From NCBI GenBank assembly GCA_947453205.1, contig CANGFT010000010.1, positions 1 to 64,000 of the forward strand: 64,000 nt of DNA, read 5' to 3'. Position 1 is the first letter of the stretch, and every line of letters begins with the position of its first letter. A model generated the notes under the pieces. That model was not told where the DNA came from and did no database searches. It saw nothing but the letters and a program-made list of their open reading frames with translations. Both the position numbers and the translations under genes were made by a program. Source of the DNA: Beijerinckiaceae bacterium (GTDB lineage: Bacteria > Pseudomonadota > Alphaproteobacteria > Rhizobiales > Beijerinckiaceae). Below are positions 1 to 64,000 of the stretch, in pieces.

Positions 1-88
1 CCTGCGACAGCTCCCCACCTTCGTGCCGATCCAGAAGCGCCTCAAAACGCATCGATCTAACCCCCTGCAGCACCTCCGAACGTCTCAT
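1..88 (-). CDS. ISNCY-family-like transposase, N-terminus only (runs off left edge)
   Basis: Reverse strand from ATG at 88..86 reads MRRSEVLQGVRSMRFEALLDRHEGGELSQ..., which resembles the start of IS transposases with an N-terminal helix-turn-helix ('...GELSQAEAAE...'). Not in the ORF track because it is truncated. Confidence 0.65.
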   Translation of the reverse strand, partial: MRRSEVLQGVRSMRFEALLDRHEGGELSQ

Positions 89-113
89 CGCGAAGCCCTC
101 CCGGGCTCCCATG

Positions 114-154
114 AAAACCGGACAGATCGCGCGCTACAAAAACCGGACAGATCG
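114..154. repeat. Two direct copies of AAAACCGGACAGATCG with 25-bp periodicity
   Basis: Identical 16-mers at 114..129 and 139..154. Confidence 0.9.
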
Positions 155-219
155 TGAGCTTGCTACAGGCCTCCCCAGCGCCCTTGCCCCGCAGCCCCGC
201 TATGCCTAGGTTGCGCGCC

Positions 220-1632
220 ATGTCCAGCACCCCCACTCCCATCCACATCATCGGCGGCGGCCTTGCAGGCTCCGAAGCCGCCTGGCAGATCGCGCGCGCG
301 GGCGTGCCCGTCATCCTCCACGAGATGCGGCCCACGCGCGGCACCGACGCGCATCAGAGCGACCAGCTCGCCGAACTCGTCTGCTCCAATTCCTTCCGCT
401 CCGATGACGCCGCCAGCAATGCGGTGGGCCTGCTGCATCAGGAGATGCGGCGCATGGGCTCGCTCATCATGGCCTGCGCGGACAGGCATCAGGTGCCCGC
501 AGGCGGCGCCCTCGCCGTGGACCGGGATGGCTTCGCGCAGGCTGTGACGGCGGCGCTGGAGGCTGAGGATTTGATTCAGATCGCTCGCGAAGAGATTCAA
601 GAAGCGCCGCCAAGCGACTGGAAAAGCGTAATCATCGCCACCGGGCCCCTGACCTCGGGGAAGCTGGGCGAAGCCATCGGCGCCCTGACCGGCGAGGCGG
701 AGCTCTCCTTCTTCGACGCCATCGCCCCCATCGTCCACCGCGACACCATCAACATGGACAAGGCCTGGTTCCAGTCGCGCTATGACAAGGCGGGGCCGGG
801 CGGAACCGGGGCGGACTATATCAACTGCCCCCTCTCGAAGGAGGAATACGAGGCCTTCATCGACGCGTTGCTGGCGGGCGAGAAGACGAGCTTCAAGGAA
901 TGGGAGCATGTCCCCTATTTCGACGGCTGCCTGCCCATAGAGGTCATGGCCGAGCGCGGCCGCGAGACCCTGCGCCATGGCCCGCTGAAGCCCGTCGGCC
1001 TCACCAATCCCCATACGCCCGGCGTGAAGCCCTATGCGGTGATCCAGCTCAGGCAGGACAATGCGCTGGGCACGCTCTACAATATGGTGGGTTTCCAGAC
1101 CAAGCTGAAGCACGGCGAACAGGCGCGGGTCTTCCGCACCATTCCCGGCCTTGAGGGCGCAGAATTCGCGCGGCTCGGCGGGCTGCATAGAAACACTTTC
1201 CTGAACTCTCCAAAGGTATTAGACGAGTTTCTTCGTCTGAAAGAACAGCCGCGTCTGCGCTTTGCAGGCCAGATCACGGGATGCGAAGGCTATGTGGAGA
1301 GCGCCGCCATCGGCCTGCTGACGGGCCGCTGGGCCGCCGCCGAGGCGCTGGGCGCGCCCATCAGCCACCCCCCGGTGACGACCGCGCTGGGCGCGCTGGT
1401 GAACCACATCACCGGCGGGCATATCGAGACCGTGGACGCCGGGCCAAAAAGCTTCCAGCCCATGAACGTCAACTTCGGCCTCTTCCCCCCGCTCGAAGCG
1501 GCCCCCAAGAACCCCGACGGCAAACGCCTGCGCGGCCCCGAGAAGGCCGCCGCCAAAAAACGCGCCCTGACGGATCGGGCGCGGGCGGATCTGGAGCTTT
1601 GGCTGACAGGCTCCACAGAGGCGGCGGAGTGA
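220..1632 (+). CDS. trmFO: Methylenetetrahydrofolate--tRNA-(uracil-5-)-methyltransferase
   Basis: [23 protein letters not shown] (FAD-binding GxGxxG-like start), [32 protein letters not shown]. The track ORF starts at 154, but ATG 220 matches family N-termini. Confidence 0.95.
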
Positions 1633-1636
1633 CCTG

Positions 1637-1951
1637 TCAGTCGGTTTTGGCGTCGACCGCCGCCAGCCCCGTCGCCGCCTGAGCCGGAGCCGTCTCGACA
1701 ATCTCGAAAACCGGACGCCGCCCCATGGCCCAGGCCAGTTCCGCCACGCGGCTGAGGCTCAGATCCTTGTGGCCTCGAAGCTCGCGGCTGATGACCGAAC
1801 GGTTCACCCCGATGGCGCGCGCAAGGTCGCTCTGGGTCAGCCCGCGCTTTTGAGACTCCTCGGCCAGGGCTTTCTGCAGCTCCCGCCGAACGCGCGACAC
1901 GAACCGACCGGCCGCCTGATCCTTAGGGGAAATCGTAATTCGAAACGACAT
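1637..1951 (-). CDS. XRE-family helix-turn-helix regulator, putative antitoxin
   Basis: MSFRITISPKDQ...RGLTQSDLARAIGVNRSVISRELRGHKDLSLSRVAELAWAMGRRP: classic HTH_3. Overlaps the upstream toxin-like ORF by 29 bp. Confidence 0.8.
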   Translation of the reverse strand: MSFRITISPKDQAAGRFVSRVRRELQKALAEESQKRGLTQSDLARAIGVNRSVISRELRGHKDLSLSRVAELAWAMGRRPVFEIVETAPAQAATGLAAVDAKTD

Positions 1952-2417
1952 CGTTCGGATCCTCGCCAGGAATGAACTTGGGCTGGTCAAGCGGAAGCTG
2001 ACTCCGCCAGTAGGCGGCCATGTTGGCGTAACCGACGTAGAGGTTATGGCTTTTCACCTTGAAGGCGGTGTCGATGGCGGCCATTACGAAACAATCCTTC
2101 ATCACGAACCACCCGAAGATCCGCAAATCAGCCGTTTTGAGCTCCCAGACGCCGTCCTGAATATGCGTCAAGGGTTTGAACATGCGATCAAAGGTCAGCC
2201 TCTCTCCCGCGCAAAAAACCTCCAGCAGCGCGTCGAATTGCTGAATTGGACTGAGCTCCACCCGCCATTGCGAGACATAGGTCGGCAATTCCTTCTGAAG
2301 TGTGGGAAGCAACCGGGCAAGCGCATAGACGCTTCGCCATTCAAGCTCCTCAGCCTCCAGCGCCGGATCAAGCCTGATCAACTCTCCTGCGCCGACCAAT
2401 TCTACGAGTGTTGACAT
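1923..2417 (-). CDS. Putative RelE/HigB-like toxin with N-terminal extension
   Basis: VWELKTADLRIFGWFVMKDCFVMAAIDTAFKVKSHNLYVGYANMAAYWRSQL resembles the HigB/RelE beta-strand core; gene order toxin-then-XRE as in higBA. ATG at 2417 (track uses GTG at 2429). Confidence 0.5.
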   Translation of the reverse strand: MSTLVELVGAGELIRLDPALEAEELEWRSVYALARLLPTLQKELPTYVSQWRVELSPIQQFDALLEVFCAGERLTFDRMFKPLTHIQDGVWELKTADLRIFGWFVMKDCFVMAAIDTAFKVKSHNLYVGYANMAAYWRSQLPLDQPKFIPGEDPNDVVSNYDFP

Positions 2418-2430
2418 GAGAGTCAACACT
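2407..2430. promoter_or_regulatory. Perfect inverted repeat AGTGTTGAC-N6-GTCAACACT, candidate XRE operator
   Basis: 9-bp perfect arms (2407..2415, 2422..2430) spanning the ATG of the toxin-like ORF. Confidence 0.65.
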
Positions 2431-2541
2431 TTCTCATCTGCATGCCCGTCACAGCATCAGAGCAGACAAACCTGATCGAATGGGGGGCGACACAGATCAT
2501 CCCCAAACAATGGCCCACAAAAAGCAAAGGTCAAGCACTCT

Positions 2542-3549
2542 TTACGGCAGCTTGAACAGCGCCTTGATCTCACCCGTCACCGCGGCGATGGTCTTCGCCG
2601 TCGCGTCGGGATCGTAGCCTGACTGGGGATCGAGCGTCACGCAGGCGTCCTTGTAGGTGAATTCCTGTTTCGTCTGCTGGTTGACCAGCACGCCCTTCTC
2701 CTCGCGCACGTTGCAGTTGCGCTGGCTCTGGGCCCCCTTCGAGACCGTCGGCCTTGGCGCGCCCAGCACATTGTCATAGCCGTGGTGGACGCCGGGGAAG
2801 GACATCTGCGCGACGTCGCGCCCGGCCGCCTTCATCCGTGCGAAATAGTCGCGGCACTGCTGGAGCGAGGCATAGTCGTCAGCCTCGCCATGATATTCGC
2901 GGATGGGGCCGACGACGTCCACATCTTCCTCCACATGGTCGAAGCAGGAGGCGTAGAGGGGGAAGGTTCCCGCGACCTTGAAGCCCGGCGACCAGATTTT
3001 CTGGAACCGGCGCATGGCCGTATAGAGCACCGCCGTGCCGCCCCGCGAGAAGCCCATGACCGCGATGCGCTCGGGGTCGATGCGCGGATGGGCGGCGAGG
3101 AGCTCCTGGGCGCGGAAGGTGTCGAGCGTCATGTTGAAGCGCCCCATGGCGCCCTGATTGGTGCTGACCTGGGTCAGGCCCCGGCCCGAAAAACTGTCGA
3201 TCATGAAGCTGGCGACGCCCATGCGGTTGAAGATCCGCGCCCAGTTTTCAGGCGTGGCGCTCGGGCCGCCCGAGCCATGCGCCAGGATCACCACAGGCAG
3301 CTTCGCCCCGGGCGCCGGGGTTGCGGGGAAGCGCAGTTCGCCCGCGATCGTCACGGGGACGCCGGTCTTGTCCCCCTGCAGAAACTGGGAGTCGCTGAGG
3401 CTCAGGGAGGCGAAGGGGCGCAGCTCGACGCGGGAGGCGAGCTCGGGCGCGGCGTTCTGGGCCGCGGCAGGGCTCAGGGCGGCCGCAGCAAGAAGGCCCG
3501 CCAGACAAGCGCCCCTGGCTTGAGATGTGAAACCCTTTGCGAGCGCCAT
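2542..3549 (-). CDS. Secreted dienelactone hydrolase/alpha-beta hydrolase family protein
   Basis: Signal peptide; VVILAHGSGG, VMGFSRGGTAVLY nucleophile elbow, HHGYDN. Confidence 0.8.
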   Translation of the reverse strand: MALAKGFTSQARGACLAGLLAAAALSPAAAQNAAPELASRVELRPFASLSLSDSQFLQGDKTGVPVTIAGELRFPATPAPGAKLPVVILAHGSGGPSATPENWARIFNRMGVASFMIDSFSGRGLTQVSTNQGAMGRFNMTLDTFRAQELLAAHPRIDPERIAVMGFSRGGTAVLYTAMRRFQKIWSPGFKVAGTFPLYASCFDHVEEDVDVVGPIREYHGEADDYASLQQCRDYFARMKAAGRDVAQMSFPGVHHGYDNVLGAPRPTVSKGAQSQRNCNVREEKGVLVNQQTKQEFTYKDACVTLDPQSGYDPDATAKTIAAVTGEIKALFKLP

Positions 3550-3691
3550 GGCGCATCCTCCCTGACCATCAACCGCGCCAAGCTTCCGGGCCAGCCGCCC
3601 TCCCTGTCAATGCGGACCTTGCTGCGGCGCAGGGCTATGTCGCGGCGCGCCTTGCTGCTATAGGCGCCAGCGTAACCAGCGGGACGCCTCC

Positions 3692-4570
3692 ATGACCATC
3701 GACACGACAGAACTCCTCGCCACCCTCGGGCGCATCGCCAATGCGCTGGACCGCCTCGCCCCGCTGACCACCGCCGCCGTCGATTTCGAGGCTGCGGACG
3801 CCTTCGTCTGGCATGCGGCCTCCTGCGGCTTCACGCCGGTGCCGAAGGTGAACCGGGTCGACATCGGGCTTTTGCGCGGCATCGACCTCGTGCGCGACCT
3901 TCTGGTGGAGAACACCGAGCGTTTTGCGAAGGGCCTGCCCGCCAACAATGCGCTGCTATGGGGCGCGCGGGGCATGGGCAAGTCTTCGCTCGTGAAGGCC
4001 GTCCATGCGCAGATCAACGCGGTCGACGCCGGGACCGCCGATTTCCGCCCCATGAAGCTCGTCGAGATCCACCGCGAGGACATCGAGACGCTCCCCGCCC
4101 TGATGAGCCGGGTGCGCCCAGCCCCCTACCCCTTCATTCTCTTCTGCGACGACCTCTCCTTTGACGCGGAGGACACGTCCTACAAATCCCTGAAGGCGGT
4201 GCTGGAAGGCGGCATCGAGGGGCGTCCGCCCAATGTGCTGTTCTACGCCACCTCGAACCGGCGCCATCTCCTGCCGCGCGACATGATGGACAATGAGCGC
4301 GCCACCGCCATCAATCCGGGCGAGGCGGTGGAGGAGAAGGTCTCCCTCTCCGACCGCTTCGGCCTGTGGCTGGGCTTCCATCGCTGCTCGCAGGATGAAT
4401 ATCTCGCCATGGTCAGCGGCTACGCCGCCCACTTCGGCCTTGCGATGGATCGCGCGACGATGAATGCGCAGGCCATCGAATGGGCGGCGACGCGCGGCGC
4501 CCGCTCCGGCCGCACCGCCTGGCAGTTCATTCAGGATCTGGCGGGACGGCTCGGCAAACGCACGGATTGA
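3692..4570 (+). CDS. DUF815-family ATP-binding protein
   Basis: LLWGARGMGKSSLVKAVH (P-loop), FILFCDDLSFD, VLFYATSNRRHLLPRDM. Confidence 0.85.
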   Translation: MTIDTTELLATLGRIANALDRLAPLTTAAVDFEAADAFVWHAASCGFTPVPKVNRVDIGLLRGIDLVRDLLVENTERFAKGLPANNALLWGARGMGKSSLVKAVHAQINAVDAGTADFRPMKLVEIHREDIETLPALMSRVRPAPYPFILFCDDLSFDAEDTSYKSLKAVLEGGIEGRPPNVLFYATSNRRHLLPRDMMDNERATAINPGEAVEEKVSLSDRFGLWLGFHRCSQDEYLAMVSGYAAHFGLAMDRATMNAQAIEWAATRGARSGRTAWQFIQDLAGRLGKRTD

Positions 4571-4653
4571 GGGGGCGCCGCCCCGTCTTGCCCTTTGGGC
4601 GGGGGAGTGCGACACCTGAGGTCTGTCGTGATTCAACTGCTTCAGGAGCGTCC

Positions 4654-6951
4654 GTGGCGACCAATATTTCCGAGGAGCTGCGCGCCAGCGCGCTGGCCTA
4701 TCACCGCCATCCCACCCCCGGAAAGCTTGAAATTCAGGCGACCAAGCCGCTCGGCAACCAGCGGGATCTCGCCCTCGCCTATTCGCCCGGCGTGGCGGTG
4801 GCCTGCGAGGCCATCGTCGATGACCCCTCACAGGCGGCCCATCTCACCGCCCGCCAGAACCTCGTGGCCGTCCTGTCCAACGGCACCGCCGTGCTCGGCC
4901 TTGGCGACATCGGCCCTCTGGCGGCCAAGCCCGTCATGGAGGGCAAGGCGGTCCTCTTCAAGAAATTCGCGGGCATCGACGTCTTCGACATCGAGGTGGC
5001 CGAGAAGAACATCGAGCGCCTCGTGGATGTGGTCGCGGCGCTGGAGCCGACCTTCGGGGGCATCAACCTCGAGGACATCAAGGGCCCCGAGTGCTTCGAG
5101 GTCGAGAAGCGCCTTCGCGAGCGCATGAACATTCCGGTCTTCCATGACGACCAGCATGGAACCGCGATCATCGTGGGCGCCGCCGTCACCAATGCGCTTG
5201 AAATTTCCGGCAAGAAAATCAGCGATGTGAAGATCGTCGCCTCGGGCGCGGGCGCGGCGGCGCTCGCCTGCCTCAACCTGCTGGTCATGCTGGGCGCAAA
5301 GCGCGAGAACATCTGGGTCACCGATCTCGAGGGCCTCGTCTATGAGGGACGCCAAACGCTCATGGACCCCTGGAAGGCGGTCTATGCGCAGCCCTCCAAT
5401 GCGCGCACCCTCGCCGAGGTGATCCCCGGCTCGGACATTTTTCTGGGCCTGTCGGCAGGTGGGGTGCTGAAGCCGGACATGGTGAAGAGCATGGGCGAGC
5501 GCCCGCTCATCCTGGCGCTGGCCAACCCCAATCCCGAAATCATGCCCGAAGAGGCGATGGCGGCCCGGCCCGACGCGCTGATCTGCACGGGGCGTTCGGA
5601 TTATCCCAATCAGGTCAACAACGTCCTGTGCTTCCCCTATATCTTCCGCGGCGCGCTCGACGTCTGGGCGACCACGATCAACGAGGAGATGAAGCTCGCA
5701 GCCGTGCGCGCCATCGCCTCGCTGGCCCGCGAAGCGCCCTCCGAGGTCGCGGCCCAGGCCTATGGCGGGCAGACCCGGACCTTCGGTCCCCAGACCCTCA
5801 TTCCCAACCCCTTCGACCCCCGCCTGATCCTGCGCATCGCCCCTGCGGTGGCGCGGGCCGCCATGGAGTCGGGCGTCGCGAAAAAGCCAATCACCGATTT
5901 CGAGGCCTATGGGGAGACGCTCTCCCGCTTCGTCTTCCGCTCGGGCTTTGTGATGAAGCCGGTCTTCGCGCAGGCCAAGACCAACAAGCGCCGCGTGATC
6001 TTCGCCGACGGCGAGGATGAGCGCGTGCTGCGCGCCACCGAAGTGGTGCTGGAGGAGGGTCTGGCGACCCCCATCCTCATCGGCCGCCCCTCTGTCGTCG
6101 AGAGCCGCATCGAACGCTTCGGCCTGAACCTGCAGCCGGGACGCGACTTCGAACTGGTGAACCCCGAATCCGACTCCCGCTACCGCGACTATGTGAACAC
6201 CTTCCTGCAGGTCGCCGGCCGCAGGGGCTACACGCCCGATGTGGTGCGCTCGCTGGTGCGCACCTCGCCGACGGTCATCGCGGCCCTGGCGGTGCAAAGG
6301 GGCGAGGCGGACGCCATGCTGTGCGGGCTGGAGGGGCGTTTCACCAGTCGCCTCAAGCAGATCCGCGACATCATCGGGCTTGCGCCGGGCGTGCTCGGCC
6401 TCTCGGCCATGAGCATGCTGATCTCCCCGCGCGGCGTGTTCTTCCTGTCGGACACCCATGTGCGCACCGATCCGACCCCGCAGCAGATCGCGGACATGAC
6501 GACCTCCTGCGTCAAGCATGTGCGCCTCTTCGGCCTTGAGCCGAAGGTGGCGCTGCTGTCCCATTCGAACTTCGGCTCAAGCGACGCGCCCTCGCCCCGC
6601 AAGATGCGCGAGGCCCTGGCTCTGGTGCAGGCCCAGCACCCCGATCTCGAAGTCGATGGCGAGATGCAGGCCAACTCCGCCCTGTCCGAACTCATCCGCG
6701 AGAAGGTTCTTCCGGGCTCGCGGCTGAAGGGCGAGGCCAATCTGCTGATCTTCCCCAATCTGGACGCGGCCAACATCGCCTTCCACTTCGCCAAGGCGCT
6801 CTCCGACGCGCTGCCGGTGGGACCGATTCTCATGGGCGCCAGAAAGCCCGCCCATGTCCTGACCTCCTCGGTCACGGCGCGCGGGATCGTCAACATGACC
6901 GCCATCGCGGCGGTGGACGCCCAGACCTATGAGCGGGCGGAGCAGGGCTGA
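4654..6951 (+). CDS. maeB: NADP-dependent malic enzyme with C-terminal phosphotransacetylase-like domain
   Basis: [38 protein letters not shown] plus Pta-like C-terminus. In-frame GTG start at 4654 ([24 protein letters not shown]) fits better than the track start at 4480, which lies inside the upstream gene. Confidence 0.93.
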
Positions 6952-7002
6952 ACGGCTCGGCACGCCCCCGAAAGTGAAATAAAGTCAAACATTTCAAACC
7001 AT

Positions 7003-7031
7003 CCGCGCATGGGCTCCCCACCCATGCGCGG
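7003..7031. terminator. Hairpin CCGCGCATGGG-ctcccca-CCCATGCGCGG downstream of maeB
   Basis: Perfect 11-bp stem, 7-nt loop. No T-tract directly adjacent, so intrinsic termination is uncertain. Confidence 0.45.
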
Positions 7032-7195
7032 CGCGCGCGTCCTTTTGCGCCTGTGCAAATTAAACATCGAGGGAGCCAATCGACCTATTGAAAGCGAAAG
7101 AATAATCTCATAGAATGACGTGAATCGATTTTTCAAGGAAAGATTTGTAACAATTCCCTTTTTCAGAATTATTGCGCATCCCGGGGGTGGCCCAA

Positions 7196-7732
7196 ATGTC
7201 CAGCGTGTTGCCTGAGGTTATGGACGTCGAATATAGGCGCATGAAGAGGTTCATTCGGCTTGTCCTGATCGTCACCCTTTCGGTTCCCGTCTATTTCTAC
7301 GGACCGCTGATCTGGAAGGACGGCTCTTATGCCGGTCGCTGGGTTTTCGCCGCCGACATAAGTGAACGCCCCGTGGAGTGCAGAGGGGCGGCCTATGTTC
7401 TCCAGCTCTGTGAAGTGCGATTCGTGGACCGTCTGAACAATCGCTTCGTGAAGCTCGATTATCTCATCATCGGCACGGACTGGAGCGAGGCGGCGACAGA
7501 CATCGTGCGCAGCTCCGAGGGGCATCTGACGGGTGCGATCGGCGTGACGGCCCACGCCATCCTGATGCGCATAGGCGCGCTCTTTTCATTGGTCATGCTC
7601 GGCTTCTTCGTCGAATGGATCGTGAGGCGGATCAAGTACCTGTCCCTGCAAAACAGGCTCATGGGCCAGACCATTGGCGCACGCCGCAGGGAGGCCGTCA
7701 TGCTCTCACGCGACCGGCGCGATCACTTCTGA
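7196..7732 (+). CDS. Hypothetical membrane protein, about 2 TM segments
   Basis: Hydrophobic segments FIRLVLIVTLSVPVYFYG and AILMRIGALFSLVMLGFFVEWIV. Start uncertain (track 7172; ATG 7196 has an upstream G-rich stretch). Confidence 0.55.
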   Translation: MSSVLPEVMDVEYRRMKRFIRLVLIVTLSVPVYFYGPLIWKDGSYAGRWVFAADISERPVECRGAAYVLQLCEVRFVDRLNNRFVKLDYLIIGTDWSEAATDIVRSSEGHLTGAIGVTAHAILMRIGALFSLVMLGFFVEWIVRRIKYLSLQNRLMGQTIGARRREAVMLSRDRRDHF

Positions 7733-8616
7733 GCGCCATAGAGCGCGTGCATATGGCGAACGTCATCAGGGCCCGGCAAGCCCGCCTCATTGCCGAGATG
7801 CTGGATCTTGAAGGCCGAGGCGCCCCGCGCGAAGTTGAAATGATCGGCCCAGGCCCCGCCGGGCTGGGCCAGATAAGCCGCTATATAGGCGCCATGAAAC
7901 ACATCGCCTGCGCCTGACGTGTCCACGATCAGAGAGGCGGGAACCGGCAGGGCCGGAAGGCGGCGCACCTCCCCCGCCTCGTCATACCAGAGCATCCCCC
8001 GCTCCCCCTGCGTGACGCCGCCGATGCGGCAGCCCCGGGACTTCAGATAATCAAGCATGGCCCGATCATCGAGATTCATCTGCTCGCACAGGCGCTCGGC
8101 GACGATGGCGATGTCGATGAAGCCAAGGAGATCATGGGTGTTGGAGCGCAGCCCGCCGCCGTCGAGCGAGGTCAGCACGCCCATCTCGCGGCAAAGTTTG
8201 GCGTAGTGGATCGCAGCGTCGGCCTGATGGCCGTCGAGATGCAGGGCCCGGCACCCCCCGAGGTTCAGGGTCGGGAACGGATGGAGATAGGCGTCGTCGC
8301 GGGCGCGCAGGATGGCGCGCTTGCCCTCGCGGGGCAGGATGAAGGAGAGCGAGGAGCGCTTCACCTTCCGCGCATGGACGGGCACCTGATATTTCGCGGC
8401 CATGTCGAGGAACATGCGCCCCAGCCAGTCATCGGCCAGCGAGGTCAGAAGGTCCGGCGTGAAGCCGAGCTTCGCGCAGGCGAAGGCCGCCGTCAGCGCA
8501 TTGCCGCCAAAGGACACGGCATAGTCTTTCGCCACCGCCTTCTCGTCCCCCCTTGGCATCTCATCGGCGATCAGGGTCACGTCGATATAGGTCTGGCCGA
8601 TGAAGAGCGCTTCCAT
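7723..8616 (-). CDS. PfkB-family carbohydrate kinase
   Basis: SFGGNALTAAFACAKLG and VDTSGAGDVFHGAYIAAY (PfkB signature 2). Confidence 0.9.
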   Translation of the reverse strand: MEALFIGQTYIDVTLIADEMPRGDEKAVAKDYAVSFGGNALTAAFACAKLGFTPDLLTSLADDWLGRMFLDMAAKYQVPVHARKVKRSSLSFILPREGKRAILRARDDAYLHPFPTLNLGGCRALHLDGHQADAAIHYAKLCREMGVLTSLDGGGLRSNTHDLLGFIDIAIVAERLCEQMNLDDRAMLDYLKSRGCRIGGVTQGERGMLWYDEAGEVRRLPALPVPASLIVDTSGAGDVFHGAYIAAYLAQPGGAWADHFNFARGASAFKIQHLGNEAGLPGPDDVRHMHALYGAQK

Positions 8617-8711
8617 GGGATGATCCTCGAGGGGGGAGACTTCAGTCTAGCGCCCCATGAGGCGATTGGAAGGCGCGGGGCTTGCTAAAGGGACTTGGAT
8701 CGGCCTTGAAA

Positions 8712-8730
8712 TATCCCCCCCGGGGGGATA
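8712..8730. promoter_or_regulatory. Palindrome TATCCCCCC-C-GGGGGGATA, candidate RcnR/CsoR-type operator
   Basis: Perfect 9-bp arms of T/A-flanked C6/G6 tracts, ending 10 bp upstream of the regulator ATG. Confidence 0.75.
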
Positions 8731-8740
8731 GGCTCGATGC

Positions 8741-9007
8741 ATGTCCCACGCGACCGATCCCGCCATTCTCGCCCGGCTGCGCCGCGCCGAGGGGCACCTG
8801 CGCGCCGTCGTGGCCATGGTTCAGGAGGGACGCGACTGCGTGGCCATCGCCCAGCAGCTGCAGGCGGTGGAGGCGGCCATAGTCGCGGCCAAACGCGAGA
8901 TGATCCAGCACCATATCGACCACCGCCTCGAAGACCGGCTGCCCGGAGACGACTCCACCGGCGGGTCGCTCGCTGCGGAACTCAAAACCCTCGCCAGATA
9001 TTTGTGA
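8741..9007 (+). CDS. Metal/formaldehyde-responsive CsoR/RcnR/FrmR-family repressor
   Basis: MSHATDPAILARLRRAEGHLRAVVAMVQEGRDCVAIAQQLQAVEAAIVAAKREMIQHHIDH: DUF156 fold with conserved Cys/His. Confidence 0.9.
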   Translation: MSHATDPAILARLRRAEGHLRAVVAMVQEGRDCVAIAQQLQAVEAAIVAAKREMIQHHIDHRLEDRLPGDDSTGGSLAAELKTLARYL

Positions 9008-9011
9008 GCTC

Positions 9012-9836
9012 ATGCCCGACATAGCAGCCATCATCCAGACCCATGCGGCCAACCCCTGGGCCTATCTGCCGCTTGCGGTCCTGCTTGGCGCCCTCCACGC
9101 GCTGGAGCCCGGCCATTCCAAGAGCATGATGGCCGCCTTCGTGGTGGCGACGCGCGGCACGCCCGCGCAGGCGGCGCTTCTGGGCGGCTCGGCCGCGCTG
9201 GGGCATACGCTCGTGGTCTGGGCGCTCGCGGCGGCGGGGCTGTGGCTGGGCGAGGCGCTGATCGTCGAAAAGGCCGAGCCATGGCTGATCCTGATCTCCG
9301 GCCTGATGATCCTTGGCCTCGCCTGGCGCATTCTCGTGCTGTTCCGCCGGGAACACGACGAACACGATCATCATCACCACGATCATCACGACCACCATGG
9401 GCATGACCACCATGACCATGATCACCACCACGATCACCACGGCCATGACGCCCCCAGGCTCTCCCATGCGCAGGAGCACGAGCGCGAAATCTCCGAGCGT
9501 TTCGCAGGCCGCAAGGTGGGCAATGGCGCCATCGCATGGTTCGGCCTGACCGCAGGCCTCATGCCCTGCCCTTCGGCCGTGGCGGTGCTGCTGATCTGCC
9601 TGCAGAGCCGCGCCTTCTCGCTGGGCTTCGGGATGGTGGCGAGCTTCAGCCTCGGCCTCGCCATCACCCTCATCTCCGTTGGCGTGATGGCGGCCTGGGG
9701 CGCGCGCAAGGCGGCGGAGGGCTGGTCGGGCCTTGCTGGCTGGACCGAGCGCCTGCCCTATCTCTCCGCCGCGCTGGTCGCTCTCATCGGCGTCGTCGTG
9801 ACGCTGCGGGGCTTGCTGGCGACAGGGCTGATCTGA
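9012..9836 (+). CDS. rcnA: Nickel/cobalt efflux protein, NicO/RcnA family
   Basis: LHALEPGHSKSMMAAFVVATRGT, HxxxxD/H-rich cytosolic loop, GLTAGLMPCPSAVAVLLICLQ; 4-bp gap to the RcnR-like gene. Confidence 0.9.
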   Translation: MPDIAAIIQTHAANPWAYLPLAVLLGALHALEPGHSKSMMAAFVVATRGTPAQAALLGGSAALGHTLVVWALAAAGLWLGEALIVEKAEPWLILISGLMILGLAWRILVLFRREHDEHDHHHHDHHDHHGHDHHDHDHHHDHHGHDAPRLSHAQEHEREISERFAGRKVGNGAIAWFGLTAGLMPCPSAVAVLLICLQSRAFSLGFGMVASFSLGLAITLISVGVMAAWGARKAAEGWSGLAGWTERLPYLSAALVALIGVVVTLRGLLATGLI

Positions 9837-10181
9837 TCAGACCGCAAAGCTCGTCCCGCACCCGCATGAGGCGGTGGCGTTGGGGTTTTCGATCTTGAAG
9901 CTCTGGCCGATGAGATCGTTGACGAAATCGATCCGCGACCCCCGCAGGAAATCGAGCGACACGCTGTCCACCAGCACCACCGCGCCCTCACGCTCGATCA
10001 CGAGATCGCCGTCCTGACGCTCCTGCGTCACGTCGAAGGCGTATTGGAAGCCCGAGCACCCGCCCCCGTTCACCGCGACGCGCAACATCGACCCCTGCGG
10101 CTCCTTGCGGAGCACATCGTTGATGCGCCGTGCGGCGCGCTCGGTGAGGTCGACTGGCGTGGCGTCTGCGGTTTCATTCAT
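9837..10181 (-). CDS. erpA: Iron-sulfur cluster insertion protein ErpA/HesB family
   Basis: LRVAVNGGGCSGFQYAF ... NPNATASCGCGTSFAV. Start ATG at 10181; the longer track ORF is a spurious upstream extension. Confidence 0.93.
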   Translation of the reverse strand: MNETADATPVDLTERAARRINDVLRKEPQGSMLRVAVNGGGCSGFQYAFDVTQERQDGDLVIEREGAVVLVDSVSLDFLRGSRIDFVNDLIGQSFKIENPNATASCGCGTSFAV

Positions 10182-10283
10182 GGCGGCGCTCTCTATGGAC
10201 CCCGGACTTGCCACGGGTCGCTCCCCAGATATAAGCCCGAGAAGCCGCGCGTTCAACGCACCGCTTCGTGAGAGGGCCATTCC

Positions 10284-11504
10284 TTGACCTTGCAGCCCCC
10301 TTATTCCGCCAATCATGCGCCCTATGCGGTGGACTCGCGCCTGAGCCGGGGCCGCCTCTCGCCCGAAGCCGCCTCCCCCACGCGCACCGAATACCAGCGC
10401 GACCGCGACCGCATCATCCACAGCACCGCCTTCCGCAGGCTGGCCCACAAGACCCAGGTCTTCGTGCCCCATGAGGGCGACCACTACCGCACCCGCCTCA
10501 CCCATACGATCGAGGTCGGCCAGATCGCCCGCGCCATCGCCCGCTCGCTGCGGCTGGATGAAGACCTCGCCGAGGCCCTCGCCCTCGCCCACGATCTCGG
10601 CCACACGCCCTTCGGCCATACGGGCGAGGATGCGCTGGAGGAGGTCATGGAGCCCTATGGGGGCTTCGATCACAACGCGCAGGCGCTGCGCATCGTCACC
10701 AGCCTTGAAAAACGCTACGCCGATTATGACGGGCTGAACCTGTCCTGGGAGACGCTGGAGGGCCTCGTCAAACATAATGGCCCGCTCCTGCGGCGCGACG
10801 GCTCGCCCATCGCCAAATATGCCGCGCGCGGCCTGCCCGTGGCCATCCTCGAATTCGACGCGCGCCTGCCGCTTGATCTGGCGAGCTACGCCAGCGCCGA
10901 GGCGCAGGCAGCCGCCATCGCCGACGACGTCGCCTATGACGCCCATGACATCGACGATGGACTGCGCGCGGGGCTGTTCACCATCGAGGATCTGCGCGGG
11001 GTCGAATTTGTAGGCGATCTCGTGCGGGAGATCGAGGCGAAGCACCCGGGCCTGGAGCGCAACCGCTTCGTCCATGAACTGGGGCGGCGCCTCATCACGC
11101 GCTTTGTCGAGGACGCCATCCGCGAGGGCGCCGGACGCCTCGCCGCAGCCGCTCCCGAAAGCGCCCACGAGGTGCGCGCGCAGGATCGGCCCATGGTGAC
11201 CTTTTCAGACGCCATGCAGGCGGCGGACAAGGCGATCAAGGGCTTTCTCTATCCCCATATGTATCGCCACCCCAAGGTGATGAAGGTGCGCATCGAGGCC
11301 GCCGAAGTGGTGCGCCGCATCGCCCGCGCATTTCTGGCCGACCCCGCGCTCATGCCCGGCGAATGGGCCGCAGGCGCGCAGGCGATCAGGGGCGACGAAA
11401 CCCGCACGGCCCGGCTCATCTGCGACTATATCGCGGGCATGACCGACCGCTATGCGCTCATCGAGCACCAGCGATTGTTCGGCGAGGCGCCCACGCTGCG
11501 GTAG
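10284..11504 (+). CDS. dgt: Deoxyguanosinetriphosphate triphosphohydrolase-like protein
   Basis: [46 protein letters not shown] (HD domain). Confidence 0.93.
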
Positions 11505-11563
11505 GCCCTTGTCGCCGCCCCCTCATTCGTGCAGCCTGCGCAGAACGACCAAGGGGGGAGACC

Positions 11564-12589
11564 ATGAAAACCATTCAAAAGACGCGCGGCCTTCTGATCG
11601 GCTGTCTGGCCATGCTGGCGCTTTCGCAAGCCTGTGCGCAGGACGCCGAGAAAGCCTTCTTCCACGGCAAGACCGTCCGCATGGTCGTGGGCTCGGGCAC
11701 GGGCGGGGGCTATGACGTCTATGCCCGGCTCATCGCGCCCTATCTGTCGAAGGCGCTCGACGCGACGGTCATCGTCGAGAACCAGCCGGGCGCAGGCGGC
11801 ATCACCTCCATGAACCGCCTCTACGCCAGCCCGCCCGATGGGCTCACCATGTCATTCGCCAATGGCACCTCCGCCGCCTTCGCACAGATCACCGACCAGC
11901 CGGGCCTGCGGTTCGATCTGGCTGAGTTCGATTATCTCGCCACCGTCGGCGCCCCTCCCGGCCTCTGGCTCGTGGGGCCGGACCCCGAGGCGACCCAGCT
12001 CAAGGACGCCATCGCGTCGAAGAAGATCTGGCGCTGGGCGGCGTCGGGTCCGGCGGATGGTCTGGGCAATGGCGCGGCCTTCACCTGCGCGGCCCTGAAG
12101 ATCGAATGCCAGATCGTGATGGGCTACACCGGCAGCAACCAGGCGGCCCTTGCGGTGACCAAGGGCGAGATGGACGCGGTCTATATTCCGGAGTCCTCGG
12201 CCAATCATTTCGTCAAGGCGAAGCAGAATTTCGCGCTCGCCACCGTGGCCCGCAAGAAGTCGCGCTGGTTCCTCGATCGGCCCACGATCTTCGAAGGCCT
12301 CGACATCGACGCGGACGGCCAGTGGCTGCTCGATTTTCTGGGCGGCGTCGAAGACCTCGGCCGTTTGATGATCCTGCCGCCCCATGTGCCGAAGGAGCGG
12401 CTCGCCTATCTCCAGCGCGTGGTGAAAGAGGTGCTCCACGATCCCCAGCTCATCGCCGATGGGGAGCGCACCGAACGCATCATCGAATATCTCGACCCCC
12501 AGAGCACCCTCGCCAATGTGCGCTCGGTCGTGTCGAAGATCACGCCGGAGCAGAAGGCGCGGGTGAAGGCTCTGGTGACGCGGGGGTGA
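11564..12589 (+). CDS. Bug/TctC-family tripartite tricarboxylate transporter substrate-binding protein
   Basis: Signal peptide/lipobox-like start, GGGYDVYARLIAPYL, VIVENQPGAGGITSMN. Confidence 0.85.
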   Translation: MKTIQKTRGLLIGCLAMLALSQACAQDAEKAFFHGKTVRMVVGSGTGGGYDVYARLIAPYLSKALDATVIVENQPGAGGITSMNRLYASPPDGLTMSFANGTSAAFAQITDQPGLRFDLAEFDYLATVGAPPGLWLVGPDPEATQLKDAIASKKIWRWAASGPADGLGNGAAFTCAALKIECQIVMGYTGSNQAALAVTKGEMDAVYIPESSANHFVKAKQNFALATVARKKSRWFLDRPTIFEGLDIDADGQWLLDFLGGVEDLGRLMILPPHVPKERLAYLQRVVKEVLHDPQLIADGERTERIIEYLDPQSTLANVRSVVSKITPEQKARVKALVTRG

Positions 12590-12639
12590 TTAAAGCGCGA
12601 ATCAAAAACTGAATTATGATTGCGCGACGTTTGCAGCTT

Positions 12640-12785
12640 CTCTCCCCCTTGTGGGGAGAGATTAGAGAGTGGGGGTCGTGAGGCCTTTGTCGTGAACGCC
12701 TTTAACTGACGCGCTCGCGATCATCATGCGCAGACCCCCACCCCGTCCGCTGACGCGGCCGACCCTCCCCACAAGGGGGGAGGGT
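12640..12785. repeat. Palindromic intergenic repeat, copy A (RPE/REP-like)
   Basis: ctctcccccttgtggggagag ... gtgggggtcgtgaggcc ... cagacccccaccccgtccgctgacgcggccgaccctccccacaaggggggaggg; matches 23068..23214. Confidence 0.85.
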
Positions 12786-12790
12786 AATTT

Positions 12791-14560
12791 TCACTTCTCC
12801 GGCGGGTTCACCCGGATGTGCAGCTCGCGCATCTGCTTGTTGGTCGGCTCCGACGGCGCGCCCATGAGGATGTCTTCGGCGCGCTGGTTCATCGGGAACA
12901 AAGCGACTTCGCGCAGGTTCTGCTCGCCCGCCAGCAGCATGATGACGCGGTCGACGCCCGCCGCCATGCCGCCATGGGGCGGCGCGCCATACTGGAAGGC
13001 GCGATACATGCCGCCGAAGCGCTCGACCACAGTCTCCTCGCCATAGCCCGCGATCTCGAAGGCCTTCACCATGGCCTTGGGGCGATGGTTGCGGATGCCG
13101 CCCGAGGCGATCTCATAGCCATTGCAGGCGATGTCGTACTGGAACGCCTTGATGGTCAGGGGATCCTGCGTCTCAAGCGCCTCAAGCCCGCCCTGCGGCA
13201 TGGAGAAGGGGTTGTGGGAGAAGTCGACCTTCTTCTCGTCCTCGTTCCATTCGAACATGGGGAAGTCGACGATCCAGGCGAGTTCGAAGCGGTTCTCGTC
13301 GATGAGCCCCATGTCCTGCCCGACCTTGGTGCGCGCGGCGCCGGCGAACTTCGCGAATTTTTCAGGGTCGCCCGCGGCGAAGAAACAGGCGTCGCCGGCC
13401 TCAAGGCCCATCTGCACGCGGATGGCCTCCGCACGCTCGGGGCCGATGTTGTTGGCGATGGGGCCGGCCGCGCCATCCTCGCGCCAGAAGATGTAGCCAA
13501 GGCCCGGCTGGCCCTCGCTCTGCGCCCAGGAGTTCATGCGGTCGCAGAAGGTGCGCTGCCCGCCCTTGGGCGCGGGGATCGCCCAGACCTCGTTCTTCGG
13601 GGCTTCAAGCATGCGCGCGAATACCTTGAAGTTGGAGCCGCGGAAATGCTCGGACACATCCTGCATGACGAGGGGGTTGCGCAGATCGGGCTTGTCCGAG
13701 CCATATTTGCGCATGGCCTCGGCATAGGGAATGCGCGGCCAGTTGTGCGTGACGGGGCGACCGCCACCGAACTCCTCGAAAATGCCGGTGATGACGGGCT
13801 CGATGGCCTCGAAGACGTCTTCCTGGGTGACGAAGCTCATTTCGAGGTCGAGCTGATAGAACTCGCCGGGCAGACGGTCGGCGCGCGGGTCTTCATCACG
13901 GAAGCAGGGCGCGATCTGGAAATAGCGGTCGAAGCCCGCCATCATCAGGAGCTGCTTGTACTGCTGGGGCGCCTGCGGCAGGGCGTAGAACTTGCCGGGA
14001 TGAATGCGCGAGGGCACGAGGAAGTCGCGCGCGCCTTCGGGACTCGAGGCCGTAAGAATCGGCGTCGCGAATTCATTGAAGCCCGCGCCTTTCATGCGCC
14101 GACGCATGGCGTCGACCACATTCACGCGCAGCATGATGTTTTTATGCAGGCGCTCGCGGCGCAGGTCGAGGAAGCGATATTTGAGGCGCGTCTCCTCGGG
14201 ATAGTCCTGATCGCCGAAGACCGGCAGCGGCAATTCCGCCGCCTGGCCGAGCACCTCGATCTCCGTGACATAGATCTCGACCTGGCCGGTCGCCATGTCC
14301 GCGTTTTCGGTGCCTTCGGGGCGGGCGCGCACCTTGCCGTCAAAGCGCACGACCCATTCGGCGCGCAGCGTCTCAGCGGCGGCGAAGGCATTTGAATCGG
14401 GGTCCACGACGCATTGGGTCATGCCGTAGTGGTCGCGCAGGTCGATGAAGAGGACGCCGCCGTGGTCGCGGATGCGGTGGCACCAGCCCGACAGGCGAAT
14501 GTCCTGCCCGATCAGGGAGGCGGCGGGCTCGGCGCAGGTATGGGAACGATAGCGATGCAT
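12791..14560 (-). CDS. aspS: Aspartyl-tRNA synthetase
   Basis: [12 protein letters not shown]..., [58 protein letters not shown]. Confidence 0.96.
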
Positions 14561-14787
14561 GAGGGCCTCGGGACTCAATTTCGGCGCGGACGCGGTTGAG
14601 CGCGTGTGTAGGGGAAAACGGGGATCGGGGAAAGGTGGGGGATGCAGGTCTGCGCCATAAGCCGTTGCGTCAGGACCGCGGACATTCCCCATAAGCTGTG
14701 CAAAAGTCTCCCAATCGGCGAGTCCGCCCTTGAACGGGGGCTTTGCCCTGCAATGATGACGACGCGCAGAAAACTGAGAGTTGAGTC

Positions 14788-14967
14788 ATGTCACAAGGCG
14801 TCAGAATCAGCGATTTCGAGTCGAATTGGCGCAAGTTCGAGCGCATCTCCTGGGGTTTTGTCCAGACCGCTCTGGCCTTCTTTCTGGCGCTCCTGTTCAT
14901 CACAGTGATCCCGGCCCTGGGATTTGTGAGCTTCATCACACTGGTGGCGGAATTGTTGTTCAACTGA
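14788..14967 (+). CDS. Small single-pass membrane protein (59 aa), not in ORF track
   Basis: ATG at 14788 translates to MSQGVRISDFESNWRKFERISWGFVQTALAFFLALLFITVIPALGFVSFITLVAELLFN*. Confidence 0.55.
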   Translation: MSQGVRISDFESNWRKFERISWGFVQTALAFFLALLFITVIPALGFVSFITLVAELLFN

Positions 14968-14976
14968 GCCGGGAGT

Positions 14977-15867
14977 TCAGCGCGCTGGCCGATCGCCCCT
15001 GACGTTCCACATGAGCCCCACGAGGATGAGGGCTGCGCCGAGCCATTCGAGCGGGCTCACCATTTCGCCGAAAATCACCGCTGCGCTGCTCATGCCGAAG
15101 ACCGGGACCAGCAGGGCGAAGGGCGCCGCGAGCGCCGCCGGGTAGCGCGCGAGCAGCCGCGCCCAGACAGCAAAGCCGAAGAGGGTCGCGGCATAGGCGA
15201 GAAAGACCGCGCAGGCGAGGCCGAAGAGGCTGGGATGGAGCAAGGCGTCGAGCCCCGCCTGCCCCTCGACCAGCAGGGACAGTCCCACAAGAGGCAGCGG
15301 CGCGGCGAGGCTCGACCAGACCATGAAACCCATCATGTCCACACGCCCCGCCGTCTTGCCGATCACATTGCCCACGCCCCAGAAAAAGGCTGCGGCGATG
15401 GTCAGCGCAAAGGGGATCAGCGCCGCCCCGCCAAGCCTCTGGCTCCCGATCATGGCGACGCCCAGAAGCGCCACACCCGCCCCGCTGAGCTGCGCCCGCG
15501 TGGGGTTCTCGCCCATGACGAGCCAGGCCAGAAAGATCGTGAAGAAGGCGTGGAGCTGCATCACCAGCGAGGACAGGCCCACCGGCATCCCCAGATGGAT
15601 GGCGATGAAGAGCAGGCCGAATTGCGCGACGCCGATCGTCAGGCCATAGGCCACGACCGTGCGAAACGGCGCGCGCGGCGGTCTGATGAAGAACACCGCA
15701 GGCACGGCTGCGAAAAAGAAGCGGAAGGCGCTGAGCATCAGGGGCGAGAGCTCCACCACGCCCCATTTGATCGGCACGAAGCTCACGCCCCATACCGCCG
15801 CCACCGCCACGGCAAGCATCGTGTCGCGGGCGCTCATGCGGCTGGCGTCCTGAAAGCTTTCACCCAT
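14977..15867 (-). CDS. EamA/DMT-superfamily transporter
   Basis: WGVSFVPIKWGVVELSPLMLSAFRF with ten hydrophobic segments and duplicated EamA pattern. Confidence 0.9.
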   Translation of the reverse strand: MGESFQDASRMSARDTMLAVAVAAVWGVSFVPIKWGVVELSPLMLSAFRFFFAAVPAVFFIRPPRAPFRTVVAYGLTIGVAQFGLLFIAIHLGMPVGLSSLVMQLHAFFTIFLAWLVMGENPTRAQLSGAGVALLGVAMIGSQRLGGAALIPFALTIAAAFFWGVGNVIGKTAGRVDMMGFMVWSSLAAPLPLVGLSLLVEGQAGLDALLHPSLFGLACAVFLAYAATLFGFAVWARLLARYPAALAAPFALLVPVFGMSSAAVIFGEMVSPLEWLGAALILVGLMWNVRGDRPAR

Positions 15868-15871
15868 GTCG

Positions 15872-18421
15872 TCATCTGGCCTTTCGCACTGCCGTCGGCG
15901 GGGGGCTCAACAGCTTCACCATCTCCAATCCCACCAGCATGACGAATCCCGCGCCCGCCACAATCATCAAATCGTCGGCATGAAGCGGGCCGAAAACAAA
16001 AAGATCGCTCGCCACGGGCCAGAGCAGCGAGCCCGCCAGGGTCGCCATCACCGCAGCCAGCACAAGCGCCATGGCGAGGCCGGGCCGCGCGAAGGCCGCC
16101 CGCAACGAGGGCGCGAAGGAGCGGTTCACCAGCACGAGGCAGAGGATCGCAACCACCAGCGCGAAGAAGCAGAGGGCGCGGATCTCCGGCGTCGGCATGG
16201 CCCGCGCCACCGCGATGAAGAACACCGCGACGACGACGCCAAGCGCCGCCAGACCCTGCGCCCCCGCCCAGAGCAGAAGGCCCGGCGAGAACAGCGAGGC
16301 CTGCGGATCGCGCGGCGGGCGGCGCATCACATCCGCTTCATCAGGCTCGGCCTCGAAGACGAGCGAGGAGACGGGGTCGATCACCATTTGCAGAAAGGCG
16401 ATATGCACCGGACCCAGCAAGACAGGCAGGCCGAAGAGCAGCGGCAGCACGGCGAGGCCCGCAACGGGAATATGCACCGCGAAGATGAAGCAGACGGCCT
16501 TGCGCAGATTGTCATAGATGCGCCGTCCCAGACGGATCGCCGCGACGATGGCGCTGAAGTCATCTTCAAGCAGAACGATGGAGGCCGCCTCGCGCGCCAC
16601 ATCCGACCCACGCCCGCCCATGGCGACGCCGATATGGGCGGCCTTGAGAGAGGGCGCGTCATTCACGCCGTCGCCCGTCATGGCGACCACCTCTCCCTGC
16701 CCTTTCAGAGCCTCGACGATGCGCAATTTCTGCTCGGGCATGATGCGGGCGAAGACATGGGTCTGGGGCAGCCGGGCGGCCAGCGCCGCCTCGTCCATGC
16801 CCGCGAGCTCCTCGCCCGTGATGATCGCCCCGGCCCCGATCCCCGCCTCGCTGGCGATGGCGGCGGCGGTGACGGGATAGTCCCCGGTGATCATCATCAC
16901 CCGGACGCCGGCCTGCTGGCACTGCGCCACCGCCTCGCGCACCCCCGCCCGCAGGGGGTCGGCGCGGCCGGCGAGGCCAAGATAATCAACGGCGAAGCCG
17001 CGCGGCGAGCCCGGCAGGTCGCCGCCCCGCCAGATCGCGCGCGCGACGCCCAGCACCCGCAGCCCCTCGCGCGCCATGGCGTCGGCGTCCGCGCGCATCC
17101 TGGCATGGGCCGCCCCATCCAGCCCGCAAAGCTCGGCGATGGCTTCGGGCGCCCCCTTGGCGGCCACCGTCAGCGCGTCGTCTCCATTGAGCGCCCAGAC
17201 ATGGGTGACCGCCAGAAGATCAGGCCGCAGGCCGAAGCGATGGATGAGTTCGTCGCCCCCCTGCCCGGCGCCGCCCTCCGGAAAAAGCTTGTGAAAGGCC
17301 CGCTCCATCGGGTCGACCGGATGGCGCGCGCTCGCCAGCAGACCCGTATGGGCGAGGCCGTGGAAGTCCGCCGCCACCCCTTCCTCCCCGCCGGGGCCAA
17401 GGCGCAGCGCGCCGCCGTCCGCAAGGCGCAGCTCCACAATGGTCATGCGGTTTTCGGTGAGCGTGCCGGTCTTATCGGCGCAAAGCACCGTGGCTGCGCC
17501 AAGCGTCTCGATGGCTGCGGCGCGCCGGGTCAGGACGCCCGCCTTGCTGATGCGCCAGGCGCCCATGGCCATGAAGACCGCAAGCACGACCGGCAGTTCG
17601 GAGGGCAGCATGGACATGCCTATGGCGATGCCCGCCAGCGCCGCCTGCAGCCAGTCGCCGCGCGTATGGCCATAGAGCAGCACGGTCAGCAGGCTGAAGC
17701 TCACGCCCGCCACGGAGAACAGCAGGACCATGCGCTTCGTCTGCGCCTGCAGGCGCGGCGGCTCGCGCTCCAGCGCGGCGAGCGAACGGCCGACGCCCCC
17801 CAGCACCGTGCGGGGCCCGGTCTGCGTCACACGCGCCAGCGCCGAACCGCGCACGATCAGGGAGCCGGAATAGATATGGGGCTGATCTTCTCCGCCGGGC
17901 CTTGAGGGCCCCGCGGGGGCGCCATCGTCGGCGACGCGCTTGCGCACGGGTGCGGACTCGCCGGTCAGAAGCGATTCATCCGCCATGAGGTCGTGGCTTT
18001 GCAGAAGAAGCGCGTCGGCGGGCGCGCGCTCGCCCTCCTCCAGCACCAGCAGATCGCCCCGCGCCACCTCGACGCCCGCGATGCGCAGGCGCTCGCCATC
18101 GCGGATGACGAGGGCGCGCGGGCTCGACAGATTGCGCAGCGCCTCCAGCACGCGCTCCGTGCGGGTCTCCTGCACGATGGTGATGACGATGGAGATCATG
18201 GCGAAGGCGAGAAGGATCAACGCCTCCTTCAGATCGCCAATCGCAAGATAGAGAAGCCCGCTGGCCAGCAGCAGCGCCAGCATGGGCTCGCGCAGCACTT
18301 CGAGCATAATCTTGAGGGGTGTGCGGCGGTCGGCGGCCGGGGGCTCGTTGCGGCCTTCGGCCTCAAGCCGCGCCCGCGCCTGCGCGCTCGTCAAGCCTGC
18401 CAGGGCCTCGCCCATGCTCAA
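15872..18421 (-). CDS. Cation-transporting P-type ATPase
   Basis: VLCADKTGTLTENRMTI phosphorylation motif, MTGDGVNDAPSLKAAHIGVAMG. Confidence 0.93.
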   Translation of the reverse strand: MSMGEALAGLTSAQARARLEAEGRNEPPAADRRTPLKIMLEVLREPMLALLLASGLLYLAIGDLKEALILLAFAMISIVITIVQETRTERVLEALRNLSSPRALVIRDGERLRIAGVEVARGDLLVLEEGERAPADALLLQSHDLMADESLLTGESAPVRKRVADDGAPAGPSRPGGEDQPHIYSGSLIVRGSALARVTQTGPRTVLGGVGRSLAALEREPPRLQAQTKRMVLLFSVAGVSFSLLTVLLYGHTRGDWLQAALAGIAIGMSMLPSELPVVLAVFMAMGAWRISKAGVLTRRAAAIETLGAATVLCADKTGTLTENRMTIVELRLADGGALRLGPGGEEGVAADFHGLAHTGLLASARHPVDPMERAFHKLFPEGGAGQGGDELIHRFGLRPDLLAVTHVWALNGDDALTVAAKGAPEAIAELCGLDGAAHARMRADADAMAREGLRVLGVARAIWRGGDLPGSPRGFAVDYLGLAGRADPLRAGVREAVAQCQQAGVRVMMITGDYPVTAAAIASEAGIGAGAIITGEELAGMDEAALAARLPQTHVFARIMPEQKLRIVEALKGQGEVVAMTGDGVNDAPSLKAAHIGVAMGGRGSDVAREAASIVLLEDDFSAIVAAIRLGRRIYDNLRKAVCFIFAVHIPVAGLAVLPLLFGLPVLLGPVHIAFLQMVIDPVSSLVFEAEPDEADVMRRPPRDPQASLFSPGLLLWAGAQGLAALGVVVAVFFIAVARAMPTPEIRALCFFALVVAILCLVLVNRSFAPSLRAAFARPGLAMALVLAAVMATLAGSLLWPVASDLFVFGPLHADDLMIVAGAGFVMLVGLEMVKLLSPPPTAVRKAR

Positions 18422-18453
18422 CCTCGATCCAACGGCCCATCGGCCGCCGGACG

Positions 18454-19227
18454 TCAGTCGTCCGAGGCCCTGGCGGCTTTCTTCTCGATCAGGGTCACCG
18501 CAATGACCGCGCCCTCGTAAAGCAGCAGCATGGGCGCGACGAGGGCCAGCATGCTGATGACGTCAGGGGGCGTCAGCACTGCGGCGGCCACCGTGATGAT
18601 GACAATGGCGTAGCGGCGTTTCTGTTTCAGGAAGTCGGAGTCGATGACGCCGATATGGCCAAGAAGGGTAAGGATGACCGGCAGCTGGAAGGCGATGCCG
18701 AAGGCGAAGACCAGCGACATCATCAGCGACAGATATTCGCTCACCTTGGGCAGAAGCTCGATGGTCGCCTGCCCGGCCTCGCCGATCTGCTGCATGCTCA
18801 CGGAAAAGCGTATGAGCATGGGCATGACGCCGAAATAGACCAGCACCACCCCAAGCCCGAAGAACAGAGGCGTCGCCACGAGATAGGGCAGGAAAGCGTG
18901 ACGCTCGTGCTTGTAGAGGCCCGGCGCGACGAAGGCGTAGATCTGGCCGGCGATCACGGGAAAGGCGATGAAGGCGGCGCCGAACATGGAGAGCTTCAGA
19001 TTGGTGAAGAACTGTTCGAGAAAATGCGTCGCGATGAGCCTGGCCTTGTCCGGCCCCACGACGCTCACGAAAGGCCCGATCAGCACATTGTAGATGTGAT
19101 GGGCGAAATAGAAGCAGACGAAGAAGGCGACGAGAAAGGCGACGACCGCCTTGATGAGCCGCGCGCGCAGCTCGATCAGGTGCTCCATCAGGGGCGCCTT
19201 GGTGGCTTCGATGTCAGCGTCGGTCAT
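18454..19227 (-). CDS. tatC: Twin-arginine translocase subunit TatC
   Basis: [37 protein letters not shown]. Confidence 0.95.
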
Positions 19228-19679
19228 GCCGTCCCGCCAGTCTTGATGGGGGCAGGCTCCGGCTCGGGCGCGGCTGCGGGAGCGACCGGATCAGGCGCGA
19301 GGACCGAAGCCGCCGCAGGCTCGGGGAGCGCCGCCGCAGGCTCGGGGAGCGCCGCCGTCTCCACGGGGGCGACCGGGGCCGCGAGGGTGGTCTCCACCGA
19401 GGAGCTCACCTCGTTGAACTGGGACTTCACATCGGCCAGCGGGTCGAAATTGGCGAGCGCGGCGCTGTCGGACATCTTCTGGACGTCCTTCTTCAGCTCC
19501 TCCAGTTCGGACTCGCGCATGGCCTCCATGAACTGGCCCTGAAACTCCGACGCCATGCGGCGCACCTTGGCGAGCGCAAGCCCCACCTGACGCATGACGC
19601 CAGGCAGTTCCTTGGGCCCGATCACGACAAGCGCGACGATGCCGATGATGAGAAGCTTGCCGCTATCGATGTCGAACAT
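19224..19679 (-). CDS. tatB: Twin-arginine translocase subunit TatB
   Basis: [33 protein letters not shown]; 4-bp overlap with tatC. Confidence 0.95.
19311..19352. repeat. Two tandem 21-bp repeats in tatB
   Basis: CGCCGCAGGCTCGGGGAGCGC twice, encoding a duplicated ALPEPAA tract. Confidence 0.85.
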
Positions 19680-19745
19680 CGGATTGAATGCACACGCTTA
19701 TACGCTGGCGGCCATGAGGCCCCAGCGCGCCTCGCAAAAATGGAT

Positions 19746-20003
19746 TCAGCCGACCTTGCGGGGCTCGGCGGCCGGGGCAGCCTCCGCGGGCTGGGCCGGC
19801 GCATGGTCCAGCGTGCGCGCCACCGCGGGCTCGGCCGGCTTTTCAGCGGCGGGCTTCTCCTCCTCTTCGGAGAGGCCCTTCTTGAAGGACTTGATGCCCT
19901 TGGCGAAATCGCCCATCAGGTCGGAGATCTTGCCCTTGCCGCCAAACAGTACCAGCACGATCGCGCCGACGACGATCCAGTGCCAAAGCGAAAAGCTACC
20001 CAT
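19746..20003 (-). CDS. tatA: Twin-arginine translocase subunit TatA
   Basis: [44 protein letters not shown]. Confidence 0.95.
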
Positions 20004-20238
20004 ACCAACCTCCAGAACGCCGCAGCTGCCCCAGCGCGACGAGAATGTTCTGCAAACCTATGCGCCCTCAGCGGCAAAAACAAGAACAGGCCGCACACAA
20101 GTCGGAGATAAGGGCCGGGCCGACACCCAACCCACTGAGATCAAGCGCTGAATCACCCTCAACCCCTCAGGGGCGCCAGCCCCCAAGCGGGCGGGATGGG
20201 GGTATGCAAAGCTTGAGCGGGCGTCGCGCCCCCTGGCT

Positions 20239-21099
20239 TCAAGGCTTCTGCGCATCCTCGGGGGGCGGCGCGGCCTCGTCTTCACCCGTCATCTCGACGG
20301 GGGCCTGCGCCTCCCATTCGGCCGCAGCCTCCATCTCGGCCAGGGCAAGGTCAGCCTCGGCGTCGGGCGTCGTCTCCAACTCAGCCGCCGCCTCGTCGCC
20401 TTCGACCTGCGCGATATGCTGCTCCTCGAAAAGGTCGGCGGCGCCATCCTCCAGCGGATCCTCGTCCTCGGTCAGCTCCGCGCCATCGCGAGGCTGGGGC
20501 ACGCCGAAGCCTTCGGGCAGGCGCCCGTCGAACATGCCGGCGGCCTTGAGTTCGTCGAGCCCCGGCAGATCGCCGATGGTCTCCAGGCTGAAGTGCAGCA
20601 GGAAGGTGTCGGTCGTGCCATAGGTGATCGGCCGCCCCGGCGCCTTGCGGCGGCCGCGCAGGCGCACCCAGCCCGTCTCCATCAGCACGTCCAGCGTGCC
20701 CTTGGAGATGGCGACGCCGCGGATCTCCTCGATCTCCGCCCGGGTCACGGGCTGGTGATAGGCGATGATCGACAGGGTCTCGATGGCGGCGCGGGAGAGT
20801 TTCTTGGGCTCGGAGACTTCGCGCGACAGGAGCCAGCTCAGGTCGGACGCCGTGCGGAAAGTCCAGCGGGTGTTGACGCGGATGAGGTTGACGCCGCGCC
20901 CGGCATATTGGGCGCGCAAGGCCTCAAGCGCCTCCAGCGCGCTCACGCCATCGGGCATGCGCTTGGCGATGTCCTTCTCCTCGACCGGATCGGCCGAAAC
21001 GAAGATCAGCGCCTCGGCGATGCGGCTCGCCTGAAGCACGGCCTCGGCATGCGCATCGTCAGCCTCATCGTGGGGAAACAATCTGGCGATCTCGGCCAC
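20239..21099 (-). CDS. scpB: Segregation and condensation protein B
   Basis: EALIFVSADPVEEKDIAKRMP, LSRAAIETLSIIAYHQPVTRAEIEEIRGV. Confidence 0.94.
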   Translation of the reverse strand: MAEIARLFPHDEADDAHAEAVLQASRIAEALIFVSADPVEEKDIAKRMPDGVSALEALEALRAQYAGRGVNLIRVNTRWTFRTASDLSWLLSREVSEPKKLSRAAIETLSIIAYHQPVTRAEIEEIRGVAISKGTLDVLMETGWVRLRGRRKAPGRPITYGTTDTFLLHFSLETIGDLPGLDELKAAGMFDGRLPEGFGVPQPRDGAELTEDEDPLEDGAADLFEEQHIAQVEGDEAAAELETTPDAEADLALAEMEAAAEWEAQAPVEMTGEDEAAPPPEDAQKP

Positions 21100-21118
21100 T
21101 TCAACTCCTATGGTTCAC

Positions 21119-21955
21119 TCAAGCCGCCTGCTCGCCGGAGGGTTCCCCCGAGGGCTCTCCATCTGGCGGCGGCGGCGCTTGCTCGACGTGTCGACGCACC
21201 CAGAGAGGAGCGAAGGCGCGGTCCTGACGCAGTTCGATGACCCCCTCGCGCACCAGCTCGAGCGAGGCGGAAAAGGCCGAGGCGCGGACGCTTTTGCGCA
21301 TCTCGGGGGCGACGCAGTATTCGATGAGGTAATGGTCCATCACCGTCCATTCCATCGCCATCCCGGCCAGCCGCTCCAGCGCCTCGCGGGCGTCGTGGAT
21401 CGACCAGACATGGCGCTTGTGCAGGGTCACCCTGGAGAGGGCCTGCATCTGGCGCTGGCGCGAATAGGCGGACAGAAGATCATAGATCGAGGCCTTCCAC
21501 TGGGGATGGCGCAGGATCTCGATGCCAGCCGGCGAGCCGTTGAGATGGACGTCCCGGCCAAGGCGCGGGCGGTTGATGAGCTTTTCGGCGGCGGCCCGGA
21601 TCGCCTCGAGATGGCGCAGCCGCGCCGCGAGGGCGGCGGCGAGGTCGGCGGCGGCGGGCTCGGGCCCCTTGGGGGCCTCAGGCAGCAGCAGGCGCGATTT
21701 GAGATAGGCGAGCCAGGCCGCCATGACCAGGTAATCGGCGGCGAGCTCCAGCCGCACCCGGCGGGCCTCCTCGATGAAGGCGAGATATTGATCGACCAGC
21801 GCGAGAATGGAGATCTTGGCCAGATCCACCTTCTGACGGCGGGCGAGTTCGAGCAGCAGGTCGAGCGGACCCTCGAACCCGTCCACATCCACCAGGAAGG
21901 ACGGCTCCGATTCCGACTTGTCGCTCTGCGCCTCGAAGGGCAGTTCCACGGCCAC
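21119..21955 (-). CDS. scpA: Segregation and condensation protein A
   Basis: VDVDGFEGPLDLLLELARRQKVDLAKISILALVDQYL. Confidence 0.94.
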   Translation of the reverse strand: MAVELPFEAQSDKSESEPSFLVDVDGFEGPLDLLLELARRQKVDLAKISILALVDQYLAFIEEARRVRLELAADYLVMAAWLAYLKSRLLLPEAPKGPEPAAADLAAALAARLRHLEAIRAAAEKLINRPRLGRDVHLNGSPAGIEILRHPQWKASIYDLLSAYSRQRQMQALSRVTLHKRHVWSIHDAREALERLAGMAMEWTVMDHYLIEYCVAPEMRKSVRASAFSASLELVREGVIELRQDRAFAPLWVRRHVEQAPPPPDGEPSGEPSGEQAA

Positions 21956-22014
21956 GATAGACTCTCCGACGCGAGTGGCGGATCGACCGCTCGCCGCGCG
22001 CGAGAGTGACGGCT

Positions 22015-23037
22015 CTAGGCGGTCGTCGCAAGCATCAAGTGGATCCTGGCGCGCGCATCCACAAGATCTAGTGGCTGACGCGGCATGGTCAGGAGGGCCA
22101 GCGCCCGCTCGGCCCGCTTGAGGCTGGCGCCGGCGAGCTCGGGCGCGGCCATGGCGACGGGCTCGGTCTCCGCCCAGTCGCCGTTGCAGTGGAGGGCGAG
22201 ATCGACGCCCGCCGCGAAGACCGCCCGCGCCCGCTCGCCGAAGTCCCCGCTCAGGGCCTTCATGGAGAGGTCGTCGCTCATGAGCAAGCCGTCAAAGCCG
22301 ATATGGCCCCGGATGATCTCCTGAACAACTCTGGGCGAAGTCGTGCCGGGCCGCTCGGGATCGAGAGCCGCATAGACCACATGGGCGGTCATGCCCAGCG
22401 GCATGTCGTTGAGCGCCTTGAAGGGGGCGAAATCGACCTCCTCCAGCTCCCGGCGGGAGGCCTCGACGCGCGGCAGCTCCAGATGGCTGTCGGCCTTCGC
22501 CCGGCCATGTCCGGGGATGTGCTTGACGACCGGCAGAACGCCCTGCGCCAGCATGCCCTCACAGACCGCCCGGCCGAGCGCTGCGACCGTCTCGGGGTCC
22601 GCGCCATAGGCCCGGTCGCCCACGATGGCGTGGGAGCCGGGGGCGGGGACGTCGAGGACCGGCAGGCAATCGACGTTGATTCCGACGGCGGCGAGATCGG
22701 ACGCCATGAGGCGCGCGTTCAGCCGCGCCGCCTCGACCTGCGCCTCGCGTCCGCCCGCGATCAGGCCAAAGCGCGCGGCGGCGGGATAGGCGGGCCAATG
22801 GGGCGGGCCCATGCGCTGGACGCGCCCGCCCTCCTGGTCGATCAGGACAGGCGCATCCTCGCGGCCCACGATCTCCCGAAAGCTCGCGGCCAGCGCCGCC
22901 ACCTGGGCGGGGCTGTCGATGTTGCGCTTGAAAAGGATCAACCCCCAGGGCCGATGCCGGGCGATGAGCGCCCGCTCCTGCGCCTCAAGGCTCAGACCCT
23001 TGCAGCCGCAGATGAAAGCCTTGGGGTGGGTGCTCAT
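22015..23037 (-). CDS. nagZ: Beta-N-acetylhexosaminidase
   Basis: PVLIDQEGGRVQRM, VVKHIPGHGRAKADSHLELP, LLMSDDLSMKAL (GH3). Confidence 0.94.
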   Translation of the reverse strand: MSTHPKAFICGCKGLSLEAQERALIARHRPWGLILFKRNIDSPAQVAALAASFREIVGREDAPVLIDQEGGRVQRMGPPHWPAYPAAARFGLIAGGREAQVEAARLNARLMASDLAAVGINVDCLPVLDVPAPGSHAIVGDRAYGADPETVAALGRAVCEGMLAQGVLPVVKHIPGHGRAKADSHLELPRVEASRRELEEVDFAPFKALNDMPLGMTAHVVYAALDPERPGTTSPRVVQEIIRGHIGFDGLLMSDDLSMKALSGDFGERARAVFAAGVDLALHCNGDWAETEPVAMAAPELAGASLKRAERALALLTMPRQPLDLVDARARIHLMLATTA

Positions 23038-23067
23038 GATTCATCCCCTGAACGAAGCGCCGGAAGC

Positions 23068-23214
23068 TCCCCTCCCCCTTGTGGGGAGGGGTGAGGGGTG
23101 GGGGTCGTGAGGCCTGGGGCGTGAGCGGCTGGCGCGAAGACGCCAACGATCAGCATGTGCAGACCCCCACCCCGTCCGCTGCGCGGCCGACCCTCCCCAC
23201 AGGGGGGAGGGTTA
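23068..23214. repeat. Palindromic intergenic repeat, copy B (RPE/REP-like)
   Basis: aagctcccctcccccttgtggggaggggtgaggggtgggggtcgtgaggcc ... cagacccccaccccgtccgctgcgcggccgaccctccccacaggggggaggg. Confidence 0.85.
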
Positions 23215-23221
23215 GGGAGCC

Positions 23222-24505
23222 TTAATTGGCGGCCACGAAGCAGGCGCCGCCTGCGTCCTTGATGCCGGTGCAGATGGAGAGCGCTTCCTCGCGGGCGAGG
23301 CCGCCGACGCGGATGCGCCAGACCGACTTGCCGTTGACGTCGCCCTTCACCACGCCGGGCGCGTGGCCATTGAGGGAGGAGGCGAACTGGCGCTGGTACT
23401 TGCCGATCTTGTCGCGCGCCTCGGCCTCGCTGCCCGCAGCGGCGAGCTGGACGGCGAAGCCGCCCTTGGCCACGCTCGGCGCCTGGACGGGCGTGGCGGC
23501 GGCGGTCTGCACGGGCTTGGCCGCAGGCGCCTCGGTGGGCGCAGCCACCCGGTTCGTCGTTTTGGCGGCCGAGCCGGCGGGCGCGGCGGGCGCGGGAGCC
23601 GGCGCCGCAGCCGCGGGGACCGCAGGCTGGGGAGCAGAGGCGGCGCTCGCGGTGCGCTGCTGAGGCGGCATAATCGGGGGGTTGGTCGGCCGGGCGGCGG
23701 TCTCGGCGGGCGAGATGATCGTGCCGTCCGGGCGCACCGAAACCGTCTTCACCTTGATGGGTTCTGGGAAGGCGTTGTTGGGGCGCGCGGGCGCGTTTGC
23801 GGCGGGAATGGTCGCCGTGCGCACCTGCGACAGGTCGACAGGCTGCTCCTCGCTGCTGACGACGCGGCTGGAGCCGATCTTCTCACCGGACTTGTCGAGA
23901 ACCGTTGAGGTCGCGGCGGTCGTCGCGCCGCCCGCAGGCGCAGGCGTCTCGGGCACGACCTTCAGCGGGCCGCTCACGGCCTTGATGGTGGGGGCGCTGG
24001 CCTCGGTGGCGGGAGTGCTGCGGAACGCATAGGTGCCCGCCACGCCCGCCAGCACCACGCAGAGCGCGCCGCCCATGGCGTAGATGGCCTTGCGGGACTT
24101 GCGCTGCGGCTCGACGTCGCTTTCCCAGACGGCGTCTTCCTGACGCCAGGCGCCGGGCGGAGGCGGCACCGGCGCGGGCTGGGAATAGAGATTCCGGGCG
24201 TAGGGGTCTTCTTCGGGCGCGACCGGCGCGAGGGCGGGCTGGCCATGATGCGCCTCAGGGGCCGAACCGCGCAGATCCCAATCATCGGACAAACGGGGCG
24301 CGGCGTCCTGCTGCTCGGGGGCGACGGGCTTCACGAAGGGCAGACGCTGGCCCTCGACGAGCCGCGCGAGTTCAGCCAGCGGATCGGGACGCGCTTCGGC
24401 GTGAGGCTCGACCGGGGTCGGCGCGCTCCCGTGGGGGCGCCGCAGCAGAGCCTCGAATTCCTCGAGATCGACTGGGGTGCGAGAAGTATTGGCCGGTCCG
24501 CTCAT
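23222..24505 (-). CDS. SPOR-domain membrane protein
   Basis: TM segment AIYAMGGALCVVLAGVAGTYAF; C-terminal GGFAVQLAAAGSEAEARDKIGKYQRQF...RIRVGGLAREEALSIC SPOR domain. Confidence 0.88.
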   Translation of the reverse strand: MSGPANTSRTPVDLEEFEALLRRPHGSAPTPVEPHAEARPDPLAELARLVEGQRLPFVKPVAPEQQDAAPRLSDDWDLRGSAPEAHHGQPALAPVAPEEDPYARNLYSQPAPVPPPPGAWRQEDAVWESDVEPQRKSRKAIYAMGGALCVVLAGVAGTYAFRSTPATEASAPTIKAVSGPLKVVPETPAPAGGATTAATSTVLDKSGEKIGSSRVVSSEEQPVDLSQVRTATIPAANAPARPNNAFPEPIKVKTVSVRPDGTIISPAETAARPTNPPIMPPQQRTASAASAPQPAVPAAAAPAPAPAAPAGSAAKTTNRVAAPTEAPAAKPVQTAAATPVQAPSVAKGGFAVQLAAAGSEAEARDKIGKYQRQFASSLNGHAPGVVKGDVNGKSVWRIRVGGLAREEALSICTGIKDAGGACFVAAN

Positions 24506-24609
24506 GATCCACCTCGAGTGGCGCCTGCACGCTCGACGAGACCCGGCTGGACCGGAAGCGTCTCAATGGCTCGACCTTGGCCCGAATCGGCGGGCAGGGT
24601 CAATGAGCC

Positions 24610-26382
24610 TCAACGCATCTCCTCAGGCGCGCTCACGCCCAGAATTCGCAAGCCCGAGGCGAGGACGCAGGTTAATGAAACGACCAACGCCAGCCGGGCT
24701 GCGGACAAATCTCGTCTTTCTTCATTAATAAAGCGCAAATGAGGCTGATCTTTTCCCCGATTCCAGTGGGAATGGAAGGCGCTGGCGAGATCGTGAAGAT
24801 AGAAGGCGATGCGATGGGGCTCATGGGCCTGGGCCGCCGCCTCGATCTGGCGCGGATACTGGGCGATGAGCTTCACAAGGGCGACCTCACCCTCATCCTC
24901 AAGAAGCGAAAGGTCGGCCAGGGCCAAAGCGGCAGGTGACAGATCGATTCCGGAAATCGCCGCAAGCGCCTGACGCTCAACGCTTTTTCCGCGTGCATGG
25001 GCATATTGCACATAGAAGACCGGATTGTCCTTGGACTGTTCGATCACCTTGGCGAGGTCGAAATCGAGGGGCGCGTCGTTCTTGCGGAAGATCATCATGA
25101 AGCGCACGGCGTCGACGCCCACTTCATCCACAACTTCGCGCAGGGTGACGAAGTCGCCGGCGCGCTTGGACATTTTCACCGGCTCGCCATTGCGCATGAG
25201 CTTGACGAGCTGGCAGAGCTTGACGTCGAGCGCCGCCCGTCCATCGGACAGGGCCTTCACCGCCGCCTGCATGCGCTTCACATAGCCGCCGTGGTCGGCG
25301 CCCCAGACGTCGATCATCGTGTCGAAGCCGCGGTCGATCTTGGACTTGTGATAGGCGATGTCGGAGGCGAAATAGGTGTAGGAGCCGTCCGACTTCTTGA
25401 GCGGGCGATCAACGTCGTCGCCGAAATCGGTGGAGCGGAACAGGGTCTGCTCGCGGTCCTCCCAGTCGTCGGGAAGCTGCCCCTTGGGCGGCGGCAGGCG
25501 CCCCTCATAGACGATGCCCCGCCCCGTGAGGTCGTCGATGGCCGCCCCGACCAGATCCCCCTGCCCGCCGCGCGTCAGCGACCGCTCGGAGAAGAAGACC
25601 TCGTGGGAGATGTTGAGGGCCGCCAGATCGGCGCGGATCATGTCCATCATGGCGTCGATGGAGGCGGCGCGGACCTCCTCCAGCCAGTCGCCCTCGGGCT
25701 TGCCGATGAGGCTCGCGCCATATTTCGCCGCCAGCGCCGCGCCCACGGGCTTCAGGTAATCGCCGGGATAGAGGCCTTCGGGGATCTCGCCGATGGCGTC
25801 GCCCAGCGCCTCCCGGTAGCGCAGGAAGGCCGAGCGGGCGAGGACATCGACCTGCGCGCCCGCGTCATTGATGTAATATTCGCGGGTGACGTCGAAGCCC
25901 GCGAAATCGAGCAGGCTCGACAGGGCGTCGCCGAACACCGCCCCGCGCCCGTGGCCCACATGCATGGGGCCGGTGGGATTGGCCGAGACATATTCCACAT
26001 TGATCTTGCGGGGCGCCGCCAGCCTGCCCCGGCCGAAATCGGCGCCCTCGGCGAGGGCCGCGCGCAGCACGCCTGCGAAGACGGCGGGCTTGAGGCGGAT
26101 GTTGATGAAGCCGGGCCCGGCGACCTCAGCCTGATCGACCTGCGGATCCTGCGTCAGCGCATAGGCGATCTCGGTCGCGAGCTGGCGCGGATTGGGGAAG
26201 CTGGCCTTGGCCTCGCGGGCGTAGACCATGGCGGCGTTGGTGGCGAGGTCGCCATGGGCGGGATCGCGCGTGGGCTCGACCACGAAACGGGCGAGGTCGA
26301 GATCCCCGGGCAGCCGCCCCTCAGCCATGATCGCCTGCAGGATGACGGCCACGCGGGTCTGGAAGTCGGCGAAGATGTTCAT
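24610..26382 (-). CDS. argS: Arginyl-tRNA synthetase
   Basis: [41 protein letters not shown]. Confidence 0.96.
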
Positions 26383-26510
26383 GGGGTCGCAGTCCGGTTT
26401 TTCAGCGGGCGCACAGGGCGCGCCGGGTCGCTCGCGGGGTAGCGGGTTTTTGGGGCGGGGTCAAAGGCGCCAGCGTCGGCATGTGGTCTCGACGCTCCCG
26501 ATCAGCGCCC

Positions 26511-26554
26511 CACGACCCCCACCCCTCACCCCTCCCCACAAGGGGGCGGGGAGC
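26511..26554. repeat. Half-copy C of the palindromic repeat, inverted orientation
   Basis: cacgacccccacccctcacccctccccacaagggggcggggagc is the near-exact reverse complement of the left arm of copy B. Confidence 0.75.
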
Positions 26555-26625
26555 GGCGGGCGTTTCGCGCAAACTTCCGAGGTTCCGACTGCCGACTGCC
26601 TGCTCCCGACTGCCAGCCCTCTCCC

Positions 26626-27519
26626 CTACCCCAGATGCTTCCTGAAGAAGGCGAGCGTCCGCTCCCAGGACAATTCCGCCTGCTCCTTGTCGTAGCGGGG
26701 GGTCGTGTCGTTGTGGAAGCCGTGGTTGGCGTTGGGGTAGATGAAGGCTTCGTAGGTCTTGCCGTTGGCCTTCAGGGCCGCCTCATAGGCGGGCAGGCCT
26801 TCGAGCAGGCGCTTGTCGAGCTCGCCGTGGTGGATGAGCAGGGGCGCCTTGATGCGCGGCACGTCCTCGACCTTGGGGGCTCCGCCATAATAAGGCACGG
26901 CGGCCGCCAGATCGGGCAGAGCCACGGCCATGGCGTTCGCCATGGTCCCGCCGAAGCAGAAGCCGACGGCGCCGATCTTGCCGCTGTAGTCGGGATCGGT
27001 CTTCAGCCACTCATAGGCCGCGATGAAGTCCATCAGCAGCTTCGCCGGCTCGAGCTTGGCCTGCATCTCCACGCCCTTGGGATCATCGCCGGGATAGCCG
27101 CCGAGCGAGGACAGGCCGTCGGGCGCCAGCGCCGTATAGCCGGCCACGGCGAGGCGGCGCGCGACGTCGGCGACATAGGGATTGAGGCCACGGTTCTCGT
27201 GGATCACCACGACGGCGCCGCGCTTGCCGCCCGCCGCAGGCTTGGCGAGCAGGGCTTTCGTCGGGCCGTTGCCCTTGGGCGAGTCATAGGTGATCGTCGT
27301 GGTCCTGATGCGCGGATCGTCCGGCTTCACCTGCTCGGCCAGCGCATAGTCGGGCAGCAGCATCTCGACCAGCGCCGCCGCGCTGACGGCCGCCGTGGCG
27401 AACTGGCCTGCGCCCGTGATGAACTGACGGCGCCCGATCATGCCGTGGCAATATTGATCGTAGAGATCCAGCAGCCCCTGGTCGAAATCCCCGGCTGTCT
27501 TGCGCGTTTTGATGACCAT
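26626..27519 (-). CDS. Dienelactone hydrolase family protein with TAT-like N-terminus
   Basis: GRRQFITGAGQFATAAVSAAALVEML, VIHENRGLNPYVADVARRLAVAGY, GAVGFCFGGTMAN. Confidence 0.9.
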   Translation of the reverse strand: MVIKTRKTAGDFDQGLLDLYDQYCHGMIGRRQFITGAGQFATAAVSAAALVEMLLPDYALAEQVKPDDPRIRTTTITYDSPKGNGPTKALLAKPAAGGKRGAVVVIHENRGLNPYVADVARRLAVAGYTALAPDGLSSLGGYPGDDPKGVEMQAKLEPAKLLMDFIAAYEWLKTDPDYSGKIGAVGFCFGGTMANAMAVALPDLAAAVPYYGGAPKVEDVPRIKAPLLIHHGELDKRLLEGLPAYEAALKANGKTYEAFIYPNANHGFHNDTTPRYDKEQAELSWERTLAFFRKHLG

Positions 27520-27596
27520 GACGCCCCCCCTTCATTCGAAGATGCGATCAAACCGGCAAACGAGCCTATTGGCAAGCCCGCGCCCCGGAAGCCCCC

Positions 27597-28460
27597 CTAT
27601 GCCGCCGTCACCGGCCCGCCCGCAATGGTGAACCGCCGCATCAGGCGCCGCTCCGTGCGCGGGAAGTCCGTGCGGGCGTGCATGGAGCAGAGATTGTCCC
27701 ACATCACGAGGTCGCCCACCTTCCACACATGCTCGTAGCGCACGGCGGGGTCTTCGCCATAGGTGAAGAGCTCCTCCAGCAGCGCATCGCTCTCGGCCTC
27801 GGACAGCCCCTCGATCCGGTGGCTCATCAGGCGGTTCACATAGAGCGCCTTGCGGCCGGTCTCGGGGTGGCGGATGACGAGGGGCTGCCAGGCGTGCTTC
27901 ACATCCTCAAGGGGGATGCGCGACAGATCGAGCCGCGCGTCCTGCACCTCGTCGAAGGCCTGCAAGACCCGCCTGCCCTCGATGCGCGCCTTGAGCCGTT
28001 CGGGCAGGCGCTCGAAGGCCGCATACATGCTGGCGAAATGGGTCTCGCCGCCATGGCTGGGGATTTCGATCGAATAAAGGAAGCTCGCGCGGTTGGGGGT
28101 CGGCGAGTAGCACATGTCATGGTGGAACCACATCTCGCCATCAGGCAGCACGCCGATGGGCTTGCCGTCCTTGCGGATGTTGGAGACCAGCATGGCGTCG
28201 GCGTTGTAGTCCGGCCCCTCGAAGGCGCGCGGGCGCTTGTGGGGCAAGGCGGCGGAGCGCACGCCGATGGTCCCGAAGAGCGAGACGAAGGCGCGCTGCT
28301 GCTCGGCGTCAAGGCTCTGGCCGCGAAACAGGAGCACGCCATGGTCGAGCCAGGCCTGATGGATGATGGAGAAGGTGGCCTCGCCGATGCGGCCGGAAAT
28401 GTCGACGCCGCGGATCTCCGCGCCAATGGCGGGCGAGAGGGGATGAACGGTGACGGGCAT
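27597..28460 (-). CDS. TauD/TfdA-family alpha-ketoglutarate-dependent dioxygenase
   Basis: MPVTVHPLSPAIGAEIRGVDISG, MWFHHDMCYSPTPNRASFLYSIEIPSHGGETHFA, DLVMWDNLCSMHARTDFP. Confidence 0.92.
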   Translation of the reverse strand: MPVTVHPLSPAIGAEIRGVDISGRIGEATFSIIHQAWLDHGVLLFRGQSLDAEQQRAFVSLFGTIGVRSAALPHKRPRAFEGPDYNADAMLVSNIRKDGKPIGVLPDGEMWFHHDMCYSPTPNRASFLYSIEIPSHGGETHFASMYAAFERLPERLKARIEGRRVLQAFDEVQDARLDLSRIPLEDVKHAWQPLVIRHPETGRKALYVNRLMSHRIEGLSEAESDALLEELFTYGEDPAVRYEHVWKVGDLVMWDNLCSMHARTDFPRTERRLMRRFTIAGGPVTAA

Positions 28461-28589
28461 GGCGGCTCCTCCTCGATTTAGAGGCGAGTTTACCGCGCCC
28501 CCGCAGGAATGGAAGCAGATCCGCAGGATTGTCATCATGGGCGCGGGGACATAGCCTGCGGCGCAGGCGGATGGGGAAAAGGGGCCGAC

Positions 28590-29825
28590 ATGCAGGGACT
28601 TCTGGGATATGCGGCGCTGCTGCTCCTCGCCTTCGCCCTCAGCGAGAACCGCCGCCGCATCTCGCTGCGCATCGTCGCCTCCGGCGTCGCCCTGCAATGG
28701 GCGCTGGCGCTGCTCTTCATCAAGCTGCCCTGGACGGCGGAGGCCTTCCTGCTGCTGAACCATGGCGTCGAGGCCCTGCAAAAGGCGACGGATGCGGGGA
28801 CGAGCTTCGTCTTCGGCTATCTCGGGGGCGGGCCGCTGCCGTTCGCTGAAACGGCGCCGGGCGCGGCCTTCATCTTCGCCTTCCGCGCCCTGCCCATGAT
28901 CCTCGTGGTGAGCGCGCTGGCGACCCTGCTATTCCACTGGGGCGCCCTGCAGATCCTCGTCAACGCCTTCGCCTTCGTGCTGCGCCGGGTCATGGGCATC
29001 GGCGGGGCGCTGGGGCTGGGCGCGGCGGTGCATATTTTCGTCGGCAACATCGAGGCGCCCCTGCTGGTGCGGCCATGGCTGGCCAGGATGCAGCGGGGCG
29101 AGTTCTTCGCGCTGATGACCTGCGGCATGGCGGGCATCGCGGGCACGGTCATGGTGCTCTATGCGAGCATCCTTGGCCCGGTGATCCCCTCGGCGCTCGG
29201 CCATATCCTCATCGCCGCCGTCATCTCCACCCCGGCGGCCCTGGCGGTCTCCGCGCTGATGACGCCGTTCGACAGCCACGCCGGCGAGAAGGAGGACTAC
29301 AGCATCGGCGCCCCCGCCCTGTCCTCCATCGACGCACTGGCCAAGGGCACGGCGGACGGGATCACCTTCTTCGCGAACATCACCGCGACCCTCATCGTCG
29401 CCATCGCCTGCGTCACGCTGGTGAATCTGGGGCTGGGGCTGCTGCCCCAGATGGGCGGCGAGGCGATCACGCTGCAATCGCTCTTCGCTCTGGCCTTCAA
29501 GCCGGTGATGATGCTCATCGGCCTGTCCGGCGCGGAGGCCGAGGCGGCGGCGCGGCTCATGGCCACCAAGACCGTGCTCAACGAATTCATCGCCTATGTG
29601 GACCTCGCCCGGCTCGGGCCAGACGCGCTCAGCGAAAAATCGCGGCTCATCGTGACCTACGCGCTCTGCGGCTTCGCCAATTTCGGCAGCGCGGGAATCA
29701 TGATCGGCGGCCTGAGCGCCATGTGCCCGGAGCGCAAACAGGACATCGTGGACCTCGGCCTGCGCTCGATCCTGTCGGGCACCATCGCCACCTGCATGAG
29801 CGGGGCGGTGGTTGGGGTGTTGTGA
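28590..29825 (+). CDS. nupC: Concentrative nucleoside transporter, NupC family
   Basis: FVFGYLGGG, FVGNIEAPLLVRPWLARM, LNEFIAYVDL, ALCGFANFGSAGIMIGGL. Confidence 0.92.
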   Translation: MQGLLGYAALLLLAFALSENRRRISLRIVASGVALQWALALLFIKLPWTAEAFLLLNHGVEALQKATDAGTSFVFGYLGGGPLPFAETAPGAAFIFAFRALPMILVVSALATLLFHWGALQILVNAFAFVLRRVMGIGGALGLGAAVHIFVGNIEAPLLVRPWLARMQRGEFFALMTCGMAGIAGTVMVLYASILGPVIPSALGHILIAAVISTPAALAVSALMTPFDSHAGEKEDYSIGAPALSSIDALAKGTADGITFFANITATLIVAIACVTLVNLGLGLLPQMGGEAITLQSLFALAFKPVMMLIGLSGAEAEAAARLMATKTVLNEFIAYVDLARLGPDALSEKSRLIVTYALCGFANFGSAGIMIGGLSAMCPERKQDIVDLGLRSILSGTIATCMSGAVVGVL

Positions 29826-29921
29826 GGGCGGAGACTCATGAATTTTTTCGCTTCGCCACCCAGCAGCGATCTTCGAATTTGGCCAGACCCCATGAGGTGA
29901 TCCGGTCTTTTGCGCGAAACC

Positions 29922-30227
29922 CTATGCAGTGCGCCGACCTGCTGTCGGCCGCATATGCCCCATGCGCCCGAAGGATGGGACAGGCGATCTGTTCGTCTTC
30001 ATGGGCCTCGCTTCCACCAGAGCGGGGGGGACGAGGAGCGGCGTGGCTGGCGCACCCGGCCTGAAGCACATCAACGCCAGTCGGGCGACGCCCGCGACGA
30101 TCATGCAGCAGAGGTCAATGAACAGACCGAAGGCGTCGACAGCCAGCGGCAGGAGCTTCCAGACCGCGCGGCACATGGTGACGAAGGCGAGGAACGCCGC
30201 CAGCAACAGAAGTAAAGTTGGACACAT
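29922..30227 (-). CDS. Small hypothetical membrane protein
   Basis: MCPTLLLLLAAFLAFVTMCRAVWKLLPLAVDAFGLFIDLCCMIVAGVARLALM...; Shine-Dalgarno-like AGGAG about 7 nt upstream on the minus strand. Confidence 0.5.
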   Translation of the reverse strand: MCPTLLLLLAAFLAFVTMCRAVWKLLPLAVDAFGLFIDLCCMIVAGVARLALMCFRPGAPATPLLVPPALVEARPMKTNRSPVPSFGRMGHMRPTAGRRTA

Positions 30228-30262
30228 CGCGCGCTCCTAGCGGGGGATGGCCCCTCACGATC

Positions 30263-30394
30263 CTAGATCGAAGGCAGCCAGAAAAAGTCCAGAATTGTGG
30301 AGATTCTCTTTGCAATGGGCCTGTCGCTCAGCGCCAGACACACATAGGCCACGCAGAGCAAACCGAAGACGACCAGCAACAATGCACAGAGCAT
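30263..30394 (-). CDS. 43-aa small membrane protein, not in ORF track
   Basis: MLCALLLVVFGLLCVAYVCLALSDRPIAKRISTILDFFWLPSI*; upstream GAGGAGC on the minus strand. Confidence 0.5.
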   Translation of the reverse strand: MLCALLLVVFGLLCVAYVCLALSDRPIAKRISTILDFFWLPSI

Positions 30395-30551
30395 CGGACG
30401 CTCCTCATATCCGCAGGACGGAAAGGCCCAATCAACATAACCTTTACATTCAGGATGGCAACAAAAATTTCGCCAATCTCAGGATTAAAGGCCCCACGAC
30501 CCTCGCTCCGGACACATCCGCACAGGCCCAGGGGATGAAGGCGTGCGCGCC

Positions 30552-31328
30552 TCAGTCGAGCCAGTCAAACCGCAAAAGCGATCGTGTCGCCATCAAACTC
30601 GCCGACAAAGCCTGCTGGGCCCCGCTCATCCGCCTGGGCAGGCCCGGTTCGGGGAGCGGCTGGGGGTCTGGCGGGCGCCGCGGCGGGGGCGCCGGGTTCG
30701 CCCTGCCCCGCTCCGCCCGCAGGCTGCCCACGGGCGCTGGATCGATGGCGGGCTCGGCGGGCTTCACCGAAAAGGCCGCCGCCAGCTTGCCGAAGAGGCC
30801 CGCCTCCTGCGCGGCGGGCGAAAGCGAGGGCGCGCTCTGGCGGGCGCCGGCGCGCGCCATCTGGGTTCCCTCCTCCTTGCAGTTGCGCAGGCCAAGCGCG
30901 ATCAGCTCGGTCCCCGTGAGCGCCCGATACTCCCGCGTCAGCCCGCCGAGCCGGGCCTGCACCGCCGCCGGATAGCTGCGGAACAGCTCGCCCGACACGC
31001 CCTCGTCGACCGCGCGGGTGTTGGCGTTGTAGGCCTTGTGGAATTTCAGCAAGCTGGTCGGGTAGACGCAGACATTAGGCAGGCTCAGGGCCAGCGTGCA
31101 GGCCGAGCGGCATTCATGCAGGCGCACCTCCCGGCCCTCCCGCCGGTAGCGGGCGGTCTGGGCCTGATAGTCCGAGACGAGGCCGCCCACGTCCTTCATG
31201 ACGATGACGGGGGCGGGAAAGGGAGGGGGATCGAGATAGGCCACGGAAACCCGATGTCGACAGGAAAACAGCGTCGCTGACGCCAGACCCCTGCTTTTCC
31301 CTATCCGCTGTGGCGCGATTGCGGCCAT
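30552..31328 (-). CDS. Hypothetical protein with possible ClpP-like fold
   Basis: DVGGLVSDYQAQTARYRREGREVRLHECRSACTLALSLPNVCVYPTSLLKFHKAY: CxSAC plus FH pattern. Pro-rich tail. Start ATG at 31328; the longer track ORF is antisense to rnd. Confidence 0.6.
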   Translation of the reverse strand: MAAIAPQRIGKSRGLASATLFSCRHRVSVAYLDPPPFPAPVIVMKDVGGLVSDYQAQTARYRREGREVRLHECRSACTLALSLPNVCVYPTSLLKFHKAYNANTRAVDEGVSGELFRSYPAAVQARLGGLTREYRALTGTELIALGLRNCKEEGTQMARAGARQSAPSLSPAAQEAGLFGKLAAAFSVKPAEPAIDPAPVGSLRAERGRANPAPPPRRPPDPQPLPEPGLPRRMSGAQQALSASLMATRSLLRFDWLD

Positions 31329-31409
31329 AATCGGATCCTTCCGGGGACGAGGCCAAAACATCACGGCCGGTCTCGCCCCACGCCACGGTTTCATGTATAG
31401 GCGGGGTCG

Positions 31410-32591
31410 ATGAGTCTGATCACTTCGAGCGAAGCCCTTGCTGCGGTTTGCGACCGCATCTCCCGCCACCCCTTTGTCACCGTGGACACCGAGTTCCTGC
31501 GGGAGACGACCTTTTGGCCGAAACTCTGCGTCATCCAGCTCGCCTCGGACGACGAGGCGGTGGCGATCGACGCTTTGGCCGAGGGGCTCGATCTGACCCC
31601 GGTCTTCGAGCTGATGGCCAACCCGGCCATCGTGAAGGTCTTCCACGCCGCCCGGCAGGACATCGAAATCGTCTGGAACCTCGCCAAGATGGTTCCCGCC
31701 CCCCTGTTCGACACGCAGGTCGCGGCCATGGTCTGCGGCTATGGCGATCAGGTGAGCTATGGGGAGCTCGTGCAGTCCGTCTGCAAGATTCCCGTGGACA
31801 AGTCCTCCCGCTTCACCGACTGGTCGCGCCGCCCGCTCACCGAGGCGCAGGTCGCCTATGCCCTGGCCGACGTCACCCATCTGCGCGATGTCTATCGCTC
31901 CTTGAGCGCGCGCCTCGACAAGTCCGGCCGCACCGGCTGGCTCGCCGACGAGATGCAGACGCTCACCTCCGTCTCGACCTATGAGCAGCACCCCGACAAC
32001 GCCTGGGAGCGCCTGCGCAACCGCGCCCGCAAGCCGCGCGATCTCGCCGTGCTCATGGAGGTCGCCGCCTGGCGCGAGCGCGAGGCCCAATCGCGCGATG
32101 TGCCCCGCTCGCGCGTGCTCAAGGACGACATCCTCATCGAGATCGCCCTCGCCGCGCCGCGCACGGCCGATCTGCTGGGCCAGCTTCGCTCCTTCCCGCG
32201 GGGCATGGAGCGCTCGCGCTCCGGCGCCGACATTCTCGCCGCCATCGAACGGGGCCTCGCCCGCGACCCCAAGACCCTGCCGCGCATCGACCGCGAAAGG
32301 CGCGGCAATGGCGGCGGCGCCACGGTCGAGCTTTTGAAGGTTCTGCTGCGGCAGGTCTGCGAGCGGCACGGCGTGGCGGCCAAGATGATCGCAACCGTCG
32401 ACGACCTCGAAGCCATCGCCAGCGACGACAAGGCGGCGGTTCCGGCCATGAGCGGCTGGCGCCGGGAACTCTTCGGCGCCAGGGCGCTGGAGTTGAAGCA
32501 CGGCCGCCTCGCCCTCACCATCGAGGAGAGCAAGGTCGTGACGCTCGAATGGCGCGACGCGCCCGAGCCTTCGTCGGTGGACGCCGCCTAG
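31410..32591 (+). CDS. rnd: Ribonuclease D
   Basis: [25 protein letters not shown] (DEDD exonuclease), [28 protein letters not shown]. Confidence 0.94.
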
Positions 32592-32603
32592 AGCGGTTGG
32601 CGC

Positions 32604-34130
32604 CTAAAGCACCCGGATGGTCGGCTCCCGCCCGATCAATTTGCCCATCTGCTTCAGGCGCCCGTTGAGGCGCTCGTTCAACAGCGGCGCCATGTCCGGC
32701 GGCACGGAAAGGGCCAGCTTGTCCTTCGCGCAGACCATGGCGCAACGCGGCAGGACGCCGGGCATGGCGGCCGAGAGCAGATAGCCGACGCGCATGGCCG
32801 CGCCCAGAATATGCGCGCGGTCGAGCATGCGCACGGTGGCGATGCTGCGCAGGGTAGGGCTCACGTCGGCGTCCGGCCCCATGTGGCGATAGGAGGTCGT
32901 CAGCGCCAGAAAGGCGCGGCCGGGATGGTCGATGCCGCCAAAGGCAGCATTGGCGATGATGTTGAGGGACTGCTCGCCGCGATAGTCGGGATGGGCGCGC
33001 CAGCCGATGTCGGAGAGCAGGCAGGCGGCATGGCGCAGGCGCTTCTCCTCGGGCGTTTCATCGAGATGGGTGGAGCGCATGAACTGGTCGGTCCAGCCGC
33101 ACAATTCCTCGCCATGCATGGGCGCGCGCGAGCGCAGCACATTGAGGTCGCGGGCGGAGGAGATGAGCGGATCGTCCCGCTGCTGGGCCGCGTCGAGCCG
33201 CTCGAACAAAAGCCCCTCGCGCACGCCAAGGGCGGAGATGACGACATCGCGCGGTTTGGCCCGCCGGATGATTTCATCCAGCACCACAGCGCCATAGGCG
33301 AGAAGAGGACGGCGGGCGGTCGCCACGCTGTCGATGGCGATGAGCGCCTCGACATTCACGCGCTCGACCAGCGCCGCGAAATCGGCGGCGTCGCGCGCGG
33401 GGATCGCATAGCCGTGCATCACATTCAGCGGATAATTGCGCTGGCGCATGTGCAGGCGCGCCAGCGCGCGCCAGGTGCCGCCGACCGCATAGAAGGTGCG
33501 GTCGCGCAGGCCCTGCAGGGCCTTGCTGTCGGCGATGGCCTCCCGCACGATCTTGACGGCCTTCTTCGGGCTCTTGCCCGACACATCCATGAGCGAGAGG
33601 CCGCCAAGCGGCAGGGTCTCGCCCTTGCCCAGACGCAGGCCCTTCACATCGGCGAGCTCCAGCGAGCCGCCGCCCAGATCGCCCACGACCCCATCGGGTT
33701 TGTAGAAGCCGGAGGCCGCCCCCAGCGCGGACAGCTCCGCCTCGCGCCGCCCCGACAAAAGCTCGATGGGCGCCCCGATGGCCTCGCGCGCAGCGTCCAG
33801 AAACTGCTTGCCGTTCAAGGCGTCGCGCGCGGCCGCGGTGGCGAGCACATGGATGTCGCCGATCTCCATGAGCTTGCACAAGACGCGGAAGCGCCGCAGC
33901 GCGCCCAGCGCCTTCGCCATGCCGTCTTCCGGCAGCTTGCCCGTCACCGCGACGCCCCGGCCCAGGCCGCAGAGCAGCTTGTCGTTGAAGATCGGGGTCG
34001 GCGAGCGCGACAGGCCTTCATAGGCGACGAGGCGAACGGAGTTCGAGCCGATGTCCACAATCGCCACGGGCTTGCCGATGGCCAGGCGCCCCGGCGCATC
34101 AAGCTTCGCGAGGCTTTTTTCGAAGGTCAT
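32604..34130 (-). CDS. ppx: Exopolyphosphatase (Ppx/GppA)
   Basis: VAIVDIGSNSVRLVAYEG, GVVGDLGGGSLELADV, YPLNVMHGY. Confidence 0.93.
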   Translation of the reverse strand: MTFEKSLAKLDAPGRLAIGKPVAIVDIGSNSVRLVAYEGLSRSPTPIFNDKLLCGLGRGVAVTGKLPEDGMAKALGALRRFRVLCKLMEIGDIHVLATAAARDALNGKQFLDAAREAIGAPIELLSGRREAELSALGAASGFYKPDGVVGDLGGGSLELADVKGLRLGKGETLPLGGLSLMDVSGKSPKKAVKIVREAIADSKALQGLRDRTFYAVGGTWRALARLHMRQRNYPLNVMHGYAIPARDAADFAALVERVNVEALIAIDSVATARRPLLAYGAVVLDEIIRRAKPRDVVISALGVREGLLFERLDAAQQRDDPLISSARDLNVLRSRAPMHGEELCGWTDQFMRSTHLDETPEEKRLRHAACLLSDIGWRAHPDYRGEQSLNIIANAAFGGIDHPGRAFLALTTSYRHMGPDADVSPTLRSIATVRMLDRAHILGAAMRVGYLLSAAMPGVLPRCAMVCAKDKLALSVPPDMAPLLNERLNGRLKQMGKLIGREPTIRVL

Positions 34131-34134
34131 GCGG

Positions 34135-36351
34135 TCACCGTGATTGCAGCCTCTTGAAGAGGCTTTTCGGACTGGAGTTCTTCAACGATTTGCCCCGCCC
34201 CGAAAGGCTGGGATTCGTCATGAAATAATTATGGGCGTTGAAAGGCTCTTCGCCCGGAAGCAGGTTGATCCGCTCGCTCCCGCCATCAGGCAGCACACGA
34301 TAGCTCTGCTGATTGTCCATGAGGTTGGCGACCATGATCTGGTCGAGAACCTGTTCATGGACAGTGGGATTGACGATGGGGGTCATGACTTCCACGCGCC
34401 GTTCCAGATTGCGCTGCATGAGGTCGGCGGAGGATATATAGACGTGCGCCTTGGGGTGAGGCAATCCATGCCCGCCGCCAAAACAATAGACGCGGGCGTG
34501 CTCCAGAAAACGCCCGACGATGGACTTCACGCGGATATTGTCCGACAGGCCCGGCACGCCCGGGCGCAGGCAGCAGATGCCGCGCACGATGAGGTCGATC
34601 TGCACCCCGGCCTGGCTCGCCTTGTAGAGGGCGTCGATGACCTCAGAATCGACGAGGGAATTGCACTTGGCCCAGATGGCCGCCGCCTTGCCCGCCCGCG
34701 CATAGCCGATCTCTTCCTCGATATGGCCGAGGATGCGCTTCTTGAGCGAGATCGGCGAGACCGCCATGCGCTCCAGCCCCGCCGGTTCGGCGTAGCCTGT
34801 CACATAATTGAAGATGCGCGCGACGTCCCGGCCGATGGCGGGATCGGCGGTGAAATAGGAGATGTCCGTATAGATGCGCGCGGTGACCGGATGATAGTTG
34901 CCGGTGCCCACATGGCAGTAGGTGACGAGATTGGCGCCCTCGCGCCGCACGACCATGGACAGTTTGGCGTGGGTCTTGAGCTCCAGAAAGCCGAAGACCA
35001 CCTGCGCGCCGGCGCGCTCGAGGTCGCGCGCCCAGCGGATGTTGGCCTCTTCGTCGAAGCGCGCCTTCAATTCGATCAGCGCCGTGACGGATTTCCCCGC
35101 CTCCGCCGCCTCGCTCAGGGCGCGCACGATGGGGCTGTCGTTGGAGGTGCGGTACAGCGTCTGCTTGATGGCGACCACATTGGGATCGCGCGCGGCCTGG
35201 CTGAGGAACTGCACCACCACATCAAAGGATTCATAGGGGTGGTGGACGACGAGATCCTTCTGCTTGATGGCGGCGAAGCAATCGCCGCCATTGTCGCGCA
35301 CCCGCTCGGGAAAGCGCGGAATATAGGGCGTGAACTTCAGGTCGGGCCGCTCGACACTGCAGATGTCCGACAATTCGTTGAGCGCCAGCATACCATCTTG
35401 AATGAAGATCTCGTCGGGAGAGACGTCGAGCTCCGCGGCCACGAATTGCTGCAATTCGTCTGGCATGTTGGCGTCGACCTCAAGCCTGATGACGATGCCG
35501 CGCCGACGCCGCTTCAACGCGGTTTCAAACAGCAGCACGAGGTCTTCGGACTCTTCCTCAATTTCGATTTCGCTGTCGCGCACCACCCGGAAAAAGCCGT
35601 GCCCCTTGACGGCGTAGCCGGGGAAGAGACGCTGCGACTGCATGATGATGAGCGACTCCAGCGCGACGAAGCGCGCCTTGCCCGGGGCGAGCTGCTCGGG
35701 CAGGCGCACGAAACGCTCGATCTTCGCGGGCAGGCGCACCAGCGCGTTGAGGCGGCGGCCATCGGACTGGCGCATCAGCTCCACAGTGACGCTGAAGCCG
35801 AAATTGGGAATGAAGGGGAAGGGATGCGCCGGATCGATGGCGATGGGCGTCAGCACGGGAAAGACATGCAGGAGGAAATGGTCGTCAAGCCAGTCATGCT
35901 CGGCCCGCGAGAGATCAGCGGGATCGACGACCTCGATGTTCTCCTGGGCGAGCTCCTCGCGCAATTCGAGCCAGCGCGACTGCTGCGCCGCCGCCAGATC
36001 CAGCACCCGCTCGCGGATGCGCGCAAGCTGCTCGCTCGCCGACAAGCCGTCATCGGAGCGCGTGGTGATCCCCGCCCGGCCCTGCCGGCGCAGGCCAGCC
36101 ACGCGCACCATGAAGAATTCATCAAGGTTGCTGGCCGAGATCGTCAGGAAGCGCAGCTGCTCGAGCAGGGGATGGTTCCTGTTCGAGGCCTCCTCCAGCA
36201 CCCTGCGGTTGAACTCGAGCCAGGACAACTCGCGGTTGATGAAACGATCGAGATGCTCGTCTGAAGCGGGCACGGGCGCCTCCACGCTGAGAGACTGCGC
36301 TGATGAATCCAATATGTCCGGAGCCACCTGTTCGTTCATTTCAGTCATCAC
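34135..36351 (-). CDS. ppk: Polyphosphate kinase 1
   Basis: [70 protein letters not shown]. Confidence 0.95.
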
Positions 36352-36420
36352 GCCCGCCTTCCGTCATTCCATTTGACGTGACGGACCCTTTCGGAGGGAT
36401 GTGACAGGAAAATGACACGA

Positions 36421-37104
36421 TCACCGGCTGCTCTCAAGCGCGCGAAGGACATCGCCCGCCATGGGCCGGGTGATGCGCCGTCCCTTGGTCAGGGCCTCGC
36501 GGTCCAGCGCCTCGACCACCCGGCGGGCGGCCTCCAGCGAACGCTCGATGCGCAGGGCGAGATATTCGACCACCGATGTGTCGACCACAAGCTGCCGGTC
36601 GATGAACAGCTTGACGAGGACCGCCCGCACCAGCGCGTCGTCCGGCTCGGCGATCTCGACGGCGGGGGCGAGGCGCAGGCGCGAGAGCAGGTCAGGGGTG
36701 CGCAGCCCCCAGCTGTCGGGCCAGCTGCGCGCGGTGATGACGAGCCAGCAGTCGGGCGTGGTGCGCGCAAGGTTCAGCAGGTGGAAAAGCTGCGCCTCGA
36801 TCCCGCGCGCCGCATCCACATCCTCAAGCAGAATGGGGCCGCCGACCGCCAGGGCGGCCACGTCCTCGCTCACCAGCGCGCAGCCCGGCAGCACGCGCGC
36901 CTCCACGCGCTCAGCCCAGATGGCGCCCAGATGGCTCTTGCCCGCGCCTGTCGGCCCCAGCAGCAGAAGCACCCGGTCGGGCCACAGGGGCCAACGCTCG
37001 AAGGTCTCGAAAGCGTCGATGTTTGAAGGCGAAACGAGGAAATCGTCGCGGCCGAACCTTGTCTCGACCGGCAGGTCGAGCGTGAGCTGGCGCGGCGCCA
37101 TCAC
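36421..37104 (-). CDS. hdaA: DnaA-related regulatory ATPase (HdaA/Hda-like)
   Basis: LTLDLPVETRFGRDDFLVSPSN, LLLLGPTGAGKSHLGAIWAE, FHLLNLAR. Confidence 0.85.
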   Translation of the reverse strand: MMAPRQLTLDLPVETRFGRDDFLVSPSNIDAFETFERWPLWPDRVLLLLGPTGAGKSHLGAIWAERVEARVLPGCALVSEDVAALAVGGPILLEDVDAARGIEAQLFHLLNLARTTPDCWLVITARSWPDSWGLRTPDLLSRLRLAPAVEIAEPDDALVRAVLVKLFIDRQLVVDTSVVEYLALRIERSLEAARRVVEALDREALTKGRRITRPMAGDVLRALESSR

Positions 37105-38216
37105 ACCAGCTCCCGCTCGTCAGGGGCGGATTCGCGGTAGATCGGGCTTTCAAAATAGCGCACGAGCGCGAAACGGAAGAGGACGCCGATCACCGCCGCC
37201 ACGGGCACGGCGAGGATCAGGCCGGTGAAGCCGAAGAGGCTGCCGAAGGCGAAGAGCGCGAACATCAGCCAGACCGGATGCAGACCCACGGAGGCGCCCA
37301 CGAGCCGGGGGGTCAGCACATTGCCCTCCAGAAACTGCCCCACGCCGACAACCGTCATGGCCATGCCGAAGAGCGAGAGGCTGGGCCAGCCCTGCACGAT
37401 CGCCATCACCGCCGAAAAGACCAGCGCCGTCAGCGAGCCCACATAGGGAATGAAGCTCAGGAAGCCCGCGCAGATGCCGATGAGGAAGCCGAACTTGAGC
37501 CCGATCAGCGACAGGCCGACGCCATACCAGAGCCCGAGGAACAGGCAGACCAGCGACTGACCGCGCAGAAAGCCCGAAACCGCGCTGTTCATCTCCTGCG
37601 CAAGCACGCGCACATGATCGCGGTGGGCGGGCGGGGCGAGGCGGTCGAGGGTGGCGATCATCCGGTCCCAGTCCAGCAGCAGATAGAAGGCGACGACCGG
37701 CGTCACCACCAGCAGGGAGAAGACGCCGATGAGCGCCTGCCCGCCAGACCAGAGCGACTTGAGGAAGGAGAGCATCCACTGCGCGCCCTGCCCCACGATG
37801 TCGCCAAGGGACTTCTGCACATCCTTGGACGCGAGTTTTTCGTCGAGGCCCAGCGTTTCCAGCACGCCCGCCCCAAGCTTGCCGCCGAGCGCCCCGCCCT
37901 CCTGCGCCACCAGCGCCTGCAAGCGCGTCACCAGGTCTGGCAGGCTCTCGATGAAGGAGGCGAGCTGATGCGCCAGCACCGGCACGAAAAGGATCAGCAG
38001 AAGCAGGAAGACGAGGCTGATGAAGACCACGATCAGCAAGGCCGCGCCCAGACGGTTGAGCCCCATGCGCTCAAGCCGGTCAGCCAGGGGATCGAAGAGA
38101 TAGGCGAGGATCATGCCCGCCACGAAGGGCAGCAGCACGCCGCTGAAAACATAGAGGAACAGCACAAGCGCTGCGAAGGCTCCGAGCCAGAAACCGACTT
38201 GCCGTTCAAGACGCAT
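37101..38216 (-). CDS. AI-2E family transporter/PerM-like permease
   Basis: Multi-TM; VPVLAHQLASFIESLP, GICAGFLSFIPYVGSLTALVFS. Confidence 0.9.
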   Translation of the reverse strand: MRLERQVGFWLGAFAALVLFLYVFSGVLLPFVAGMILAYLFDPLADRLERMGLNRLGAALLIVVFISLVFLLLLILFVPVLAHQLASFIESLPDLVTRLQALVAQEGGALGGKLGAGVLETLGLDEKLASKDVQKSLGDIVGQGAQWMLSFLKSLWSGGQALIGVFSLLVVTPVVAFYLLLDWDRMIATLDRLAPPAHRDHVRVLAQEMNSAVSGFLRGQSLVCLFLGLWYGVGLSLIGLKFGFLIGICAGFLSFIPYVGSLTALVFSAVMAIVQGWPSLSLFGMAMTVVGVGQFLEGNVLTPRLVGASVGLHPVWLMFALFAFGSLFGFTGLILAVPVAAVIGVLFRFALVRYFESPIYRESAPDERELV

Positions 38217-38225
38217 GACAGTCCT

Positions 38226-38759
38226 TTACGCACTCATATGCCTGAGCCACTGCGTCAGATAGGCCGCCATGGAGGCGAGCGTCAATGCTGTGACCAGATA
38301 TAGCATAGGTTCGAACCATGCGCCCTGCATCACGCCGAAGGCCATGCCGGCCAGCGCCGCCCCGGCGAAGGCGATCTGCGCGGCGGTGTTGAGCTTGGAG
38401 ATCAGGAGGGGGCGGATCTGCACGGGCTTGTCGAGCACCCAGGAGACGATCACCGCGCCAAGGATCATCAGGTCGCGGGAGACGACGAGGACGGCGATCC
38501 AGACCGGCACAACCAGCGCAGCCGCAAGGGCGACGAAGATCGACATGAGCAAGGCCTTGTCGGCCAGCGCGTCGAGATAGGTGCCCAGCTCCGAGCGCAT
38601 GTCGAAGCGCCGGGCGATGAAGCCGTCGAGACCATCGGAGAGGCCGGCTATGGCGAAAGCCGCGAAGGCGAGGCTCCAAGCCTGCGAGACGATCATCACG
38701 ACCGCGACCGGAACCAGCAGCAAACGCGTCAGAGTAATCAGATTTGGGATGTTTCTCAC
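38226..38759 (-). CDS. CDP-alcohol phosphatidyltransferase family protein
   Basis: NIPNLITLTRLLLVPV ... LSDGLDGFIARRFDMRSELGTYLDALADK, the D(G/A)x2-type CDP-OH motif. Confidence 0.92.
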   Translation of the reverse strand: MRNIPNLITLTRLLLVPVAVVMIVSQAWSLAFAAFAIAGLSDGLDGFIARRFDMRSELGTYLDALADKALLMSIFVALAAALVVPVWIAVLVVSRDLMILGAVIVSWVLDKPVQIRPLLISKLNTAAQIAFAGAALAGMAFGVMQGAWFEPMLYLVTALTLASMAAYLTQWLRHMSA

Positions 38760-38912
38760 AGGTCCGCCCAGGAATGGCCAGAGAGATTATGCCTCATTTT
38801 CGCGCACAGCGGTATCGCCCGTTCGCAGAAGGTCAGGCCCGCAGGATCGCCCATTGGCCTTGCATCCGCGCCCGCTGCGCGTTAACCCCCCCTTGATTGC
38901 AGGGGAGATTCC

Positions 38913-39983
38913 ATGACTGAGGGCAAGCCAGGGCTCACCTATGCTCAAGCTGGCGTCGACATAGACGCGGGCAACGAGATGGTCGACCGCATCAAGCCGC
39001 TGGTGCGCGCCACCCGCCGACCCGGCGCGGACGCGGAGATCGGCGGCTTCGGCGGCTTGTTCGACCTCAAGGCGGCGGGCTTCAAGGATCCCATTCTGGT
39101 CGCCGCCAATGATGGCGTGGGCACCAAGGTCAAGATCGCCATCGAGAGCGGCATCCACGACACCGTGGGGATCGACCTCGTCGCCATGTGCGTCAACGAC
39201 CTCATCGTGCAGGGCGCAGAGCCCCTGTTTTTCCTTGACTATTACGCCACGGGCAAGCTCGAGCCCACAACCGGCGCGGCCATCGTCAGGGGCATCGCGC
39301 AGGGCTGCATCGAGTCGGGCTGCGCCCTCATCGGCGGCGAGACGGCCGAAATGCCCGGCATGTACGCGGGGAGCGACTATGACCTCGCCGGCTTCGCCGT
39401 GGGCGCGGCCGAGCGCGGGCGTCTGCTGCCGCGCGGCGACCTGCGGCCGGGCGACGTGCTGTTCGGCCTGCCCTCCTCGGGCGTCCATTCCAACGGCTTC
39501 TCGCTGGTGCGGCGAATCGTGGCCCTCACCGGCCTTGGCTGGGACGCGCAGGCGCCCTTCGCGCCGGGCCAGACGCTGGCGCAGGCCCTGCTCACGCCCA
39601 CAAGGCTCTATGTGAAGCCGCTTCTGGCGGCCCTGAAGGCGACCGACGGCGTCAAGGCGCTGGCCCATATCACCGGCGGCGGCTTCCCCGACAACATCCC
39701 GCGCGTTCTGCCCGACGGGCTCGGCGTGTCGCTCGACCTCTCAGCCATTCCGGTTCCCCCGGTCTTCGGCTGGCTGGCGCGCACGGGCGATGTGGCGGAA
39801 CGCGAGATGCTCCGCACCTTCAACTGCGGCGTCGGCATGATCGTGGTGGCTGAAGCGGCGCGCGCCGCCGAAGTCGAGGCGGCGCTGAAGGCGGCGGGCG
39901 AGGCGCCTGTGCGCATCGGCGAGGTCGTCGTGCACGGCGCGGCGGATGAGCGCGTCGCCTATCGCGGGCGCCTCGCCCTATGA
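38913..39983 (+). CDS. purM: Phosphoribosylformylglycinamidine cyclo-ligase
   Basis: [56 protein letters not shown]. Confidence 0.96.
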
Positions 39984-40645
39984 GCGCATCCCGCTTGAGG
40001 CGCCGCGTGGCCGTGCTGATCTCCGGGCGCGGCTCCAACATGACGAGCCTGCTCGCCGCCGCCAGCGACCCCGCCTATCCCGCCGAGATCGCGCTGGTGC
40101 TCTCCAACCGCCCGGAGGCGCCGGGGCTGGCGACCGCCCGCGAACACGGCGTCGCCACCGTCGCCATAGACCACAAGCATCACCTGTCGCGCGAAGAATT
40201 CGAACGCGCCATGCAGGAGGTGCTGGAGGCGCGCGGGATCGAGCTCATCTGCCTCGCAGGCTTCATGCGGCTTCTGACGCCCTGGTTCGTGGAGCGCTGG
40301 ACCGGGCGCATGATCAACATCCACCCCGCCCTGCTCCCACTCTACAAGGGCCTTCACACCCATGAGCGCGCCCTCGCCGATGGGGTGAAGCTGCATGGGG
40401 CGAGCGTGCATTTCGTCGTGCCGGGCATGGACGAGGGGCCGATCATCGCGCAGGCCGCCGTGCCCGTGCTCGACGGCGACACGCCAGCCACGCTCGGCGC
40501 GCGGGTGCTGGCGCAGGAACATGTGATCTATCCGCTCGCGCTGGGGCTGCTTGCGGGCGGGCGCCTGACGATCGAGGGCGCGCGGGTGCGCATTTCAGGC
40601 GAAGCGCTGGAGACCTCGGCCCTCGTGGCGCCGCAGGTGCTGTGA
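39980..40645 (+). CDS. purN: Phosphoribosylglycinamide formyltransferase
   Basis: [73 protein letters not shown]; 4-bp overlap with purM. Confidence 0.96.
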
Positions 40646-40743
40646 AGGCGCTCGCCTCCTCGCTTGTGGGCGCTCGCCCACGCGTATAGCTTGATCCCCA
40701 AGGGACTGCAGGGTTTGAACCCGACCGATGGAGGGATGCCGAT

Positions 40744-41166
40744 ATGACGCCACTCGACCGCATGCTCGCCGAGCATGACATAGCGCGCCTGACGACGCGC
40801 TTCGCCCTGCTCAACGACGCAGGCGACTGGGCCGCCGTGGCCGATATGTTCACTGAGGACGCGCGCTTCGTGCGCCCTGCGGGCGGCGATCCCGTGATCG
40901 GGCGCAAGGCCATCCACGAGTCCTTCGCCAGCAGGCCGGCGCGCAAGTCCTGCCATCTCATCACCAACATCGTCGTCGACGTCGCCTCTGCGGACGAAGC
41001 GTCGAGCCGCTGCACCCTGCTGCTCTATGCGGCGCCCGCAGGTGAATCCAGCGCCGCCTCGCCCGCGCTCATCGGCGGCTTCAACGACAGGCTCGTCCGC
41101 ACGCCCGAGGGCTGGCGCTTCGCCGAGCGGGTCGGCTTCCTCGATCTGAAGGTCGCGCTGTCATGA
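40744..41166 (+). CDS. SnoaL/NTF2-like protein
   Basis: DIARLTTRFALLNDAGDWAAVADMFTEDARFVRP...GWRFAERV. Confidence 0.8.
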   Translation: MTPLDRMLAEHDIARLTTRFALLNDAGDWAAVADMFTEDARFVRPAGGDPVIGRKAIHESFASRPARKSCHLITNIVVDVASADEASSRCTLLLYAAPAGESSAASPALIGGFNDRLVRTPEGWRFAERVGFLDLKVALS

Positions 41167-42299
41167 CCTTCATTCATACGACCCATGTGGGCAGCCTGCC
41201 GCGCACCCCCGAACTTGCGGCCATGCTGATCCAGCGCGACCATGGCAAAGACATCGACCTGCCCGCCTTCGATGCGCTGGTCAGCGCGGAAATCGAGAAG
41301 GCCGTGCGCGCGCAGGTGGAGGCTGGCGTCTCCATCGTCAGCGATGGCGAATTGGGCAAGGTTGGCTACTCCACCTACATCACCGCACGCCTCTCGGGCT
41401 TCGGCGGCCATGTTGACCGGACCCCTGCTAAGGATCTCGCGGACCTGCCGGAACTGCGCACCAAACTCGCGGCCATCATGGGCGCGCAGAGCTTCGTGCG
41501 CGCCTCCTGCATCGGCAAGGTCGAACTCGTCGACTCCCAGCCCGTGGCGGACGACATCCGCCGTTTCAGCGCCGCCATGGGCAAGGAGGGGCGGAGCGTG
41601 CGCGGCTTCATGAACGCGGCCTCCCCGGGCCTCGTCACGGCCTTCCAGCCCAATCAGTTCTACCCCAGCCATGAGGCCTATCTCTCTGACCTCATCGAGG
41701 CCATGCGGCCGGAATATGAGGCCATCATCGCGGCGGGCTTCGATCTGCAGCTTGATGCCCCCGACCTCGCCATGGCCGCGCATACGGGCTTTCAGGGATT
41801 GAGCGAGGCGGAGTTTCTCAAACGCGCGGCGCAGAATGTCGAGGCGCTGAACGCCGCGACGGCGAACATTCCGCCCGAGCGCATGCGCATGCATATCTGC
41901 TGGGGCAATTACGAAGGCCCGCACGATCATGACATCGAACTCGAAAAGGTGATCGACATCGTCTTGAAGGCGCGGCCGCGCCAGCTTCTGTTCGAGGGGG
42001 CGAACCCGCGTCATGAACATGAATGGATCGTCTGGCGCGACGCGCGGGTGCCCGATGACACCGTGCTGGTCCCCGGCCTGATCGACAGTTGCTCCAACTA
42101 TGTGGAGCATCCCGAACTGATCGCCCAGCGCATCGAGCGCTACGCCGCCATCGTCGGCGCGGACCGGGTCATCGCAGGAACCGACTGCGGCTTTGGCACC
42201 TTCGCGGGCTATGGCAAGATCGACCCTGCCGTGACCTGGAAGAAGCTGCGAGCCCTGCGCGAGGGAGCGGACCTCGCGGCCAGCCGCCTCAATCGCTGA
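41163..42299 (+). CDS. Cobalamin-independent methionine synthase (MetE C-terminal)-like protein
   Basis: TTHVGSLPRTPEL, SIVSDGELGKVGYSTY, MRMHICWGNYEGPHDHDIEL, VIAGTDCGFGTFAG. Confidence 0.88.
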   Translation: MTFIHTTHVGSLPRTPELAAMLIQRDHGKDIDLPAFDALVSAEIEKAVRAQVEAGVSIVSDGELGKVGYSTYITARLSGFGGHVDRTPAKDLADLPELRTKLAAIMGAQSFVRASCIGKVELVDSQPVADDIRRFSAAMGKEGRSVRGFMNAASPGLVTAFQPNQFYPSHEAYLSDLIEAMRPEYEAIIAAGFDLQLDAPDLAMAAHTGFQGLSEAEFLKRAAQNVEALNAATANIPPERMRMHICWGNYEGPHDHDIELEKVIDIVLKARPRQLLFEGANPRHEHEWIVWRDARVPDDTVLVPGLIDSCSNYVEHPELIAQRIERYAAIVGADRVIAGTDCGFGTFAGYGKIDPAVTWKKLRALREGADLAASRLNR

Positions 42300-42627
42300 C
42301 GCGGCAGCTCGCCATGAACTTCTTCGCCTTGGGCTGGGCGCTTGGCGAGAACTTGCCGGTGGCGCGCATCTCGTCGCGCTCGGCCGGGGTCATGGCCTTG
42401 ATGACGCCCTTGGAATAGCAACCGCAGCGGCGGCCCGCGACGTCGGCCTTCTTGCCGTCATTGATGACGAGCTGGGTGCAGATTTCGCGCAGGCGGGCGC
42501 GCATCTCGTCATCGCTGGGCGGGCGGTCGAACCCTGAGGGCACGCCAGGCGGGCGCCCGCCTGCAAGCGCGACGCTGGAGAGGCAGACGAAAGCGACAGC
42601 GGTGAGAAGACCGAGCTTCGAGCGCAC
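42289..42627 (-). CDS. Small secreted Cys-containing hypothetical protein
   Basis: Signal peptide MRSKLGLLTAVAFVCLSSVALA; cysteines in mature part; 11-bp convergent overlap with the MetE-like gene. Confidence 0.65.
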   Translation of the reverse strand: MRSKLGLLTAVAFVCLSSVALAGGRPPGVPSGFDRPPSDDEMRARLREICTQLVINDGKKADVAGRRCGCYSKGVIKAMTPAERDEMRATGKFSPSAQPKAKKFMASCRVSD

Positions 42628-42690
42628 GAAAACCTCCTGTAAACGATGGTCCGCCCGCAGATAGCAGCCTGATGCTTAACAGGCCCCTAC

Positions 42691-44766
42691 TCAGGCCCGC
42701 CGCAGCCAGACCTTGTTGTCGTGGAAGGCGGCGCCGCCGAAGGGCGCGGGGGAATCGGCGCCGGTCAGCGTGTTGATGCCCTTGCCATCGGCGAAGGCGT
42801 CGTTGGGCCAGATCCCCTCGGAGATGAGCACGCCAGGCCGCAGCCCCTCGAAACGGCGGGCATGGAGCCGCACCTGCCCGCGCCCATTGCCAAGCACGAC
42901 CTCATCGCCATCGCTGACGCAGAGGCGCGCCGCGTCCTGCGGATGGATCAGCACCTCCGGCCGCCCCTCCCGCGCCCGCGAGGACGGGGTCTCGTTGAAG
43001 GTCGAGTTGAGGAAGCTCCGCGCCGGGCTTGTCGCAAGACGGAAGGGATGGGCGTCGTCGGCGTTCTCCAGGACATCCCAGTGGTCCGGAAACGTCGGCA
43101 TGGAGCGCCACGGCCCCTGCAGGCCGATATTGCCGAAGGGCGTCGAGGGCCAATCCGCCTTGAAGCGATATTTCCCGTCGGGCCAGCCGAATCCCCTGAT
43201 GAAATGGGATGTCTCGAAATCCGGCTGCAGGTCGATCCAGTTGCGGGCCTCGAGCTCTTCAAGCGCGGGCAGGCCCGACTCCTCAAGCGTGATCGCCGCA
43301 AGCTCGCGCACGCTCATGTCGAAGCTTGGATGGGTGACGCCCACGCGCTTCGCAATGGCGCAGATGACCTCATGATTGGTGCGGCATTCGCCGGGCGGCT
43401 CTATGAGCTTGTCGGCGAACTCCACATATTGATGGCCGCCGCCGGAATAGATGTCGGCATGTTCGAGGAACATGGTGGCGGGCAGAACCACATCCGCCAT
43501 GGCCGCCGTCTCCGTCATGAACTGCTCATGCACGACGGTGAAGAGATCCTCCCGCGCAAAGCCCTGCTTCACCAGCGTCTGATCGGGGGCGACGGAAACC
43601 GGATTGGTGTTCTGGATGAGCATGGCCTTGATCGGCCCGCCGCCCTGCAAAGCCTCGCGGTCCCCCGTCAGAATGGCGCCGATGCGGGACTGGTCGAGCA
43701 CGCGCGTGGCGGGGTCGATGAGCGCGCGGCCCTCAAGCGTCGTCTGCTTCCAGTGATAGATCGCAGCATTGTTGTGAAAGGCGCCGCCGCCCTCATGAAG
43801 CCACGCGCCCGTCACTGCGGCGATGCTGAGCGCCGCATGCATGTTCACCGCGCCATTGCGCTGGCGTGAGAAGCCATAGCCCAGGCGAAAGAAGCTGCGC
43901 TTCGTCTCGCCGACGAGCTTTGCGAAAGCCTCGATCTCCTCGACGCCAAGGCCCGTGATGGCGGAGGCCCATGCGGGTGTGCGCGTCTGCAGATGCGCCT
44001 CGAGCTCTTCGGGCGCATCGGTGTAGCGGCGCAGATAATCCCAATCCGCAAAGCCATCGCGGAACAGCACATGCATGACCGCGCAGGCGAGCGCGCCATC
44101 GGTTCCCGGCCGCAGGCACAGCGCCATATCCGCCTGCTCCATGGTCGGCGTGCGGTAGATGTCGATGACGACGATCTTCGCGCCGCGCTCTTTTCGCGCA
44201 CGCATGGCGTGGGTCATCACATTGACTTGCGTCGCGACCGCATTGGTGCCCCAGATCACCACGCAATCGGACTTCGCCATCTCCCGGGGATCAGGCCCTT
44301 TGATCGCACCGAGCCCCGCCAGCACACCCGGCCATGCGAGGTTGACGCAGATGGAGCCGAAGAAGCGGGTGTATTTCTTCGCATGGGTGAGACGGTTGAG
44401 CCCGTCGCGCATCACGCGGCCCATGGTGCCTGCATAATAATAGGGCCAGACGCTCTGCGCCCCATGCTCGCGCTCGGCGGCGAGGAAACGCTCGGCGATG
44501 AGGTCGAGCGCCTCGTCCCAGGAGATGCGCGCGAACTGCCCGGAGCCCTTCGGTCCCGTGCGCTTCAGGGGATGGAGCAGCCGCTCGGGATGATGGATGC
44601 GCTCGGAATAACGCGCGACCTTCGCGCAGATGACGCCCGCCGTATAGGTCTGGTCCTGCGCGCCTCGGATGCGCCCGATGCGGCGCCCCTCGATCACCTC
44701 CACATCCAGCGCGCAGGCGGAGGGGCAGTCATGCGGGCAGACGGAGGGGCGGTGGACGATGGTCAT
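42691..44766 (-). CDS. Molybdopterin-dependent oxidoreductase with N-terminal [4Fe-4S] motif
   Basis: SVCPHDCPSACALDVEVIEG...GVICAKVARYSERIHHPERLLHPLKR, C-terminal molydop-binding domain. Confidence 0.92.
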   Translation of the reverse strand: MTIVHRPSVCPHDCPSACALDVEVIEGRRIGRIRGAQDQTYTAGVICAKVARYSERIHHPERLLHPLKRTGPKGSGQFARISWDEALDLIAERFLAAEREHGAQSVWPYYYAGTMGRVMRDGLNRLTHAKKYTRFFGSICVNLAWPGVLAGLGAIKGPDPREMAKSDCVVIWGTNAVATQVNVMTHAMRARKERGAKIVVIDIYRTPTMEQADMALCLRPGTDGALACAVMHVLFRDGFADWDYLRRYTDAPEELEAHLQTRTPAWASAITGLGVEEIEAFAKLVGETKRSFFRLGYGFSRQRNGAVNMHAALSIAAVTGAWLHEGGGAFHNNAAIYHWKQTTLEGRALIDPATRVLDQSRIGAILTGDREALQGGGPIKAMLIQNTNPVSVAPDQTLVKQGFAREDLFTVVHEQFMTETAAMADVVLPATMFLEHADIYSGGGHQYVEFADKLIEPPGECRTNHEVICAIAKRVGVTHPSFDMSVRELAAITLEESGLPALEELEARNWIDLQPDFETSHFIRGFGWPDGKYRFKADWPSTPFGNIGLQGPWRSMPTFPDHWDVLENADDAHPFRLATSPARSFLNSTFNETPSSRAREGRPEVLIHPQDAARLCVSDGDEVVLGNGRGQVRLHARRFEGLRPGVLISEGIWPNDAFADGKGINTLTGADSPAPFGGAAFHDNKVWLRRA

Positions 44767-44850
44767 GAGGCAGCATCGCAGCGGCGGAGCCAAAAGAAAA
44801 GAGGGGCCGGCGCGCGCCTACCCCTCTTCAATTCACACGCGGCCGTCAGC

Positions 44851-45273
44851 TCAGCCGACGATTTCGTTCTGCGAGAACCACTGGGCGATCTCGACCGCAG
44901 CGGTCTCGGGAGCGTCGGAGCCATGCACCGTGTTCTCGCCCATGTTGAGGGCGAAGAGCTTGCGGATCGTGCCGGCGTCGGCCTTCTCCGGGTTGGTGGC
45001 GCCCATCACTGTGCGATAGCGGGCGATGGCGTCCTCGCCTTCGAGCACCTGAACGACGACAGGACCAGCCGTCATCTGATCGACGAGCTCGCCGAAGAAG
45101 GGACGCTCCTTGTGGACGCCATAGAAGGTCTCGGCCTGGGCGCGGGTCATGAGCACGCGCTTCTGGGCGACGATGCGCAGGCCAGCCTGCTCGATCACCG
45201 CATTGACGGAGCCGGTGAGATTGCGACGCGTGGCGTCGGGCTTGATGATGGAAAAGGTGTGCTGAACCGCCAT
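44851..45273 (-). CDS. ndk: Nucleoside diphosphate kinase
   Basis: [53 protein letters not shown]. Confidence 0.96.
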
Positions 45274-45445
45274 GGCTGGGTCCGAACTTTCTGAGTTGAG
45301 GGATGCGCGCTTATAGCGGCGCCGCAACCCGCGCACAAGGCGCAATCCCGTCTGCGCCGCCGATCACAAGGAATTGAAACTGCCGATGAGATGCCCTATT
45401 TCCATCGACACCGCCTATTTTCTTTCCCGGACCTGACGAGCCCCC

Positions 45446-46366
45446 ATGAACCTTCGTGACCTCAGCTATGTGATCTCCGTTGCGGAGCTGGGCCATTTCG
45501 GCCGCGCCGCCATGGCCTGCCACGTCAGCCAGCCCACGCTCTCGGGGCAGATCCTCAAGCTGGAGGAGGAGCTGGGGGTCACGATTTTCGAGCGCGTGGG
45601 CAAGCAGGTGCGGCTGACCCCGGTCGGCGAGCAGATCCTCGCCAACGCCCGCCGCTCGGTCGCCGCCGCCAATGACATCGTGGCCGCCGCCCGCGCCAGC
45701 CGCGATCCCCTCGCCGGGCCCATTCGGCTGGGGGTGATCCCCACGCTCGCGCCCTATCTGATGCCCTTCGTCCTGCCGCTCGCCGCCCGCGAGCTCGACA
45801 AGGCGCCGCTGATGTTGATGGAGGATCTGACCGGCCATCTGCTTCCCCCGCTCACGGACGGGCGCATCGACGCCGCCCTCATCGCCACGGACGCGGGCAC
45901 CGACAAACTGGCCGAGATCGACCTTTTCGAGGAGCCCTTCTGGCTCGCCATGCCCATCGACGACCCGCTGGCGAGCGAGGCGGAAGTGGATCTTGGCGCC
46001 ATCGATCCCCGGCGCCTCCTGCTGCTGACGGACGGCCACTGCCTGCGCGATCAGGCGCTGGAGCTCTGCAGCCGTCAGGGCCCGGAAAACGCCGTAGCCG
46101 GCTCGGCGGACGTGCGCGCCGCCTCCCTCGAGACCCTCGTGCATCTGACCGCCGCCAAATATGGCCTGACCCTCGCCCCGCGCCTCGCCATGGCCAACTG
46201 GGTCGGCCTCAGGGACCGCCTGGCCTTCCGGCCGATCATGGGCGACAAGGCCAGCCGCAAGGTCCGCCTCGCCTTCCGCAAGGACATGCCAAGGCGCAAG
46301 GCCATGGAGAAGCTGGCTGAGGTGGTGAAGGCGAGCCTGCCGGACTGCGTGCGGCGGATCGGGTAG
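45446..46366 (+). CDS. oxyR: LysR-family hydrogen-peroxide sensor OxyR
   Basis: MNLRDLSYVISVAELGHFGRAAMACHVSQPTLSGQILKLEEELG; redox motif LLTDGHCLRDQALELC with the OxyR Cys-x8-Cys spacing. Confidence 0.9.
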   Translation: MNLRDLSYVISVAELGHFGRAAMACHVSQPTLSGQILKLEEELGVTIFERVGKQVRLTPVGEQILANARRSVAAANDIVAAARASRDPLAGPIRLGVIPTLAPYLMPFVLPLAARELDKAPLMLMEDLTGHLLPPLTDGRIDAALIATDAGTDKLAEIDLFEEPFWLAMPIDDPLASEAEVDLGAIDPRRLLLLTDGHCLRDQALELCSRQGPENAVAGSADVRAASLETLVHLTAAKYGLTLAPRLAMANWVGLRDRLAFRPIMGDKASRKVRLAFRKDMPRRKAMEKLAEVVKASLPDCVRRIG

Positions 46367-46564
46367 GCGGGGCGAGGGCCTTCCATAGGCCCCGCCTATC
46401 ATTTCAAGAGGCAAAAACGATTTCACTCGACTGAACCGCCGCCCTAGCTTGGCTCGTACACTGCTCGGACGAGACGGGTTTGACCAAAGCCGTCCCATCC
46501 GAAATATAGGTGGCGTCAGCCAGCCGGTCCGGCGTGGCTGGAATTCATCCGGAGGAGAGAGATC

Positions 46565-46981
46565 ATGTCCCTCAAGGGCAGCAAGACCGAAGATAACCTG
46601 AAGGCCGCGTTCGCGGGTGAGTCGCAGGCCAACCGTCGCTATCTCTATTTCGCCCAGAAGGCTGACGTCGAGGGCTACAACGATGTCGCCACCGTGTTCC
46701 GCTCCACGGCGGAAGGCGAGACCGGCCATGCCCATGGCCATCTCGAGTTCCTCGAGGAATGCGGCGATCCGGCCACGGGCCTGCCGATCGGCAAGACCCA
46801 GCTGAACCTCGCCGCCGCCGTCGCTGGCGAGACGCACGAATACACCGACATGTATCCAGGCATGGCCCGTTCGGCGCGCGAAGAAGGCTTCGATGAGATC
46901 GCCGACTGGTTCGAGACGCTGGCCAAGGCCGAGCGTTCGCATGCCGGCCGCTTCCAGCGCGCCCTCGACGAGATCAAGTGA
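46565..46981 (+). CDS. Rubrerythrin-family protein lacking C-terminal rubredoxin domain
   Basis: [26 protein letters not shown]...[14 protein letters not shown]...[10 protein letters not shown]...[13 protein letters not shown]. Confidence 0.93.
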
Positions 46982-47045
46982 TCCAATCGGATGGTCCGGC
47001 CATAAGAGGTCGGACCGTCCATCCACCAACAGATATGAGGAAGCA

Positions 47046-48383
47046 ATGAGAGAGGGAAGCCTCGAAGCTCCCACGCGGCGCCCCATCGATTGGGAAAATC
47101 CCGCGTTCTATGACGAAGCCAAGCTTGATGAGGAGATGCGCCGCGTCCTCGACATCTGCCATGGCTGCCGCCGTTGCTTCAATCTTTGCGACAGCTTCCC
47201 GCGCCTGTTCGACCTCGTGGACGAGTCGAAGTCTGGCGAGCTCGACACTGTGGCGAGCGAAAGCTTCAAACCCATCGTGGACGCCTGCACGCTCTGCGAC
47301 ATGTGCTTCATGACGAAGTGCCCCTATGTGCCCCCGCACGAATTCGACCTCGATTTCCCGCATCTGATGCTGCGCTATCGCGCCGTCGAGGCGAAGAAGG
47401 GCATGAATGAATTCGCCGACCTTCAACTGGCGAAAGTCGACCGCAACGGCAAGATCGCGACGGCCATCGCGCCGCTGGCGAACTGGGCCAGCGACCGTTC
47501 GAACGGCCTGACGCGCGGCCTTCTTGAGAGCGTCGCGGGCCTTGACGCTGAGGCGGAGTTGCCGAAATACGCGCCCACCACCTTCGTCGCGCAGGCCAAG
47601 GCCTCGCCCATCGTGGTGAACAAGGACGCCCCGGCCTATGGCCGCAAGGCCGTCATCTACGCGACCTGCTTCAACAACTACAACGACACCGATGTGGGCG
47701 TCGCCGCGCGCGCGGTGCTCGCCAGGAACGGCGTCGAGACCGAAGTGGTTCACCCCCACTGCTGCGGCATGCCCATGCTGGAGCAGGGCCTCATCGGTGA
47801 AGTCGCCAAGAGCGCCGACGCCGTCGCCGACGCGCTGAAGCCTTATATCGAGAAGGGCTATGACGTCATCGCGCTGGTGCCCTCCTGCGCCCTGATGATG
47901 AAGTTCGAATGGCCGCTGATCCGCCCGAACAGCGCGGATGTGAAGCGGCTGGCGGGCGCGACCTTCGACCTCTCCGAATATATCGTCGACATCGCCAAGA
48001 AGAACGGCATGGCGCCGGGCCTGAGCCCTGTGCCGGGCGGCGTCTCGCTGCACATATCCTGCCATTCGCGCGCTCAGAACATGGGCCAGAAGGCGGCGGA
48101 GATGCTGCAGCTTCTGCCCGAAGCGGATGTGAAGGTCATCGAGCGTTGCTCGGGCCATGGCGGCGCCTGGGGCTTCAAGAAGAAGAACTTCGAAACCGCC
48201 CTCAAGGTCGGCAAGCCCGTGGCGCGCACCACGCGCGATGCGGGCAAGAGCTTCGTCACATCTGAATGTCCGCTGGCGGGCGTTCACATTGCGCAAGGCG
48301 TGGAGAAACTGGGTGGGGAGGCGGCCAAACCCGAGATCGTCCGCCACCCGATCCAGATCCTCGCCCGTTCCTACGGACTGTAA
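47046..48383 (+). CDS. Heterodisulfide-reductase-related (CCG-domain) Fe-S oxidoreductase
   Basis: [12 protein letters not shown] and [13 protein letters not shown] ferredoxin motifs; [13 protein letters not shown] and degenerate [24 protein letters not shown]. Confidence 0.92.
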
Positions 48384-48456
48384 AAGCATCGGGGCCCCTG
48401 CCCCGACCGCTCAACCTTTCACCTGGGACGCTTTGTCCTCACCGGGAGTATGACCC

Positions 48457-49047
48457 ATGGCCAACAAGCATGAGATCACTGCGGCTGACATCATGCCGCT
48501 CGAAGCCTATGCGAAGGTGCGCACGCAGACGCGCCGCCAACTCGCCGAGCGCAAAAAGAACCGCCGCGTCGAAGTTGGTCCGCATGTGACCTTCTACTTC
48601 GAGAACTTCGACACGATGTGGCTTCAGGTGCAGGAGATGCTGCATATCGAGCGTGGCGGCGAGGCGCAGATGGTCGATGAGCTCGCGGCCTATAATCCGC
48701 TGGTGCCCAAGGGGCAGGAGCTGGTCGCGACCTTCATGATCGAGATCGACGATCCCGAGCGCCGCAAGCGCATCCTGGGCCGCCTTGGCGGCATCGAGGA
48801 GACGACCTTCGTTCAGGTCGGCGCAGAGAAGATCGCCGGCCATGCGGAAGCCGATCAGGACCGCACCACCGCCGAGGGCAAGGCCTCGTCGGTGCAGTTC
48901 GTTCATTTCACCTTCACCCCCGCCCAGATCGCGGCGATCCGCACCCCCGGCACGCCGGTGATCGTGGGCATGGGCCATGCGAACTACAGCCACATGGCCG
49001 TGCTGCCCGAGAATGTGCGCGCGGAGCTGGCGGGCGATTTCGACTGA
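48457..49047 (+). CDS. DUF3501-family protein
   Basis: ITAADIMPLEAYAKVRTQTRRQLAERKKNRRVEVGPHVTFYFENFDTMWLQVQEMLHIE; position next to rubrerythrin and CCG protein. Confidence 0.88.
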   Translation: MANKHEITAADIMPLEAYAKVRTQTRRQLAERKKNRRVEVGPHVTFYFENFDTMWLQVQEMLHIERGGEAQMVDELAAYNPLVPKGQELVATFMIEIDDPERRKRILGRLGGIEETTFVQVGAEKIAGHAEADQDRTTAEGKASSVQFVHFTFTPAQIAAIRTPGTPVIVGMGHANYSHMAVLPENVRAELAGDFD

Positions 49048-49106
49048 CGCCCTGCGATGGCGCGTGGCGGTTGCCTGCCGCCCCGCGCCATGCCAGATAG
49101 CGGCCC

Positions 49107-50999
49107 ATGCTCCATATCAACGACCTCACCTATCGGCTCGGGCCGCGGCTGCTTTTCGATGAGGCCACCGCCGCGCTGCCGGACCGGGCGCGGGTTGGCT
49201 TTGTGGGGCGCAACGGGGCGGGCAAGACCACCCTGTTCCGCATGATCGCCGGCGAGCTTGGGCCTGAATCCGGCTCGACCACCCTGCCCCGCAACGCCAG
49301 GCTCGGCCGCGTCGAGCAGGAGGCGCCGGGCGGGCCGGGCGCCTTGATCGACTTCGTGCTCGACGCCGACAAGGAGCGCGGCGCGCTCATGGCGGAGGCG
49401 GAGACCGCGACTGATCCGCACCGCATCGCTGAAATCCAGATGCGCCTTGTCGACATCGACGCCCATGCGGCGCCGGCGCGTGCGGCGGGCATCCTCTCGG
49501 GCCTGGGCTTCGACCACGAGGCGCAACAACGCTCCTTGTCGGAGTTTTCAGGCGGCTGGCGCATGCGCGTGGCCCTCGCAGCCGTGCTCTTTTCGGCGCC
49601 TGACATTCTGCTCCTCGACGAGCCGACCAACTATCTCGATCTCGAAGGCACGCTCTGGCTGATCGACTATCTCGCGCACTATCCCGCGACCGTTCTTGTC
49701 ATCAGCCATGACCGCGACCTGCTTGACGAAGTCTGCGACCATATTCTGCATCTCGACCGCGCCAAGCTGACCCTGTGGCGCGGCAATTACACGAGCTTCG
49801 AGCGCCAGCGCCGCGAGCAGCAGGCCTTGCAGATGAAGCTCGTCAAGAAGCAGGAAGACCATCGCCGCCACCTGCAGGCTTTCGTGGACCGTTTCCGCGC
49901 GCAGGCGACCAAGGCCCGGCAGGCCCAGTCGCGCCTCAAGATGCTGGCGCGCCTCGAGCCCGTCGCCGCCATGGTCGACAGCGAAGTGCTGCCCTTCGAC
50001 CTGCCCTCTCCAGAAAAGCCCCTCTCGCCGCCCATCGTGGCGATGGAGGGCGCGAGCGTCGGCTATGGCGACAGGACCGTCCTCAACCGGCTTTCGCTGA
50101 GCATCTCGAATGATGACCGCATCGGGCTTCTGGGCTCCAACGGCAACGGCAAGTCCACCTTCGCCAAGCTGATCGCCGGGCGGCTCGACGCCATGAGCGG
50201 GGCGGTGCGGCGCTCGTCAAAACTCGATGTGGGCTTTTTCGCGCAGCATCAGGTGGATGACCTCACGCCTGGCGGCACGCCCTATTCCCATGTGGCCGAA
50301 CGCATGCGCGACGGGACGGAAGCCAGGATCCGCGCCCGCTGCGCGCGCATGGGCTTTCCCAATGTGAAGGCGGACACGCGGGTCAGTGAATTGTCGGGCG
50401 GCGAAAAGGCGCGCCTGCTGATGGGCCTCGCCACCTTCGACGGCCCGCATCTGCTGATCCTCGACGAGCCGACCAACCATCTCGACATCGACAGCCGCGC
50501 CGCCCTCATCGAGGCGCTGAACGACTATCAGGGCGCGGTGATCCTCGTGTCCCATGACCGCTATCTGCTGGAGGCCTGCGCCGACCGGCTCTGGCTGGTG
50601 GCCGATGGCACGGTGAAGACCTTTGACGGCGACATGGACGACTATCGCCGCTTCGTGCTGGAGCAGGCCCGCGCGGAGAACCGCAAGAACGCCCGCACCG
50701 ATGACGGCGCGGAGCAGAAAGAGACTCTCGCCGCCCAGCGCCAGAACAATGCGAAGACCCGTCGCGAGACCGCCCCCCTGCGCAAGAAGATCGAGGCGGT
50801 GGAGGCGCGCATGGCGAAATTCACGGATCTGCTGGCGCGGGTGGACGACATGCTCGCCCATCCCGACGCCTATGCGAAGGATGGGTCGAAAGCCTCCCAA
50901 CTTGCGCAGCAGCGTGCTGAACTGGCGCGCGCGCTTGCGGGCGCGGAGGAGGAATGGCTGGGGCTTTCGGAAGAACTCGAAGCCGCCGTGAACGGCTAG
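49107..50999 (+). CDS. ABC-F family ATP-binding protein (Uup/YheS-like)
   Basis: Two ABC domains: GRNGAGKTTLFR, SEFSGGWRMRVALAAVLFSAPDILLLDEPTNYLD; GSNGNGKSTFAKL, LSGGEKARLLMGLATFDGPHLLILDEPTNHLD. Confidence 0.94.
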   Translation: MLHINDLTYRLGPRLLFDEATAALPDRARVGFVGRNGAGKTTLFRMIAGELGPESGSTTLPRNARLGRVEQEAPGGPGALIDFVLDADKERGALMAEAETATDPHRIAEIQMRLVDIDAHAAPARAAGILSGLGFDHEAQQRSLSEFSGGWRMRVALAAVLFSAPDILLLDEPTNYLDLEGTLWLIDYLAHYPATVLVISHDRDLLDEVCDHILHLDRAKLTLWRGNYTSFERQRREQQALQMKLVKKQEDHRRHLQAFVDRFRAQATKARQAQSRLKMLARLEPVAAMVDSEVLPFDLPSPEKPLSPPIVAMEGASVGYGDRTVLNRLSLSISNDDRIGLLGSNGNGKSTFAKLIAGRLDAMSGAVRRSSKLDVGFFAQHQVDDLTPGGTPYSHVAERMRDGTEARIRARCARMGFPNVKADTRVSELSGGEKARLLMGLATFDGPHLLILDEPTNHLDIDSRAALIEALNDYQGAVILVSHDRYLLEACADRLWLVADGTVKTFDGDMDDYRRFVLEQARAENRKNARTDDGAEQKETLAAQRQNNAKTRRETAPLRKKIEAVEARMAKFTDLLARVDDMLAHPDAYAKDGSKASQLAQQRAELARALAGAEEEWLGLSEELEAAVNG

Positions 51000-52183
51000 G
51001 CGCCTTCGACCCTGGAGCCCACAAGCAGGACGGCCATGGCGACGCCGATGGCGCCCAAGATGAACTGCGTCGCCGAATAGCCGAAGCCCGCCACGAGATA
51101 GGTCTCGGGCCAGGGCGTGGCGTAGATGCCGCCATAGAAGGACGTCGCCGCTATGGCCTGCACGCCGCCGCGCTGGGCAGGCGCGCAAAGCCGCCCCATC
51201 CATGCGGAGATGACCGGATACATCATGCTGTTGCCCGTGCCCAGCAAGAGCCCGCCCACAAGTGCGAAGGCTGGGCTAGCGCTCCAGGCGGCGACCGCCA
51301 GCGCCACGCTGGTCAACAGCAGGCCGCCGCCCGCCAGCAGCCGCGGATGATAGGCCGAGAGCACGCGCATGGCGCCGACGCGGCTGAAGATCATGGCGAA
51401 GGTGACGGGAATGAAGAACCAGCCGAGCGCCGTGCCCGCATGCTCCAGCGCAGGCGAGAGATAGGAGGCCGCGTAGCCATAATGCGCGCCGCCGATGAAG
51501 AGGGCGAGGACAGGAAACAGATGCCAGCGCCGGGCCGCCGCCGCGACCCCAAGTCCGCCGCCAGCCTTGGGCTTTTCGAGCGGACGAAGACGGAAGGTCA
51601 GCGCGAAGGCGATCAGCGCGGGAACGGCGCCCGTCAGGAACATGGCCCGCAGGCCAAAAGTGTTGAGCGTGAATTCGCCGATCGCGGGGGCGAAGGCGAG
51701 GCCCAGCGGCACCGTCGCCGAGAAGGCGCTGACAAGATAGACGAAGCGCCTCTGGGTGAGCCTGCTCTGCACATAGACCATGGTCGGCGGCAGAAAAAAC
51801 CCGACGCCCGCGCCCCAGAGCAAACGCGAAAGCAGCGATGGCCAGAAGGCGTCGCTGGTCAGCGCCATGCTTCCAACGCCGATCAACCCGAGCAGCATGG
51901 AGAGGCGCAAAGCCCCCAAGGCGCCGAACCAGCCGATGATGAGGCCTGAGCAGAAGGTCGAGGCGACCACGGGAAAGGCGATGATGGAGAGCACGACGCC
52001 GATCTGCTCCAGCGAATAGCCGAGCCGCCCGAAGGCCACCGCCACAAGGGTCGAATGGGTCGCGGTGATGGAGAAGAGCAGGCTCGCCAGAGCCATGATC
52101 CAGAATTCGCGCTGCGCGGTCTGGTCGATGAAGTCCTGTTCAGGGGCGCCCGAATCGGCGCCGGGTGTTTTTTCTGAAGACAT
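50996..52183 (-). CDS. MFS transporter
   Basis: About 12 hydrophobic segments; FGRLGYSLEQIGVVLSIIAFPVV. Confidence 0.88.
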   Translation of the reverse strand: MSSEKTPGADSGAPEQDFIDQTAQREFWIMALASLLFSITATHSTLVAVAFGRLGYSLEQIGVVLSIIAFPVVASTFCSGLIIGWFGALGALRLSMLLGLIGVGSMALTSDAFWPSLLSRLLWGAGVGFFLPPTMVYVQSRLTQRRFVYLVSAFSATVPLGLAFAPAIGEFTLNTFGLRAMFLTGAVPALIAFALTFRLRPLEKPKAGGGLGVAAAARRWHLFPVLALFIGGAHYGYAASYLSPALEHAGTALGWFFIPVTFAMIFSRVGAMRVLSAYHPRLLAGGGLLLTSVALAVAAWSASPAFALVGGLLLGTGNSMMYPVISAWMGRLCAPAQRGGVQAIAATSFYGGIYATPWPETYLVAGFGYSATQFILGAIGVAMAVLLVGSRVEGA

Positions 52184-52244
52184 GAAACTGGATTAATCAG
52201 GTCGCGTCGCAGGCGTAAACCCGAATCCGCTGGCGGCCGGGGGC

Positions 52245-52703
52245 TCAGGCCTTCTTGCTCCAGCCGCCGTTGTCGTCCTGCTGCCAATAAGAGAGGTCCA
52301 ACCCCCTGGCCTTCAGCTCTTTCCACTGGGCGCGCGCGGCCTGCAGCTCCGCCTCGTCATTGCCGTCGAACATGACGACGATCCGCGCATAGGCGCCGCC
52401 CGCATCCAGCACCGGCGCGACGCGGGCGCTTTCGATGAAGAAGCGGATCTCGGCCTCGTTCGGGTTCTCCGGCCCCGTGGTCAGATAGACATGCTGCAAC
52501 TCGGCGTCGCCGTCCGCCGCAGTGCCATGGGCGAGGAAGGTCTCGTCGGCATAGGTCCACAGAAACGCATCGAGCGCGCTCAGGCGCTCCTGCGTGGACA
52601 GCTGCACCACCGCCGTCCATCCCCGTTCGATGGAGCGCTCAAGCAGGATGGGCAAGGCCTTCTCTAGGGGCTGAGCGGTGAGGTGATAAAACCAGATTTC
52701 CAT
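52245..52703 (-). CDS. holC: DNA polymerase III chi subunit
   Basis: MEIWFYHLTAQPLEKALPILLERSIERGWTAVVQ...LDAFLWTYADETFLAHGT; adjacent to pepA as often seen. Confidence 0.9.
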   Translation of the reverse strand: MEIWFYHLTAQPLEKALPILLERSIERGWTAVVQLSTQERLSALDAFLWTYADETFLAHGTAADGDAELQHVYLTTGPENPNEAEIRFFIESARVAPVLDAGGAYARIVVMFDGNDEAELQAARAQWKELKARGLDLSYWQQDDNGGWSKKA

Positions 52704-53236
52704 CATTGACCCGTCAGAATGACAAAATTCCGGTCGGTCGGGGTCCAGAGCAGGCCGATGTCGACGCCGCCGCCCGCATGTTCCTCGACCCGGCCGGAAA
52801 AGACGACGTCGCCGCGCTCGCGCGAGCCGCGCAGATATTCGGCGGCGTCTCCGGCCATGCGCTTGATGGTCGCCTCGGCGCGCCCCAGCGGCCACTTCAA
52901 AGCGGAGACCAGCGCAGCCTCCTGCACCCTATCGAACTGGGAGAGCAGCGCGGCGTCGGCGGGCAAGGTGATTTTCGCCTCGAAACTGACGAAAGCCTCC
53001 TCCTTGCAGCGCAAGACGCCATCAATGCGCCCGCGCGTCACGAGGTCGAAATTATCGAGGCCCGCGCCCGCCCCGCGCGAGACCACCAGCGGCCGGACGA
53101 ACTCGGGCTTGAGGTCGCCCGCCGCGCGCACCATGGCCTCCTTGAATCCCGAACAGCCCGCCGTCTGCGCGAGCGCCGGGGCGGCGGCGCCGGCAGCGAC
53201 GGCCAGAACTGAAAGAAGGAGCCGAATCCGGGACAT
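52703..53236 (-). CDS. Secreted hypothetical protein
   Basis: Signal peptide MSRIRLLLSVLAVAAGAAAPALAQ; single mature domain. Confidence 0.7.
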   Translation of the reverse strand: MSRIRLLLSVLAVAAGAAAPALAQTAGCSGFKEAMVRAAGDLKPEFVRPLVVSRGAGAGLDNFDLVTRGRIDGVLRCKEEAFVSFEAKITLPADAALLSQFDRVQEAALVSALKWPLGRAEATIKRMAGDAAEYLRGSRERGDVVFSGRVEEHAGGGVDIGLLWTPTDRNFVILTGQ

Positions 53237-53257
53237 CGTGGCCTTCCGGGCGAATGT

Positions 53258-54778
53258 TCACCCTTCGTAATGCTCCGCCACGAGTCTGTCGAGCAGGCGC
53301 ACGCCCCAACCTGAGCCCCAGCTCTGGTTGATGTCGGTCTGGGGCGAGGCCATGCCGGTGCCGGCGATGTCGAGATGGGCCCAGGGGACATCGTTGACGA
53401 AGCGCTGCAACAGCTGCGCGGCGGTGATCGAGCCCGCGTGGCGTCCGCCCACATTCTTCATGTCGGCGAATTTGGAGTCGATCAATTTGTCGTAAGCGGC
53501 GCCCAGCGGCATGCGCCAGACCTTCTCCCCCGTCGCCAGACCGACCGAGGTCAGGCGCGTCGCAAGCTCGTCATTGTTCGAGAAGAGGCCCGCATGTTCA
53601 TTGCCGAGGGCGACCAGGATGGCGCCCGTGAGGGTGGCGAGGTTGATCATGAACTTCGGCTTGAACTTGTCCTGCACATGCCAGAGCACATCGGCGAGGA
53701 CGAGGCGGCCTTCCGCGTCGGTGTTGATGATCTCGATGGTCTGGCCCGACATGGTCTTGACGATGTCGCCGGGACGCTGGGCGGTCCCGCTGGGCATGTT
53801 CTCCACGAGGCCGATGGCGCCGATGGCGTTGACCCTGGCCTTGCGCGCGGCGAGCGCATGCATGAGGCCGGTGACGCAGGCCGCGCCCGCCATGTCGCCC
53901 TTCATGTCCTCCATGCCGCCGCCCGGCTTGATGGAGATGCCGCCGGAGTCAAAAGTCACGCCCTTGCCGATGAAGGCGACCGGCGCCTCCCCGGCCTTGC
54001 CGCCGTTCCAGCGCATGATGACGCAGCGGCTCTCATGGGTGGAGCCCTGCCCCACGCCCAGCAAGGCGTTCATGCCCAGCTTCGTCATCGCCTCGATGTC
54101 CAGCACCTCGATCTCGACGCCGAGCTTCGAAAGCTCGCTGGCGCGATGGGCGAATTCCGTCGGGAAGAGGACGTTCGGCGGCTCATTGACGAGGCTGCGG
54201 GCGAGCTTGACGCCCTCCGCGATGGCGTTGGCGTGGCCTGCGGCCCGGCGGGCGGCCTCCGGATCGGCGACGCCGATGGTCACCTTCACGGTCGAGGGCT
54301 TCTCGTCCTCCTCCTTCTTCTTGGTCTTGTAGAGGTCGAACTGATAGGCGCGAAGCTGCACGCCCATGGCGAATTCCGCCGCCGCGACCGCCGGATCGCC
54401 GCGCCATTCCGGCAGATCGAAGACGATGGCGACGCTGGCCGCGCCAGAGGCCTTGCCCATGGCGTGACCGCCCATGGCGACATAGTTGAGGGAGGGCTCG
54501 CCGGGCGCGGGCTTCTTCGCCGGCGCTGCGCCCGCCACGACGAGGCGGCCAGCCTGCAGCCCGGCCGGAGCGAGCAGGTCCATGGCGGAGGAGGCCTTGC
54601 CCTTGAACTTGGCGGTTCCGGCCGCCCGCTTCAAAACATCGACCGACCCGCCCAGCAGGCCATGGGTCGCATGGGACAGGGTCAGCTCCTCCCCGGCGAA
54701 GACGATCAGCGTGTCAACGGCGCCGTCCGGCTTGATCTCGTCGAGCGCGGCGAAGGTCACTTCAAGGGTTTGCGACAT
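53258..54778 (-). CDS. pepA: Leucyl aminopeptidase (M17)
   Basis: [46 protein letters not shown]. Confidence 0.96.
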
Positions 54779-55047
54779 GGTTGGCCTTTCTCAGGGGAGG
54801 ACGCCGTGCGGCGAAGGAGTCGGCCGCCATCATGGGAAGGATCGAATCCGCGCGCAACATCCATCGCGCGTCCGGACACGAATTCGCCGTGAGAGGATGG
54901 TGAAAGCGACTTCTGCGAAGCTTCCCCGCTCGAAAGCCGGGGGATGGCCCGCAAGGCCGCTCCAAGGGCGGTAGCGAAAAGATCCGCCCCCCGATAAGGT
55001 GGGCCTGTGTCGAAGTTTGTTGAGGCCGGTGCGGACGCAAAAACCCC

Positions 55048-56175
55048 ATGTCGTTGATTGAGCGATATATTTTTAAGATGGCCGGGGCCTCGTTCCTGGC
55101 CGCGCTCGGCGGCCTCACGGGCGTGATCTGGGTCACCCAGGCGCTCAGGGATTTCGACCTTCTGACCACCAAGGGCCAGTCCCTGCTGGTTTTTCTCTTC
55201 GCGACCGGCCTCGTCGTCCCCTCCCTGCTGATGATCGTCGCGCCCATCGCGCTTTTTGCGGCGATTCTTTTCACCCTCAACAAGCTCAACGGCGACAGCG
55301 AACTTGTGGTCTTGAGCGCGGCTGGCCTCTCGCCGGGCCGCCTGCTGCGCCCCTTCATCACGCTGATGCTCATGGTCGCGCTTCTGGTGGGGAGCATGTC
55401 GCTCTGGCTGATGCCGGCGAGCTTCGCCCAGCTTCGCGCCCTCCTGTCACAGGTCCGCACGGACTTTCTGTCGCGGGTGGTGCGCGAGGGGCAATTCTCG
55501 ACCCTGGACCGGGGCTTCGTCTTCCACTACCGCGAGCGCGGCCCCGGCGGCGCCTTGCTTGGCATCTTCATGCAGGACCGGCGCGACCCCGCCCGGATCA
55601 GCACCTACATCGCCGAAAGCGGCGTCACCGTCTTCAACGGGGACGAAAATTATCTGGTTCTGGAGAAGGGCAGCATCCAGCGCCAGACCTCCGGCGGGCG
55701 CGACCCTGTCATCGTGGTGTTCGAGCGCTACGCCATCGACCTCGCCCAGTTTGGGGCTGGAACCGAGAACGCCCCCCTGAAGCCGCGCGAGCGCACGACC
55801 CCTGCGCTCCTGAATCCCGATCCGCTGGACGTCTATGCGCAGGCGAACGCTGGCCTGATGCGGGCGGAGCTGCATGACCGCATGGTCAATCCGCTCTACG
55901 CCATCACCTTCGGCATGATCGCCTTCGCGGCGCTGGCGCAGGCGCGCACCACCCGTCAGGGCCGGGGCCTGGCGCTGCTGGGCGCCATTGCGGCGGCTGT
56001 GCTGGTGCGCGGGCTTGGCTTTGGCGTGGCGGCTCTGGTGGCCCGGCATAGCTGGGCGGTCGTGGCCCTCTACGCCTGCCCGCTGGCCAGCATTGCGGCG
56101 GCCATAGCCTACGCCCTCCACGGGCCATCCCTGCTGGTCCGTCTGAAGCGGCCTGCGCCGCGCCTGGCGGAGTGA
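55048..56175 (+). CDS. lptF: LPS export permease LptF
   Basis: MSLIERYIFKMAGASFLAAL, LPS-permease fold, overlaps lptG by 4 bp. Confidence 0.92.
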   Translation: MSLIERYIFKMAGASFLAALGGLTGVIWVTQALRDFDLLTTKGQSLLVFLFATGLVVPSLLMIVAPIALFAAILFTLNKLNGDSELVVLSAAGLSPGRLLRPFITLMLMVALLVGSMSLWLMPASFAQLRALLSQVRTDFLSRVVREGQFSTLDRGFVFHYRERGPGGALLGIFMQDRRDPARISTYIAESGVTVFNGDENYLVLEKGSIQRQTSGGRDPVIVVFERYAIDLAQFGAGTENAPLKPRERTTPALLNPDPLDVYAQANAGLMRAELHDRMVNPLYAITFGMIAFAALAQARTTRQGRGLALLGAIAAAVLVRGLGFGVAALVARHSWAVVALYACPLASIAAAIAYALHGPSLLVRLKRPAPRLAE

Positions 56176-57260
56176 CCATGGTCGGCTGGACCCTCACACG
56201 CTATCTCGCCATCCGTTTCGCCCTGACCATCGGCGCTGTCTTCGGCACGATCGTAGCGATCATCTACCTCGTTGATTTCGTTGAGATGTTGAGACGCGCC
56301 AGCGGCATCTCACAGGCCCCGGCGACGCTCATCGCCTATCTGTGCCTGCTGCGCGTCCCCGCCGTCTCCGAACAGGTGCTCCCCTTCGCCGTTCTGGCGG
56401 GCTGCATGTTCGCCTTCGTGAACCTGTCGCGGCGGCTGGAGCTTGTGGTCGCCCGGGCGGCGGGCGTCTCGGTCTGGCAGTTCCTGACCCCGCCCGCGCT
56501 GGTGGTGCTGGCGATCGGGGTCTTTTCGGTCGCCATCTACAATCCCCTGTCCGCCGCCGCGAAGGACGAGGCCGACCGGATCGAAACCGATCTTTTCCGG
56601 GGCGGGCGCAACGTCACGGACACCAGCATCTGGATCCGGCAGCGCAGCGTCGACGGGCAGTCGATCCTTCGGGCGGAGCAATCGAGCGACAGGGGGAGCC
56701 GGCTTTCGACCGTCTCGGTCTTCGTATTTCGCCCCGACGGCTCCTTTCAGGAACGGGTCGACGCGCTCACCGCAACCCTGAAACCGGGGTTCTGGGAGCT
56801 GAAGGACGCAAGGGTCAGCGCCCCGGAGGAGGAGCCGCAGATCCACGAAACCTACCTGCTCGCCACCTATCTGTCGCCCGAACAGGTGACGCAGTCCTTC
56901 GTGGCCCCGGACGCCGTCTCCTTCTGGCGCCTGCCGGACACCGCCTTCAGGACCGAACAGGCCGGGCTCGACGCCAACCGTTACCGGCTGCGTCACCAGA
57001 CCCTTCTCGCCAGACCCCTGATGTTGCTGGCCATGCTCCTGATCGCCGCTTCCTTTTCCTTAAGGTTCTTTCGATTTGGCGGCGTCGCCCGGACCGTTGC
57101 GGGTGGCGTTATGGCAGGGTTCGTGCTTTATGTGGCGACCAAGCTTGTGGGCGACCTCGGCGGGGCGGGGCTCTTGAGCGCGCCCGCAGCCGCCTGGACG
57201 CCCGCGATCCTGGGGAGTTTGTTGGGTACGCTTGCGTTGTTGAATCAGGAGGATGGCTGA
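56172..57260 (+). CDS. lptG: LPS export permease LptG
   Basis: TLTRYLAIRFALTIGAVFGTIVAIIYLVDFVEMLRRA. Confidence 0.92.
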   Translation: MTMVGWTLTRYLAIRFALTIGAVFGTIVAIIYLVDFVEMLRRASGISQAPATLIAYLCLLRVPAVSEQVLPFAVLAGCMFAFVNLSRRLELVVARAAGVSVWQFLTPPALVVLAIGVFSVAIYNPLSAAAKDEADRIETDLFRGGRNVTDTSIWIRQRSVDGQSILRAEQSSDRGSRLSTVSVFVFRPDGSFQERVDALTATLKPGFWELKDARVSAPEEEPQIHETYLLATYLSPEQVTQSFVAPDAVSFWRLPDTAFRTEQAGLDANRYRLRHQTLLARPLMLLAMLLIAASFSLRFFRFGGVARTVAGGVMAGFVLYVATKLVGDLGGAGLLSAPAAAWTPAILGSLLGTLALLNQEDG

Positions 57261-59876
57261 ATGGGGCGGCGTTCGAGCCCCGATCCGCGTCTATCGCCGT
57301 CCACGGGCTCCGTGCGGGCGGCGCTGGCCTATGGCGCATTGGTCCTCGCGCTCGCTGGCGCTCCCGGCGTCGCGCAGGCAGCCTCCCCTGGCAAGGCCAA
57401 GCCTGCGGCGAGCGCCGAGGCCAAGGACCGCCTGTTCCTGCAAGCACAGGAAATGATTTACGACCGCGACTCCAGCAAGGTCGAGGCGCGCGGCGACGTC
57501 CAGATCTATTATCAGGGGCGGGCCCTTCAGGCCGACCGGGTCGTCTACGACCGCGCCCGCAACCGCGTCCACGCCGAAGGCCGCGCCAAGCTGACCGAGA
57601 AGGACGGCACGGTCTCCTATGCGGACCGTTTCGAACTGACCGACGATTTCAAGGACGGCTTCGTCGACTCCATCCGCATGGACTCGACCGAGAACACCCA
57701 TCTGACCGGCGCCCGCGGGGAGCGGTCGCAGGGCAATGTGATGGTTCTGGACAAGGCGACCTACACCGCCTGCCCGGCCTGCGAGGACGACCCCGAAAAG
57801 CCGCCGTTCTGGCAGGTGCGCGCCAAGCGGATCATCCACAACAAGGATGAGCAGACGGTCTATTATGAGGACGCCACGCTGGAGTTCAGCGGCGTCCCCA
57901 TCGCCTATGTGCCGTTCTTGTCGATGGCCGATCCCAGCGTGACGCGCAAGAGCGGCGTTCTGGCGCCGCGCTACACCGTGAAGAGCAATCTTGGCGTCGG
58001 GTTCGGCCTTCCCCTGTTCTGGGCGCTCGCGCCCAACTATGACCTGACGCTGACCCCGAATTTCTATTCGAAGCAAGGGCTCCTGCTGAACGGGGAATGG
58101 CGCCACCAGGTCATGAACGGCGCCTATAACGTGCGGGCGTCCGGCATCTTCCAGAATGACGCCAAGGTTTTCCAGCCCGCCCCCAATGGCCCCGGCGACC
58201 GCACCTTCCGCGGATCCATCCAGAGCGCGGGCCAGTTCATGCTCAACGACAAGTGGCGCTTTGGCTGGGACGGCACCTATCTGACCGACCGCTGGTTCTT
58301 CACCGATTACCAACTGCCGGCCTCGGCGCTGTCGGCGAACTATTTCCGCGAAGCCACCTCGACCCTTTATCTCACGGGGCAGAGCGAGCGCGCCTTCTTC
58401 GATCTGCGCAGCTATTATTTCCAGGGCCTGAGCAGCTACGACCTGCAGGCGCAGCAGCCTGTGGTCGGGCCGGTCTGGGACTACAACAAGTCCATCGCCC
58501 TGCCCGCCGCGCGCACAGGCGGCGTCGGCGGCGAGCTTGAGATCGACGCGAACTTCACCCATCTGAACCGCGAGCTTGCGTCCTTCCAGGCGAAGAACAC
58601 ACCCAGCGGCATGCGCACGCTGGACAACGCCTTCAGCCTTTATGACGTATGTCCGGTCAATGCGCCGAGCGCCCTTTACACACGCGCGAATTGCCTCATT
58701 CGCGGCGTCGGCGGCGACTATACGCGCGCGACGGCAAGCGCGACCTGGAAGCGGCAATTCATCGACCCCATCGGGCAGGTCTGGACGCCCTTCGCCTTCG
58801 CCCGCATGAACGGCGTGTTCCTGACGCTGAACCGGACGAACTCGATGACCTTCGCCTCGGCCAACGGCACGTCGATCATCCGGAACGCTTCGCAGACCAA
58901 CTTCTTCGGCAATGACGCGAACTCCTTCTATGGCCTGCTGACGCCCGGCGTCGGCGTCGACTACCGCTATCCCTTCTCCCTGACGACGAGCTGGGGCACG
59001 CATGTCATCGAGCCCATCGCGCAGATCATCGTGCGGCCGAATGAATCCGCCAGCGCCTCGCTCGTGAACGAGGACTCGCAAAGCCTGGTGTTCGACGACA
59101 CCAACATGTTCATGTGGAGCAAGTTCTCGGGCTATGACCGCATCGAAGGCGGCACACGAGCCAACCTGGGCGGCCAGTATACGATGACCTTCCTCAACGG
59201 CGGCTATACGAACCTCATGCTCGGGCAATCGCTCCAGCTCGCCGGGCGCAACTCCTACGCCACGCCCGACATCGCCAACATCGGCCTGTCCTCAGGGCTC
59301 GAGAGCAGGCGCTCGGACCTTGTCTCGCGCTTCGCCATCGCGCCCAACTCCATTTTCTCCTTCATCGCCAAGGGTCGTTTCGATCCTGACAATATGCATA
59401 TGCGGCGTTTCGACATGACGGGCAGCGGCACGCTTGGGCCGCTCGCCGCCTCGCTGCAATACGCCAACTATCAGGCGCAGCCCGACATCGGCTACTACAA
59501 GCGCCGCGAGGGCGTCTCGACCTCCTTCAAATACAAGATCGACCAGAACTATTTCCTGTCGAGCAGCGTCATCTTCGACCTCTCGCGCCACCGCTACAAC
59601 CTGACGCCGGGCATCGGCGGCCACGCGGGCGTCCTGTCGCTGGCGGGCATAGGCCTGGGTCTGGGCTATACGGATGAATGCACGACCTTCAGCGTCAATT
59701 ACGCGTCGGTCTACACCGAGAAGGCGGGGAGCAGCGCCGGGACGGTGACGGGGCCTGTGCGCAACCAGACCCTCCTGTTCGAGCTTCAGCTGCGCACCCT
59801 CGGCGACACGCGATTCAAATCGAGCCTCGGCGACATCAAGGTGCAGGATGGTCTTGGAGGCCTGAGCGGACATTGA
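57261..59876 (+). CDS. lptD: LPS assembly protein LptD
   Basis: OstA-like N-domain (QEMIYDRDSSKVEARGDVQIYYQGRALQADRVVYDRARNRVHAEG), beta-barrel C-terminus. Confidence 0.95.
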   Translation: MGRRSSPDPRLSPSTGSVRAALAYGALVLALAGAPGVAQAASPGKAKPAASAEAKDRLFLQAQEMIYDRDSSKVEARGDVQIYYQGRALQADRVVYDRARNRVHAEGRAKLTEKDGTVSYADRFELTDDFKDGFVDSIRMDSTENTHLTGARGERSQGNVMVLDKATYTACPACEDDPEKPPFWQVRAKRIIHNKDEQTVYYEDATLEFSGVPIAYVPFLSMADPSVTRKSGVLAPRYTVKSNLGVGFGLPLFWALAPNYDLTLTPNFYSKQGLLLNGEWRHQVMNGAYNVRASGIFQNDAKVFQPAPNGPGDRTFRGSIQSAGQFMLNDKWRFGWDGTYLTDRWFFTDYQLPASALSANYFREATSTLYLTGQSERAFFDLRSYYFQGLSSYDLQAQQPVVGPVWDYNKSIALPAARTGGVGGELEIDANFTHLNRELASFQAKNTPSGMRTLDNAFSLYDVCPVNAPSALYTRANCLIRGVGGDYTRATASATWKRQFIDPIGQVWTPFAFARMNGVFLTLNRTNSMTFASANGTSIIRNASQTNFFGNDANSFYGLLTPGVGVDYRYPFSLTTSWGTHVIEPIAQIIVRPNESASASLVNEDSQSLVFDDTNMFMWSKFSGYDRIEGGTRANLGGQYTMTFLNGGYTNLMLGQSLQLAGRNSYATPDIANIGLSSGLESRRSDLVSRFAIAPNSIFSFIAKGRFDPDNMHMRRFDMTGSGTLGPLAASLQYANYQAQPDIGYYKRREGVSTSFKYKIDQNYFLSSSVIFDLSRHRYNLTPGIGGHAGVLSLAGIGLGLGYTDECTTFSVNYASVYTEKAGSSAGTVTGPVRNQTLLFELQLRTLGDTRFKSSLGDIKVQDGLGGLSGH

Positions 59877-59920
59877 TAGAAGATCAGTCGCTGTCTCGCT
59901 CTGCGAACGAAGGAATCCTC

Positions 59921-60832
59921 ATGTCCAAGCTGATGCCCGCCTGGCGCGCCGCTCGATTCGCCCTTCCCCTTGCAAGCGCCTTGGCGCTGGGGGCGCTCGC
60001 GCCGGCGCCGGCCCATGCGCAGGCGGTGATCGGCTCCGTCAATGACGACCCCGTGACCAATGTGGACGTCGAGCAGCACATGAAGATCCTGAGCGTCCTG
60101 CGCAAGGGCGCCACGCGCGAAGCTGCTCTGGAATCGATCTACGAGACCCGGCTCAAGCTGATGGAGATCTCGAAATACAAGGTCAATCCGGTCGATCAGG
60201 ACATCGGCTGGGCGCTGGGCATGACCGCGCGCGGCCTGAAGACCGATCCTCAATCCCTCGTTGGCGCCCTGCAGCGCGCCGGCGTCACCGACGACCAATG
60301 GCGTCAGAAGTGGAAGGCTGAAGCCGGCTGGATGCAGCTCATCCGCGCGCTGAACCGCACCCTTGAGGCGAGCGAAAGCGAGGTGCGCGCGGAGCTCGCC
60401 AAGACCGGCTCGGGAAAGACCGCCGAATATACGATCCGTCAGGTCATTCTCGTGGTTCCCAATGGCGCGAACGCCGAGGGCCGCCTGGCTGAAGCCAATC
60501 AGTTGCGCACCCGTTTCACCGATTGCGCCAGCGGCATGCCGCTCGTCGCAGCCTTCCGCGACGCCGCGATCAAGGAGCCGGTCACCCGCTCCAGCTCTTC
60601 GCTGCCGGAGGGGCTACGCAAGATCATCGAATCGACCTCCGTCGGCCGCCTGACGCCGCCCTCCCGCAGCGCGCAGGGCGTCGAAATGCTGGCCGTCTGC
60701 AACAAGAGCGACAAGCAGGATTCGGCCGCCGCCGAAAACGTGCGCAACGATCTCGTCTTCAGGAAGCTGCAAGGCGATTCAGACTCGCGCTACAAGGACA
60801 TCCGCGCCAAGGCGGTGATCGTCAAACGCTAG
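59921..60832 (+). CDS. surA: SurA-like periplasmic chaperone/peptidyl-prolyl isomerase
   Basis: Signal peptide, AVIGSVNDDPVTNVDVEQHMKIL, YTIRQVILVVPNGA. ATG at 59921. Confidence 0.85.
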   Translation: MSKLMPAWRAARFALPLASALALGALAPAPAHAQAVIGSVNDDPVTNVDVEQHMKILSVLRKGATREAALESIYETRLKLMEISKYKVNPVDQDIGWALGMTARGLKTDPQSLVGALQRAGVTDDQWRQKWKAEAGWMQLIRALNRTLEASESEVRAELAKTGSGKTAEYTIRQVILVVPNGANAEGRLAEANQLRTRFTDCASGMPLVAAFRDAAIKEPVTRSSSSLPEGLRKIIESTSVGRLTPPSRSAQGVEMLAVCNKSDKQDSAAAENVRNDLVFRKLQGDSDSRYKDIRAKAVIVKR

Positions 60833-60839
60833 GTGGTCC

Positions 60840-61853
60840 ATGTCAGATCGCGCAGCCCCGCTGGCGGTGACGCAGGGCGATCCTTCGGGCGTCGGCCCCG
60901 AGATCGCCATCAAGGCCTGGCTCGCGCGCAAGGCGGATGCGCCGCCCTGGTTCCTGCTCGCCGACCCCGACCATATCGAGCGCACCGCAAAAACGCTGGG
61001 CCTTGATGCGCCCGTCAAAGGCGTGACGCCCGCGCAGGCTGCTGACGTCTTTGCGCAAGCGCTGCCGGTCGTGCCGCTTCATGCGCGGGTCATCGGAATC
61101 CCCGGCAAGCCCGACGCGCTGGACGCGCCTGCGACCCTCGAGGCCATCGAACGCGGCGTCATGATGGTGCGCAGCGGGCAGGCGCGCGCCCTCGTCACCA
61201 ATCCCATCGCCAAGGATGTGCTCTACAAGGCCGGGTTTCACCATCCCGGCCATACCGAATGGCTGGGCGAGCTGGCGGAGCGCGAATGGGACTGCGGCCC
61301 CCTGCGCCCGGTCATGCTGATCTGGTCGGACGAACTCGCCGTCGTGCCCGTCACGATCCACCTCGCCCTGACGCGGGCCATCGCGGAGCTGACGACGCAG
61401 GCCATCGTCGAGACCGCCCGCATCACCGCTCAGGATTACCGCACCCGCTTCGACGTCGCTGCGCCGCGCCTCGCTGTGGCCGGGCTCAACCCCCATGCGG
61501 GAGAGAACGGAACCATGGGGCGCGAGGACATAGAGATCGTCGCGCCCGCCGTCGCGCAATTAAAGGCCGAGGGCATAGACGCCCGCGGCCCCCTGCCGCC
61601 CGACACCATGTTTCATGCGGCGGCCCGCGCGCGCTATGACGTCGCCATCTGCATGTATCACGATCAGGGCCTCATTCCCGTCAAGACGCTGGCCTTCGAC
61701 AGCGGCGTCAACACCACGCTCGGCCTGCCCTTCGTGCGCACATCGCCCGACCATGGAACCGCCTTCGACATCGCAGGCAAGGGCGTCGCGCAGGAAGCCA
61801 GCCTCGTCGCCGCCATCGCCCTGGCGGCGCGGCTCGCGAGCGCGCAGACATGA
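60840..61853 (+). CDS. pdxA: 4-hydroxythreonine-4-phosphate dehydrogenase
   Basis: [94 protein letters not shown]. Confidence 0.96.
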
Positions 61854-62776
61854 GCGCCATCGACGATCTGCCGCCCCTGCGCGACGTGGTCGAAGCCCAT
61901 GGCCTGCTTGCGAAGAAATCGCTGGGGCAGAACTTCCTCTATGACCTCAACCTCACCAGCCGCATCGCCCGCGCCGCTGGTCCGCTGGATGGCGTCACCA
62001 TCGTCGAGATCGGCCCCGGCCCCGGCGGCCTGACGCGGGCGCTGCTGGCCGAAGGCGCCCGGCAGGTGATCGCCGTCGAGCGGGATGAGCGGTGCCTGCC
62101 TGCGCTTGCTGACATCGCCGCGCGCTATCCCGGGCGCCTGCATGTGGTGAGCGGCGACGCGCTTGAGGTGGACCTCGGGGCGCTTGTCGCCGCACATGGC
62201 GGCGGCCCCGCCCGCATCTGCGCCAACCTGCCCTATAATGTCGGCACGGCCCTGCTGGTGCGCTGGCTCGAATCCGATCCATGGCCGCCATGGTTCGACC
62301 GGCTGACGCTCATGTTCCAGCGCGAGGTGGCCGAGCGCATCGTGGCGACGCCCGCCCAGCGTGTCGACTATGGGCGCCTTGGCGTGCTCACCGGCTGGCG
62401 CAGCCGCGCCCGCATCCTCTTCGATGTGCCGCCCTCGGCCTTCACGCCGCCGCCGAAGGTCACGTCCTCCGTCGTGGAGCTGATCCCCCGCGCCGAGCCC
62501 CTGCCCTGCGACGGACGGGTGCTCTCAGCCCTCACGCAGGCCGCCTTTGGGCAAAGGCGCAAGATGCTGCGCCAGTCGTTGAAGGGCTTCGCCCTGCGCG
62601 GGCGGACGCTCGACGCCGGCGCCCTGCTGGAGGCGGCGGGAATCGAGCCCACGAAACGCGCCGAGGAAGTGGATGTCGAGGGCTTCGTGCGGCTGGCGCA
62701 GATGGCGGCGGATCAGGCCCCAAGGGATCAGGCCCAAGGCGATCAGGCCCAGGGCGCCGTCTCGCCGTTGGGATAG
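61850..62776 (+). CDS. rsmA: 16S rRNA (adenine1518/1519-N6)-dimethyltransferase
   Basis: [56 protein letters not shown]. Confidence 0.95.
62711..62755. repeat. Three imperfect 15-bp tandem repeats in the 3' end of rsmA
   Basis: GATCAGGCCCCAAGG / GATCAGGCCCAAGGC / GATCAGGCCCAGGGC, encoding [15 protein letters not shown]. Confidence 0.9.
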
Positions 62777-63180
62777 ACCCGCCAGGCGAAAGTCCCGGCC
62801 TTGGCGACCACCACATGCCCCGCCTTGGCTTTGGCGAGCAGATGCCGGAACACGAGCGGCTGGCGCCAGACATGGGGCTTTTTGGGGTCGCAGACCGCCA
62901 GATATTCATCCGAATCAGCGTCGATCATGAAAAGAACGCCGGTGCGATGGGGATTGAGCACCACCGCCACGTCCCGCTCTGTCAGCCATTCGCATTCGAA
63001 ATCGCGGCAGACATCGGGGCGCTTTTTATAGACCTTGCAGCCGCCGCCGAGCTTGCAATTGGCGCACAGGACGCCCGCAGGCTTGTCGAATTCGTCGATC
63101 TCCAGCACCTGACAGCAGAGGGTGCAGGGTCCGCAGGACCGTCCAGGTGCGGCAGGCATGGAGACTCCGGAACGATTCAA
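62743..63180 (-). CDS. YkgJ-type cysteine-cluster protein
   Basis: [48 protein letters not shown]. Confidence 0.85.
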
Positions 63181-63342
63181 TCAACCTCTGTCACATCCGC
63201 ATAACCAATCGCAACGCCGCTGTAGAGCCTGAAAAGGCCTCAGCCGATGGTTTTCCCCGCCCCATCACGCCGCAACCCATGTCTTGACTTGGATGTGTGG
63301 AGGTTGTTCCTGCGATCAAACATCTCGAAGCGGCAGGGTTCT

Positions 63343-64000
63343 ATGGCCAAAGCTTTCGTATTTCCTGGTCAGGGTTCGCAATCCCCAGGCATGGGCAAGG
63401 CGCTGGCCGCCGAATTTCCGCAGGCCGCAGCCGTCTTTGCGGAGGTTGACGACGCGCTCGGCCAGAAGCTCTCCGCCCTCATGTTCGAGGGGCCCGAGGC
63501 GGACCTCACCTTGACCGCCAACGCCCAGCCCGCCCTCATGGCGGTCAGCATGGCCGTCATGCGCGTGCTGGAGGCCGAAGCGGGGCTTGATCTGGCGCGC
63601 GACGCCAAATTCGTGGCCGGCCATTCGCTGGGCGAATATTCCGCCCTCGCGGCGGCGGGCGCCTTCACCCTCGCCGACACGGCCCGTCTGCTGCGCCTGC
63701 GCGGCGAGGCCATGCAGAAGGCGGCGCCGGTCGGCGAAGGGGCCATGGCCGCCATTCTGGGCCTCGAATTCGGCCCGGTGGCCGCCATCGCGACGGAAGC
63801 CGCCCGGGAATTTCATCTTCAGGGCGCCATCTGCCAGGCCGCCAACGACAATGGCGGCGGGCAGGTCGTGATCTCCGGAACAAAATCAGCTGTGGAAAAA
63901 GCCATGGAGCTGGCCAAGGCCGCAGGGGCCAAACGCGCCCTTTTGCTGCCGGTCTCCGCGCCCTTCCATTGCGCCCTCATGCAGCCCGCGGCCGAGGCCA
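63343..64000 (+). CDS. fabD: Malonyl-CoA:ACP transacylase, 5' part (truncated at right edge)
   Basis: MAKAFVFPGQGSQSPGMGKALAAEFP...FVAGHSLGEYSALAAAGAF; open to the window end, hence absent from the ORF track. Confidence 0.95.
   Translation, partial: MAKAFVFPGQGSQSPGMGKALAAEFPQAAAVFAEVDDALGQKLSALMFEGPEADLTLTANAQPALMAVSMAVMRVLEAEAGLDLARDAKFVAGHSLGEYSALAAAGAFTLADTARLLRLRGEAMQKAAPVGEGAMAAILGLEFGPVAAIATEAAREFHLQGAICQAANDNGGGQVVISGTKSAVEKAMELAKAAGAKRALLLPVSAPFHCALMQPAAEA

Follow-up and report, generated by a model that had tools for sequence, protein, structure and literature searches.

A putative toxin-first toxin-antitoxin pair with a conserved inverted repeat over the toxin start codon

Introduction

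The S. pneumoniae toxin-antitoxin complex in PDB entries 6af3 and 6af4 is a HigBA pair. In the Gp49-type module higBA2 of A. baumannii, the toxin gene comes first and the XRE antitoxin gene second, and the antitoxin represses the operon promoter (PMC5906591). HigA-type antitoxins repress promoters that are overlapped by their operators, and an internal antitoxin promoter predicted in A. baumannii higBA2 was found inactive when tested (PMC5906591). The TAC system of M. tuberculosis joins a HigB-type toxin, an antitoxin and a SecB-like third gene in one operon (PMC9098466), and paaR2-paaA2-parE2 combines a prophage-borne toxin of the RelE/ParE superfamily with a third gene, whose product is a regulator (PMC8630535). 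At issue in toxin-first modules is how they keep the antitoxin in excess.

We analysed a locus of two genes, A and X, in a stretch of 64,000 nucleotides from a Beijerinckiaceae bacterium, referred to as the window. Like A. baumannii higBA2 (PMC5906591), the pair is toxin-first with the XRE gene second, and the best structural match of the predicted model of gene A is the S. pneumoniae complex (6af3/6af4). Unlike in either of those modules, the putative operator of the family is fixed over the toxin start codon, and the usual partner is a gene of the DUF6941 family. Most relatives resemble TAC (PMC9098466) in that one operon holds a putative HigB-type toxin, its antitoxin and a further gene, but this third gene is DUF6941, a family without evident SecB similarity, and the window locus is without it. 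Those carried by prophages recall paaR2-paaA2-parE2 (PMC8630535) in their putative toxin of the RelE/ParE superfamily and their third gene, but here the XRE gene stands between toxin and DUF6941. We consider the window locus to be probably a toxin-first, HigBA-like type II toxin-antitoxin pair, with a putative repressor site over the toxin start and weak toxin translation. An operator, and possibly a promoter, built around the toxin start codon would give a direct and testable answer to the question of antitoxin excess.

Gene anatomy and genomic setting

The features of the locus are as follows.

1637..1951, minus strand: gene X, ATG at 1951, 104 aa; XRE/HTH_3 (HTH_37-like) protein, putative antitoxin and repressor
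1923..2417, minus strand: gene A, ATG at 2417, stop at 1923, 164 aa; putative RelE/HigB-fold toxin
1960..1964, minus strand: Shine-Dalgarno-like GAGGA before the XRE ATG, from anti-SD pairing energy
2399..2404, minus strand: -10-like TAGAAT in codons 5-7 of gene A, promoter-like match
2407..2430, no strand: putative operator, a perfect 9-bp inverted repeat, AGTGTTGAC-N6-GTCAACACT, spanning the ATG of gene A, whose A and G fall at conserved dyad positions
2421..2426, minus strand: -35-like TTGACT within the left operator half, promoter-like match

An earlier reading of the locus, made from the letters without database searches (the sequence-only reading), had described a 164-aa minus-strand ORF overlapping a small XRE gene in toxin-first order, and a perfect inverted repeat across the first start codon. 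All of this was borne out: the ORFs run from 2417 to 1923 and from 1951 to 1637 with a 29-bp overlap, the toxin-first order is kept in nearly all relatives, and the repeat is present at 2407-2430, over the ATG, with a 6-nt spacer. Gene X matches Pfam HTH_3 (2.9e-8) and HTH_37 (1.2e-6), both above cut-off. Compared with close relatives, both genes are under purifying selection, with dN/dS of 0.12-0.16 for gene A and 0.04-0.06 for gene X.

The window copy is chromosomal. It is flanked by trmFO and a dienelactone-hydrolase-like (DLH) gene, and only 4 bp separate the end of gene X from the convergent trmFO. The order trmFO-X-A-DLH recurs in two other species, in one of which (L003/L119) gene A has a TAG codon and gene X is intact and 93% identical; this is the pattern expected if loss of the toxin is harmless and loss of the antitoxin is not. 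Elsewhere in the same genome there are two toxin-like genes of the Gp49 family (PF05973; L097, L105).

Predicted fold and distribution of gene A

Gene A is an unannotated toxin-like family without a name. It had no match in Pfam, NCBIfam, PADLOC or the PDB sequences and gave only noise against PHROGs, and we found no description of the family in a search of mainly freely available literature. Relatives are sparse: of the genomes searched, 7 out of 398 in the order had one, as did 7 out of 51 in the genus. Besides related genomes, they are found on rhizobial, Bosea and Niveispirillum megaplasmids and, by profile search, on 18 viral contigs.

The AlphaFold model of gene A, built from 27 sequences with the plasmid-collection loci left out, had a pLDDT of 91 and a pTM of 0.87, with five concordant models at 88-91, and the best model of an earlier 10-sequence run agreed with it. 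Residues ~29-140 follow the order beta-alpha-alpha-beta-beta-beta-alpha, which is that of RelE, with an extra strand at 80-87. The nine best Foldseek matches in the PDB were all toxins of the RelE/HigB superfamily, headed by chains of the S. pneumoniae complex, and an independent model was similar; the E-values were marginal (0.015-0.25 over the nine, 0.015-0.08 for the top ones) and the TM-scores by target mostly 0.4-0.6. Thus the resemblance to RelE/HigB that the sequence-only reading had proposed stands at the level of the predicted fold, but not as membership of a sequence family. Neither curated models nor profile comparison placed gene A in the HigB, Gp49 or RelE families. By hhalign, it aligned to Gp49 relatives over 15 columns at 9.5% probability, although in the expected register (VWELK/WELK against EIR), and a control comparison of its profile with DUF6941 was null. 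Since the fold matches were marginal and no sequence profile supported them, we kept gene A out of Pfam HigB and Gp49. The same reading had also proposed an N-terminal extension of ~90 aa. With the RelE core at about residues 29-140 of the model, the extra residues instead come to about 28 at the N terminus and 24 at the C terminus, and in these, as in its lack of detectable sequence membership, gene A differs from the S. pneumoniae and A. baumannii modules.

The most likely role of gene A is that of a RelE-fold RNase, and we hold with moderate confidence that it works like a HigB toxin, which gene X would neutralise. The main alternative is that gene A is no toxin at all but serves a different purpose on a RelE-like scaffold, as part of an accessory or regulatory prophage module made up of A, X and DUF6941. 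Such a module would fit the missing toxin-family match, the absence from gene A of the KK that Gp49 toxins conserve after beta-4, and the position of the cassette behind CI-like repressors in several phage contigs. It is harder to reconcile with the overlapping, toxin-first arrangement beside an XRE gene of the HTH_37 type, with the RelE-like fold matches, with the broken toxin beside an intact antitoxin in L003/L119, or with the conserved basic residues K94, R99 and R138. Across the 27 sequences, K/R94 and R99 are present in all, and Y127 and R138 in 26 each. We therefore regard a non-toxin role as unlikely, and retain the toxin-antitoxin reading.

A cassette with DUF6941, often in phages

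The usual arrangement among relatives is a cassette A-XRE-DUF6941, often in contigs of phages or prophages. In nearly all of them, gene A overlaps the XRE gene, which in turn overlaps or abuts the third gene, DUF6941 (PF22091; for example L009, L010, L021, L022, L026, L032-L034 and L062). At that place no DUF6941 gene was present in the window locus or its closest relatives (L002, L003, L017 and others), and the family may belong to the system. Profile searches of the PDB gave no relative of DUF6941, and no paper naming it was found in the literature searched.

In four viral copies (L038, L042, L045, L087) the cassette lies directly behind a gene for a CI-like repressor and is read the same way; another (L035) follows an endolysin, and those of L009 and L062 sit among tail genes. 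The cassette is often carried by temperate phages, and the gene A family with its DUF6941 partner is a candidate for a part in phage-phage or phage-host conflict.

Two rearranged forms were observed. L020 (G694) lacks the XRE gene, so that DUF6941 immediately follows the operator and a shortened gene A; this is apparently what a deletion has left. In L008/L025 gene A is turned round to face an XRE-DUF6941 pair convergently, and the start-codon dyad is absent.

Conservation of the start-codon dyad

Taken by itself, the repeat is unexceptional: when up to two mismatches are allowed, 0.87 copies of GTTGAC-N6-GTCAAC are expected in the window. The exact 18-mer core has one copy in the 4.2-Mb genome; tolerating at most one mismatch gives 11 sites, and a reversed control gives 7. 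Among 328 genomes of the order, this site is the single occurrence of the sequence GTTGACTNNNATGNCAACA.

We aligned the start-codon regions of 37 gene A relatives, 34 after removal of near-duplicates. A block, TTGTTGAC(T)T(N2)ATG(N)CAACA, occupies one fixed position in these 34 sequences, and conservation is limited to about -12 to +11, with almost no information further upstream and no conserved promoter element beyond -12 in the alignment. GTTGAC stands exactly at -10 to -5 in 29 of the 34. Across the dyad, T(-3) could pair with A(+1) in 30 of them and C(-5) with G(+3) in 33. Codon 2 is NCA in 30 of 34, encoding A, S, P or T, whereas only 21% of such codons elsewhere in the same genes end in CA (p=4e-16; this and the p-values below treat related sequences as independent). 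That the codon keeps its form while the amino acid varies points to a constraint on the nucleotides. Synonymous sites should be saturated at 30-50% protein identity, as dS has reached about 0.8-1 by 75-82% identity. The ATG of gene A comes straight after a TAA stop in L005 and L017, so that the left half of the dyad cannot be coding there.

The viral loci had been found through the peptide pattern DLRIFGWF, and the dyad motif was therefore not selected for. Conversely, a scan of viral contigs for the motif alone (TTGTTGACNNNNATGGCAACA) gave 41 sites, 12 of which lie at the start of an ORF of 100 aa or more, and 11 of these 12 are gene A. Because homologs that have diverged still keep the dyad on their start codon and the motif alone recovers the family, it is more than a chance repeat. 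Its conservation at the nucleotide level, at a fixed position on the start codon, is the evolutionary behaviour of an operator, which is what the palindrome had been proposed to be. Exceptions exist: L006, L008 and L011 have no start-codon dyad, the Rhizobium loci keep the left half only, and L012/L018 carry a symmetric GTTGCC-N6-GGCAAC, but with a broken gene A. In L046 a second operator-like repeat (TTGTTGACTTTAAAATCAACTA, about 1525-1560) was seen just upstream of the start-codon one.

Could the dyad act in the mRNA instead, as a hairpin that hides the AUG of gene A and controls translation, through structure or through binding of X or A to RNA? The window hairpin is perfect, has a predicted energy of -13.1 kcal/mol and traps the AUG. 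Among relatives, however, the -6/+4 pair is mismatched in 26 of 34 (usually A/G), and many of the hairpins are weaker than -5 kcal/mol. The same bases are fixed even though their pairing is not, which favours a DNA-binding site over an RNA hairpin and leaves translational control improbable. Covariation between the two halves was not significant (p=0.18), because the halves hardly vary. A chance repeat combined with protein-level conservation of an N-terminal M-A/S-T is most improbable of all: a 9-bp repeat is not rare and threonine 3 fixes the AC of the right half, but neither explains the constancy of codon 2, a left half placed before the ATG, in L005 and L017 outside any coding sequence, or the near lack of conservation further upstream.

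Proposed control of the operon

If the dyad is an operator, X would bind it as a dimer over the start codon of gene A, A perhaps acting as co-repressor, and block transcription that enters the operon from upstream. The conservation of the dyad at this position suggests that the antitoxin shuts its own operon where toxin synthesis begins.

Translation signals differ between the two genes. In the window, anti-SD pairing reaches -6.4 kcal/mol for the XRE gene against -2.7 for gene A, and pairing of -4 kcal/mol or better was found for X in 24 of 34 relatives and for A in 9 of 36 (p=0.001), in counts that rest on automatically chosen XRE starts, possibly wrong in some loci. Gene A has no well-placed Shine-Dalgarno site; the dyad fills that place, so toxin translation is expected to be intrinsically weak. 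Together with the Shine-Dalgarno site of X itself, this would bias output to the antitoxin.

A promoter-like site, TTGACT-16-TAGAAT (2426-2399), matches at 10 of 12 positions and is the sole such site in 1550-2650, where 0.2 are expected. The ATG of gene A falls in its spacer, and a transcript from it would begin near 2392, downstream of that ATG. Because the -10 lies as far in as codons 5-7, with the -35 inside the dyad, such transcripts would be without the toxin start codon. Where codon 5 encodes L, I or V, it is NTA in 11 of 13 relatives, compared with 14% elsewhere (p=4e-8). This bias suggests that the -10 is selected in the clade of the window and not in others; at least four matches to TATAAT at exactly 16 nt occur in 10 of 31 sequences, nearly all from that clade, so the -10 is not general. 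In this clade, bound X would also block the promoter of which the left dyad half is the -35. It is conceivable, though we consider it doubtful, that about 32 bp combine operator, toxin start codon and promoter into a nested control element, in which the autoregulated promoter makes antitoxin mRNA only and the toxin is made only from upstream transcripts that pass the repressor. Immediately past the stop codon of the DLH-like gene upstream, the window (about 2507-2515, minus strand), L002 and L003 have CTTGACC, and this element common to three close relatives may be part of an upstream promoter.
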